From positions 1-40,941 of the forward strand of contig JAJDZJ010000081.1 in the NCBI GenBank assembly GCA_022824685.1: 40,941 nt of DNA, in the 5' to 3' direction. The DNA comes from Caldilineaceae bacterium (GTDB lineage: Bacteria > Chloroflexota > Anaerolineae > Caldilineales > Caldilineaceae). The notes below the pieces were generated by a model that saw only the letters and a list, made by a program, of their open reading frames with translations, did no database searches and had not been told where the DNA came from. Below are positions 1-40,941 of this stretch, piece after piece (position 1 is the first letter of the stretch; each line of letters starts with the position of its first letter). The translations under genes and the position numbers were made by a program.

Positions 1-141
1 TACGTCGAACGTTTCATCAACAAAATCAAGTGGTGCCGCCGCATCTTCACTCGCTACGAAAAACTCGCACGACATTACATGGCTTTCTTACATTTTGCTT
101 CTACATTCATCTGGCTTAAACAAAATGTCAACGGACCCTAG
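1..141 (+). pseudogene. IS5-family transposase, C-terminal part (runs off the window)
   Basis: The first 46 codons read in frame 1 to a TAG stop at 139-141. They match the C-terminal end of IS5-family DDE transposases: a VERFINKIK segment carrying the E-x6-K part of the Y-R-E-K signature (the third catalytic acid), then RRIFTRYEKLARHYMAFLH and FASTFIWL. Nothing in the visible part is broken, so this may be the tail of an intact element whose start lies outside the window. The permease stop codon begins at position 159 on the other strand, so the right end of the insertion sequence must lie close to 141-156. The terminal inverted repeat cannot be defined without the other end. Confidence 0.85.
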
Positions 142-156
142 ACTTATCAACTTGCC

Positions 157-1161
157 TTACATTGAAAACTGAGCTCGAATGCGGGGATTCAACAGCCCAT
201 AACTAATATCAACTAGCAGGTTGACCATAGTGAATCCGAATGCGGCCAAAAGGACTATCCCCTGCACCATCGGATAGTCCCTTTGAAAAATCGACTGTAC
301 CAGCAGCCAGCCCAACCCAGACCAGCCGAAGACCTGTTCAATGATCACCGAACCACTGAGCAGTCCCCCGACGACAATTCCTATGATGGTTAGCAACGAT
401 ATGATGGAGTTCTTCAGCGCATGCCTGAGGATTATCTGGCTTTGTGTAAGCCCCTTGGCAGAGGCTGTCCGGATGTAGTCCTGCTGGAGTACCTCCAACA
501 TGTCAGCCCGCAAAAACCTCACGAAGTAAGCCGTCAAGTACAACCCCAAAGTCAAGCTGGGTAAAAAAGCCCGTTTCAGGTTCTCCACAGGACTTTCCCA
601 TAGTGGAATGTAGCCAGAGACAGGAAACCAGCCCAGCCTAACTCCAAAAATAAGTATGAACAACAATCCTAGCCAAAAGACCGGTATGGCGAAACCGGCG
701 GCGGAGAAGGCGCCTACCGCGTAATCAATCATTGAGCGATGCTTAACAGCGGCCAAAATGCCGGCAGGAATGGCCACGATCATGGCCATAATCACGGCGA
801 GTACGAGTAATTCTAAGGTAGCAGGAAGCCGTCCCAAGATGATGGGTAACACGGGCAGCTCGTTTCGAACCGAATAGCCCAGATTACCCCCAAGGATACC
901 CCTGATCCAGAAGAGGTATTGAATGTAAATTGGTCTGTCCAGTCCCATCTCACGCCGCAGTTCCTCCAGCTTCTCCTCGTAAAGCGATTTTTGGTAGGCA
1001 GATTCTCCGGCGCCGCCTATAACGTAGCCAGCCGCATCCGCCCCAAGCATAAGCATGGCCGGGTCTCCAGGCGCCAAGCGCATGGCCACAAAGACGACGA
1101 TGGAAACGAAAATCAGGACAACTACAGAAGCTAATAATCTGCGTACGATGAACAAACCCAT
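157..1161 (-). CDS. ABC transporter permease, DppB/OppB type
   Basis: Inner-membrane permease of a peptide/nickel-type ABC importer, 334 aa and full length for the family. An N-terminal membrane segment (about residues 8-28) runs into the usual MRLAPGDP motif. Further hydrophobic segments lie at about 112-138, 148-175, 200-216, 252-278 and 298-322. The cytoplasmic loop that contacts the ATPase is at about 229-251 (YIRTASAKGLTQSQIILRHA). The C-terminus NPRIR is typical. The ATG has a GGAGGG ribosome site nine bases upstream. It would work with the solute-binding protein at 7792-9351, from which it is separated by five enzyme genes. The partner permease and ATPases are absent: an IS5-type transposase lies immediately downstream. 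Confidence 0.93.
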   Translation of the reverse strand: MGLFIVRRLLASVVVLIFVSIVVFVAMRLAPGDPAMLMLGADAAGYVIGGAGESAYQKSLYEEKLEELRREMGLDRPIYIQYLFWIRGILGGNLGYSVRNELPVLPIILGRLPATLELLVLAVIMAMIVAIPAGILAAVKHRSMIDYAVGAFSAAGFAIPVFWLGLLFILIFGVRLGWFPVSGYIPLWESPVENLKRAFLPSLTLGLYLTAYFVRFLRADMLEVLQQDYIRTASAKGLTQSQIILRHALKNSIISLLTIIGIVVGGLLSGSVIIEQVFGWSGLGWLLVQSIFQRDYPMVQGIVLLAAFGFTMVNLLVDISYGLLNPRIRAQFSM

Positions 1162-1210
1162 GTTTGTCCCTCCGAGAAGACCACTTCAATCCCTTTCCCC
1201 TGCAGCTGGG

Positions 1211-2128
1211 TCAATCTTCACCTGATAAGGCCCTACGAGGATTCTCCACAAGGAGGATTTGAATTTGTTCCTGGCTCAGGCCCGCCTCTTGGAGCAGTGG
1301 CACAAACTCTGTGAGTAGAAAATCGTAACCGGTGCCGCCGTAGGCTTTTAGATGAGACTTCCAACAAATATCGTGGGACAAGAGGAGATGCTCCAGGTAA
1401 CCTCTCTGAATGAACTCCGTGACGAGTCCCAATCTCCTGTGGACATCCCAGCTATATCGTCCTCGAAACGTATCAAATTCCACATAAGCCCCGCGCTTGG
1501 CCAGAACCTGGTGATAATCTGGGTGAGGATAGCCATCGCAGTGCCCTACGATCACCCGTCGCAAATCTACCCCTTCCTCCTCGAGAAGGTCCAGTTGAGC
1601 CAGCCCCACCGGGCTGAGCACGGCATGAGTGGTGATCGTCAGGCCCGTTTGGCGATGCGCTCGGGCTGCCGCTCTCAGGGATCTTTCCTCTGCTGGAGAA
1701 ATGAAATGCTTATCCGACCCAACCTCCCCAATGATTCCAGCCCGCACGCCGGTATCGCCCACCCCGTCGTTGATCTCAGCCACAATTTCGGCTGCGATCT
1801 CATCTACGGTGCTCTCGTACAACGGACGGTCAAAGAAGGATTCCCGATACCAGCCACAGCCCATCACAATATGCAGTCCTGTCTCTTGTGAAATATGCTG
1901 GAGTGTACGCGGATCCCGCCCCAGCCCCCAGCTCGTCACGTCAACTACGGAGCTTCCACCTGCGTCCCTGAATTGCATTACCTCTTTGATAGCCAGCATT
2001 GCGTCGTCCACCAAATGATCGAAGTTTCCGGTCACACGGCGCATATCGCACAGCAGATGCTCATGCGGAAGTACAATGCCCAACGTGTCAGCCGCGACAG
2101 GGCCCAACACTGTCATTATGTGTGACAA
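1211..2128 (-). CDS. Phosphotriesterase-family metal hydrolase (copy 1)
   Basis: Binuclear-metal TIM-barrel hydrolase of the phosphotriesterase/PHP group, 305 aa. Ligands seen: H22 and H24 (PHEH), E135 in GIIGEVGSD, H168, H196 (VIVGHCD) and D253 (LLSHD). The bridging residue is Glu, as in E. coli PHP, not the carboxylated Lys of true phosphotriesterase. An esterase or lactonase substrate is therefore more likely than an organophosphate, but it is not known here. TTG is taken as the start because GGAGGA lies just upstream; this gives MSHIMTVLGP, which parallels MQIMTVLGP of its paralogue at 3337-4272. It is the penultimate gene of the cluster, 49 bp before the permease. A 13-bp palindrome (2142-2154) lies just upstream. 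Confidence 0.9.
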   Translation of the reverse strand: MSHIMTVLGPVAADTLGIVLPHEHLLCDMRRVTGNFDHLVDDAMLAIKEVMQFRDAGGSSVVDVTSWGLGRDPRTLQHISQETGLHIVMGCGWYRESFFDRPLYESTVDEIAAEIVAEINDGVGDTGVRAGIIGEVGSDKHFISPAEERSLRAAARAHRQTGLTITTHAVLSPVGLAQLDLLEEEGVDLRRVIVGHCDGYPHPDYHQVLAKRGAYVEFDTFRGRYSWDVHRRLGLVTEFIQRGYLEHLLLSHDICWKSHLKAYGGTGYDFLLTEFVPLLQEAGLSQEQIQILLVENPRRALSGED

Positions 2129-2141
2129 TGTTCCTCCTAAC

Positions 2142-2154
2142 CCGGTTAAACCGG
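2142..2154. promoter_or_regulatory. 13-bp palindrome upstream of phosphotriesterase copy 1
   Basis: CCGGTT and AACCGG arms of 6 bp flank a single A. The palindrome sits five bases beyond the ribosome site of the 1211-2128 gene, in the 90-bp gap after the dehydrogenase. It could be a small operator or a weak hairpin. No promoter elements stand out beside it. Confidence 0.25.
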
Positions 2155-2218
2155 AATGGTTAAAAGCTCAATTGCAAGACCTTCCCGCTCAGTGTGCAAG
2201 AAAATCAGTGGTTATGCC

Positions 2219-3313
2219 CTAACGTGAGATCACAACCTGAGCGGGATTGATCGCCTGATAATTTGCCTTGTTGCTGGTAATCTCAAAAGCTTCCGGAATC
2301 TTATCCAACCCTTCAAGCATGTGGGTGATCGTTGGCTTCACGCTCACCCGTTTAGAAGCGAGCAGATCGACGGTGTACGCCAACCGCCCTGGTGCTTCGG
2401 GAAAGAGGTAGGCCAGACTCTTTTGTCGAAAGACATCGGTATCTAATTCCACGGGTTGACCGAAAAGTGCTACCTGAACGATTTTTCCGTAATCTCTCAT
2501 CACTTCAATGGTCTGAATTAGGGTTGAGCTACCGGCCAAGCCTTGTTCGGGGCGGCCTCCCGCACACTCAAATGCCACCTCAACGCCCGAACCATTCGTA
2601 ATATCCAGTATGCTGCTTACCGGATCATCAATTTTGGCATTGATGGTGACATCAACGCCCAACTTTCTGGCTATACTCAATGTCTCCTCACGGACGTCGA
2701 CCCCAATGACACGCCTTGCTCCCGACACTTTAGCCACTTGAGCACAGTACAATCCCATAACTCCCTGGCCGAATACGGCCACAGTGTCCCCCATCTCGAT
2801 CTTGGCGGTGGCCACCGCGGTAACAGCACCGCTAAGCGGCTGGATGATCGCTCCCTCATGATCATCGACACCCTGCGGGATTTTGACCAGAGTCTCTGCC
2901 GGCAGGGCTAAGTATTCGGCAAAGGCGCCCGGCAAATGCCGGCCAATCACGGGTCCCCGGCGGCAGCGGTGTTGTTGCCCGGTCAGGCACAGGGGGCATT
3001 CGTGGCATGGCACGTAGGAACTGGCTGCGACCCTGTCACCTGCCTTCAACCCTTTGACTCCATCGCCAACTTCTACAACCTCGGCACAAAACTCGTGCCC
3101 GAAAAGTTGGATGGGCGCTCTCTCCGCGATTAACTTTCGGATGGTTTTTACGCCTAGTGTAGGCAGACCCAAAGCTCTGATTGCCTCCGTAACGCTGGGC
3201 TGAACCACCTTCGTTTTGGCAATAACCCAACCGGGTTTCAGTTCTGGAACGGGTATCTCGTCAAGCCGCATGTCACCAAAATCGTACCACCGCCAGGCTT
3301 TCATTGTCTTCAT
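2219..3313 (-). CDS. Zinc-type medium-chain alcohol/polyol dehydrogenase-like protein
   Basis: NAD(P)-dependent medium-chain dehydrogenase/reductase, 364 aa. The catalytic-domain GHE motif is at 72-74 (FGHEFCAEVVEVG). Four Cys for the structural zinc are at 103, 106, 109 and 117. The Rossmann motif GQGVMG is at about 182-187, followed by an acidic residue (GVDV, D206) that suggests NAD. Oddly, the usual GICGTD segment with the catalytic zinc Cys reads QPSVTEA (about 38-44), and the usual EP motif reads QP (158-159), so catalytic zinc binding may be altered. It sits between the two phosphotriesterase-family genes and 23 bp downstream of copy 2. Likely role: oxidation of a hydroxyl in the pathway; substrate unknown. 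Confidence 0.88.
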   Translation of the reverse strand: MKTMKAWRWYDFGDMRLDEIPVPELKPGWVIAKTKVVQPSVTEAIRALGLPTLGVKTIRKLIAERAPIQLFGHEFCAEVVEVGDGVKGLKAGDRVAASSYVPCHECPLCLTGQQHRCRRGPVIGRHLPGAFAEYLALPAETLVKIPQGVDDHEGAIIQPLSGAVTAVATAKIEMGDTVAVFGQGVMGLYCAQVAKVSGARRVIGVDVREETLSIARKLGVDVTINAKIDDPVSSILDITNGSGVEVAFECAGGRPEQGLAGSSTLIQTIEVMRDYGKIVQVALFGQPVELDTDVFRQKSLAYLFPEAPGRLAYTVDLLASKRVSVKPTITHMLEGLDKIPEAFEITSNKANYQAINPAQVVISR

Positions 3314-3336
3314 AGGGCTTTTTCTTCTCCTTTCAC

Positions 3337-4272
3337 TTAGAAAGCCAGAACCCGTTTAGGATTTTCCACTGTCATCATTTCGATCTGCTCCTCACTGACC
3401 CCCGCTTCCCTCAAGGCCGGTAGGAATTTTGCCAGGACGTGGTCATAGCCAATACCCCCGTTCAGGTGTAAGTGCGAGCGTAAACAGACATCAGAGGAGA
3501 GAAGGATCTGAGATTCATAGCCACGCCTGAGGAGCTCTGTCAATGCGGCGATGCGGCGCTCATCGGGGCAATGATAACGCTTACCGATGTCATCATACTG
3601 TACATAAGCGCCCCGCTTGACAATCGCCTCATGATAGTCCAGGCTGAGATAGGTGTCGCAGTGCCCCACAATGACTCGCCGCAAATCTGCCCCTTCTTCC
3701 TGCAGAATATCCAGTTGATCGAGACCCACCGGGTAGAGGAAAGCATGGGTGGTGATGGCCGCGCCCGTCTGATTATGGGCTCTGGCGGCAGCCCGAAATA
3801 CGCGTTCCTCAGCCGGGGAAATATAATCTTTGTCAGCACCGATCTCACCAATGATCCCCGCCCGAATCCCGGTGTCATCCGCACCTTCGGTAAGGTCTCG
3901 CACGATTTCGGCAGCCAGCTCATTCGCATTAGCGCGCTCGATTCGTTCGGGCAAGAATGGCCCCCGATACCAGCCACAGCCCATAATGACATTTAGACCA
4001 GTGGCTTCCGCGATACGCTTGAGACCTTGGGGATTACGTCGCAAATCAGGTGTGGTGACCTCCACCACGGATCGGCCTCCCGCTTTCTGAAAATAAGCGA
4101 GTTCGTCGATAATCAACGCCTCGTCGATGAGAAGCCCATCAGCCATACAACCAGTCCAGGCCAGAAATGCATCCCCGCTGACATAGTAGCTGTCCAAGAT
4201 GAGATGCTCGTGAGCCGCAGTAACACCCAGTTCATCTGGCGAAATAGGACCCAAGACCGTCATGATTTGCAT
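3337..4272 (-). CDS. Phosphotriesterase-family metal hydrolase (copy 2)
   Basis: 311-aa paralogue of the 1211-2128 product, with the same ligand set: H21 and H23 (AHEH), E143 (GEIGAD), H176, H204 (VIVGHCD) and D261 (LLSSD). Alignment by eye shows long shared blocks (GIRAGIIGEIGADK, ISPAEER, AAARAH, LRRVIVGHCD), so the two arose by duplication with moderate divergence. The ATG start has a strong AGGAGG site about eight bases upstream. The first residues differ (DSYYVSGDAFLAWTGCMADG insertion near 27-46), so the substrate pocket probably differs. The upstream gap of 437 bp holds a MITE, so this gene may depend on read-through or on a new promoter. Confidence 0.9.
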   Translation of the reverse strand: MQIMTVLGPISPDELGVTAAHEHLILDSYYVSGDAFLAWTGCMADGLLIDEALIIDELAYFQKAGGRSVVEVTTPDLRRNPQGLKRIAEATGLNVIMGCGWYRGPFLPERIERANANELAAEIVRDLTEGADDTGIRAGIIGEIGADKDYISPAEERVFRAAARAHNQTGAAITTHAFLYPVGLDQLDILQEEGADLRRVIVGHCDTYLSLDYHEAIVKRGAYVQYDDIGKRYHCPDERRIAALTELLRRGYESQILLSSDVCLRSHLHLNGGIGYDHVLAKFLPALREAGVSEEQIEMMTVENPKRVLAF

Positions 4273-4285
4273 TTTTGACTCCTCC

Positions 4286-4568
4286 TTTGCTAACGGACAC
4301 CCCTTATAGTTGACAAGATTTTGGCTGCGAATCTAGTTATTCAACGCCCAGACAGATGACAGATGACAGATGACAGATGACAGATGACAGATGACAGATG
4401 ACAGATGACAGATGACAGATGACAGATGACAGATGACAGATGACAGATGACAGATGACAGATGACAGATGACAGATGACAGATGACCGCTGTAAAATGTA
4501 AGCTGATCGACGGGCACCGGTCGGGAGTCGGAAAGTTCTGTCAAATTGGCCGCGTGTCCGTTAGAAAA
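4286..4568. mobile_element. MITE copy 1 (non-coding, with inverted terminal repeats)
   Basis: Perfect 10-bp inverted ends TAACGGACAC (4291-4300) and GTGTCCGTTA (4554-4563), with flanking TTTGC and GAAAA that also agree between copies. Nine bases inside each end is a TTGACA (or TGTCAA). The same end structure, TAACGGACAC-N9-TTGACA, occurs at both ends of the element at 7604-7768. The interiors are homologous in opposite orientation: CAACGCCCAGAC at 4342-4353 and AAATGTAAGCTG at 4494-4505 match the other copy inverted. It contains no gene and is expanded by a 7-bp tandem array. A clear target duplication is not visible. Confidence 0.8.
4351..4486. repeat. 7-bp tandem array, about 19 copies
   Basis: Uninterrupted, essentially perfect repetition of the unit CAGATGA (136 bp, about 19.4 copies) inside MITE copy 1. 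The reverse strand is open in all repeat frames because 7 is not a multiple of 3 and the unit lacks a stop there; the resulting repetitive ORF (4341-4544) is not a gene. The other MITE copy has only CCAGACCGATGATGG-like sequence at this place, which resembles a single seed unit. Confidence 0.97.
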
Positions 4569-4709
4569 ATACCTCCAACGAAAGATATTCTAAGCATTTG
4601 CTGTGGAGTTTGACAGACCTCGCGGGACAGCAACGAGAAAAAAAGTGGTTTCTCGGGGGACCTACCCCGCCTATGCCAGCACAGTATGCCCCCCGGTCTG
4701 CGACGCTAT

Positions 4710-6194
4710 TTACAAGGGAGTCCAGGAAAAGTCGCGGTCTAGCGGATACAGGGGGCGAGGGACGCGCCTGAAGGGCAGCAAATTTAGATTGGAGGTGCTG
4801 AAGCCCGGCGTGTCTAAGGGTAGGGCTTCCGTCATGATCTCGGTATACGCGGCCCGAAAAGCCCCGTTCTCCCGAACCACGACGATCTTGGCCTCGCTAG
4901 GTTCAAGGCCAACGCTACGGTAAAGCTCCGGGTCAAAAGTGGATATGGCGCGTTCGCTCAGCACTAGGAAGATTCCTCCTGACTGAAGCACCACCGTTCG
5001 CCCCATGTTGGCCTTTAGCCCGGTATATAGAGGGCCTTTATAGATAAATTGGCCGTCGGAAATAAGCCGCACAATACCGGTCACCGGCACGGGCTGACTG
5101 TAGACCTGATCGATTTTAGCCCCGACTTCCAGGGTCACTTTCTGACCGACTCCTGCCTCAATAGCCTGAGCCACTGCCTGAGAATCCACCAGAGTTAGTA
5201 GAGCTCGCCCCTCTATCTTTTGCTCTACCAGAGCTTGAAGCGCGAGGGTACTATCTCCCGGCGAGCCTCCACTGATGTTATCGCTGGCGTAGGAAAGTAT
5301 CACCGGGCCCTCTGTCTGAAGAGCCCGCTCAATCGCATCGGCCAATGAAAACAATGGCACCTTAAACTGTTGCCGCCGCTCCCATAGCATCTGGCCCAAT
5401 TCGTCCGCCAACCCTTGGGCCAGGGCAGGATCATTGTCTGTGACCACCACCATCGTAGATCCCATCTCCTCCACATCCAACCAGGGCTGCACAGGGAAGA
5501 CGGAGACGGAAACCACCCCTGGTTGCTTCTCCAGCTCCTTGGCGCGAGCCACCAACTCGGCCATTGGCCCCTCGATGCTGGTCGGCATCCGCTCCGGGTA
5601 CGTGATTACGGGCACCTTTCGAAAGGCTACTGTAGGCCGAAACTGGCCCTTTGACATCAAAAAGAGAATATCAGCCGCTCGCTGGCCGGTGTCGTGCTGG
5701 TCAATGTGGGGGTGGGTACGGTAGCCCACCAAGGCGTCGGCAGAACTTATCATAAGCCGGGTGATGTTGGCATGCATGTCCAAACTAGCCACCAGCGGCA
5801 GATCCTCTCCTACCAGGTCTCGGGCGGCAGCCAGCAAATCACCCTCAGGATCATCAAGTTCCTCCACCGCCATGGAACCATGCAACGCCAGCAAGATCCC
5901 GTCCAACTGACCGGCCTCTTGCAGACCGGCCAGGAGGTTGGTCTTGATAAAGTTGTAAGCCTCTTGGGTAAGCCGTCCAGAGGAGATAGCCCGGGCCCCA
6001 ATAATAGGCAACAATTCGACCCCCTCCGCTTGAGCAGCATCGATGAAGCCGGCCATTTCCGTGTTTGTACCACGAAACCGTTGCAAAATCTCGTCCCCCA
6101 AGCAGAGGTGGTCCGCTCGGAAATCATCGAGTGTGGTCTCAAGTGGTGAAAAGGTGTTTGCTTCCTGCAATATATAACCGGCAGCCAGTCGCAT
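4710..6194 (-). CDS. M81-family metallopeptidase (MlrC / microcystinase C-like)
   Basis: 494-aa member of the M81 family, whose known member MlrC cleaves the linear peptides produced during microcystin breakdown. Seen motifs: N-terminal RLAAGYILQEANTFSP, HGSM followed by an acidic stretch (about 105-118), SLDMHANIT (about 137-145) and YRTHPHIDQHDTG (about 158-170), which carry the expected His and Asp metal ligands, then a long C-terminal domain. The ATG at 6194 is preferred over an upstream in-frame TTG because GGAGGAG lies eight bases before it. It lies 23 bp after the GSA-type aminotransferase gene. In this cluster it probably hydrolyses an amide or peptide bond of an imported compound; the actual substrate is unknown. 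Confidence 0.9.
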   Translation of the reverse strand: MRLAAGYILQEANTFSPLETTLDDFRADHLCLGDEILQRFRGTNTEMAGFIDAAQAEGVELLPIIGARAISSGRLTQEAYNFIKTNLLAGLQEAGQLDGILLALHGSMAVEELDDPEGDLLAAARDLVGEDLPLVASLDMHANITRLMISSADALVGYRTHPHIDQHDTGQRAADILFLMSKGQFRPTVAFRKVPVITYPERMPTSIEGPMAELVARAKELEKQPGVVSVSVFPVQPWLDVEEMGSTMVVVTDNDPALAQGLADELGQMLWERRQQFKVPLFSLADAIERALQTEGPVILSYASDNISGGSPGDSTLALQALVEQKIEGRALLTLVDSQAVAQAIEAGVGQKVTLEVGAKIDQVYSQPVPVTGIVRLISDGQFIYKGPLYTGLKANMGRTVVLQSGGIFLVLSERAISTFDPELYRSVGLEPSEAKIVVVRENGAFRAAYTEIMTEALPLDTPGFSTSNLNLLPFRRVPRPLYPLDRDFSWTPL

Positions 6195-6217
6195 GGTCAA
6201 CTCCTCCAAATAGTTTC

Positions 6218-7501
6218 TTAAACAATCTCCCGTATGGCTGCTTCTATGCCCTCGAGCGCTCGATCTACATCCTCTTGGGTGTGGGCCGAGGACATGCTCA
6301 GGTGCAGACCGCTGTGAAAGTGAATGCCATGACGCAGGGCGGCGGCATAGAACCGATGGAGTAGCCTCGTGTCGCTCTGGGCTACCGTGGCATAGTCGGT
6401 GGGCTCCTCATCCAGGCCGAAAAGTAAGCAAAATTCGGCCCCAATCGCCTGGAGCCAACACCTCACCCCTGTCCGGGCAATTATCTCGCGGATACCCTCG
6501 TATAGATCGTCACATCGCCCCAGCAAATTCGCGTAGAAGTCGAACCGGGTTATCTCATCCAGAACTGCATTTGCAGCCATAACGGCCGTGAGGTGACCAG
6601 GATAAGTACCACTGTGCTGGGCTTGCCCCAGAGGAGCAATGTCCGCCATGATCTCCCTTTTGCCGGCAAAGACGCTGATAGGCATCCCCCCGCCCAGGGC
6701 CTTACCCACAGCACAAAGATCAGGCGTCACCCCCAGATAAGCCTGAGCACAGCCCGGCCCGGTCCGGAATGCGGACAGGATCTCGTCAAAGATGAGGACA
6801 ACATCGTTGGCTGTTGTCAAATCACGCATGGCCTCCAAATAGCCCGGTCTGGGCCGGATCCCACCACTGTTGTAGTTAATGGGTTCGAGGATGACGGCAG
6901 CGATCTCATCACGCCGGCTGACGAGGGTTTCCTCAAGCCTCTCGAGATCATTGAATGGCAGGACGATCACCAGTTCATCAAGACCTTTGGGGACGCCGCC
7001 GCTCTCGCGGCGGACATTTGGTAAACCTTGGCCTGGCGCAGGAGAAAGATTGTACTGCAAGTAGTCGTGATAGCCGTGGAAATGGCCTTCGAACTTTACA
7101 ATCTTGTCCTTGCCTGTGTACTCTCGGGCCAAGCGAAGGAGATAATAGGTCGTCTCTGTCCCCGACATGGTGAAGCGTACGAGATCAGCGCAGGGCAGAA
7201 TATCCACCAGTTTCTTGGCCAGCCGGCTATGGTACGGCGTTTCATGAGAACAGATGATGCCCAATTCCAGGGCCTTGGCAATGGCTGCCCGCACCCTGGG
7301 GTGGCCATGGCCCAGGAACGAGGCTCCGAAAGACATATGTAAGTCCACATACTCCCGTCCCTCCAAGTCATAGACCTTGCTACCCTCCCCTTGGGTGACG
7401 TAGAAGGGCTGGCCCAGGGCGTGATTCAGGCGGCCAGATCCACACAGCCCGCCAACCAGATAACCCGATGCAAATTCATAGAGATCGTCGGCTTTGCTCA
7501 C
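6218..7501 (-). CDS. Class III aminotransferase, glutamate-1-semialdehyde aminomutase-like
   Basis: PLP-dependent fold type I aminotransferase, 427 aa. Seen: phosphate-binding SGTE (113-116), FEGHFHGYHD (137-146), FDEILSAFR with the PLP-contacting Asp (239) and the Schiff-base Lys (K267) in AVGKALGGGMPIS. The sequence resembles GSA aminomutase and related aspartate-aminotransferase-family proteins. Being in a catabolic cluster rather than with haem genes, it is unlikely to be hemL itself. The start is GTG with GAGGAAAGG just upstream. MITE copy 2 lies between it and the solute-binding protein gene upstream. Likely role: moving or removing an amino group of a pathway intermediate. Confidence 0.88.
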   Translation of the reverse strand: MSKADDLYEFASGYLVGGLCGSGRLNHALGQPFYVTQGEGSKVYDLEGREYVDLHMSFGASFLGHGHPRVRAAIAKALELGIICSHETPYHSRLAKKLVDILPCADLVRFTMSGTETTYYLLRLAREYTGKDKIVKFEGHFHGYHDYLQYNLSPAPGQGLPNVRRESGGVPKGLDELVIVLPFNDLERLEETLVSRRDEIAAVILEPINYNSGGIRPRPGYLEAMRDLTTANDVVLIFDEILSAFRTGPGCAQAYLGVTPDLCAVGKALGGGMPISVFAGKREIMADIAPLGQAQHSGTYPGHLTAVMAANAVLDEITRFDFYANLLGRCDDLYEGIREIIARTGVRCWLQAIGAEFCLLFGLDEEPTDYATVAQSDTRLLHRFYAAALRHGIHFHSGLHLSMSSAHTQEDVDRALEGIEAAIREIV

Positions 7502-7603
7502 TGCCTTTCCTCAACAGATAGTTAAGCCGAAAGTAAGGAGCGGGGCGTAAGAAAAGGGCCTACTCCCTACTTCCGGATAAATCGTCATTCCTTTGCCAAA
7601 AGA

Positions 7604-7768
7604 CTTTCTAACGGACACACTTTCGATTTGACAGAGCTGGCTTGCCCCATACCGCCCACCGCCGAAACAGCTTACATTTGTCGGCGGTCGGCCATCATCG
7701 GTCTGGGCGTTGCCCCACCAAATTTGGGGCCAAAACGTTGTCAAGTATTGGCTGTGTCCGTTAGCAAA
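7604..7768. mobile_element. MITE copy 2 (non-coding, with inverted terminal repeats)
   Basis: Inverted ends TAACGGACAC (7609-7618) and GTGTCCGTTA (7754-7763), flanked by CTTTC and GCAAA and each with TTGACA nine bases inward. Interior blocks CAGCTTACATTT (7668-7679) and GTCTGGGCGTTG (7701-7712) match MITE copy 1 in inverted orientation. At 165 bp it is close to the 147 bp that copy 1 would have without its tandem array. It fills most of the 290-bp gap between the solute-binding protein and the aminotransferase. A 92-codon ORF over it (7511-7789) resembles nothing and is not called. Confidence 0.8.
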
Positions 7769-7791
7769 ATCGTAAACAATCAATGGCAAAG

Positions 7792-9351
7792 TTACTGATC
7801 CAGCCAGACCTCGCGGTACAGACGCAATTGGCTAGGGCTCACTTGCCAGTTCTTGACATTAGAACGGACTAAGGAAACCGACGGGGCCGCGCCGATCATG
7901 ATTACCGGTAACTCTTCGACATTGATCTCCTGCAAGCGTGCGAAATTCTCTGCAGCCTTCTGCGGATCGATCTCGGACTTGCCTGCCTCCCACAACGCTA
8001 TGGCCTCTTCATTAACCCACGTCCCCGCTTTAATCCAGCGTGAGGCGCCGCGGTCCATCCAATCATTGGGGTTGGCGCTTAGCCCGGCAGCATTCCAGGA
8101 AATTTCATACTCCTGCCCGATATACTTGTCCAACCAGACCGCGATCTCGGACTCCACGATGTTCATAGTTACCCCACACTCGGCCAGCCCGGCCTGCCAG
8201 ATTACAGCCGCCTGCTTCCCATCAGAGAAGCCGGAGATCGTCTCGACGGTGACCTCCAGGTCAGGGTAGCCTTCCTCGGCCAGAATCTCCTTGCACTTCT
8301 CCGGATCGTAGGGATAACCCTCAAACTCCGCGAAGTATGGTACACTTGGCGGGATGGGACTCACTAACGGGGTGCCTTGCCCCATCCAGGCTGTCCTGTT
8401 GACGGCATCTTTGTCCAGGGCGTGGGCCAGGGCCTGCCTCACCCGAAAGCTGTTCATGATAGCCTCATTCTGCCCGCCGACCATCACAAAATACTGGGTA
8501 GCTGTGGAGCTGTCTGGCTTTATAACCCTGATATCTTCCGAGGTCAGGAAACGCAGGGCATCTACGACCGAAACATCACGTACGACATCAACCTCTCCGG
8601 CCTCCAGGCTGGCGATGCGCGCCTGTACATCTGGCATCACCCGCAGCACAACCTTGTCAACGTAAGGCTTCCCTTCGTCCCAGTAGTCCTCGAATCGCTC
8701 GAGTACGATCCGGTCATTGGGTATCCATTCGACAAACTTGAAGGGCCCGGTCCCGATGGGTGCCGACTGCAAAGTCTCTGCCTCTTCCTGCGGGATTATG
8801 GAAACCCAGGTCGTATCGTCCATAAAGTAGGCGTTAGCCGTCGCCAGGTTGAACTGGATCGTATAGTCGTCCAGGATTTCCATAGAGTCGATCCCTTCTC
8901 CGTACCTGGCTAGAGTAGGGGCCATATCCTTGACCCTTTCGAAGCTGAACTTCACGTCCTCCGCGGTCATCTCCCGGCCGTTGTGAAACTTCACCCCCTC
9001 CCTTAGCTTCACGACGTAGGTGCTGGCATCTACGATTTCCCACGATTCGGCCAGATCAGGCACCAGTTCGAGATTCTCGTTGATCGTGGCCAGGCTACCG
9101 TAGACCTGAAACCTGAACATGTCACTAAATATGATGAGGGTCATAGCCTGGGGGTCGAAATTGTCCATATCCCCACCGATGGCGATTGTCAGCGTGCCAC
9201 CCTCCTTGATCTGTCCCGGAACGGCCGTGACCTCGACAATGACCTCTTTTTCTACTTCAACAACGGTAACGGCTCCGGGTTCAGCCGTACACGCTGCTAC
9301 CAAGCTCAAGATCGTCATTACGGCCAGCAGGATCAAAATTCGCTTTGTCAT
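7792..9351 (-). CDS. ABC transporter substrate-binding lipoprotein, family 5 (peptide/nickel type)
   Basis: 519-aa extracytoplasmic solute-binding protein (SBP_bac_5 family). A lipoprotein signal peptide ends in the lipobox LVAAC with lipidated Cys at residue 21, followed by a short linker. Family features: GGTLTIAIGGDMDNFDPQ (about 52-69), LAESWEIVDASTYVVKLREGVKFHNGREMTAEDVKFSFERV (about 103-143) and IGTGPFKF near 200. It captures the cluster's substrate outside the membrane and delivers it to the DppB-type permease at 157-1161. The start has GGAGGAG just upstream. A stable intercistronic stem-loop at 9395-9450 precedes it, which may allow different expression from the enzyme genes. Confidence 0.94.
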   Translation of the reverse strand: MTKRILILLAVMTILSLVAACTAEPGAVTVVEVEKEVIVEVTAVPGQIKEGGTLTIAIGGDMDNFDPQAMTLIIFSDMFRFQVYGSLATINENLELVPDLAESWEIVDASTYVVKLREGVKFHNGREMTAEDVKFSFERVKDMAPTLARYGEGIDSMEILDDYTIQFNLATANAYFMDDTTWVSIIPQEEAETLQSAPIGTGPFKFVEWIPNDRIVLERFEDYWDEGKPYVDKVVLRVMPDVQARIASLEAGEVDVVRDVSVVDALRFLTSEDIRVIKPDSSTATQYFVMVGGQNEAIMNSFRVRQALAHALDKDAVNRTAWMGQGTPLVSPIPPSVPYFAEFEGYPYDPEKCKEILAEEGYPDLEVTVETISGFSDGKQAAVIWQAGLAECGVTMNIVESEIAVWLDKYIGQEYEISWNAAGLSANPNDWMDRGASRWIKAGTWVNEEAIALWEAGKSEIDPQKAAENFARLQEINVEELPVIMIGAAPSVSLVRSNVKNWQVSPSQLRLYREVWLDQ

Positions 9352-9394
9352 TTTTCTCCTCCATTGAAAATACTAAAGTGACATTTTCATTTGT

Positions 9395-9450
9395 GAGAAA
9401 CCCCGGCATAAATTTCCGGGGCTTCCCCAATGCTCTGACCGGGGTTTCTC
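9395..9450. other. Intercistronic stem-loop upstream of the solute-binding protein gene
   Basis: Perfect 12-bp inverted repeat: GAGAAACCCCGG (9395-9406) and CCGGGGTTTCTC (9439-9450). An inner alternative pairing of CCCCGG (9401-9406) with CCGGGG (9416-9421) would exclude the long stem. It lies in the 192-bp gap between the sugar isomerase and the solute-binding gene. It may stabilise or separate the downstream mRNA, or be a small palindromic mobile repeat; a partly similar sequence starts at 14024. Confidence 0.6.
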
Positions 9451-9543
9451 CCTTAAGCAACTAAATGTTGCGCCAACAGAAAACCAGTTTAATCTTTCCT
9501 TTATGTGACCTCCTTTCAGCACCCATTCTCCGTGGAGAGTTCG

Positions 9544-10356
9544 TCAACTCTGCCAGCCCAGCTCTTCCAACCTGAGTTTAGATTGGCCGAAGGCTTCGTC
9601 CACCTTGTCTCGAGTCATGACCTCAAGAAGTGAAACGCCATCGTATTCAATCTCCCGCAGCTTTTTGGCCACTGCGGCAAAGTCGACATTGCCTTCGCCT
9701 ATGGGCGCATGGATATGCTCGCCATAGTTGTCGGAGAGATGCACCAGGGCCAGCCTTTCCTTGGCCTCCTCCAAAGCCGCTATCGGAGATTGGACAGCAT
9801 TGACATTGGCTATATCAACACACACACCCATAGCGGGACTGCCGATCTCCTCTGCCATCTGAGCCGCCTGCGCTCCCGTCTCGATAAAGCCGCGCGGTAC
9901 TGTCTCGATAGCAAGCGTGACCCCATAGCGTTCCGCATCTTCTACACAAGCTGAGAAGATCTCCTTGGCCAGAGCCCAGGCCGTCTCCATACTCGGGGCG
10001 ACCAGACCCTCCCGCCTTCCGGGAAAGATATCAAGGACTTTACCGCCAAGGTCATGAAGCAGTTCGATATTTTCTTTCATCTGCTTCACGACTTCCGCTC
10101 TAATACCCGGATTGAAGGCGACCAGGTTTAGTTCCAGCCACGCCGGCTGGCTCGAAATCACCTGCATCCCATAGGATTCAATCTGCCGGCGCAGCGTTTC
10201 CCTGGCTTTAGGATCTAAATCCCTGGGCCAGATGTGGGGTGGGGCGGTCATGACTTCCAGCCACTTGAATCCCAGAGCGGCGAGACGCTCCAAAGTAGCT
10301 TCCCAGGAATGGTCAAACACATAAGTGTAAGTGCAAGCTCCCAGACCAAGCGTCAT
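9544..10356 (-). CDS. Sugar phosphate isomerase/epimerase-like TIM-barrel protein (copy 1)
   Basis: 270-aa xylose-isomerase-like TIM barrel (AP endonuclease family 2 fold), a group with ketose epimerases, IolE-type dehydratases and hydroxypyruvate isomerases. Likely metal ligands are the acidic and His residues in LAIETVPRG, VCVDIANVNA, LVHLSDNYG and the C-terminal LLEVMTRD. The ATG has GGAGG eight bases upstream. It is a clear paralogue of the 15982-16797 product in the same cluster, with shared blocks through the whole length (FDHSWEATLERLAALGF, RDLDPKARETLRRQIESYG, NPGIR, QMKENIELLHDLGGKVL). Substrate unknown. Confidence 0.87.
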   Translation of the reverse strand: MTLGLGACTYTYVFDHSWEATLERLAALGFKWLEVMTAPPHIWPRDLDPKARETLRRQIESYGMQVISSQPAWLELNLVAFNPGIRAEVVKQMKENIELLHDLGGKVLDIFPGRREGLVAPSMETAWALAKEIFSACVEDAERYGVTLAIETVPRGFIETGAQAAQMAEEIGSPAMGVCVDIANVNAVQSPIAALEEAKERLALVHLSDNYGEHIHAPIGEGNVDFAAVAKKLREIEYDGVSLLEVMTRDKVDEAFGQSKLRLEELGWQS

Positions 10357-10381
10357 CTGTCAACCTCCTTCATTCAATCAT

Positions 10382-11629
10382 TCAAGACATAACCACCATT
10401 TGCGGTAGACCATCAATATGACCCCAGGTGGTTAGAAACTCGCAACCATCCTCGGTCACCAACACCATGTCCTCCAGGTTCATACTCCACAGCTGATCGG
10501 TATAGACGACCACCTCGATAGTCAAAACCATGCCGGCCTGCAAGGGTGTATGATCTGTCGGCAACAACCAGGGCGGCTCATGGGTATCCACTCCCAGCCC
10601 ATGGCCTAACAGGACAACCGTGGGCTGCAACCCTGCATCGGCCAACGGTCTATAGCCAATATGGAAAAGCTGTGCGGCTTCGACGCCGGGTTTGATTGCT
10701 GCCGCAATCCTGCGATAGGACTCCACCATAGCGGCATAAACCCGCTTCATTTCATCGGTCGCTTCGCCAACCACGGCCACCCGGGCCAAGTCGCAGTGGT
10801 AGGGCTTATCCACGAAACATCCCAGATCGATCCGCCCTACGTCGCCGCGCCACAACGGCTTGTCCCTGGCTATTCCTGTCTTCTTTGGAAGGTAACAACC
10901 TGACTGGACATACTCATATTCCCACTCCGCACCGTCTTGCCTGGCCTTAGGGCCAAACCCAAGGTGAACAAAGGCATGCTCGGCGCCTTCTTGCTCATAG
11001 GTCTGCTCAATGGCATCCCACAGCGCTCCCCAACGTACCCCTTCCTGGGCTACGTCGAATGCCGATTGAATGGCCAGCTCCCCTACCCGGGCCGCCTTCC
11101 TGATCCGCTTGATCTCTTCCTCTGACTTCACCATGCGCAGACGCCAGAACAGGCTGGAAGCATCGACGAAGGTAGCCTGTGGCAAGGCGTCTCTTAGTTC
11201 CTGAAACATATTAACTGGCGTGTGGTCCAGATCCAGGCCAATCGTCGCGGCCGGCAGTCCGAGTTCGGCTAGAGCTGTGGCCAGACATTCCGCCAGGGTC
11301 GTGTCCTTCTCCAGGTCTGACAGAAAATGGTAGATCCCTGGGGCGATAGATTCCAGATGAGGACTGCGTCCGTAGTATCGTTGCTCCTCCATCCAGTTCG
11401 CCACTTTGGCCGCCACATGGGCGATGAAGAGCGAGGCCTGATCAGGATCTTTGGGAAGCGCAGCCAAGACAAAGTTAGGCTCTCCATCGACCAGGAATTC
11501 AGCGTATTGAGACCGCCCCCAATGTCCACTAAGGTATCCCACATTGTGGCTGCCGATACCCAGAAGTAGGTCCATACCTTGCTGCTCCATGAGCAATGTG
11601 GCCCGTTGCCGTTCAAAAACAGGTTCCAT
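10382..11629 (-). CDS. M24-family metallopeptidase / creatinase-like hydrolase
   Basis: 415-aa pita-bread fold enzyme: an N-terminal creatinase/prolidase-type domain (about 1-160) and a catalytic M24 domain (about 170-410). All five metal ligands are present: D268 (RIDLG), D280 (CDLAR), H343 (GHGLG), E372 (TIEVVV) and E386 (NLEDM). It is therefore probably an active metal hydrolase of the Xaa-Pro aminopeptidase type, not a metal-free creatinase, in which these ligands are not conserved. The ATG has AGGAGAGG just upstream, and the gene starts 35 bp after the DegT-type aminotransferase. Likely role: cleaving a C-N bond in the cluster's substrate. Confidence 0.9.
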   Translation of the reverse strand: MEPVFERQRATLLMEQQGMDLLLGIGSHNVGYLSGHWGRSQYAEFLVDGEPNFVLAALPKDPDQASLFIAHVAAKVANWMEEQRYYGRSPHLESIAPGIYHFLSDLEKDTTLAECLATALAELGLPAATIGLDLDHTPVNMFQELRDALPQATFVDASSLFWRLRMVKSEEEIKRIRKAARVGELAIQSAFDVAQEGVRWGALWDAIEQTYEQEGAEHAFVHLGFGPKARQDGAEWEYEYVQSGCYLPKKTGIARDKPLWRGDVGRIDLGCFVDKPYHCDLARVAVVGEATDEMKRVYAAMVESYRRIAAAIKPGVEAAQLFHIGYRPLADAGLQPTVVLLGHGLGVDTHEPPWLLPTDHTPLQAGMVLTIEVVVYTDQLWSMNLEDMVLVTEDGCEFLTTWGHIDGLPQMVVMS

Positions 11630-11664
11630 ATTCCTCTCCTGATCGGGTTCTATAGAACGTGTGT

Positions 11665-12921
11665 TTAAGGCTTTGCCGGCATCGTATAGAAGTCTGGCCC
11701 TCTGGCCACGACATTTCTATACTTTTCCAACCCCAGATCCTCCAACTCGTCCGCATGCTGCCAAATCTTTCGTATTGCCTCGATAATGTCGTCTATGTCC
11801 GCTTGCGTCCCCAGCAAGACAGCCTGAGGCAAGACAACGGCCTCACTGTAGCTGGCCTGCTCCGTTACTGGCAGACTCAACTGCCGGTATGCCGCGCCCG
11901 AAAACAGGACGGATGAGGGAACCGGCTCATAAACAGGGCTGATAGGGATTCCCTCTTCACAAAGAGCGGCTATGAACTGTCCACGCGATGCTCCTTGAAA
12001 ACCCTCGCCATTGTACTTAAATACATAGGCATAGAACCCCTGCCTGGTTACCCGGGGGTTCCGTTTTAAAGGGCTGATTCCAGGAATCTTGCCTAGTTCC
12101 TTATCCAGATAAAGAGCACTCTTTTGCCTTTGTTCCGTTTGTTCGTCCAGCCGGTTCAATTGAGCCAGCAGGATAGCTGCCTGAAATTCAGTCAGACGAT
12201 AGTTCCGGCCCAGCACCTGCTGGCTTGAGCGATCACCCTTCCGCAACCGTCCGGAATTAATGTAGGCATGACAAAGCTCGCTCATTTCCCTGTTGTTGGT
12301 GAGGATCATTCCTCCCTCACCCGAAGTCATGGTCTTAGAGGCCTCGAAACTGAAACAACCCAGATCGCCAACAGAGCCAACCCCTTGGCCCCGCCAGCGG
12401 GAACCATGGGTGTGGGCACAGTCTTCTATCACCACCAAGTCATGCTTCTGGGCGATATCCAGAATGCGGTCCATATCTGCCAGGCAGCTGTACAGATGAA
12501 CAGGAATGACCGCCTTGGTGCGCTCGCTGATCGCCGCTTCGATCTGTTCGGGGGCAATACAGTAGGTATCAGGCTCAATGTCGACAAAGACCGGAGTTGC
12601 ATTGACGAATAAGGCCGAACTGGCCGTGGTCAGCCAAGTCAATGCCGGCACAATAACCTCGTCCCCTGCTCCAACCCCGGCCACTCTTAAAGCCACCTCC
12701 AGGGCGGCCGTACCACTCATGCACGCCTCTCCATACGTAGCCCCTTGGTACGCGGCGAATTGTGTCTCCAAGGCCCTAACCTTGGTTCCCCGAAAGATAC
12801 TCCACCCACCGCTGCGTACGACCTCGGAGAGTGCCTCTAGCTCCGTGTCATCCCAGACCGGCCAGGCAGGGAAGGGTTTGTCCCGAACCGGGTTTCCGCC
12901 TGTGATCGCCAGCTGTGTCAT
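11665..12921 (-). CDS. DegT/DnrJ/EryC1/StrS-family PLP aminotransferase
   Basis: 418-aa sugar/cyclitol aminotransferase family protein. PLP Lys is K196 in SFEASKTMTSGEGG, and the pyridine-N Asp is D167 in VIEDCAHTHG. The N-terminus (LAITGGNPVRDKPFPAWPVW, then SGGWSIFRGTKV) resembles the branch that includes L-glutamine:scyllo-inosose aminotransferases, which hints at a keto-cyclitol or keto-sugar substrate; this is recognition by eye, not a search result. The ATG overlaps the stop of the upstream Gfo/Idh/MocA gene by 4 bp (ATGA), so the two are translationally coupled and probably act in sequence as dehydrogenase then transaminase, or the reverse. Confidence 0.9.
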   Translation of the reverse strand: MTQLAITGGNPVRDKPFPAWPVWDDTELEALSEVVRSGGWSIFRGTKVRALETQFAAYQGATYGEACMSGTAALEVALRVAGVGAGDEVIVPALTWLTTASSALFVNATPVFVDIEPDTYCIAPEQIEAAISERTKAVIPVHLYSCLADMDRILDIAQKHDLVVIEDCAHTHGSRWRGQGVGSVGDLGCFSFEASKTMTSGEGGMILTNNREMSELCHAYINSGRLRKGDRSSQQVLGRNYRLTEFQAAILLAQLNRLDEQTEQRQKSALYLDKELGKIPGISPLKRNPRVTRQGFYAYVFKYNGEGFQGASRGQFIAALCEEGIPISPVYEPVPSSVLFSGAAYRQLSLPVTEQASYSEAVVLPQAVLLGTQADIDDIIEAIRKIWQHADELEDLGLEKYRNVVARGPDFYTMPAKP

Positions 12922-13973
12922 CTTTCTTTACTCCCTACCTCGACCTCTCGCCTGTCTGCTGCCGCTTCGTATACGGCCCGCATTACCTGCAGGTCTTTAG
13001 CAGCATCGAAGCCTGAGCTTCGAGGCTCCTGATCCTCAAGGATGCACTGGACAAAATGCTCCAGCTCTGCTTCGTACATATTGACCCGAGGAAAAACTGG
13101 TTCTCGTAACTCACGATATCGTGTAGAAAAAAAGGTGGTCTTGCCAAAATCCAAGGGAATGTGGGGATAGCCTAGCCGGGTCCGGATGTAGCCTTCCGTG
13201 CCGGTGATCAGGTGCTCGCGCGTGCCTTCCCCAATACCGCTGATCTGGTGCGTAGCCAGCAGGCCACTCTCGAATCGCATCACAATGAAAGGTCTATCCT
13301 CATCAATATCGGCCCAAACACTCTTGACCTCTCCGAACCAATAGCGCAAAAGATTGATGTAGTGAGAACAGGTATCTCTGACCAGGCCAGGAGGAATTTC
13401 GTCGTCAGGAACATTTGGGCGTTCCTCTTCCGCCTCTGCCGATTCATTGTCGCTGTCCGCCTTGAAGATCAAACCATAATAATCGGCCACATCTATTGGC
13501 CAGATGTAGATCGAGTTGCAGGTTAAGGGCTGGCCGATGAGTCCTTGGCTCAAGAGTTCTCTCGTCTTGTTGCAATCGGAGTCGAAGCGCATCATGTAGC
13601 CCACCATCAGCTTAACGCTCTGGTCGGCGCATCGTTGCACCACTTCTTCACCCGCAGAAGGGGACGTAGCAATGGGCTTCTCCATGAAAACATGTCGTCC
13701 GGCCATGGCGGCTTGGATAGCGAGGGAAGCGTGAAATGTCTCAGGCGTGAGGATCATTACCGCATCAATGGCAGGATCGTCCAGCATCGCGCCGACCGTG
13801 GGATAAGCGCGTGTGCCGGTTGCCTGGGCCACCATCTCAGCCTGCTCCTTGATCACATCTACCACACCTCGCAACTCGGCAATAGGGCGTTGTTGGTACT
13901 GTAATTTCATTAGATTGGGGATGTGTACGCTCTGAGCCACCCCCCCACAGCCGATTAAGCCGATCCCTATCAC
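12918..13973 (-). CDS. Gfo/Idh/MocA-family oxidoreductase
   Basis: 351-aa NAD(P)-dependent dehydrogenase of the glucose-fructose oxidoreductase/inositol dehydrogenase family. The N-terminal Rossmann motif is IGLIGCGGVAQSVHIPN (about 4-20), the conserved EKP is at 98-100, and the DTCSHYINLLRYWFG helix carries the usual His of the active site. The start is GTG with AGAGG about 14 bases upstream. The stop overlaps the next gene (aminotransferase) by 4 bp. A 243-bp gap separates it from the ThDP-enzyme gene before it, so a secondary promoter is possible. It likely oxidises a sugar or cyclitol hydroxyl. Confidence 0.9.
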   Translation of the reverse strand: MIGIGLIGCGGVAQSVHIPNLMKLQYQQRPIAELRGVVDVIKEQAEMVAQATGTRAYPTVGAMLDDPAIDAVMILTPETFHASLAIQAAMAGRHVFMEKPIATSPSAGEEVVQRCADQSVKLMVGYMMRFDSDCNKTRELLSQGLIGQPLTCNSIYIWPIDVADYYGLIFKADSDNESAEAEEERPNVPDDEIPPGLVRDTCSHYINLLRYWFGEVKSVWADIDEDRPFIVMRFESGLLATHQISGIGEGTREHLITGTEGYIRTRLGYPHIPLDFGKTTFFSTRYRELREPVFPRVNMYEAELEHFVQCILEDQEPRSSGFDAAKDLQVMRAVYEAAADRREVEVGSKER

Positions 13974-14023
13974 TGTGTTGATCCTATTCCTCTACAAATA
14001 GCAGCCAGCTGTTGACCTTACTG

Positions 14024-14210
14024 GTGAGAAACCCAAGCGTAAATGTCGGCCTTGCGGTGGCAAGGCAGCTTCAGCTAGTTCAATGGGTCTCTGTCGCTTA
14101 CGCTTACAGGAGAAGCCGGCTTGAGTATGGACAAGCAAGAGATGCTAGCCTTTCATCCCATGGCTCAAGCGTGCTTATTTGTGAGCCTGGGGATTTCCCG
14201 ACTTCTCCCA
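14024..14210. repeat. Possible second member of the palindromic intergenic element family
   Basis: The sequence starting at 14024 matches that starting at 9393 at 21 of 27 positions by eye, including GTGAGAAACCC and TAAAT. Its right end, CTTCTCCCA, resembles the right end of the 9395-9450 hairpin (TTTCTCCC). It holds a small hairpin, GCCTTGC (14049-14055) with GCAAGGC (14060-14066). It fills the 243-bp gap between the ThDP-enzyme and Gfo/Idh/MocA genes. The family assignment is tentative. Confidence 0.3.
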
Positions 14211-14216
14211 TAATCT

Positions 14217-15962
14217 CTATTCCATATACAATCCCTGTGCATCCCAGGCTCCGTACCTTGGGAGTGGCGCTTCGGGGTCCACAACCACGTCCAAGACATA
14301 AGGCTGCTGCACAGCCAGCGCCTCTTTAAGAGCCGATTCTAAGGCGTCAGCTTTTTCTACTCTTTTGGCCCGGACACCATAAGCCTGGGCCAACTGCACA
14401 AAGTCGGGATTATACGGCTGGTCAGTTTTCTCTATTTTGAACTCGGTGCCGAAGGTGCTGCCGGTGTAGGCCTTTTGAATACCTCTGATCGAAATGTAGC
14501 CGTAGTTATTCAAGATGATCCAGATAACCGGAATATCATACTCAACAGCCGCAGCCAGCGTTTGCGGAAAAACGGTGAATCCACCATCTCCCGTTATCGC
14601 CAAAACCGGCTTGTCGGGATAGGCCAGTTTAGCGCCCAGAGCAGCCGGTGGACCAAAGCCCATGGTCGCCCAGCCACCGCCAGAGGTAATAAGGGTCCTG
14701 GGCGTATAGCACACCATTTGCGAAGTGGTGATGCTCTTGGACGTACTGGTATCGGTCACCACAATGCCATCCCGGGGCAACAGGGTCCGAATCTCATGCA
14801 TAACGCGCAGCGGATGGATGGGCGTCGTATTGGATGTCAGGCTTTTGGTCGCTTCCCGCCGCCAGTCAGTCATCTCGGCCTGCCGCTCCTTGGCCCACGG
14901 CGAAACATCCCGCTGAGGTACGGTCTCTCTTACTGCCGCCAGTACGTCGCTCAGGACCGCCGCGGCATCCCCAACGATCCCTATCTCAACAGGATAGTGA
15001 TTGCCAATTTCGCCGGGCTCGATATCAACCTGAATAAGCTTGGTGGGGGGAATGGCAAATGTGTATTGGGAGTCCCACGAACAGGTATCATGCTCGTTAA
15101 AGCGGGTGCCCAGGGCTAAGATGACATCGGCGTTCAGCGTTGTTCTATTGGCCACCGAGGTTCCGCCAATTCCGGTTACCCCCATCGCCAGAGGGTCCTG
15201 CTCATCAAAAACACCTTTGCCCATGACGCTGGTCGTCACCGGTATGCTCAGATAATGGGCTAGCTCTGTTAGGGCTTGGCTGGCCTCGGATAGCAGCGTG
15301 CCTCCCCCGGCGAAAATGACCGGTCTCTCGGCCTGTACCAACAATTCGGCGGCTTTGGCAATTTGGGCTGCATCGCCTCTTGCCCCGGAGCCGGTGGCCA
15401 TATGCTCCCACAAGTCTGGTATCTCCACGTCGGCCTTTGTGCTGAGTAGATTCATAGGGATGCTGATCAATACCGGCCCAGACCGGCCCGATACAGCTGT
15501 GTTAAAAGCACGCGTCATGACATAAGGCAGCAGGTCGATCCGTTCCACCCGCCAGGCCCGCTTGACGAAAGGACGGTAGATTTCGTGCTGAGAGGCGTCG
15601 GCATGCATGCTTAACTCTTGAAAAGACTCCTGGCCATGGCGATAAGTCGGTACTTCGCCGGCAATGACGAGCATTGGTGTGCAATCGAGGGCAGCATGGG
15701 CCACACCGGTGATTGCGTTGGTCAGGCCAGGACCAATGTGTGTTAATACCAGGGCCGGTTTATGGCTGGCCTTGAAGTAGCAGTCCGCAGCATGAGAAGC
15801 GATAGACTCGTGGCGGGTGCTGATGAATTTAATTTTCGAATCCTCAAGCGCACTTAGGATGGCTGCACCGGTGTGACCACACATTCCAAAGATATAGTCC
15901 GCGCCCATTTGTTCCAGGCACCTAACTACAATTTCCCCACCTGTCAATGATCCTTTAGTCAT
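14217..15962 (-). CDS. Thiamine diphosphate-dependent enzyme, acetolactate synthase-like
   Basis: 581-aa ThDP enzyme with the three-domain layout of acetolactate synthase, benzoylformate decarboxylase and IolD. The N-terminal pyrimidine-binding domain carries the activating Glu (E52 in STRHESIASHAAD). The central domain spans about 195-335. The C-terminal ThDP domain has the GDGGF...NNYGY magnesium/diphosphate motif at about 458-488. The ATG at 15962 is chosen over an upstream in-frame ATG (16088), because AGGGAGAG lies ahead of it and the longer form would overlap the preceding gene by over 100 bp. In this pathway it could be a carboligase, a decarboxylase or a ring-opening hydrolase. Confidence 0.88.
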   Translation of the reverse strand: MTKGSLTGGEIVVRCLEQMGADYIFGMCGHTGAAILSALEDSKIKFISTRHESIASHAADCYFKASHKPALVLTHIGPGLTNAITGVAHAALDCTPMLVIAGEVPTYRHGQESFQELSMHADASQHEIYRPFVKRAWRVERIDLLPYVMTRAFNTAVSGRSGPVLISIPMNLLSTKADVEIPDLWEHMATGSGARGDAAQIAKAAELLVQAERPVIFAGGGTLLSEASQALTELAHYLSIPVTTSVMGKGVFDEQDPLAMGVTGIGGTSVANRTTLNADVILALGTRFNEHDTCSWDSQYTFAIPPTKLIQVDIEPGEIGNHYPVEIGIVGDAAAVLSDVLAAVRETVPQRDVSPWAKERQAEMTDWRREATKSLTSNTTPIHPLRVMHEIRTLLPRDGIVVTDTSTSKSITTSQMVCYTPRTLITSGGGWATMGFGPPAALGAKLAYPDKPVLAITGDGGFTVFPQTLAAAVEYDIPVIWIILNNYGYISIRGIQKAYTGSTFGTEFKIEKTDQPYNPDFVQLAQAYGVRAKRVEKADALESALKEALAVQQPYVLDVVVDPEAPLPRYGAWDAQGLYME

Positions 15963-15981
15963 GTTGTCTCTCCCTTGCAAC

Positions 15982-16797
15982 TCAGGTTTGCCAGCCCAAC
16001 TCTTCAAGTGCCGTCTTGGATACCCGAAAGTCTTCATCAGTGCCGCCGGGAATGACAATCTCCAATATACAAGGGCGCGTGTATCCAATTTCGAGCAGTT
16101 TGTTGCTTATCGCTCCAAAATCAATCGTCCCCTGACCCACTGGCAGTTTTTCAAATTGGCCGTCATTGTCATTCAAATGGACCATGGCCAGGTATTCTTT
16201 GGCCCTTTCCAGAGCCTCCAGCGGCGGTTCTATCACATTGGCATTGCCCACGTCGATGGTTGCCCTGACCGCCGGGCTTCCAACCATCTGAATAAGCTGC
16301 AACACGTCGTCTGCCGTGGCAACGAAGCCACGTGGTACATTCTCGACAGCAATGGTTATGCCAAGGCGTTCCGCATCGTCTGCGCAGGCACTGATACTTT
16401 GCCGAGCCAGTTCCAACGCCTGGTCTTTGCTTGGGCCTACTTTGCCAATCATCGTTCCCGGCATGATACCCAGCACCTTACCCCCAAGATCATGCAGCAA
16501 TTGAATGTTTTCCTTCATCTGCCTTATTGCTTCTCCTCTGATGCCCGGGTTGGGCGAAGCTAATGAAAGCTCCGGCCAGATACCGGGCTGGCTGGAGAAC
16601 ACCTGCAAGCCATAGGACTCGATTTTCCGGCGCAGTTCCTGACGCGCCTTTGCATCCAAATCTCTGGTCCATACGTGCGGTGGGCAGGTCATTATCTCTA
16701 ACTGCTTGAAGCCGATGGCTGCAAAGCGCTCCAATGTAGAATCTAAAGAGTGATCAAAGAGATAGCAATAGGTGCTGGCTCCGACAATCAAAGACAT
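15982..16797 (-). CDS. Sugar phosphate isomerase/epimerase-like TIM-barrel protein (copy 2)
   Basis: 271-aa xylose-isomerase-like TIM barrel, paralogous over its full length to the 9544-10356 product (270 aa). Metal-site segments are IAVENVPRG, RATIDVGNANV, MVHLNDNDG and the C-terminal ILEIVIPGG. The ATG at 16797 is chosen because AAGGGAG lies about eight bases upstream and it aligns exactly with the paralogue; a longer in-frame start at 16854 adds 19 unlike residues. The next gene (ThDP enzyme) begins 19 bp after its stop. Having two copies in one cluster suggests two different epimerisation or isomerisation steps. Confidence 0.87.
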   Translation of the reverse strand: MSLIVGASTYCYLFDHSLDSTLERFAAIGFKQLEIMTCPPHVWTRDLDAKARQELRRKIESYGLQVFSSQPGIWPELSLASPNPGIRGEAIRQMKENIQLLHDLGGKVLGIMPGTMIGKVGPSKDQALELARQSISACADDAERLGITIAVENVPRGFVATADDVLQLIQMVGSPAVRATIDVGNANVIEPPLEALERAKEYLAMVHLNDNDGQFEKLPVGQGTIDFGAISNKLLEIGYTRPCILEIVIPGGTDEDFRVSKTALEELGWQT

Positions 16798-16887
16798 AGC
16801 TTGCTCCCTTCGATAGGCGAATTGCCACCTGACTTGACGAACGACTTTCGGCAAGTGAAGATTGGACCATGGGGCTAGCCAACCGTC

Positions 16888-17838
16888 TCATACCATTTGT
16901 TGAAAGATCGCTCTGGTCTGGGCGATACCATCAGCCAGGGGAGTGATTGGAGCCTGTCCGATGAGCCCACGTAGCCCCTTGTCGTCTACGTCTGATGGTG
17001 CGGGGATATGCTCCTGGCCATGGGTGATAAGTCCGCGGGCAGATGGGATCTGTCGCTCGATCTCGGCCACGAACTCGGGGATTGAGGCCACTATCCCGCG
17101 CAAATTAAACGTTGACGCACCTTTGTGTTCGGCCTTAGCGCAGGCGATGAAGGCTTTGGCAACGTCATCTACAAACTGGGCGTTTATGCGTCCGCCAAAG
17201 TCGATGTGGAACTGCTGTCCCGCTAGCCCCGCCTTAATGGCTACTGTCAGTCCCGCGCTGCGTCCTTCGTCTCGTCCCGGTCCATAGAGTACCCCAGGAC
17301 GTAAGCCGATACTGGACAGTCTCTCATTCAACCAATAGATCCGGGCACTCTCCTCGTTGCACGCCTTGAAGACTCCATAGTAGCTGGCCGGAAAGAGGGG
17401 GGCATCGTCAGGAACAGGCATGACCGCATAGGCTTCTTCAGGGCCCATGGCCGCCGATGAACTGGCGTAGACCAACTGATGCACTTGATCTGGAAAGCGT
17501 TTTGCTGCTTCAAAGACGTTCAAGGCGCCGATAACATTTATTTGAGCGCCCCTTATCGGGTTAGCGTGACAGTCAGGGTGTTGCAGCGCAGCCAGATGAA
17601 TAATTCGGGTAATGCCGTAATCCCCAATGACCTGAGTCAGCTGTTCGCCATTGGTTATATCGCCCCGGATAAACGTTATGCTGGCAATCTCCTCTGGTTT
17701 CATCAGCAACGCCATCCGCCTGGGCTCGAGATCCAGATCATATACCAGCGTTGGGTCTCCGGCCTGCACCAGGTTTTTAGCCACCCAGGCCCCAACACAA
17801 CCCTGGCCACCGGTTATCAAAAAACGACGTTGGTTCAT
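16888..17838 (-). CDS. NAD-dependent epimerase/dehydratase (extended SDR)
   Basis: 316-aa extended short-chain dehydrogenase. The glycine-rich nucleotide motif GGQGCVG is at 10-16, an acidic residue after beta-2 (VYDLD) indicates NAD, the VYASSSAAMG strand is near 123-132, and the catalytic pair is Y154/K158 (YGVFK). The gene begins inside the stop codon of the IclR gene (TAATG overlap), so it is coupled to the regulator and is the first enzyme gene of the cluster. Likely role: oxidation or epimerisation of a sugar or sugar acid, as in uronate dehydrogenase-like members. The exact substrate is not evident. Confidence 0.88.
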   Translation of the reverse strand: MNQRRFLITGGQGCVGAWVAKNLVQAGDPTLVYDLDLEPRRMALLMKPEEIASITFIRGDITNGEQLTQVIGDYGITRIIHLAALQHPDCHANPIRGAQINVIGALNVFEAAKRFPDQVHQLVYASSSAAMGPEEAYAVMPVPDDAPLFPASYYGVFKACNEESARIYWLNERLSSIGLRPGVLYGPGRDEGRSAGLTVAIKAGLAGQQFHIDFGGRINAQFVDDVAKAFIACAKAEHKGASTFNLRGIVASIPEFVAEIERQIPSARGLITHGQEHIPAPSDVDDKGLRGLIGQAPITPLADGIAQTRAIFQQMV

Positions 17839-18626
17839 TATTCTCCCCGATTCGCGATCAAATGTCCCAACTCCTTCGAGATTTCCTGGGCGGCCTCTTT
17901 AACCATGCTTCCGAACTCGGCCATTTTTTCCGGGGTGAACCGCAAAGATAAACCGCTGATCCCGACAGTTCCAACTACCTCCCCGGTATGATCTTTGATA
18001 ACAGCGGAGACACCGCTAAGCCCGGACAGAGTCTCGCCGATGCTGGTTGCATAACCCTGTGTTCGTATCTGACTCAGTTCCTTTAGCAGCGCCTCTCGGT
18101 CCACCGGAGCATCCGTGGCGGGCAGTCGCAGATTTGGATCTTGGAGGATTGTCTTAATCTCGTGCTCCGACAGATTGGCCAAAATGACCTTGCCAGGTGA
18201 TCCATAATATAAATGGTACGGCTTTCCGGTCTCGGCCTTATAGCGCAGCGGATTGGTACCCTCGATCTGATCAACGTAGATGCGGCGGTCCTGGTAGCGG
18301 ACGGCTAAGGAAACTGTCTCTCCGGACAACTGATGGAGGTCATTCATATAGGGCAGGGCCCGAGATCTGAAGCTCAATTGGTTGAGAAAAGCCTGAGACA
18401 AAATTAGCACAGATGGCCCTAAAGAATATTTGTCAGTTTCCGGATGCTGGATCGCTAAGCCCTTTTCAACGAGAGACGTCAAATAACGATGAGCCGCACC
18501 ACTACTCAAGTTGAGGTCTTTAGCAAGGTCAGTCACACCAGCAGGAATGGAGCGCCTAGCCAAATATAGAAGAACATCAACTGCTCTTTCTACGGCAACG
18601 ACTGTGCGATGCCTTTTGTCCGTCAT
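17838..18626 (-). CDS. IclR-family transcriptional regulator
   Basis: 262 aa with an N-terminal winged helix (about 8-75: AVERAVDVLLYLARR, VTDLAKDLNLSSGAAHRYLTSLVEKGLA) and a C-terminal effector-binding domain (about 80-255, including YVDQIEGTNPLRY and GLSGVSAVIKDHTGEVVGTVGISG). It is the head gene of the fifteen-gene minus-strand cluster and is coupled to the next gene by a TAATG overlap. A perfect palindrome over the predicted transcription start 220 bp upstream is the probable binding site, so the regulator should control itself and the cluster. The ATG lacks a strong ribosome site. Confidence 0.93.
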   Translation of the reverse strand: MTDKRHRTVVAVERAVDVLLYLARRSIPAGVTDLAKDLNLSSGAAHRYLTSLVEKGLAIQHPETDKYSLGPSVLILSQAFLNQLSFRSRALPYMNDLHQLSGETVSLAVRYQDRRIYVDQIEGTNPLRYKAETGKPYHLYYGSPGKVILANLSEHEIKTILQDPNLRLPATDAPVDREALLKELSQIRTQGYATSIGETLSGLSGVSAVIKDHTGEVVGTVGISGLSLRFTPEKMAEFGSMVKEAAQEISKELGHLIANRGE

Positions 18627-18663
18627 AATGTTATTGAATACCTAAAAAGTAATGGTGAATATC

Positions 18664-18727
18664 CTCAGCGGCGTCATAAAGTAACAGCAATCCTTACGAA
18701 ATCCCATTACCTTGCCAAGCCGCTGAG
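18664..18727 (-). other. Long inverted repeat in the iclR leader
   Basis: Perfect 9-bp arms CTCAGCGGC (18664-18672) and GCCGCTGAG (18719-18727) enclose 46 bp, within the roughly 220-base predicted 5' leader of the regulator mRNA and ending 38 bp before its start codon. It could be a structured leader or a second regulator site. No riboswitch class is recognised. Confidence 0.4.
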
Positions 18728-18828
18728 CATAGCGTTCAGTCCAAACAACAAGATAAGAAAAGGCTGCGTCGCCCACTTGCCGGAAGGAAGATGGAATACT
18801 GGGTCGCAATAATAAGAATTGGGAGTAG

Positions 18829-18849
18829 TTGCGGAATCTGATTCCGCAA
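18829..18849. promoter_or_regulatory. Probable IclR operator (perfect palindrome)
   Basis: Ten-base arms TTGCGGAATC and GATTCCGCAA flank a single T, giving a perfect 21-bp dyad. The GGAAT/ATTCC core is of the type bound by many IclR-family regulators. It begins four bases after the predicted -10 box of the promoter at 18853-18881, so it covers about -3 to +18 of the transcript, a repression position. Confidence 0.7.
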
Positions 18850-18852
18850 GCC

Positions 18853-18881
18853 ATCATGCTACAGATAGTCTGCCTTGTCAA
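18853..18881 (-). promoter_or_regulatory. Predicted promoter of the iclR-led cluster
   Basis: On the minus strand a perfect -35 box TTGACA (18881-18876), a 17-base spacer and the -10 box CATGAT (18858-18853, four of six matches). The start is expected near 18846, inside the operator palindrome. Confidence 0.6.
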
Positions 18882-19259
18882 ACGGGGTTAATTTGGGGTT
18901 GCAGTCCAGAGTGGAGGTGAAATTCGTACACCTCTGGAAACGACTAAGCTATAGCCAATTCGCGCCCCCGAGCAGGGCAAGCGCAGTCGCCACTGACCCC
19001 TGCAGTTGTGCGGTCGGGCCTTCGGCCCTCCCTTGTGCGGGTGGACACCGCCCGCAACGCCGCCCGCAATAGCGTGCCCCGCCGGCAATGTGTGGACATT
19101 GGCAAAGGCTGTCCAGCCGAATGGGCGCCGCCAGTGCCCCCGCTGCCCCTCCCCCCGCCACCCACCGACCACTGCGGTTCTCCCCATTGACGCGCATGTT
19201 ACAATCCACTCCTGCCGCGCCCGCCAGTCTGCGAATGTGGCCGACGCCAGGAGAACCCC

Positions 19260-19517
19260 ATGTCCGCGTCAATCCATCCCGAAGCGCCCAAGGCCTCCTT
19301 TCCCCTCATCAAGGAGGAACTCAATAGGCAGATCCCCAGGACTGCGCTTCTCGTCGCCCGTCGCCTGTCCACAATCCGCAACGCCGACAGGATCCTGGTC
19401 ATCGACCAGGGCCGCATTGTCGAGACCGGCTACCAGGATGAGCTGCTGTCGCGCGACGGTCTCTTCGCTGACCTGTACAAGGCGCAATCTTTCGATCTTC
19501 CTGCGATCGCGCTATAA
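19260..19517 (+). pseudogene. ABC-exporter ATPase C-terminal relic
   Basis: 85 codons. Residues about 18-77 match the end of the nucleotide-binding domain of type I ABC exporters, from the D-loop/H-loop region onward ([31 protein letters not shown], then [17 protein letters not shown]). Walker A, signature and Walker B are all missing. The switch His of the normal AHRLST reads Arg (R34). The first 17 residues are unrelated. An AGGAG ribosome site six bases before the ATG is plausible, so it could be translated, but it cannot be an ATPase. It is most likely a remnant left by an old deletion or insertion. Confidence 0.75.
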
Positions 19518-19518
19518 T
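19490..19518 (+). promoter_or_regulatory. Candidate promoter of transketolase
   Basis: A perfect -10 box TATAAT (19513-19518), overlapping the stop codon of the ABC relic, with a weak -35 TTTCGA 17 bases upstream. It would start transcription about 75 bases before the transketolase ATG. Confidence 0.4.
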
Positions 19519-19599
19519 CCAAAGTAATCTCCGCGGCCAAGGCCTTCTAAACCCGCCGCCGGCTGTCAGCTACCATTCACGCTAAGGATTCTGCCACCG

Positions 19600-21672
19600 A
19601 TGTCACCCAATACCAACGGACAGGGCGATGTCTCCCTGCCTTTCGAAAGCGCCGCCCTCGACCCGGAACTGGAAGAAAATGTCGTCAACACCATTCGCAT
19701 GCTGGCCCTGGACGCCGTGCAGGCCGCCAACTCCGGACACGCCGGTCTGCCCATGGGCATGGCAACCGCCGCGTTGACACTCTGGCGCAGACATCTGCGC
19801 TACAATCCGGCCAACCCCAGCTGGCACAACCGCGACCGCTTCATCCTCAGCGCCGGACACGGCTCCATGCTCCTCTATGCCCTGCTACACCTCACCGGCT
19901 ACGATCTCCCGCTCCAGGAGCTCAAAAACTTTCGCCAGTATGGCAGCATGACGCCCGGCCACCCGGAGTACGGCCACGCCCCCGGTGTCGAGACCACCAC
20001 CGGTCCCCTGGGTCAGGGCTTCGCCAACGGCGTCGGCATGGCCATCGCCGAACAGTGGCTCGCCGCAAATTTCAACCGCCCCGGCTACGACGTCGTTTCG
20101 CACCACATCTACGCAATCGTAAGCGACGGCGACCTCATGGAAGGCGTCGCCCAGGAAGCGGCCAGCCTCGCCGGTCACCTGCGCCTCGGCAAACTGATCT
20201 ATCTCTACGACGACAATCGCGTAACCATCGACGGCTACACCGACCTGGCCTTTACCGAAGACCAGTACAAGCGCTTCGAGGCCTACGGCTGGCACGTCCT
20301 CAAAGTGGACGGCATGGACGGCGCCGCGGTCGATGCCGCCATCGCCGCCGCCAAACAGGACCCCCGCCCCAGCCTCATCGGCTGCGCCACCGTCATCGGC
20401 TTCGGCGCGCCCAAACAGGGCGAGCCCGATATGCACAGCGACGCGCTCCCCGACGAAGAGGTCGCCCAGACCAAGGCCAACCTCGAATGGCCGCAGCAGC
20501 CGTCCTTCTTTCTGCCCGACGACGTGCGCGACTTCTGCCTCCAGGCTGTCGAGCGCGGCAAAAGTCTGGAATCCGACGACAGCGCCCTTTGGGATGCCTA
20601 CGCCGCCGACCACCCCGACCTTGCCGCCCAGCTCAGAGCGATGCTGCAGGGCGAACTGCCCGACGGCTGGGAGGACGCCCTGCCCGCCTTCGAGGCCGGC
20701 GGCAGCGCGGCCACCCGCAACGCCAGCGGCGATACGCTCAACGCCCTCGCGCCCGTCATCACCAACCTCATCGGCGGCAGCGCCGACCTCGCGCCCAGCA
20801 ACAAGACAATCATCAGCGGCAGCCCTGACTTTCAGCCCGACTCCTACAGCGGCCGCAACTTCCGCTTCGGCGTTCGGGAACACGGCATGGGCGCCGTCCT
20901 CAGCGGCATGGCCCTGCACGGGGGTGTCATCCCCTACGGCGGCACCTTCCTCGTCTTCAGCGACTATATGCGCGCCAGCATCCGCCTTGCCGCCCTCATG
21001 GGCGTGCCGGTCATTTACATCTTCACCCACGACAGCATCGGCGTCGGTGAAGACGGCCCCACCCATCAGCCCGTCGAACAGGTGGCCGCGCTGCGCGCAA
21101 TTCCAAACCTCACCGTCATCCGACCCGCCGACGCCAACGAGGTGGCCCAGGCCTGGAGAGCCGCGCTGAAAAATCAAAGTGGACCCACCGCGCTCGTCCT
21201 TTCCCGCCAGAATCTGCCCGTCTATGATCGAGCCGGAGCTGGTGTCGCCGCAGCCGCCGGCGCGGCCCAGGGCGGATACGTCTTCTATCAGAGCAACGGC
21301 GCAACCGGCACCGCGCCCGAGATGGCCCTTATCGCCTCCGGCAGCGAACTTGAACTCGCCTACGACGCCGCCCGGAGCCTCGCCCAAGATGGAGCCGCCG
21401 TGCGCGTCGTCAGCCTGCCCAGCTGGGAGCTCTTCGCCGCGCAGCCGCCCGCCTACCAGCAGGCAGTGCTGCCGGAGAACGCCCTTAAACTCTCCGTCGA
21501 AGCCGGCGTCACCCAGGGCTGGGAGCGCTGGGTCGGCAACAATCCCGCCCGCGGCGCAGCCATCGGAATCAACCGCTTCGGCGCCAGCGCGCCCCAGCAG
21601 GACGTTTACGCTAACCTGGGCCTCACCGTCGAAGCCGTCGTCAGCGCCGCCCAAGCGCTACTGGAAGGGTAA
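19600..21672 (+). CDS. tkt: Transketolase
   Basis: 690-aa ThDP enzyme of the non-oxidative pentose phosphate pathway, moving two-carbon ketol units between sugar phosphates. Seen: [13 protein letters not shown] (about 43-55, with Ala where most have Pro), [15 protein letters not shown] (84-98), [17 protein letters not shown] (132-148), the ThDP motif [14 protein letters not shown] (about 174-187), then the pyrimidine domain with the catalytic Glu in FGVREHGMG and [16 protein letters not shown], and the C-terminal domain. Slightly longer than typical (about 660-670) through N- and C-terminal extensions. It is the first gene of the plus-strand block, and the DUF6391-like gene begins six bases after it. 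Confidence 0.97.
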
Positions 21673-21678
21673 CCGCGT

Positions 21679-22275
21679 ATGCCTGGGGCCTTCGCCTCCA
21701 TCCTCCAGCAAACCAGACAGCATCACGCGATCGAACACGCCACCATTCATCTTCTGACGGCCAGTTACCCCAGCCGCGTCTTTGCCGGCATGAGCGATCC
21801 TTGGGGCTTCACGCTCTACGGGCAACTGCCCGTCAAAGCGATCGAAGAGGCGGTCGGCGAAGCTGTGCGGCGCCTCCAGAACGGCGAGGAGCAGTTGGCC
21901 TTCCATCCGAACTGCGGCACCAATCTCACCACCAGCATCCTTCTCGTGACCGCGGCTGCCTTTCTCGGCAGCTTCAACTGGCAAAACTCGCGCCGCCGCA
22001 TTCCCGGCGACGCCGACCCACTGGACCCGGCGGAACAGCCTGCCGCCGCCGACCGGCCCCCGGGACGCCGCCAGCCCAACAGCGGCAGCTTGCCCCTTGA
22101 CAGAATGACCTGGACCGCCGGCCTCATGACTCTTGCCCTTCTGATTTCGCGGCCGCTTGGAATGAGGCTTCAGCGGCTGACGACCCGTATCCCGACCGGA
22201 GACCTCGGGTCCGTAAAGGTCGCGCCCGTGCGCCGCGGGCAGGCCTACCGCATCACCTTCGCGGCGCTGCAATGA
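21679..22275 (+). CDS. DUF6391-like membrane protein of unknown function
   Basis: 198 aa. It resembles the uncharacterised DUF6391 group: HHAIEHATIHLL near residues 14-25, GFTLYG (about 43-48), then EAVRRLQNGEEQLAFHPNCGTNL (about 61-83) followed by a hydrophobic segment TSILLVTAAAFLGSF. A second hydrophobic stretch lies at about 146-162 (GLMTLALLISRPLGM). The conserved His, Glu and Cys (IEHATI, HPNCGTN) could bind a metal, but no activity is known. It begins six bases after transketolase and ends 21 bases before the likely holA start, so the three are probably co-transcribed. Family recognition is from memory of the motif. Confidence 0.65.
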   Translation: MPGAFASILQQTRQHHAIEHATIHLLTASYPSRVFAGMSDPWGFTLYGQLPVKAIEEAVGEAVRRLQNGEEQLAFHPNCGTNLTTSILLVTAAAFLGSFNWQNSRRRIPGDADPLDPAEQPAAADRPPGRRQPNSGSLPLDRMTWTAGLMTLALLISRPLGMRLQRLTTRIPTGDLGSVKVAPVRRGQAYRITFAALQ

Positions 22276-22296
22276 AGTTTCGCACTGCCCACTGAG

Positions 22297-23331
22297 TTGG
22301 ACTGCGCCTTGACCAGCTATCTCTTCCTTGCCCCCGATGAGTTCCTGCTGGGGCAGCGCCTGCGCCAGTTGAAGCAGGCGCTCGGAAACGCCGAAACAGC
22401 CTCCCTGAACATCGCTGAACTGGATGGCGCACGCGCCGATGCAGCCGAAATTCTCTACCATGCCGGCGCGATGCCCTTCCTCGCCGACCGCCGCCTGATT
22501 ATCGTGCGCGACTACCTGACCCGCCTCGAATCCCGCCTCGGCACAGCCAAGGCGCCGAACAAAGCCGGGCAGGACGAAGCGCGACAGATTCTCACAGGGC
22601 TGGCCGGCCCATCTGTCTCCAATGACCTCGTCTTGATCGAAGAAAAACTTGACAGAAGACGCGCCATTTGGAAAGGACTGAAGGACTTGGCCGGGCTCGA
22701 GCAACTGAGCAAAGACGGACGCCTTGCCATCGAACAACTGAACACACCCGATGCCCGCGCCCTGCCAGGCTGGCTCGCCCAGACCGCCAAACAGGATGGC
22801 GTCGCCATCGAAGGTAGAGCTGTGCAACTGCTGGCTACCTATGTCGGCGCCGATCTCCGCCGCCTGACTCTCGAACTCGATAAGCTCCGCTCCTATGCCA
22901 GTGGCAGGACCATCGCGGCCGCCGACGTGCAACGCCTCGTGAGCGATACCAGCGAGGCGCTCATCTGGGACCTGACCGACGCAATCGGCCAGCGTGATGG
23001 CCGCAAAGCGATGCGGGCGCTCTACGAGCTGCGCCGCAGCGACGCCAACCCGTTCTACCTCCTGACCATGATCACCAGGCAGTACCGCATTATGCTCAAA
23101 GTGAAAGATGAGTCCGCGCGCGCGCCCGGCAATGAGTTCGACATCGCCGGCCGCGTTGGCGAAAGCCCTTTTCCCGTCAAAAAAGCAATGGCGCAGAGCC
23201 GCAACTACGCCATCCCGCAGTTGGAAGGCATTCTCGATCGGCTCCTCTCCTCCGACTTCGCCATGAAGACCGGCGCAGACCCCAATACCGAACTCGACAT
23301 CCTCGTGGCCGAACTTACCCAACCCCGATAG
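22297..23331 (+). CDS. holA: DNA polymerase III delta subunit
   Basis: Clamp-loader delta subunit, about 344 aa, which opens the beta clamp for loading onto DNA. Family features: N-terminal YLFLAPDEFLLGQRLRQLK, then AEILYHAGAMPFLADRRLIIVRDY (about 50-73, the clamp-opening region), a central lid domain, and the C-terminal collar with LTDAIGQRDGRKAMRALYELRRSDANPFYLLTMITRQYR and KPFPVKKA-like NKAMAQSRNY segments. No in-frame ATG exists: TTG at 22297 or TTG at 22309 (giving LTSYLF) are the possible starts, and no strong ribosome site decides between them. Essential housekeeping gene. Confidence 0.88.
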   Translation: MDCALTSYLFLAPDEFLLGQRLRQLKQALGNAETASLNIAELDGARADAAEILYHAGAMPFLADRRLIIVRDYLTRLESRLGTAKAPNKAGQDEARQILTGLAGPSVSNDLVLIEEKLDRRRAIWKGLKDLAGLEQLSKDGRLAIEQLNTPDARALPGWLAQTAKQDGVAIEGRAVQLLATYVGADLRRLTLELDKLRSYASGRTIAAADVQRLVSDTSEALIWDLTDAIGQRDGRKAMRALYELRRSDANPFYLLTMITRQYRIMLKVKDESARAPGNEFDIAGRVGESPFPVKKAMAQSRNYAIPQLEGILDRLLSSDFAMKTGADPNTELDILVAELTQPR

Positions 23332-23347
23332 AGGAACGTTACACCTG

Positions 23348-24691
23348 ATGAACAAAATTCCGTCGCTACACTTCCCCAGTCGCTATGTATCCGCCCGCGC
23401 CGCCCAGAGCGGACAGCCGACAGTCGGCCCCGAGACAATCCATCGCGTCCAGACCGCAAACGGCATTACCGTTCTCGTCCGCCCCAACCCTTCCGCGCCC
23501 GTCGTCATGCTGGAAGGATGCCTGCGCGCCGGCAGCGTGAATGAACCGCCAGGGCTGGCCGGGCTGGCCTCCTTCACCGCCTCCCTCCTGAGCCGCGGCA
23601 GCGCCAACTATGACTTTGACCGCTACAATGAAGCCGTGGAATCGGTCGGCGCCAGCATCAGCGTCGGCGGCGGCTCCCATACGACCAACTTTGGCAGCGA
23701 AAGCCTCGTGGAAGACTTCCCGCTCATTGTGGAAATCCTGGCCGACATTCTGCAGCGGCCAACCTTCCCCGCGGAACATATCGAACGCGTGCGCGGCCAG
23801 TGGCTCGTGCGCCTCCAGGAGCGGGAACAGAGCACACGCAGCGTCTCCTACCGCCGGTTCAACGAAATGATCTACGGAGACCACCCCTACGCACTACCCA
23901 CCTCCGGCTATGTCGAGACCATCGGCGAAATCAGCCGCGACGATGCCGTCAGCTTCCACCGTGATCACTACCACCCGAACCAGGCCATCATCGTCGTCAG
24001 CGGGGACGTCGAGCCAGAGGGGGCCGTGGCCCTGCTGGAATCCCACTTCGGCGGCTGGCGTTCCGGCGCGGAACCACCGCCCCCCGCCGACACCATCCCC
24101 CCGGTCACCGGCGCCAATGGCATCCAGCGCAAATCCTTCTCCATGCCCGGCAAGGTCCAGTCTGATGTTGTCATCGGCTGCCTCGCCATCCGCCGCAACC
24201 ATCCCGACTACCATGCCGTGCAGGTCGCCAACAACATCCTCGGCCAGTTCGGCATGATGGGGCGGCTTGGCGACAACGTACGCGAGCGACAGGGCCTGGC
24301 CTATTACAGCTTCAGCGCGCTCGACGCCGACATCGGCGTCGGCCCGTGGGTGGCCTTCGCCGGCGTCAACCCCCAAAACGTGGACCAGGCCGTCGACAGT
24401 ATCCTCAACGAGTTCGAACGACTGGGCAAAGAACCGGTCAGCGACGAAGAACTCTCCGACAGCATCGCCAACATGACCGGCACGCTTCCCCTGCGCCTCG
24501 AAACAAACGACGGCGTGGCATCCATCCTACTGAATATGGAATGGTACGGCCTCGGCCTGGACTACCTGCAGACCTACCAGGGACGCATAAACGCCATCAC
24601 CCAGGAGGACGTGCAGCGTGTGGCCGCACAATACCTGCGCACAGACTCCTATACTCTCGTGACCGCCGGCCCCGACGCCAACGGAAACTGA
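23348..24691 (+). CDS. M16-fold (insulinase-like) protein lacking the zinc motif
   Basis: 447 aa with the two-repeat M16B fold: NGITVLVRPNPSAPVVMLEGCLRAGSVNEP (about 35-65) and the second domain with SDVVIGC..., NILGQFGMMGRLGDNVRERQGLAYYSFS. Where active members have HxxEH, this protein reads ASFTA (GLAGLASFTASLL, about 73-85), so it cannot bind catalytic zinc there. Inactive M16 members normally pair with an active partner, as in mitochondrial processing peptidase; no partner gene is next to it, since holA lies upstream and an ABC exporter downstream. No signal peptide is seen, so it is probably cytoplasmic. The gene lies 6 bp before the ABC ATPase gene. Confidence 0.87.
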   Translation: MNKIPSLHFPSRYVSARAAQSGQPTVGPETIHRVQTANGITVLVRPNPSAPVVMLEGCLRAGSVNEPPGLAGLASFTASLLSRGSANYDFDRYNEAVESVGASISVGGGSHTTNFGSESLVEDFPLIVEILADILQRPTFPAEHIERVRGQWLVRLQEREQSTRSVSYRRFNEMIYGDHPYALPTSGYVETIGEISRDDAVSFHRDHYHPNQAIIVVSGDVEPEGAVALLESHFGGWRSGAEPPPPADTIPPVTGANGIQRKSFSMPGKVQSDVVIGCLAIRRNHPDYHAVQVANNILGQFGMMGRLGDNVRERQGLAYYSFSALDADIGVGPWVAFAGVNPQNVDQAVDSILNEFERLGKEPVSDEELSDSIANMTGTLPLRLETNDGVASILLNMEWYGLGLDYLQTYQGRINAITQEDVQRVAAQYLRTDSYTLVTAGPDANGN

Positions 24692-24697
24692 TCCACC

Positions 24698-25726
24698 GTG
24701 GAACACGACTCTGTCATTCACATCGATAAACTGAGCAAGGTCTACACTGTCAACGAACGCGAAGCGGGCCTGGTCGCCGCCATGCGCAGTCTTGTCAAGC
24801 GCAAAACGCGCGCGGTTCAAGCCGTTGACAGCATCTCCTTCTCCGTCAACGAAGGGGAAATCGTCGGCTTCCTCGGGCCCAACGGAGCCGGCAAAACCAC
24901 CACCCTGAAGATGCTGTCCGGCCTCCTCCATCCCACCGGCGGCAGCGCAACCGTGCTCGGCTTCCGCCCCTGGGAGCGCAACCGCGACTACTTGCGCCGG
25001 ATGACCCTGGTAATGGGCCAGCGCAACCAGCTCCTGTGGGACATCCCCGTCATCGACACGTTCGAGCTCAATCGCGCCGTCTACCGCATTCCTGAACCGC
25101 AATTCCGCCTGGCCGTTGACGAACTGACCGACCTGCTGGATCTGGAGCCCCTGCTGCAAAAGCCGACCCGCAATCTCTCCCTCGGCGAACGCATGAAATG
25201 CGAAATCGCGGCCGCGCTTCTCCACCGCCCCTCGGTCCTCTTCCTCGACGAGCCCACCATCGGCCTCGATGTCACCATGCAGCGCCGTATCCGTCAGTTC
25301 ATTACTGAATACAATATGCGCACGGGCGCAACCGTCCTGCTGACCAGCCACTACATGGCCGACGTCGAAGCGCTATGCAAGCGCGTCATCGTCATCCACC
25401 ATGGCAAGTCGCTCTATGATGGCGAACTCAGTGGCCTTGCCGATCGTTTTGCCCCTTTCAAGACGGTCGAAGTGGAACTCCACAACGGCGCCCGCGGCCA
25501 GCCTCTGACGCAGTACGGCGAGCTCATGGCCCACAGCGAAGGCCGCGTCACCCTGCGAATTCCGAAAGCCGAGACTGCCTCCGTCACCGGCCGTATACTT
25601 GCTGAGTTGGATGTATCGGACCTGACCGTGCAGGATCCGCCCATTGAGGACGTGATCGAGCATGTCTTCAGTCAGTCCCCTGACCCGCTGGATCAACAGG
25701 ACCCACAGCGCCCGTCCGGCGAATAG
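24698..25726 (+). CDS. ABC-2 type exporter, ATP-binding subunit
   Basis: 342-aa ATPase. Walker A is at 60-69 (GPNGAGKTTT), the signature LSLGERMKCEI at 160-170, Walker B VLFLDEPTIGLD at 180-191 and the switch His in LLTSHYM at 218. A C-terminal extension follows the ATPase core (about 235-342). It belongs to the uncharacterised COG4586-type branch, which travels with two ABC-2 permeases as here. The start is GTG, six bases after the M16-like gene stop. The exported substrate is unknown. Confidence 0.93.
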   Translation: MEHDSVIHIDKLSKVYTVNEREAGLVAAMRSLVKRKTRAVQAVDSISFSVNEGEIVGFLGPNGAGKTTTLKMLSGLLHPTGGSATVLGFRPWERNRDYLRRMTLVMGQRNQLLWDIPVIDTFELNRAVYRIPEPQFRLAVDELTDLLDLEPLLQKPTRNLSLGERMKCEIAAALLHRPSVLFLDEPTIGLDVTMQRRIRQFITEYNMRTGATVLLTSHYMADVEALCKRVIVIHHGKSLYDGELSGLADRFAPFKTVEVELHNGARGQPLTQYGELMAHSEGRVTLRIPKAETASVTGRILAELDVSDLTVQDPPIEDVIEHVFSQSPDPLDQQDPQRPSGE

Positions 25727-25840
25727 TATAGCCCTTGGAATGACATCAACCGGCCAATCTTCCCGGCCCGCGCCGCAGGCCACACAGACCTGACTTTTCA
25801 GCTCCGTACCCATCTGGGGAAGGGAGACCCCTGCACGCGC

Positions 25841-26644
25841 ATGTTCGCCTACTATCCGATCTACAAAGGCTATTTCCGCACCGCGCTCATGGTGCAGTTC
25901 CAGTATCGGATTGCGATGCTGATCTGGCTCCTGGGCGGCATCATCGAGCCCCTGATGTATCTCGTTGTCTGGCGTACAGTCTCCGAGCAGCAGGGCGGGT
26001 CCGTCGGCGGCTACGAGACCAATGACTTCGTCGTCTACTTCATCGCCATGATGATGGTGAGCCACGCCACCTTTACGTGGATCATGTGGGAATACGTCTA
26101 CCGCATTCGCATGGGCCTTTTCTCAGTTATGCTCCTGAAGCCCATCCATCCCATCCACAGCGACATCGCCGACAATATCGGCTACAAGTTTCTGACCCTG
26201 ACCGTCATGGCGCCTATCACCCTCCTCCTGGCCTGGTTCTTCGAAGCAACCTGGCAGCCGCTCCCCTGGACCCTGGCCGCCTTCGTGCCCGTGCTGATTC
26301 TCGCCTTTCTTATGCGCTTCTATTGGGAGTGGTCCCTCGCCATGGTCGCCTTCTGGACTACCCGCATTGACGCCATGAACCAGGCCTACATCGTCGTCAG
26401 CCTCTTCTTCTCCGGCAAGCTGGCCCCGCTCTCCCTCTTCCCCGAGATCGTGCAGCGCGCCGCCGACATCCTGCCCTTTCGCTGGATGCTCGCGTTCCCT
26501 GTCGAGCTCCTTCTCGGGCGCATAACGCCAAGAGAGCTGCTCATTGGCATCGGCGCGCAACTCTTCTGGCTGGTCGCAGGCTACCTCTTTATGCAGTTCA
26601 TCTACCGCGCCGGCATCAAACGCTACGCCGCCTTTGGCGCCTGA
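25841..26644 (+). CDS. ABC-2 type exporter permease (first subunit)
   Basis: 267-aa integral membrane protein with about six hydrophobic segments (roughly 25-50, 60-85, 110-135, 145-165, 170-195 and 230-255) and the conserved N-terminal YKGYFRTALMVQFQYRIAMLIWLLGGIIEP. It resembles COG4587-type permeases. It follows the ATPase after 114 bp and precedes the second permease by 14 bp. The two permeases should form the membrane channel driven by the ATPase at 24698-25726. Confidence 0.88.
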   Translation: MFAYYPIYKGYFRTALMVQFQYRIAMLIWLLGGIIEPLMYLVVWRTVSEQQGGSVGGYETNDFVVYFIAMMMVSHATFTWIMWEYVYRIRMGLFSVMLLKPIHPIHSDIADNIGYKFLTLTVMAPITLLLAWFFEATWQPLPWTLAAFVPVLILAFLMRFYWEWSLAMVAFWTTRIDAMNQAYIVVSLFFSGKLAPLSLFPEIVQRAADILPFRWMLAFPVELLLGRITPRELLIGIGAQLFWLVAGYLFMQFIYRAGIKRYAAFGA

Positions 26645-26658
26645 TTTCCATTGATACC

Positions 26659-27444
26659 ATGTTCTACTTGCGCCTTTTCGCCACCTACGTCCGTGTCGGC
26701 ATCCTCGGTGAACTCGAATACCGGGCCAACTTCTGGATCAATATGGTCCAGTCCGCCCTTGATCTGAGCGTCGCCCTCGGCGGGCTGGCCGTCGTCTTCA
26801 GCCATACCGACACACTGGGCGGCTGGCGGCCCGAAGAGCTTCTTGCTCTGATTGGCGTCTACTTCCTCATCGGCGGCCTCATTCGCACCATCATCCGCCC
26901 CTCCATGACCCAATTCATGGAGCACGTTCGCCAGGGAACGCTCGACTTCACGCTCACAAAACCCGCCGACTCCCAGGTCCTCGTCAGCATCCAACGCATC
27001 GAGATTTGGCGCCTGGTCGACGTGCTCATCGCCCTGCCGGTGCTCGCTACCGCGCTCGTCCGGCTCGGAGCCCGCCTCGGGCTTGTCGAGACCGTGGTCT
27101 TCGCCGTCACGCTCTTGTGCGGCGGCTTGATCATCTACAGCTTTTGGCTTATGCTCAGCACCTGCGCATTCTGGTTCGTGCGCGTCGAAAATATCCAGGT
27201 CATCTTCATGAGCATGTGGCAGGCGGGCCGCTGGCCCGTCAGTATCTATCCCGCCTGGCTTCGCTCCGTGTTGACCTTTCTCGTCCCGGTTGCCTTCGCC
27301 ACTACTGTGCCTGCCACCGCCGTCAGCGGACGCATCACCACCTCAACGCTCATTGGCACCATCGCCCTCGCCGCTGCCATGCTCCTGGTCTCCCGCTGGT
27401 TCTGGCGGGTGGGAATCCGCTTCTATTCCGGCGCGTCGGCCTAA
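26659..27444 (+). CDS. ABC-2 type exporter permease (second subunit)
   Basis: 261-aa membrane protein of the COG3694 type: N-terminal ATYVRVGILGELEYRANFWINMVQSALDL, a VYFLIGGLIRTIIRPSMTQFMEHVRQGTLDFTLTKPADSQ segment (about 72-112), then four hydrophobic segments to the C-terminus. It completes the ATPase, permease, permease triad. A following AAGGAGG ribosome site serves the next gene 20 bp on, so the exporter is probably co-transcribed with the two short epimerases. Confidence 0.88.
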   Translation: MFYLRLFATYVRVGILGELEYRANFWINMVQSALDLSVALGGLAVVFSHTDTLGGWRPEELLALIGVYFLIGGLIRTIIRPSMTQFMEHVRQGTLDFTLTKPADSQVLVSIQRIEIWRLVDVLIALPVLATALVRLGARLGLVETVVFAVTLLCGGLIIYSFWLMLSTCAFWFVRVENIQVIFMSMWQAGRWPVSIYPAWLRSVLTFLVPVAFATTVPATAVSGRITTSTLIGTIALAAAMLLVSRWFWRVGIRFYSGASA

Positions 27445-27464
27445 ACAATCAAGGAGGAAACTCT

Positions 27465-28079
27465 ATGCGGATACTAATCACCTCAGCCAGCAATGATCGC
27501 AGCGCGGACTTGGCCGATCACTTCGCCGGCCGCCATGAGGTCAGGCTCACTGAACGGGCGCATGTCGAAACTGAGCACGAATTCGTGCTCTCCGCGCTGG
27601 GCCACGACCGCTCGACCAATCTGCTCACACGGGGCATCGACGCCATCGTCCATTCCGTGGAATCCCTGCCCGGCGAGGACGCAAGCACGCAGCTCGACGC
27701 CGCCACCCGCGGCACCTACAACCTGCTCATGGCCGCCGCCGAGGAGGGTGTCTCCCAGATCATCCTGCTCAGCACGCTCGAACTCATGGCTGCCTATCCC
27801 TCCGGCTACCGCGTCAGAGAAACCTGGCGGCCGCTGCCAAACACCCAGCCGCCAACCCTCAGCATACATCTTGCCGAGCAGATCAGCCGCGAATTCGCCC
27901 GCGAAGGCAGTCTGGGAGTCAAGATCCTGCGCTTGGGCGACGTCTCCAACAAGACGGTCGCCGACGCGGTGAGCGAAGCCCTCGCCCAGCCCGTTCCGCT
28001 CGCCGCAAGCTGCAGGTCAAACGAATCCACCGCCCCACACGCCCTTTCGATCACCCATGTAGGGGAGAGACCACAATGA
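27465..28079 (+). CDS. Degenerate NAD-dependent epimerase-like protein
   Basis: 204 aa. The start at 27465 is fixed by AGGAGG eight bases upstream; the frame is open further 5' inside the permease gene, but that part is spurious. The overall pattern is SDR-like (MRILITSAS..., AATRGTYNLLMAAAEEGVSQIILLSTLELMAAYP, GVKILRLGDVSN). However, the nucleotide-binding glycines are replaced (TSASNDRS) and the catalytic Tyr and Lys positions are both Leu (LSIHL, about 132-136). It is therefore unlikely to be a working dehydrogenase. Its stop overlaps the next gene by 4 bp (ATGA), and that gene encodes an intact short SDR, suggesting a regulatory or structural partner. Confidence 0.78.
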   Translation: MRILITSASNDRSADLADHFAGRHEVRLTERAHVETEHEFVLSALGHDRSTNLLTRGIDAIVHSVESLPGEDASTQLDAATRGTYNLLMAAAEEGVSQIILLSTLELMAAYPSGYRVRETWRPLPNTQPPTLSIHLAEQISREFAREGSLGVKILRLGDVSNKTVADAVSEALAQPVPLAASCRSNESTAPHALSITHVGERPQ

Positions 28080-28801
28080 ACGTACTCATTCTCGGCGGCA
28101 CGGGCATGCTTGGGCCGTATGTCGCCCGCGAGCTCGCCCCCGCCCACAACCTGCGCATCACCGATGTCAACCCGCCGAAAGACGATCTGCCTGGCGAATT
28201 CCTCCACCTCGACGCAGCCGACCTGGACGGCGTCGTCGCCGCAGCCGAGGGCATGGATGCCATCGTCAACCTCTCAGTCCTGCGCCGCGATCGCCGCATC
28301 GCCTGGGATGTAAGCACCCGTGGCTGCTACAACATGATGCAAGCGGCGGTCACACACAATATCCGCCGCGTCATCAACACCGGCCCGCACTACACCGTTG
28401 CCGGTCCCAACGTCACCGAGTGTTTCGACTACGACATCGGTCCCGACATCCCGCCCCAGTCCGGAACCAACATCTACGCCATCACCAAGTCGATGGGGCT
28501 GGAAATCTGCCGCGTCTTTACCCAGCACCACGACATCAACGTGCAGACCTATCTCTTCTACAACTTCAAAGACCCGGAGGCAATTCAACCCGGCGACCAC
28601 TACGCCCCCTATGTCATCTCTTGGGAAAACGCCGCTGAAGTCTTCACCCTCGGGCTGGACATCGAACTCAACGCCCTGCCCTCGAACTGTGAAGTCTTTT
28701 TCGTCTTTGCCGACATGCCCCATGGCAAATTCTCCAACGAGAAGACCAAGCGTATCCTCGGCTTCCAACCTCGCCAGGATGTTGAAATACTCTGGAAGTA
28801 G
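28076..28801 (+). CDS. NAD-dependent epimerase/dehydratase, short
   Basis: 241-aa SDR with an intact Rossmann motif GGTGMLG (7-13), an acidic residue after beta-2 (ITDVN) and the catalytic Y134-x3-K138 (YAITK). It is shorter than usual extended SDRs (about 300 aa), with a reduced C-terminal substrate domain. It is coupled by an ATGA overlap to the degenerate homologue upstream. A substrate cannot be read from the sequence. Confidence 0.85.
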   Translation: MNVLILGGTGMLGPYVARELAPAHNLRITDVNPPKDDLPGEFLHLDAADLDGVVAAAEGMDAIVNLSVLRRDRRIAWDVSTRGCYNMMQAAVTHNIRRVINTGPHYTVAGPNVTECFDYDIGPDIPPQSGTNIYAITKSMGLEICRVFTQHHDINVQTYLFYNFKDPEAIQPGDHYAPYVISWENAAEVFTLGLDIELNALPSNCEVFFVFADMPHGKFSNEKTKRILGFQPRQDVEILWK

Positions 28802-28819
28802 CGGCGCCGCCTTACGGAG

Positions 28820-29479
28820 ATGGGCAAAGCGAACCGGGAAACGAAAGAGGACTATCCCTCCCTCAATGAGGAGCGGAAGCTCTGGCGCACAGGGCTTCTG
28901 CGCGTCGCCGGCCTTGATGAAGCCGGGCGCGGCGCACTGGCAGGGCCGGTCGTCGCCGGCGCTGTCATTCTGCCTGTAAACACGCGACGCGAAGGGCTGT
29001 GGGCCGCGGTCCAGGATAGCAAACTGCTTCCACCCGCACGACGCGAAGAACTGGCCGAACAGATCCAGGTCCAGGCCACTGACTCGTCCATTGGGCTTGC
29101 CGCCGCCGCCGAAATCGACGCTAACGGCATCGCCCCCGCCACACGTCTGGCGATGCGCCGCGCCGTCCGGAATCTGACCCAGCCTCCCGAGCACCTCCTG
29201 CTGGACTGGGTCCGGCTCAATTCCCTCAATATCCCCCAGCAGAGCTTCACCAAGGGCGACCTGCACATCGTCTCCATCGCCGCCGCCTCCATTCTGGCCA
29301 AGGTCTACCGCGACCAGCTCCTGCGCCAGCTGCATGAGCGGTTCCCCGCCTACGGCTTCCACAGCCACAAGGGCTACGCCGCGCCGACCCATCTGGCCGC
29401 CATTGAAGAGCACGGCCCCTGCCCGGCGCACCGCCGCTCGTTCGCGCCGATGCGCACGGACGCACGGCTACTCAGTTGA
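28820..29479 (+). CDS. rnhB: Ribonuclease HII
   Basis: 219 aa. It removes RNA from RNA-DNA hybrids and starts ribonucleotide excision. Active-site carboxylates: D33 and E34 in GLDEAGRGALAGPVVAGAV, an Asp in LLLDWVRL (about 134) and the Asp in SIAAASILAKVYRD. The VQDSKLLPPARRE segment is also typical. The first about 25 residues are an extra extension; the annotated ATG has GGAG directly against it, so a slightly later start is possible. Last gene of the plus-strand block, convergent with the helicase gene. Confidence 0.95.
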   Translation: MGKANRETKEDYPSLNEERKLWRTGLLRVAGLDEAGRGALAGPVVAGAVILPVNTRREGLWAAVQDSKLLPPARREELAEQIQVQATDSSIGLAAAAEIDANGIAPATRLAMRRAVRNLTQPPEHLLLDWVRLNSLNIPQQSFTKGDLHIVSIAAASILAKVYRDQLLRQLHERFPAYGFHSHKGYAAPTHLAAIEEHGPCPAHRRSFAPMRTDARLLS

Positions 29480-29609
29480 AACAGGATATGTGAATGCGGG
29501 GAGTGAGGAGCCAAGCCAGACCGGTCGCTATCCGTCTCTGTCGGCCTCGCGTCCCATCCACGGCTTTCTGCGATGGCTCTGCATGTTGGAGGCGCCTGAG
29601 CAAGACAGT

Positions 29610-32555
29610 TCAGCCGCTCGCCAGCGCAGCCAGCAGCGCCAGCGCCAGCTTCTTCGTTTCCAGCAGCGGCCGCGGCTCCGCATGCCCGCTGACCTGCGTT
29701 CCGCCTTGGGCCGGGCTCGGGCCCGCCGCCCCCTCCCAGAACGAAACCTCCTGACCCGCTTGACCGGTCTCCCGAACCGCGGGGACGTGAGCGGAACTCT
29801 GCCCGCCGGACAACTGCCCGCCAGACAACTGCCCGCTGTCCACCCGCAACACGGGCCCCACACACGCGGGACATCCGAAGCGGCAAGCGCAGCGGCGGAT
29901 CAGGTCGGCAGTCCCGGCCATCAGCTCGTCGTGCCGGGCATACAACTGCGCGCTGAAACCGATCCCCGCCGGCACGCTCTCGTAAATGTAGACACGGGGG
30001 CCGGCCGGTTCGCCCTCCGCGGCGTGGGAAACAGACGGCGCGGCCTGAGGAGGCAGCCCGCGCTTCCCCTGCTCACGGATGATCGCAACCCCAATATCCC
30101 TCCGGTCGCACATCAAATGCAGGGGAGCCAGATTGCCAAGGGCGTATGCCACCCCGTCCATGCCCGTCCGCGCCCGCACACCCGCCTCCAGCCTGTGATG
30201 ACAGCGCCGGCACAGCAATACCAGGTTGCTTAGCCGGTTCGCCTCCCGGTCATTTCTGTTGAGTCTAGGAATGTAGTTGAAGACGCGGAACGGGACCCGA
30301 TGATGCACGTCATGCTGGCGACTGCCGCGCTCCGCCGCGCCGCATTCGGCGCAACGGAAGCCGTCCCTCTCCCGCGTCCTGGCGCGCTGCGCCTGCCAGT
30401 CGGGCCCGTAGTCATTGGGGGAATCCCGCCAGTCCCCCGCCGCCATCAGCGCCTTCTGCGCTTCGGCCGTCACCTCCACCCAATAGGCTGCTGTGTCCAG
30501 CGTGGTGGACGGGTAGTCTAGCGGCAGAACGCCCAGATTCTCATGCGTGAAGCGCCGCACTCTGCGGTACTGCGTCACCTGCGAGGTTACGATCACTTCA
30601 CCGTACCCCAACTGCGCCCCGCCGGCCGCACGGCTCTCCTCGACCGACCCTACCTCAATCTCGGTCTCCGTGCTGGCTTCTGTGTAAAACTCGACCTCCG
30701 CAGGCCAAACCCAGGCCAGTCTTTCCTCCAAGTCCAGCCTTTCCACCAGGTAGCTGCGGCCTTCATGCATGTAAACCGCCCCCTCATGGATCTGGAGCGG
30801 CGCGCTGGACGCGTCGACCTCCCCGATCACAGTGAACGCGCCTTCCTCCCTGCCAGGAGCCTGCCGGCCATCGGCCGCGGTCCGATTCGCCGCCACATCC
30901 CGCCGGCCTCCGCCGCCCGCCTGGGAACCACCCTCTCTGGCCCCCGCCTGAACAACAACAGGATCCCCGCCGGCGCTGCGCAGACTGAACTGGCGGGAGG
31001 GATAGCCGTCTCCGCGCCACAGGAAGCGGTTGCCAAACCGCTGCAAGCTCTCCTCTTCGACGAGCAGGTCGAGCACCTCACTGGAATAGGGAGAACGCCC
31101 GAACCGGTCCCCCTCCACAAAGGGGAGCTCAAACGCCGCGCAGCGCATCTGGTCCGCCAGCAGCGCCAGATTGTCCGCGTTGGCAAATGCCCTCTCAGGG
31201 GACCGCCGCAGCAGAAACTGCGGATTGCTGACAATATACTGGTCCAGCGCCCCGGCAGTTGCCACCAGGACCGCAACAGATTCTCCCGTGGTGCGTCCCA
31301 CCCGCCCCCACTGCTGCCACGTCGCCGCAATCGTACCTGGGTAGCCGCAAATCACCGCCGCCTCCAGCTGGCCGATGTCAATTCCCAACTCCAGCGCATT
31401 CGTGGCGACCACGCCCCGCACCCTGCCTGTCCGCAGACCGGCCTCAATTTCGCGGCGTTCACGGGGCAGATATCCTCCTCGGTACCCTCGCACCGACCGC
31501 GGTTGAAGAGGCACAGGATCCCCCCCCTCCTCATCGCCACTGCCCTGCAGCCGTTCCCGTATATAGCTGAGCAGCAGCTCCACGGTCAGGCGGGCGCGAC
31601 CGAAAACAATCGTCTGCAGACCGCCTCGCAAAAAACGGACGGCCAGTTCCTGGCTCTCCAAAACGCTGCTGCGCCGCAGACCCTGAATCGGATCGTACAG
31701 GGGCGGCGCATACAATACAATGTGCTTGCTCCCCTGCGGCGCCCCGTTGTCGTTGACGACCTGGACAGCGCCTTCCGTAAGGCTATCAGCCAGCTGCATT
31801 GGATTGGCGATCGTTGCGCTCGTCAGCAAGAACTGCGGGCGCGCCCCATAGTGGGCCGCGACCCGCCGCAGCCGCCGCAGCACATTCGCCACGTGGCTGC
31901 CGAACACTCCGCGATAACTGTGCATTTCGTCTATGACCACATAGCGCAGCCCCGCGAAAAAACGCTCCCAGTCCCCATGATGGGGCAATATCCCCGCATG
32001 AAGCATGTCCGGATTCGTCAGTATCAGCCTCGCATTCTGCCGGATCGGACGCCGTTGCGCGCCCGGCGTATCTCCGTCATAAGCCGCCGCAATCTGGCCG
32101 GCAGCCAGGCCGGATGAACTGGCGCCGCCCGTCTCCCTTCTCCCATCCGCAGCCAGATGACCCGCGTCCTTCAATTCGATTATCCATTCGTGGATCTCTG
32201 CCAGCTGATCGTGGGCCAGCGCTTTCGTGGGAAAGAGGAAAAGCGCCGTTGCCTCGGCGTCCTGGAGCAGCGCATGCAGAACCGGCAGCATGTAACATAG
32301 CGTCTTGCCGCTTGCAGTCGGCGTCACGACCGCCACCGAACTCCGCCCCTCCAGTGCAAGGGTAACTGCCTCGGCCTGATGGCTGTAAAGCCGCTCTATT
32401 CCGCGCCCAACGAGCGCCCCCCTCACCGCCGGATGCAGCGCTGCCGGAATCTCTCCATAGCGCCCCGTCCGCGCAGGCAATGTTTCCCACGCGGTGACGT
32501 TGGCCATGAAGCCGCGGTCCCGCCGCAACTCGGCGATGACTTCCCTGATGCTCAT
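29610..32555 (-). CDS. MrfA/YprA-like DEAD-box helicase with inserted HNH domain and DUF1998-type C-terminus
   Basis: 981-aa superfamily 2 helicase. Walker A TPTASGKT (78-85), motif II DEMH (209-212), motif III TSATIANP (245-252) and motif VI QQWGRVGR (414-421). The C-terminal region matches the DUF1998/zinc domain of MrfA-type repair helicases: NLAPLHLMCDRRDIG (808-822), YIYESVPAGIGFS (856-868) and the Cys cluster CACRFGCPAC (889-898). Between residues about 720 and 792 sits a complete HNH signature: CAEC (735-738), HDVHH (748-752), N777 in RLSNLVLLC, and CRRCHH (782-787). Low-complexity stretches occur at about 532-570 and 907-930. It is the last gene of a minus-strand operon after the F420 reductase. 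Likely role: DNA repair or defence, with a nuclease built in. Confidence 0.9.
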   Translation of the reverse strand: MSIREVIAELRRDRGFMANVTAWETLPARTGRYGEIPAALHPAVRGALVGRGIERLYSHQAEAVTLALEGRSSVAVVTPTASGKTLCYMLPVLHALLQDAEATALFLFPTKALAHDQLAEIHEWIIELKDAGHLAADGRRETGGASSSGLAAGQIAAAYDGDTPGAQRRPIRQNARLILTNPDMLHAGILPHHGDWERFFAGLRYVVIDEMHSYRGVFGSHVANVLRRLRRVAAHYGARPQFLLTSATIANPMQLADSLTEGAVQVVNDNGAPQGSKHIVLYAPPLYDPIQGLRRSSVLESQELAVRFLRGGLQTIVFGRARLTVELLLSYIRERLQGSGDEEGGDPVPLQPRSVRGYRGGYLPRERREIEAGLRTGRVRGVVATNALELGIDIGQLEAAVICGYPGTIAATWQQWGRVGRTTGESVAVLVATAGALDQYIVSNPQFLLRRSPERAFANADNLALLADQMRCAAFELPFVEGDRFGRSPYSSEVLDLLVEEESLQRFGNRFLWRGDGYPSRQFSLRSAGGDPVVVQAGAREGGSQAGGGGRRDVAANRTAADGRQAPGREEGAFTVIGEVDASSAPLQIHEGAVYMHEGRSYLVERLDLEERLAWVWPAEVEFYTEASTETEIEVGSVEESRAAGGAQLGYGEVIVTSQVTQYRRVRRFTHENLGVLPLDYPSTTLDTAAYWVEVTAEAQKALMAAGDWRDSPNDYGPDWQAQRARTRERDGFRCAECGAAERGSRQHDVHHRVPFRVFNYIPRLNRNDREANRLSNLVLLCRRCHHRLEAGVRARTGMDGVAYALGNLAPLHLMCDRRDIGVAIIREQGKRGLPPQAAPSVSHAAEGEPAGPRVYIYESVPAGIGFSAQLYARHDELMAGTADLIRRCACRFGCPACVGPVLRVDSGQLSGGQLSGGQSSAHVPAVRETGQAGQEVSFWEGAAGPSPAQGGTQVSGHAEPRPLLETKKLALALLAALASG

Positions 32556-32626
32556 AAGTAGGTTGGCTGATGGTTAACTGCAAGTGGACTGCTGCTGCCG
32601 GGACTCCGTGCTGTTATCCCGTGCCG

Positions 32627-33292
32627 TTATACGCCCGTAATCCGAATCCCGCTGCCCTTCACTTTGTTGCGAATGTTGATCCCAATCAAGACGGCCGTCA
32701 ATCCTTCGCTCACGCCGCTGTTTGCCAGTGGACCCGCATCAATGCCGCGCATTCCCGCTGCCTCAGCCAGATCGAGCGCAGCCTGCTTCGCTTCCTTGTC
32801 GTCGCCTGTCACGAGAATGTCGCAGTCGACAACATGGTCCAGGTCCTTCAGATGTGTCGCGCTGATATTCTGAAAAGCCGCCGCCACGCGCGCCCCGTTT
32901 CCCAGGAGCGCTTGGGCCTCTTCCGCCGCCGATCCGCCCGCCGGACGCCATACGTGGCTCACTCGCGGCGGCTTCAGCGGAACCACCACGCTGACCACCG
33001 GCTTGCCTTCGCAGCCCGCCCGTATCTGTTCAATAATCCCGGCCTGCGAACTATACGGGACGCTGAGAACCACCAGATCCGCGGCCGCGGCAGCCTCCGC
33101 GTTGCTGTCGCCGCCGATCCGCGCCGACCGGCCGTCAGGCAGAAGCGCACGCAGCGTCTCCGCCGCGGCAACGGCTCGCTCCCGGCTTCGGCTTCCAATT
33201 AGAATCGGGTAGCCCGCGGCGGCCCAGCGCAGCGCCAGCCCCGAACCCTCCTCGCCCGTCCCGCCGATAACGGCGACTGTCGGATAGGTCAA
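32627..33292 (-). CDS. npdG: NADPH-dependent F420 reductase
   Basis: 221-aa enzyme moving hydride between NADP(H) and coenzyme F420. Seen: AVIGGTGEEGSGLALRWAAAGYPILIGSRSRERA at the N-terminus (the glycine motif, and the SRSRER stretch expected to bind the NADP phosphate), then DLVVLSVPYSSQ, KPVVSVVVPL, VAAAFQNISATHL and DILVTGDDKEAK. A TTG at 33292 is taken as the start because AGGAG lies six bases upstream; the longer reading overlaps the upstream gene. The gene lies 40 bp after the SsnA-like gene and 71 bp before the helicase. It implies that the organism uses F420. Confidence 0.88.
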   Translation of the reverse strand: MTYPTVAVIGGTGEEGSGLALRWAAAGYPILIGSRSRERAVAAAETLRALLPDGRSARIGGDSNAEAAAAADLVVLSVPYSSQAGIIEQIRAGCEGKPVVSVVVPLKPPRVSHVWRPAGGSAAEEAQALLGNGARVAAAFQNISATHLKDLDHVVDCDILVTGDDKEAKQAALDLAEAAGMRGIDAGPLANSGVSEGLTAVLIGINIRNKVKGSGIRITGV

Positions 33293-33332
33293 CGCAATCT
33301 CCTCTCCACGCGGGGAACTGCGGCCGACTGCC

Positions 33333-34664
33333 CTACTGCCAGAACCGTTTCCATGTCTCCTGTGCCCGCTCCCGGCTTCGGGCCGCGATTTCGGCTTCAT
33401 CCAGCGTGAGCAACTTCCGATCGCGCATCAGCGCCTTCCCATGGCAAACTGTGCTATGCACATGCCCTCCGCTGATGCCGAACAATATGTGCCAGGGCAA
33501 ATTGTCGCTGTGCAGGGGCGTCGTCGGCTCGTAGTCGAGCAGAATGAGGTCTGCGTATGCGCCGGGGGCCAGAACGCCGACCGGCTTCTCGAAAAAACGT
33601 CCGGCCAACGTGCGGTTGTTGGCTACGGCCATCTGCAACACCTTACCTGCGCCCAGCGTGCGGGGATCTCCGCTGCTCACTTTGTGCAGTTGGTCGGTCA
33701 CCTTCATCTCGGCAAACATGTCATTGCTGAAGCCATCATTCCCAAGCCCAACCGCCACCCCGCCTCGCAACATCGCCGGGATGTTGGCCGCGCCCACCGC
33801 ATTGTTCATGTTTGAACGGGGTTGGTGCGAGACAAAGGTGCCTGTCTCCTTCAGCAAAGCCATCTCCCAGCCGTCAATATGCACGCAGTGCGCAAAGATG
33901 CTGTCCGCCCCTGTGATGCCAAACCCGTGCAGCCTCTCCACCGTGCGCTTGCCGCTGCGGCTGAGGCTGTCCCAGGCGTCCGCCGGGTGTTCGGCGACAT
34001 GCACATGGAAGCGGCTGCTTTCCGCGCGGCAGGCTTCGAGGGTCTCGTCCGAAAGTGTCATGCTGGCATGCAGGCCAAAGGTGGCCGCAACCCGTCCTGC
34101 CAGCGCCGAGCCCTCAATGGCCTCGGCAAAGCGCACGTTCTCGCGAATCCCTGCGCGTGCCTCAGCAAGGCCGTCCCGGTCCGTCACTTCGTAACAGAGC
34201 GCCGACCGCAACCCGCTGACCTCCACCGCCCCCGCGATCGCGTCCAGGCTCCCATCGATCGCGTTCTGGCTCGCGTGATGGTCGATCAACGTCGTCGTCC
34301 CATTGCGGATAGCGTCCACAAGGCAGACCTCGGCTGAGCTCCGCACACCCTCCAGGTCCAGCGCCCGGTCCAGCGGCCACCAAAGCTTTTGCAGAATCTC
34401 CGGAAAATCCTTGGCCGGCTCTCCGGGTATGTACATCCCCCTGGCAAATGCTCCATAGAAGTGCGTGTGCGCGCAGATCATGCCGGGCATCATCAGCATG
34501 CCCTGCGCATCCCAACGTTCCGCCTCGGGATAGCGGCTCAGCATCTGCCCGCTGTCTCCCACGTCGGAGATTGTGTCTTCCTCCATGTAGACGCCGCCAT
34601 CGGCCAGAATTCGGTTCGAACTGTCAAGCGTGACTACAGTCGCATTGTGTACCAGGATTCCCAA
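33333..34664 (-). CDS. ssnA: SsnA-like amidohydrolase (putative aminohydrolase)
   Basis: 443-aa member of the amidohydrolase superfamily (cytosine deaminase/chlorohydrolase group). Metal ligands: H66 and H68 (CAHTHFYGAF), His in HVAEHPADAWD, His in FAHCVHIDGWE and Asp in LGNDGFSNDM. FPEILQKLWWPLDRALD after the first His pair is typical of SsnA. The start is TTG with GGGAGG seven bases upstream. First gene of a minus-strand operon with the F420 reductase and helicase; it diverges from the epimerase gene at 34922. SsnA proteins are often linked to purine-type degradation, but the substrate here is not shown. Confidence 0.83.
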   Translation of the reverse strand: MGILVHNATVVTLDSSNRILADGGVYMEEDTISDVGDSGQMLSRYPEAERWDAQGMLMMPGMICAHTHFYGAFARGMYIPGEPAKDFPEILQKLWWPLDRALDLEGVRSSAEVCLVDAIRNGTTTLIDHHASQNAIDGSLDAIAGAVEVSGLRSALCYEVTDRDGLAEARAGIRENVRFAEAIEGSALAGRVAATFGLHASMTLSDETLEACRAESSRFHVHVAEHPADAWDSLSRSGKRTVERLHGFGITGADSIFAHCVHIDGWEMALLKETGTFVSHQPRSNMNNAVGAANIPAMLRGGVAVGLGNDGFSNDMFAEMKVTDQLHKVSSGDPRTLGAGKVLQMAVANNRTLAGRFFEKPVGVLAPGAYADLILLDYEPTTPLHSDNLPWHILFGISGGHVHSTVCHGKALMRDRKLLTLDEAEIAARSRERAQETWKRFWQ

Positions 34665-34921
34665 CCTGTCGCCTCCCGGGGTAGCTCTCGAATGATGGGC
34701 GGCGGTCAGGCGTTCCTCCGTCTGCCGCCAGGATACTGAAGTATACGGTCGCCCGCCCTAAACGCCAATACTGGGCCATGCCCGGCTTCTCTTGTTCGCC
34801 TCGCTGGCAAGTGAAAGAGGCCCCCGCAGCCGCGCCCGCGCGCCCGGCCCGATTTTTCCTTTCCGCCTGAACTCCTTATACTGAATTTTTGTGAAACGGA
34901 CTTCTTGCAGAGGAGTGCTTC

Positions 34922-35914
34922 GTGAAAATTCTGGTAACGGGCGGGGCCGGTTTCATTGGCAGCCACATCATTCGCTGGCTGGGCAAGGCTGGCCACGATG
35001 TCGTAGCCGCTGACAGCCTGAGAACCGGCAAACGGACTAATCTCCCCCCAGACGTTCCCCTCTATGAAGTGGATATCCGCGACCGGGACGGGCTGGCGGA
35101 ACTGTTCGCCGCCGAACGTCCGCAGGCCGTCCTGCATCAGGCTGCCCTGGCCAACGTTCGCGAAAGCATGGAGGATCCCATTACCTACGCCGAGGTAAAC
35201 ATTATCGGCACTTTGCATCTGTTGGAGCTGGCGAAAGACCATAACTGCGCCAAATTCATATTCGCCAGCACCGGCGGCGCAGTCTATGGGGAAGGCAAAT
35301 CTCCCGTTCTGGCCCTCGACGAATCCGAAGAGGAAAGAGACACGATCCCCGATCCGCAAGCGCCGCCCTTTACCGAGGAAAGCCGTCCGCAGCCGAAAGA
35401 CAACTACGGCGCCAACAAACTCAACTGCGAACACTACATAGAGTTGTACTATCAGAACTATGACCTGCCATACGTCATCCTCCGTTATGCCAACGTCTAC
35501 GGCCCGCGACAGGACGTAAAGGGGGAGGCTGGCGTCGTCGCCATCTTCGCCGGAGCCATGCTCGCCGACCACGCGACCCGCATCACCGGCGATGGCCGCC
35601 AAAAGCGCGACTTTGTCTACGTGGACGATGTCGCCAGGGCCAACGTGATCGCTCTGAACAGCGAAGTGACCGGAACCTACAACGTGGGCACCGGCCTTCC
35701 TACCGACATAAACACGGTCTATCGCCTTCTCGCCGACCTGACCGAATACCGACGCTCGCCCTCCTACATGCCCCGCCCCGCCGGTGAAGTGCTGGCCACC
35801 TGGTTGGACTGTTCCAAGGCTGGGAGGGAATTGGGCTGGGAGGCTAATGTTGACCTCCATGAAGGGCTCCGCCGGACTGTGGCGTGGGCTAGAGCAACTT
35901 TGGTCGACGCCTAG
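34922..35914 (+). CDS. Nucleotide-sugar epimerase/dehydratase (UDP-glucose 4-epimerase-like)
   Basis: 330-aa extended SDR. Rossmann motif GGAGFIGSH (7-15), D31 after beta-2 for NAD, FASTGGAVYGEG (114-125) with the catalytic Thr/Ser, and Y162-x3-K166 (YGANK). The RYANVYGPRQ and RDFVYVDDVARANVIAL blocks are typical of UDP-sugar epimerases. The start is GTG, with AGAGGAG eight bases upstream. A TATACT (34877-34882) in the 257-bp divergent gap could be its -10 box. It probably supplies an activated sugar; the glycosyltransferase follows 50 bp later. Confidence 0.9.
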   Translation: MKILVTGGAGFIGSHIIRWLGKAGHDVVAADSLRTGKRTNLPPDVPLYEVDIRDRDGLAELFAAERPQAVLHQAALANVRESMEDPITYAEVNIIGTLHLLELAKDHNCAKFIFASTGGAVYGEGKSPVLALDESEEERDTIPDPQAPPFTEESRPQPKDNYGANKLNCEHYIELYYQNYDLPYVILRYANVYGPRQDVKGEAGVVAIFAGAMLADHATRITGDGRQKRDFVYVDDVARANVIALNSEVTGTYNVGTGLPTDINTVYRLLADLTEYRRSPSYMPRPAGEVLATWLDCSKAGRELGWEANVDLHEGLRRTVAWARATLVDA

Positions 35915-35964
35915 CCGGGAGACCGCCGCCCCCGGTCTCCTGTCCACCGACTGCTGAAGATGCC

Positions 35965-36966
35965 ATGCACATTGTCGTCAATGGCTGGTTTTGGGGACAA
36001 CCCAACACCGGCAGCGGTCAGTACCTGCACCGGCTGTTGCCCCATCTGGCCGCACTGAATGCCCCCCCCGCGTCCGACAACGGCGAAAGCGGCCAGGAGA
36101 CCCACAGGTTCACGCTGCTTCTGCCTCGCCACCCCAAACAGAGCCAAAGCCTCTCCCCCGTCCCCGCCCCGCTGACCACAGTCGTTTCCCCGCCCCCGCG
36201 ACTCCCCCGTCAACTGGGCAAGCTCTACTGGGAGCAAGTCACGGTGCCTCGCCGCGCGCGCGGCTTGGGCGCAGACCTGCTGATCGTGCCCTATTGGGCC
36301 GCGCCCCTGTGGCAGCCCGCGCCGACCGCAGTCACCATCCACGATCTAATCCCCCTCCTCCTGCCTCCCTACCGAGGAGGATGGCTGGTACGGCAATACA
36401 CCAGGCTGGTCTCCCTTTCGGCCCGGCGTTGCGCCGCCGTACTGTCCGTAAGCGAAGCGAGCAAGCGCGACATCGTTCGTCATCTCAGCATTCCCGAAGA
36501 ACGCGTCTTTGCCATCCATCACGGGCCTAACACCGATGAACTGAACGACGAAAGCGTGGCCTTTGACCGCAGCCGCCATCGCTTTCGGCAAATCGCGCAA
36601 AAATACGCCCTGCCGGACCGCTACTTTTTCTATCTTGGCGGCTTTGATGTGCGCAAAAACGTCTTGGGAATCGTACGCGCCTACCGCAGATACCTCGACC
36701 TCGGCGGCGACCCGTCAATAAAACTGGTCCTCGCAGGCACAATGCCCCGCCAGGACACGCCCTTCTTCCCAGACCCGCGGCGGCTCGTCAGCCAGCTCGA
36801 ACTGCACGACCAGGTGCGCTGCATCGGTTGGGTGGAGGAGGAAGACAAGGCCGCCCTCTATTCCGCCTCCGTTGCCTTTCTCTTCCCCAGCAGATACGAG
36901 GGCTTCGGCATGATGCTGCTGGAAGCCATGGCCGCCGGCGCCCCCGCAATTACCAGTTCGGAGTAA
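35965..36966 (+). CDS. GT4-family glycosyltransferase, C-terminally truncated
   Basis: 333-aa GT-B glycosyltransferase. The N-terminal acceptor domain starts MHIVVNGWFWGQPNTGSGQYLHRLLPHL. The donor domain includes DRYFFYLGGFDVRKNVLGIVRAYRRYL, then CIGWVEEEDKAALYSASVAFLFPSRYEGFG with the E-x7-E motif (E312, E320). It stops after GAPAITSSE, where relatives continue with SLPEV-type sequence and about 40-60 more residues including the last helices that close the fold. Its final 17 bp overlap the end of the convergent LysM gene. The protein may be inactive or a product of rearrangement. Confidence 0.85.
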   Translation: MHIVVNGWFWGQPNTGSGQYLHRLLPHLAALNAPPASDNGESGQETHRFTLLLPRHPKQSQSLSPVPAPLTTVVSPPPRLPRQLGKLYWEQVTVPRRARGLGADLLIVPYWAAPLWQPAPTAVTIHDLIPLLLPPYRGGWLVRQYTRLVSLSARRCAAVLSVSEASKRDIVRHLSIPEERVFAIHHGPNTDELNDESVAFDRSRHRFRQIAQKYALPDRYFFYLGGFDVRKNVLGIVRAYRRYLDLGGDPSIKLVLAGTMPRQDTPFFPDPRRLVSQLELHDQVRCIGWVEEEDKAALYSASVAFLFPSRYEGFGMMLLEAMAAGAPAITSSE

Positions 36967-39928
36967 GCTGGAACTCAAACTCCTCTCCGCTGTTCGGCGC
37001 ATAGCAGACCTGGCGAATGCTCAGCGCAGGGTGTTCACTCCCAAACTCCTCGGTGATCTGCCACAGTTCCGGACTATCCAGAAATATCGACAACACCGAG
37101 GCGCAGGCCGCCACAGGGTTGGGGACCGATGTGTATGCCTCCAACCAGGCCCCCGCCGCTTCCGTGTACCTGCTGTCAGGCTCGTTTTCCTCCAGCTCTT
37201 CCAGCAGCGCTTCCGCTTCCGTTCGCTGCCCATTCAATGTCAGAACCTGCAACAGCCTGAAACTCGCCAGGCCCCGCAACAGAGCCATCTCCTCTTCCGG
37301 ATCAGTCCCCTGGACACTGCAAGGCTGTAGACTCGGAGACTCCAATGCAGCCCTATACATCTCGATAGCAGTCCCGTAGCTGGTCCGGTTTTCTTCCAGC
37401 CCCGCCGACTGCAGCGCCGCATTCGCCTCGATCAATCGCAGCCCCAAGCAGTTGCTGGCGTCGTTCGCCCGGTCATAAGACCAGGTGAAACGGCGCATTG
37501 GCAACCCATCCATGCTGTACCAGATCTCCGTGTGAGGAATGTTCAATCCTTTTGCATCCGTTCCTCTGACGCCGCCGCGCAGCCACAGACGCCGAATTCG
37601 CGGAAGCGCTGACGACTCCTCATCAACCATGTCAACCAGAACAGTGCCTTCGATAATGGTGGCGCCAGGCCCAATCACCGATTCGTATGCGCCGCTTTCG
37701 TTGTTCCATGTCATGACATTCACAGTGACCAGACAGAATGTGGAACAGCGCACCAACTGCCAGACCAAATCCGGGCTGCCGTCGCCGTTGGCATCTCCAA
37801 TTTTCAGGACTGTGGGCTGTCCCTCGACTTCCGGCGCATAGGCCGTCTCAAAACTGCCGTCCACGCGCTGGTGCAGGATCAGTACAGCGCCATCCGACCC
37901 GCCCGGTCCGAACCCTTCATCGCTTACAACCGTCGGCATCGCGACCACGTCGTCCAAACCATCCTCGTTCAAATCGTAAATCAACAGCCCCCCGCGCGCG
38001 TCCCCGACCGCGTCACAGGCCTGCAGCCAGGCCTCGAGAAAGACCTTCATCCTCACTTTCTCTTCCTCGCCGCTTCCGCCGCCCGAAAGCGCAGACACGA
38101 CCTCAGGTAGTACGGCCAGGTACGCCGCCGATGTCTCCGGACATTCAGGCAGTCCTTCAATCTGGGATATACGGGGATCGGGCCCCGCGTCCAACTCGAT
38201 CTCCAAATATGGGCAGACGTCTGCCGCCGTAAAAGTAGGATTGGCGTAGCCGAAGTCGGACAGTATCTCCACCAGTTCAGGCGTATCCGCAGCAAAGTTG
38301 TTGACCGATTGACACGCTCTGTTCGCGTCCCCGCTCTGTTGGTAGGATGCCAGCCACCTTACCCCCGCCTCCGCGTAAGTCTGTCTACTGTATGCCGCCG
38401 CTAGCCGCTCCACACGCGCCGCAGCCAGCTCAGCATCCGACAAATAGCCCGCAATCACCGCCAGCCGGAAGAGCGAAAAACTGCGTAACTCGGCCAGCTC
38501 GTCTTCGCGATGCCCACAAGCCTCCAGGCTTTGATTCTCGATCGCGTCCGTATAGAGCCACTGCGCTTTCTCCAGATACAACTCTTCCGTCAACGCGTGG
38601 TTCGCATCGATCACCAGATGGTATAGGCACTTGCTCGGCGCCACTCTCTCGCTCGTCAGTGTGTAGGGGCCCCCGCTCGCGCTGGTCCAGATAGTTGTGC
38701 GCACTCTCTGCGGGCCCGCAGAGGCTCCTGTATACTGGCCGCCTGTCAATTGAATCTCCTTTGGCTCACCCGGCGAACTGCTGGCCGTCAGTGATACGTT
38801 CGCCGAAGCCATCGTAATCGTGCCTTTGGTCCAGTCTCGCCACGCTATGCCATCCCAACTCCGCACATGCACCGTCACAAAGCAGGAAGTCGGTCCGCAT
38901 ACTGTGTCCGTCCAGACGACATCCGTCAGACCGTCGGCGTTAATATCCTGTGTCGCCAGCACATCGATCGTTCCCGTCGCCGCGATTTCGTAACTGAGTG
39001 TGTGCCCCGCCCCCCCGTCGAGTATGACAAGCTGCTGCTGTCCGGCGGAAACTCCGGTTCCTCCGCTGGCCGAACTCGAGCCCGTTGGTTGCCCGTCTGT
39101 ATTGGTAAACACAAGCACGGCGTCTTCCACGCGGTCGGCATTGAAGTCCGCATTGACCAGGGCTCGAAATTCAACCCCGCAATCGGCCAGAAATGAACTG
39201 AGCTGCGCCTGGCGGCTGGAGGTGGGGATCCTGAACAGGGCCGTCAGCGTATCGCCCAGCCCACCAGGCGCGTCCGGGCACGGTGGCAAAGTAACCCGCC
39301 TCGGCAATGGCAGGCTGATGTTGGGCATGAAGAACGGCTCCGGTTCGCTGTCCGATGACAGAATCGCCAGTATGTCGATCACCGGAGTTGGCGTAGCCGC
39401 AGGCGGAGCGCTCTCTATCGGCGTCGCCGTGGGTGTAGCTGTCGACACGACGTTCGCCGCGACTGTCGCCGGGACAGTCGCCTCCCTTTCCGGCGCGCCC
39501 GTCGCCGTCGGCGCCAGCCCCGGCTGTCCTCCAGGAATCAGCAGCCGCTCTCCCACGAGCAGGGAATTGTCCGCCCGCTGCGAATTCGGATTCGCCCCCT
39601 GCAAAATCTCGAGCGGCACGCCAAACTTCTCCGCTACCGAAATCCAGCCCTCTCCCCGCTGAACAATATAGGACGTATCTTCCCCGTCCGGCGCCCACGG
39701 GATAAACAGCCGCTCTCCAATGATGAGCCAACCGTTCGTTCGCACTGAGTCCGGATTCGCCTCCTGCAACTCCTCTACAGTCAACCCGACTCGCTGGGCG
39801 ACCAGCGGCCAACTATCTCCCGGCTGAACAATGTATGTATAGCCCCGCTCCTGTGCTGTAACGGAAACGAACTGCAACAAAAGTAGTAACGCAATCAACG
39901 ATAACGCAATCCGCAGAACCAGCTTCAT
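36950..39928 (-). CDS. Secreted LysM protein with duplicated FG-GAP-like/TPR-like module
   Basis: 992 aa. N-terminal signal peptide (MKLVLRIALSLIALLLLLQFVSVTA), then two LysM domains (about 31-77 and 86-132) expected to bind peptidoglycan or related glycan, a Thr/Pro/Ala-rich linker (about 135-195), and two homologous modules (about 215-575 and 594-975). Each module has two Ca-loop-like repeats (DFNADRVED, DINADGLTD; DLNEDGLDD, DANGDGSPD), then a helical part with matching ANxAL, LRSFSLFRL/LRGLASFRL, YAEAGVRWL/YTEAAGAWL and a closing VC. The ATG at 39928 is preferred over an upstream TTG because GGAGAG lies just before it. No enzyme motif is seen. Confidence 0.85.
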   Translation of the reverse strand: MKLVLRIALSLIALLLLLQFVSVTAQERGYTYIVQPGDSWPLVAQRVGLTVEELQEANPDSVRTNGWLIIGERLFIPWAPDGEDTSYIVQRGEGWISVAEKFGVPLEILQGANPNSQRADNSLLVGERLLIPGGQPGLAPTATGAPEREATVPATVAANVVSTATPTATPIESAPPAATPTPVIDILAILSSDSEPEPFFMPNISLPLPRRVTLPPCPDAPGGLGDTLTALFRIPTSSRQAQLSSFLADCGVEFRALVNADFNADRVEDAVLVFTNTDGQPTGSSSASGGTGVSAGQQQLVILDGGAGHTLSYEIAATGTIDVLATQDINADGLTDVVWTDTVCGPTSCFVTVHVRSWDGIAWRDWTKGTITMASANVSLTASSSPGEPKEIQLTGGQYTGASAGPQRVRTTIWTSASGGPYTLTSERVAPSKCLYHLVIDANHALTEELYLEKAQWLYTDAIENQSLEACGHREDELAELRSFSLFRLAVIAGYLSDAELAAARVERLAAAYSRQTYAEAGVRWLASYQQSGDANRACQSVNNFAADTPELVEILSDFGYANPTFTAADVCPYLEIELDAGPDPRISQIEGLPECPETSAAYLAVLPEVVSALSGGGSGEEEKVRMKVFLEAWLQACDAVGDARGGLLIYDLNEDGLDDVVAMPTVVSDEGFGPGGSDGAVLILHQRVDGSFETAYAPEVEGQPTVLKIGDANGDGSPDLVWQLVRCSTFCLVTVNVMTWNNESGAYESVIGPGATIIEGTVLVDMVDEESSALPRIRRLWLRGGVRGTDAKGLNIPHTEIWYSMDGLPMRRFTWSYDRANDASNCLGLRLIEANAALQSAGLEENRTSYGTAIEMYRAALESPSLQPCSVQGTDPEEEMALLRGLASFRLLQVLTLNGQRTEAEALLEELEENEPDSRYTEAAGAWLEAYTSVPNPVAACASVLSIFLDSPELWQITEEFGSEHPALSIRQVCYAPNSGEEFEFQLTPNW

Positions 39929-40941
39929 TGAACTCTCCTGCAATCTCTTTCGGCCCTCTGCTCCAGGTGGCGAAAGTCAATCACTTTTGACAACATAACA
40001 CTTTTCTCCATCTGAAAGCGATCCGCCGCGTTCCCATTCTGCTCTGATCACGAAATCTGCAAGGCCGATTGGATCCCTCACTGGCGTCTCCCCCAAATTC
40101 AGGATCCAGTAGCAGCTTGGATTTCCGTAGAGCGCAAATAAATTCTGGCTCTTCACAACTGCGAATGCGAGGCCAAATTTTCCTTAGGTCTGTGCGGTCG
40201 TCGCGTCAACAGATTTCTGTCCGCAAACGATCGCCGTATTAGATTACAGGGGGTAAGAATCAGTATACTTCCACTCAAAACAGTGGACAAGGCACAACCG
40301 CGATTCCCAGATCCTATTGGTGCCATGCCGAGAGAACACGGAAGCTCCCATCGTTTCCAGACTACAACAGCGATGTCCGATCTTGAACGCTTTGACGTTA
40401 TCTGCCGCGCTATGCCGCAGCCGCAGACGTCCGCCCGCGTAACGACATATTCTTACACGCGCATCTCACTCCGCGGGGCTATCCATTCACTCTACCCCAA
40501 CCCGAAAGGCAGGGCAAAGCCGGAGCCGACAACGCCGCACGTCCGCCGCAGTGAACAGCCTCAGCCCGCCCAACATGCGATCCGACTCTACAGCAGCCGC
40601 CACAGATAAGCCCTTACGCCTATCCCCCATCCTTCGCACCCATCTTGTCCCATCTTGCTCGAGCCTGCCTCCCGCTGACAGACAACGACCCGCGGCCACT
40701 CTTCCTGAAAGTCCTCGGACATCCTGTAAATCCTGCTTTACAACCCTGCCCCACAATTCTGCTTCAGACAGTGTCCTAAAGTTTGAAAGGGACACACTCA
40801 CACCCAGGGCAATCGCATCTAAATCTGTAGGCCGATTCAGTTGAAATTGTGGCCAGAAGAAAGCGAGAATAAGTGGAAATCACCCTGCGCTTACTGAATA
40901 TCGACGGGAAGACGCCGCGGATCAGGCCCTCAGTCGGCGAG
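39929..40941. other. Right-end region without a recognisable gene
   Basis: About 1 kb. The ORFs at 40283-40609, 40487-40801 and 40551-40844 overlap each other, lack ribosome sites and resemble nothing. There is a small inverted repeat, GTGTCC and GGACAC (about 40767-40791), and a TCCTGTAAATCCTG segment (about 40724-40737) of a simple type often seen in intergenic DNA. A GTG at 40873 opens a frame to the window end (VEITLRLLNIDGKTPRI...) that could be the start of a gene, but 23 codons are too few to judge. Confidence 0.5.

Follow-up and report, generated by a model that had tools for sequence, protein, structure and literature searches.

The DNA analyzed here, a window of 40,941 nucleotides from a Caldilineaceae bacterium (GCA_022824685.1, contig JAJDZJ010000081.1), carries a gene for a LysM protein with two diverged copies of a module built from parts already known, a beta-propeller of FG-GAP/integrin type that is incomplete and a helical cap that is TPR-like. 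The combination has so far been found in Chloroflexota; the search beyond that group consisted of a plasmid search and a pattern scan that reaches close relatives only. The domain make-up, the module duplication, a change of anchor among relatives, module-specific conservation and near-universal presence in the family are supported by our analysis. As to function, we tentatively favor the view, which we would place just short of an even chance, that the protein, once secreted and tethered to peptidoglycan, acts as an adaptor that binds an envelope protein or glycan. Its parts are as follows.

36950..39928, minus strand: whole gene (open reading frame), 992 amino acids plus stop
39854..39928, minus strand: putative signal peptide, residues 1-25 (MKLVLRIALSLIALLLLLQFVSVTA), read by eye
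39698..39835, minus strand: LysM domain 1, residues 32-77 (Pfam PF01476, E 1.3e-12 for the protein)
39533..39676, minus strand: LysM domain 2, residues ~85-132 (second LysM stretch, positioned with a local LysM profile)
39314..39508, minus strand: Thr/Pro/Ala-rich linker, residues 141-205 (sequence reading)
38180..39313, minus strand: module A, residues 206-583 (half-versus-half alignment, profile match, AlphaFold2 pLDDT 70)
39122..39148, minus strand: degenerate calcium-type loop of module A, residues 261-269 (DFNADRVED)
38921..38947, minus strand: calcium-type loop of module A, residues 328-336 (DINADGLTD)
38705..38719, minus strand: AGPQR motif, residues 404-408, candidate binding site (module-specific Arg conservation)
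38204..38629, minus strand: TPR-like helical part of module A, residues ~434-575 (model helices; TPR chains in structure comparison)
36953..38179, minus strand: module B, residues 584-992 (half-versus-half alignment, AlphaFold2 pLDDT 76)
37949..37975, minus strand: calcium-type loop of module B, residues 652-660 (DLNEDGLDD), at the start of the FG-GAP_3 match
37769..37795, minus strand: calcium-type loop of module B, residues 712-720 (DANGDGSPD)
37004..37450, minus strand: TPR-like helical part of module B, residues ~827-975 (model helices; TPR_14 18.2 bits, below the cut-off)

The gene lies where an earlier note on this DNA had placed it. Its ATG at 39928 has GGAG just upstream on inspection, and the aligned start is this ATG in 12 of 15 close relatives (L014, L017 and L023 have no ATG there); none of the 15 loci contains an internal stop. 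Whole-gene dN/dS against three relatives is 0.12-0.15, both modules are under purifying selection, and the highest value in the protein, 0.37-0.39 against L009 and L019, belongs to the linker.

From its N-terminal sequence, the protein is probably exported and hooked to the cell wall. Secretion, two LysM domains and a Thr/Pro linker had all been proposed before; the first is probable given the signal peptide read by eye, and the other two are plainly there, with PF01476 matching both LysM stretches above the Pfam cut-off (47.8 bits against 20.9). Two NCBIfam models of LysM proteins stay below their cut-offs (46.4 against 80 and 33.9 against 900). The window protein has no lipobox-like Cys near its N-terminus, and no transmembrane or cytoplasmic part was seen in it by eye.

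The two halves of the protein that follow (residues 214-572 and 593-975) align end to end with a Smith-Waterman score of 253, against a mean of 38 and a maximum of 64 in 1000 shuffles, which excludes chance similarity and bears out the claim of two copies of about 380 residues. The shared LRSFSLFRL/LRGLASFRL and WLASY/WLEAY segments and the closing Cys are present as described, and each half has eight Cys, all in columns common to both. The claim of two DxNxDGxxD loops per half holds strictly at residues 328, 652 and 712 and fails at 261-269, where the Gly is missing. Of the 13 lipoprotein relatives, 6 have one more loop just ahead of the GG motif, and in group f17 so do 3 of the 4 module-A copies; the figures are 1/35 and 1/33 in the window's family, 0/11 for single LysM forms and 0.13% for shuffles. 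On this distribution, a module with two loops is probably derived.

The module had been called unknown. This stands for the module as a whole, which no Pfam or NCBIfam model covers (neither half matches a described family in these collections over its full length), and gives way for its parts, the first being FG-GAP and the second TPR-like. In Pfam, FG-GAP_3 matches residues 652-723 of module B with E 9.6e-8 (33 bits against a cut-off of 26.9), module A has a weak FG-GAP match (15.3 bits against 22.1), and 22 of 35 diverse members match FG-GAP_3 at E <= 0.01. Searched against PDB, a profile built from the 35 members has matches to integrin alpha-L (E 2.1e-5) and to a designed consensus TPR (E 0.0098); a TPR-like helical part, suggested earlier, is thus supported by profile matches and by structure comparison, with the Pfam TPR scores of the window protein lying below their cut-offs (TPR_19 14.1 against 25, TPR_14 18.2 against 23.5). 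AlphaFold2 models of moderate confidence, built on at most 32 alignment rows (pLDDT 76 and pTM 0.71 for module B, pLDDT 70 and pTM 0.57 for module A) place strands first and helices after them in both modules, with 12 strands in A and 15 in B, equivalent to perhaps three to four blades, and 8 helices in each predicted C-terminal part. The best structural alignments to an integrin/DDB1 propeller have Z 8.9 for B and 9.5 for A (integrin alpha-V, 9.4 for A and 8.2 for B), and the best TPR-type chains are FKBP38 for B (Z 9.1) and NprR/ybgF for A (Z 10.2/10.0), although Z values for propellers and TPRs of this size may, by the method's own warning, reflect a common arrangement of repeats. Foldseek returned no match at E 0.001 for either model.

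A propeller fixed to the wall could also be an inhibitor of wall-cutting enzymes that protects the wall it sits on. XAC2610, Tsi1 and PliI-Ah are peptidoglycan hydrolase inhibitors with a common beta-propeller topology, according to excerpts of PMC10933484, and XAC2610_fam of NCBIfam hits residues 709-749 of module B (E 0.011) and one of the 35 members (E 2.1e-4). The match in module B, however, scores 16.2 bits against a cut-off of 35 (NF047539), on which ground we reject membership of the XAC2610 family, and it spans 41 residues around a calcium loop that FG-GAP proteins also have; moreover, there is no peptidoglycan hydrolase among ten annotated window proteins or ten family neighbors. To our knowledge, nothing in the XAC2610/Tsi1/PliI inhibitors corresponds to the helical half or to AGPQR, and we consider an inhibitor role distinctly unlikely.

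Conservation separates the two modules. The Arg of AGPQR is invariant across the 63 rows of module A and single modules and absent from all 37 rows of module B, and the acidic residues E391, D441 and E477 are kept in 54, 58 and 57 of the same 63; since the window, 15 close-relative loci and one same-genus genome make up 17 of the family's 35 A rows, these counts are not independent events. An invariant Arg and well-conserved acidic residues outside the first two loops would also suit an extracellular propeller-type carbohydrate-active enzyme, GH43- or lyase-like, and both GH43 and GH130 propellers among the weak Foldseek rows and YesW/YesX in the PDB profile search (E 0.017 and 0.19) point the same way. 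Yet these E-values are weak, the models have only about three to four blades, E391 stands at the third-loop place of relatives, and D441 and E477 lie in the helical part, so that an enzyme seems very unlikely to us.

A survey across genomes, an idea already raised in the earlier note, found module matches in 45 of 46 genomes of the window's family, including all 24 good ones, and, partial ones counted, in 160 of the 396 that represent the class. Family and class are group codes here, the family presumably being Caldilineaceae, and the candidates scored per genome were the best 5 in the class search and up to 43 in the family search. Two matches share one long frame in 38 of the 46 family genomes; one member (G746) has module A only and another (G749) has no module match. 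Given this breadth the gene looks core rather than a niche adaptation, which makes it highly improbable that we are dealing with a host-interaction, "eukaryotic-like" TPR protein of sponge symbionts, even though the accessible sections of PMC6306507 describe, for sponge-associated Chloroflexi, repeat proteins (with a discussion of ANK, TPR and LRR) and, for Caldilineae and Anaerolineae, numerous LysM (CBM50) modules. Plasmid-borne spread was likewise rejected, as tblastn with the module of one relative (L054) found no match in 72,556 plasmids.

The anchor differs among relatives. All 13 proteins that lack LysM have a lipobox, defined by a pattern shaped after the sequences were seen, and so do 2 of the 46 that carry LysM; the LysM forms have four extra cysteines that none of the 13 lipoproteins has, with one column of slack allowed. 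One old duplication and one anchor change between lipobox and LysM are supported. A recent duplication or gene conversion finds no support, the B rows of the family and of f17 grouping apart from A rows in the trees. A clade of A and B that excludes the single-module LysM proteins is neither demonstrated nor refuted (AU p 0.265). The tree behind this test omits four rows with long branches, as well as 25 loci that are near-duplicates or truncated, and counts L092 as LysM although its N-terminus is cut; a larger tree with the long rows kept agrees on the B group.

The neighborhood points to no partner. Two genes recur beside the gene in its close relatives:

35965..36966, plus strand: GT4-type glycosyltransferase, convergent (Pfam; in 15 of 15 Caldilineaceae loci)
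34922..35914, plus strand: NAD-dependent sugar epimerase/dehydratase (Pfam; in 15 of 15 loci)

The glycosyltransferase gene overlaps the 3' end of the LysM gene by 17 bp. Six loci of other family genera have a same-strand DUF3048 gene 4-215 bp upstream (five of six Pfam-confirmed), and none was seen there in the window's genus. A conserved operon partner was rejected, with DUF3048 seen in other genera and only widespread gene types recurring between families; in the fetched stretches these are ABC transporters and histidine kinases (4/14 and 4/8 cluster members Pfam-checked), plus a putative sugar epimerase and its antisense frame in one f8 locus. Four groups have such kinases at a distance of 2.4-5.1 kb: f24 in all four of its loci, on the same strand, and f17, f32 and f58 in one locus each. 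Three of the four Pfam-checked kinase-cluster proteins have GAF domains. The earlier suggestion of a cell-surface scaffold or sensor stays conjectural. These nearby kinases leave room for the protein to be an envelope sensor, or its ligand-binding partner, relaying the state of the wall or a ligand to a separate membrane kinase, as would a fold of the extracytoplasmic ligand-binding type and the location of the lipoprotein forms at the membrane. But kinases are common genes whose distance and strand differ between groups, none occurs among the annotated window neighbors or family neighbors, and the window protein has no membrane or cytoplasmic part by eye; a sensor is therefore unlikely.

In the adaptor that we favor, the signal peptide would export the protein, the two LysM domains would hold it to glycan strands, and the flexible linker would present the two modules. 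Each module would consist of an incomplete FG-GAP/integrin-type propeller of about three to four blades, its calcium-type loops possibly binding calcium, and a TPR-like cap closed by a disulfide. Module A, with AGPQR as in single-module relatives, may bind a conserved partner, either a protein or an envelope glycan, and module B would have arisen by one tandem duplication and then diverged, presumably for a second partner or for geometry. Carbohydrate recognition is typical of VCBS-like propellers, and proteins are bound too, according to the portion of PMC9218822 available. In favor of an adaptor, the module is retained whether the anchor is a lipobox or LysM; on the other side stand the missing Foldseek match at E 0.001, the moderate models, TPR scores below cut-off and the degenerate first loop of module A, together with G746, G749 and a neighborhood that names no partner. 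In the open-licence literature on LysM, FG-GAP and TPR in Chloroflexota and Anaerolineae, surveyed partly by title, we found nothing on the window protein, and CarG, taken as a lead, yielded nothing relevant there.

A bolder and rather unlikely idea is that the family is an unrecognized structural part of the atypical Chloroflexota envelope. An ancestral membrane lipoprotein would have become peptidoglycan-bound via LysM in one lineage, gaining two more disulfides, and its outer module would then have doubled, the Caldilineaceae form bridging the wall to the uncharacterized inner or protein layer of Litorilinea aerophila. This organism is a Caldilineaceae member, and the sections of PMC13319060 at hand describe its envelope as multilayered with an inner layer of unknown composition. 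Matched by 45 of the 46 family genomes and with relatives reaching 160 of the class's 396, the LysM protein is a concrete candidate for such an envelope. One anchor change and one module duplication make its family a natural experiment, and the AGPQR motif, which one copy retains and the other has lost, shows which residues to probe first.

Several known systems resemble the window protein in part. The LysM surface proteins SAG1386/EF1546 and DipM likewise have N-terminal LysM and a Thr/Pro linker, whereas the window protein has no detected peptidase or other wall enzyme domain. The XAC2610/PliI/Tsi1 inhibitors have a propeller-like topology, as far as the excerpts of PMC10933484 go, and one is predicted for the window module. 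With FG-GAP/VCBS-like propellers such as integrin alpha (PF01839, PF13517) it shares Asp-rich DxNxDG loops, here 60-67 residues apart, but its modules have by prediction only about three to four blades and then a helical cap, with a Cys pair (344/349) just after the second loop and AGPQR apparently placed after the third blade. The window modules resemble TPR proteins in their predicted helix pairs, in fold alignments and in weak matches to TPR profiles; they differ in a conserved Cys pair (539/572) in the helical part and in a probably extracytoplasmic location. FG-GAP and TPRs also occur in one protein in the CRTAC1-type FG-GAP/UnbV proteins joined to TPRs, which, as generally described, differ from the window protein in the order of these parts and in blade number.

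The gene lies where the earlier note had placed it, and the remaining parts of its 992-residue product, beyond a hydrophobic N-terminus and two LysM domains that score above the Pfam cut-off, are a Thr/Pro linker and two modules, A (residues 206-583) and B (584-992).

36950-39928, minus strand: gene for the LysM protein
35965-36966, plus strand: GT4-type glycosyltransferase, overlapping the LysM gene by 17 bp
29613-32555, minus strand: MrfA-like helicase protein (DEAD, Helicase_C, MZB)

A GGAG stretch stands just 5' of the ATG at 39928, and 12 of 15 close relatives have an ATG at the aligned position; by eye the hydrophobic N-terminus, with VTA as its last residues, looks like a signal peptide. 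The proposal that the two halves are copies of one another is borne out: residues 214-572 and 593-975 align with a Smith-Waterman score of 253, against a mean of 38 and a maximum of 64 in 1000 shuffles. Two calcium-type loops had been described for each half; three of the four are strict, and the one at 261-269 is degenerate. Each half has eight cysteines in columns common to both, and we infer that the modules contain disulphides. Among related sequences all eight are kept in 35/39 A rows, 37/37 B rows and 11/11 single-module LysM rows; two of the other four A rows are partial, and two lack 217, 434 and 471. The core cysteines (344, 349, 539 and 572) persist in 12 of the 13 LysM-less single-module lipoproteins, the thirteenth being split by an insertion, and none of the 13 has any of the extra cysteines at 217, 250, 434 and 471.

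The domain family is real, and is so far one of Chloroflexota. The impression that it has no name stood, since Pfam and NCBIfam searches with the window protein and 35 diverse members returned no model spanning the module, but its parts proved to be of known kinds, FG-GAP and TPR-like. FG-GAP_3 exceeds its Pfam threshold at residues 652-723 and matches 22 of the 35 members at E <= 0.01, and TPR_14 matches six. Against solved structures, the 35-member profile finds integrin alpha-L across the loop region (E 2.1e-5) and a designed consensus TPR across the helical region (E 0.0098). A further FG-GAP-type loop directly precedes the GG motif in three of the four A modules of f17, another family-level group (L058, L059, L093), and in six of the 13 lipoproteins (L064, L065, L066, L069, L070, L071); copies in the window's family seldom have it (1/35 A, 1/33 B). 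Two relatives carry additions of their own: an SdrD_B-like stretch after the single module of L063:7578-9380 (29.3 against a cut-off of 29.7 bits), and an Asp/Gly-rich insertion splitting the helical part in L071:7157-8692.

Scanning genome contigs with a pattern turned up 15 distinct loci, every one titled Caldilineaceae, with best-segment identities of 58-92% and no internal stops. On whole genomes, a narrow profile gave matches in 118 of 396 genomes of the class (E <= 1e-3) and 10 of 400 in a phylum sample, and a broad profile in 160/396 (E <= 1e-10) and 44/400 (E <= 1e-5); in 15 of these 44 genomes, of which six lie outside the class, a match covers at least 340 of the 371 positions. Within the window's own family the broad profile matches 45 of 46 genomes, including all 24 of good quality, and finds no module in G749 (88% complete). 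Two matches share one open frame of more than 900 residues in 38 of the 46, the second being partial in G322; the other eight comprise shorter frames, G749 and the single-module G746 (680 residues). Two modules also occur in all four f17 loci, and one in the loci of other fetched groups. The G746 version (L119:5327-7369) stops after module A, likely through secondary loss of module B, because two modules are present elsewhere in its genus code.

A tree built from 52 module rows groups all 18 B rows, f17 included, in one clade (98/93) with the A rows elsewhere, and the B group recurs in a larger quick tree of 78 of 100 rows (SH-aLRT 98). LysM presence changes once in the 52-row tree, on a branch supported at 100/99 that divides 44 LysM rows from eight without. 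A lipobox-like cysteine is present in 13/13 LysM-less proteins versus 2/46 LysM proteins, both from the genus of the two A rows lacking 217, 434 and 471. The simplest account is a single tandem duplication that predates the divergence of the window's family and f17, together with one change of anchor, which reads as a gain of LysM given a root that we chose among the lipoproteins.

The two copies have since diverged around the AGPQR motif (residues 404-408 of module A). Its arginine, 408, is present in 63/63 A and single-module rows, including 13/13 lipoproteins, and in 0/37 B rows; the corresponding counts are 57/63 versus 3/37 for P406 and 56/63 versus 3/37 for Q407. The function of module A and the single modules may centre near this arginine, a candidate site. 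Comparison with two close relatives puts dN/dS at 0.124-0.128 in B and 0.126-0.144 in A, and such purifying selection on B makes it probable that B has taken on another task rather than decayed, despite its absence in G746.

Downstream and convergent, the GT4-type glycosyltransferase and a sugar epimerase are both present in 15/15 Caldilineaceae loci, and the 17-bp overlap may contribute to keeping the C-terminal LTPNW invariant. The glycosyltransferase is, judged by its sequence, a conserved shortened enzyme. It ends soon after a PAITSS/PVITSS segment, an early stop seen in the nine loci read (L010, L021, L082, L084-L088, L090), and both in the window and in L082 its PF00534 match stops at position 122 of 172. 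In the MrfA-like protein, an HNH endonuclease match (735-789) adjoins the zinc-binding domain. A DUF3048 gene lies 4 to 215 bp upstream on the same strand in six family loci of other genera (L082, L085, L086, L088, L089, L090; Pfam-confirmed in five), and the window's genome has two, both on other contigs. ABC transporters recur at distances of up to several kb in other groups. A partner sought among the neighbours of the gene and its relatives was not named by the neighbourhood. A sensor role, already raised in the earlier note, is kept open by histidine kinases recurring 2.4-5.1 kb from single-module or f17 genes at seven loci of f24, f17, f32 and f58 (L054-L057, L058, L061, L071), on the same strand and about 4.5-5.1 kb away in the four f24 loci; three of four such proteins checked with Pfam have GAF domains.

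The best-supported reading is a peptidoglycan-tethered adaptor: after predicted export, the LysM end would bind the wall and tether the protein, and the outer modules, with their putative calcium sites, would bind a ligand or partner in the envelope. The envelope described for Litorilinea aerophila, a member of Caldilineaceae, has a lattice-like protein layer, an outer layer, an inner layer whose composition is given as unknown and, at the poles, a layer resembling peptidoglycan (PMC13319060). VCBS-like propellers usually target carbohydrates, and proteins too (PMC9218822). AlphaFold2 models of module B (pLDDT 76, pTM 0.71; 15 strands) and module A (pLDDT 70, pTM 0.57; 12 strands) share one order, two N-terminal helices, then strands, then eight helices, and Foldseek gave no match to either at E <= 0.001. 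Alignment by a structural aligner is suggestive, if not proof, of a propeller and a TPR-type part: in both models the strands align to the propellers of integrin and DDB1, and the helices to TPR-type proteins, each with Z about 8-10.
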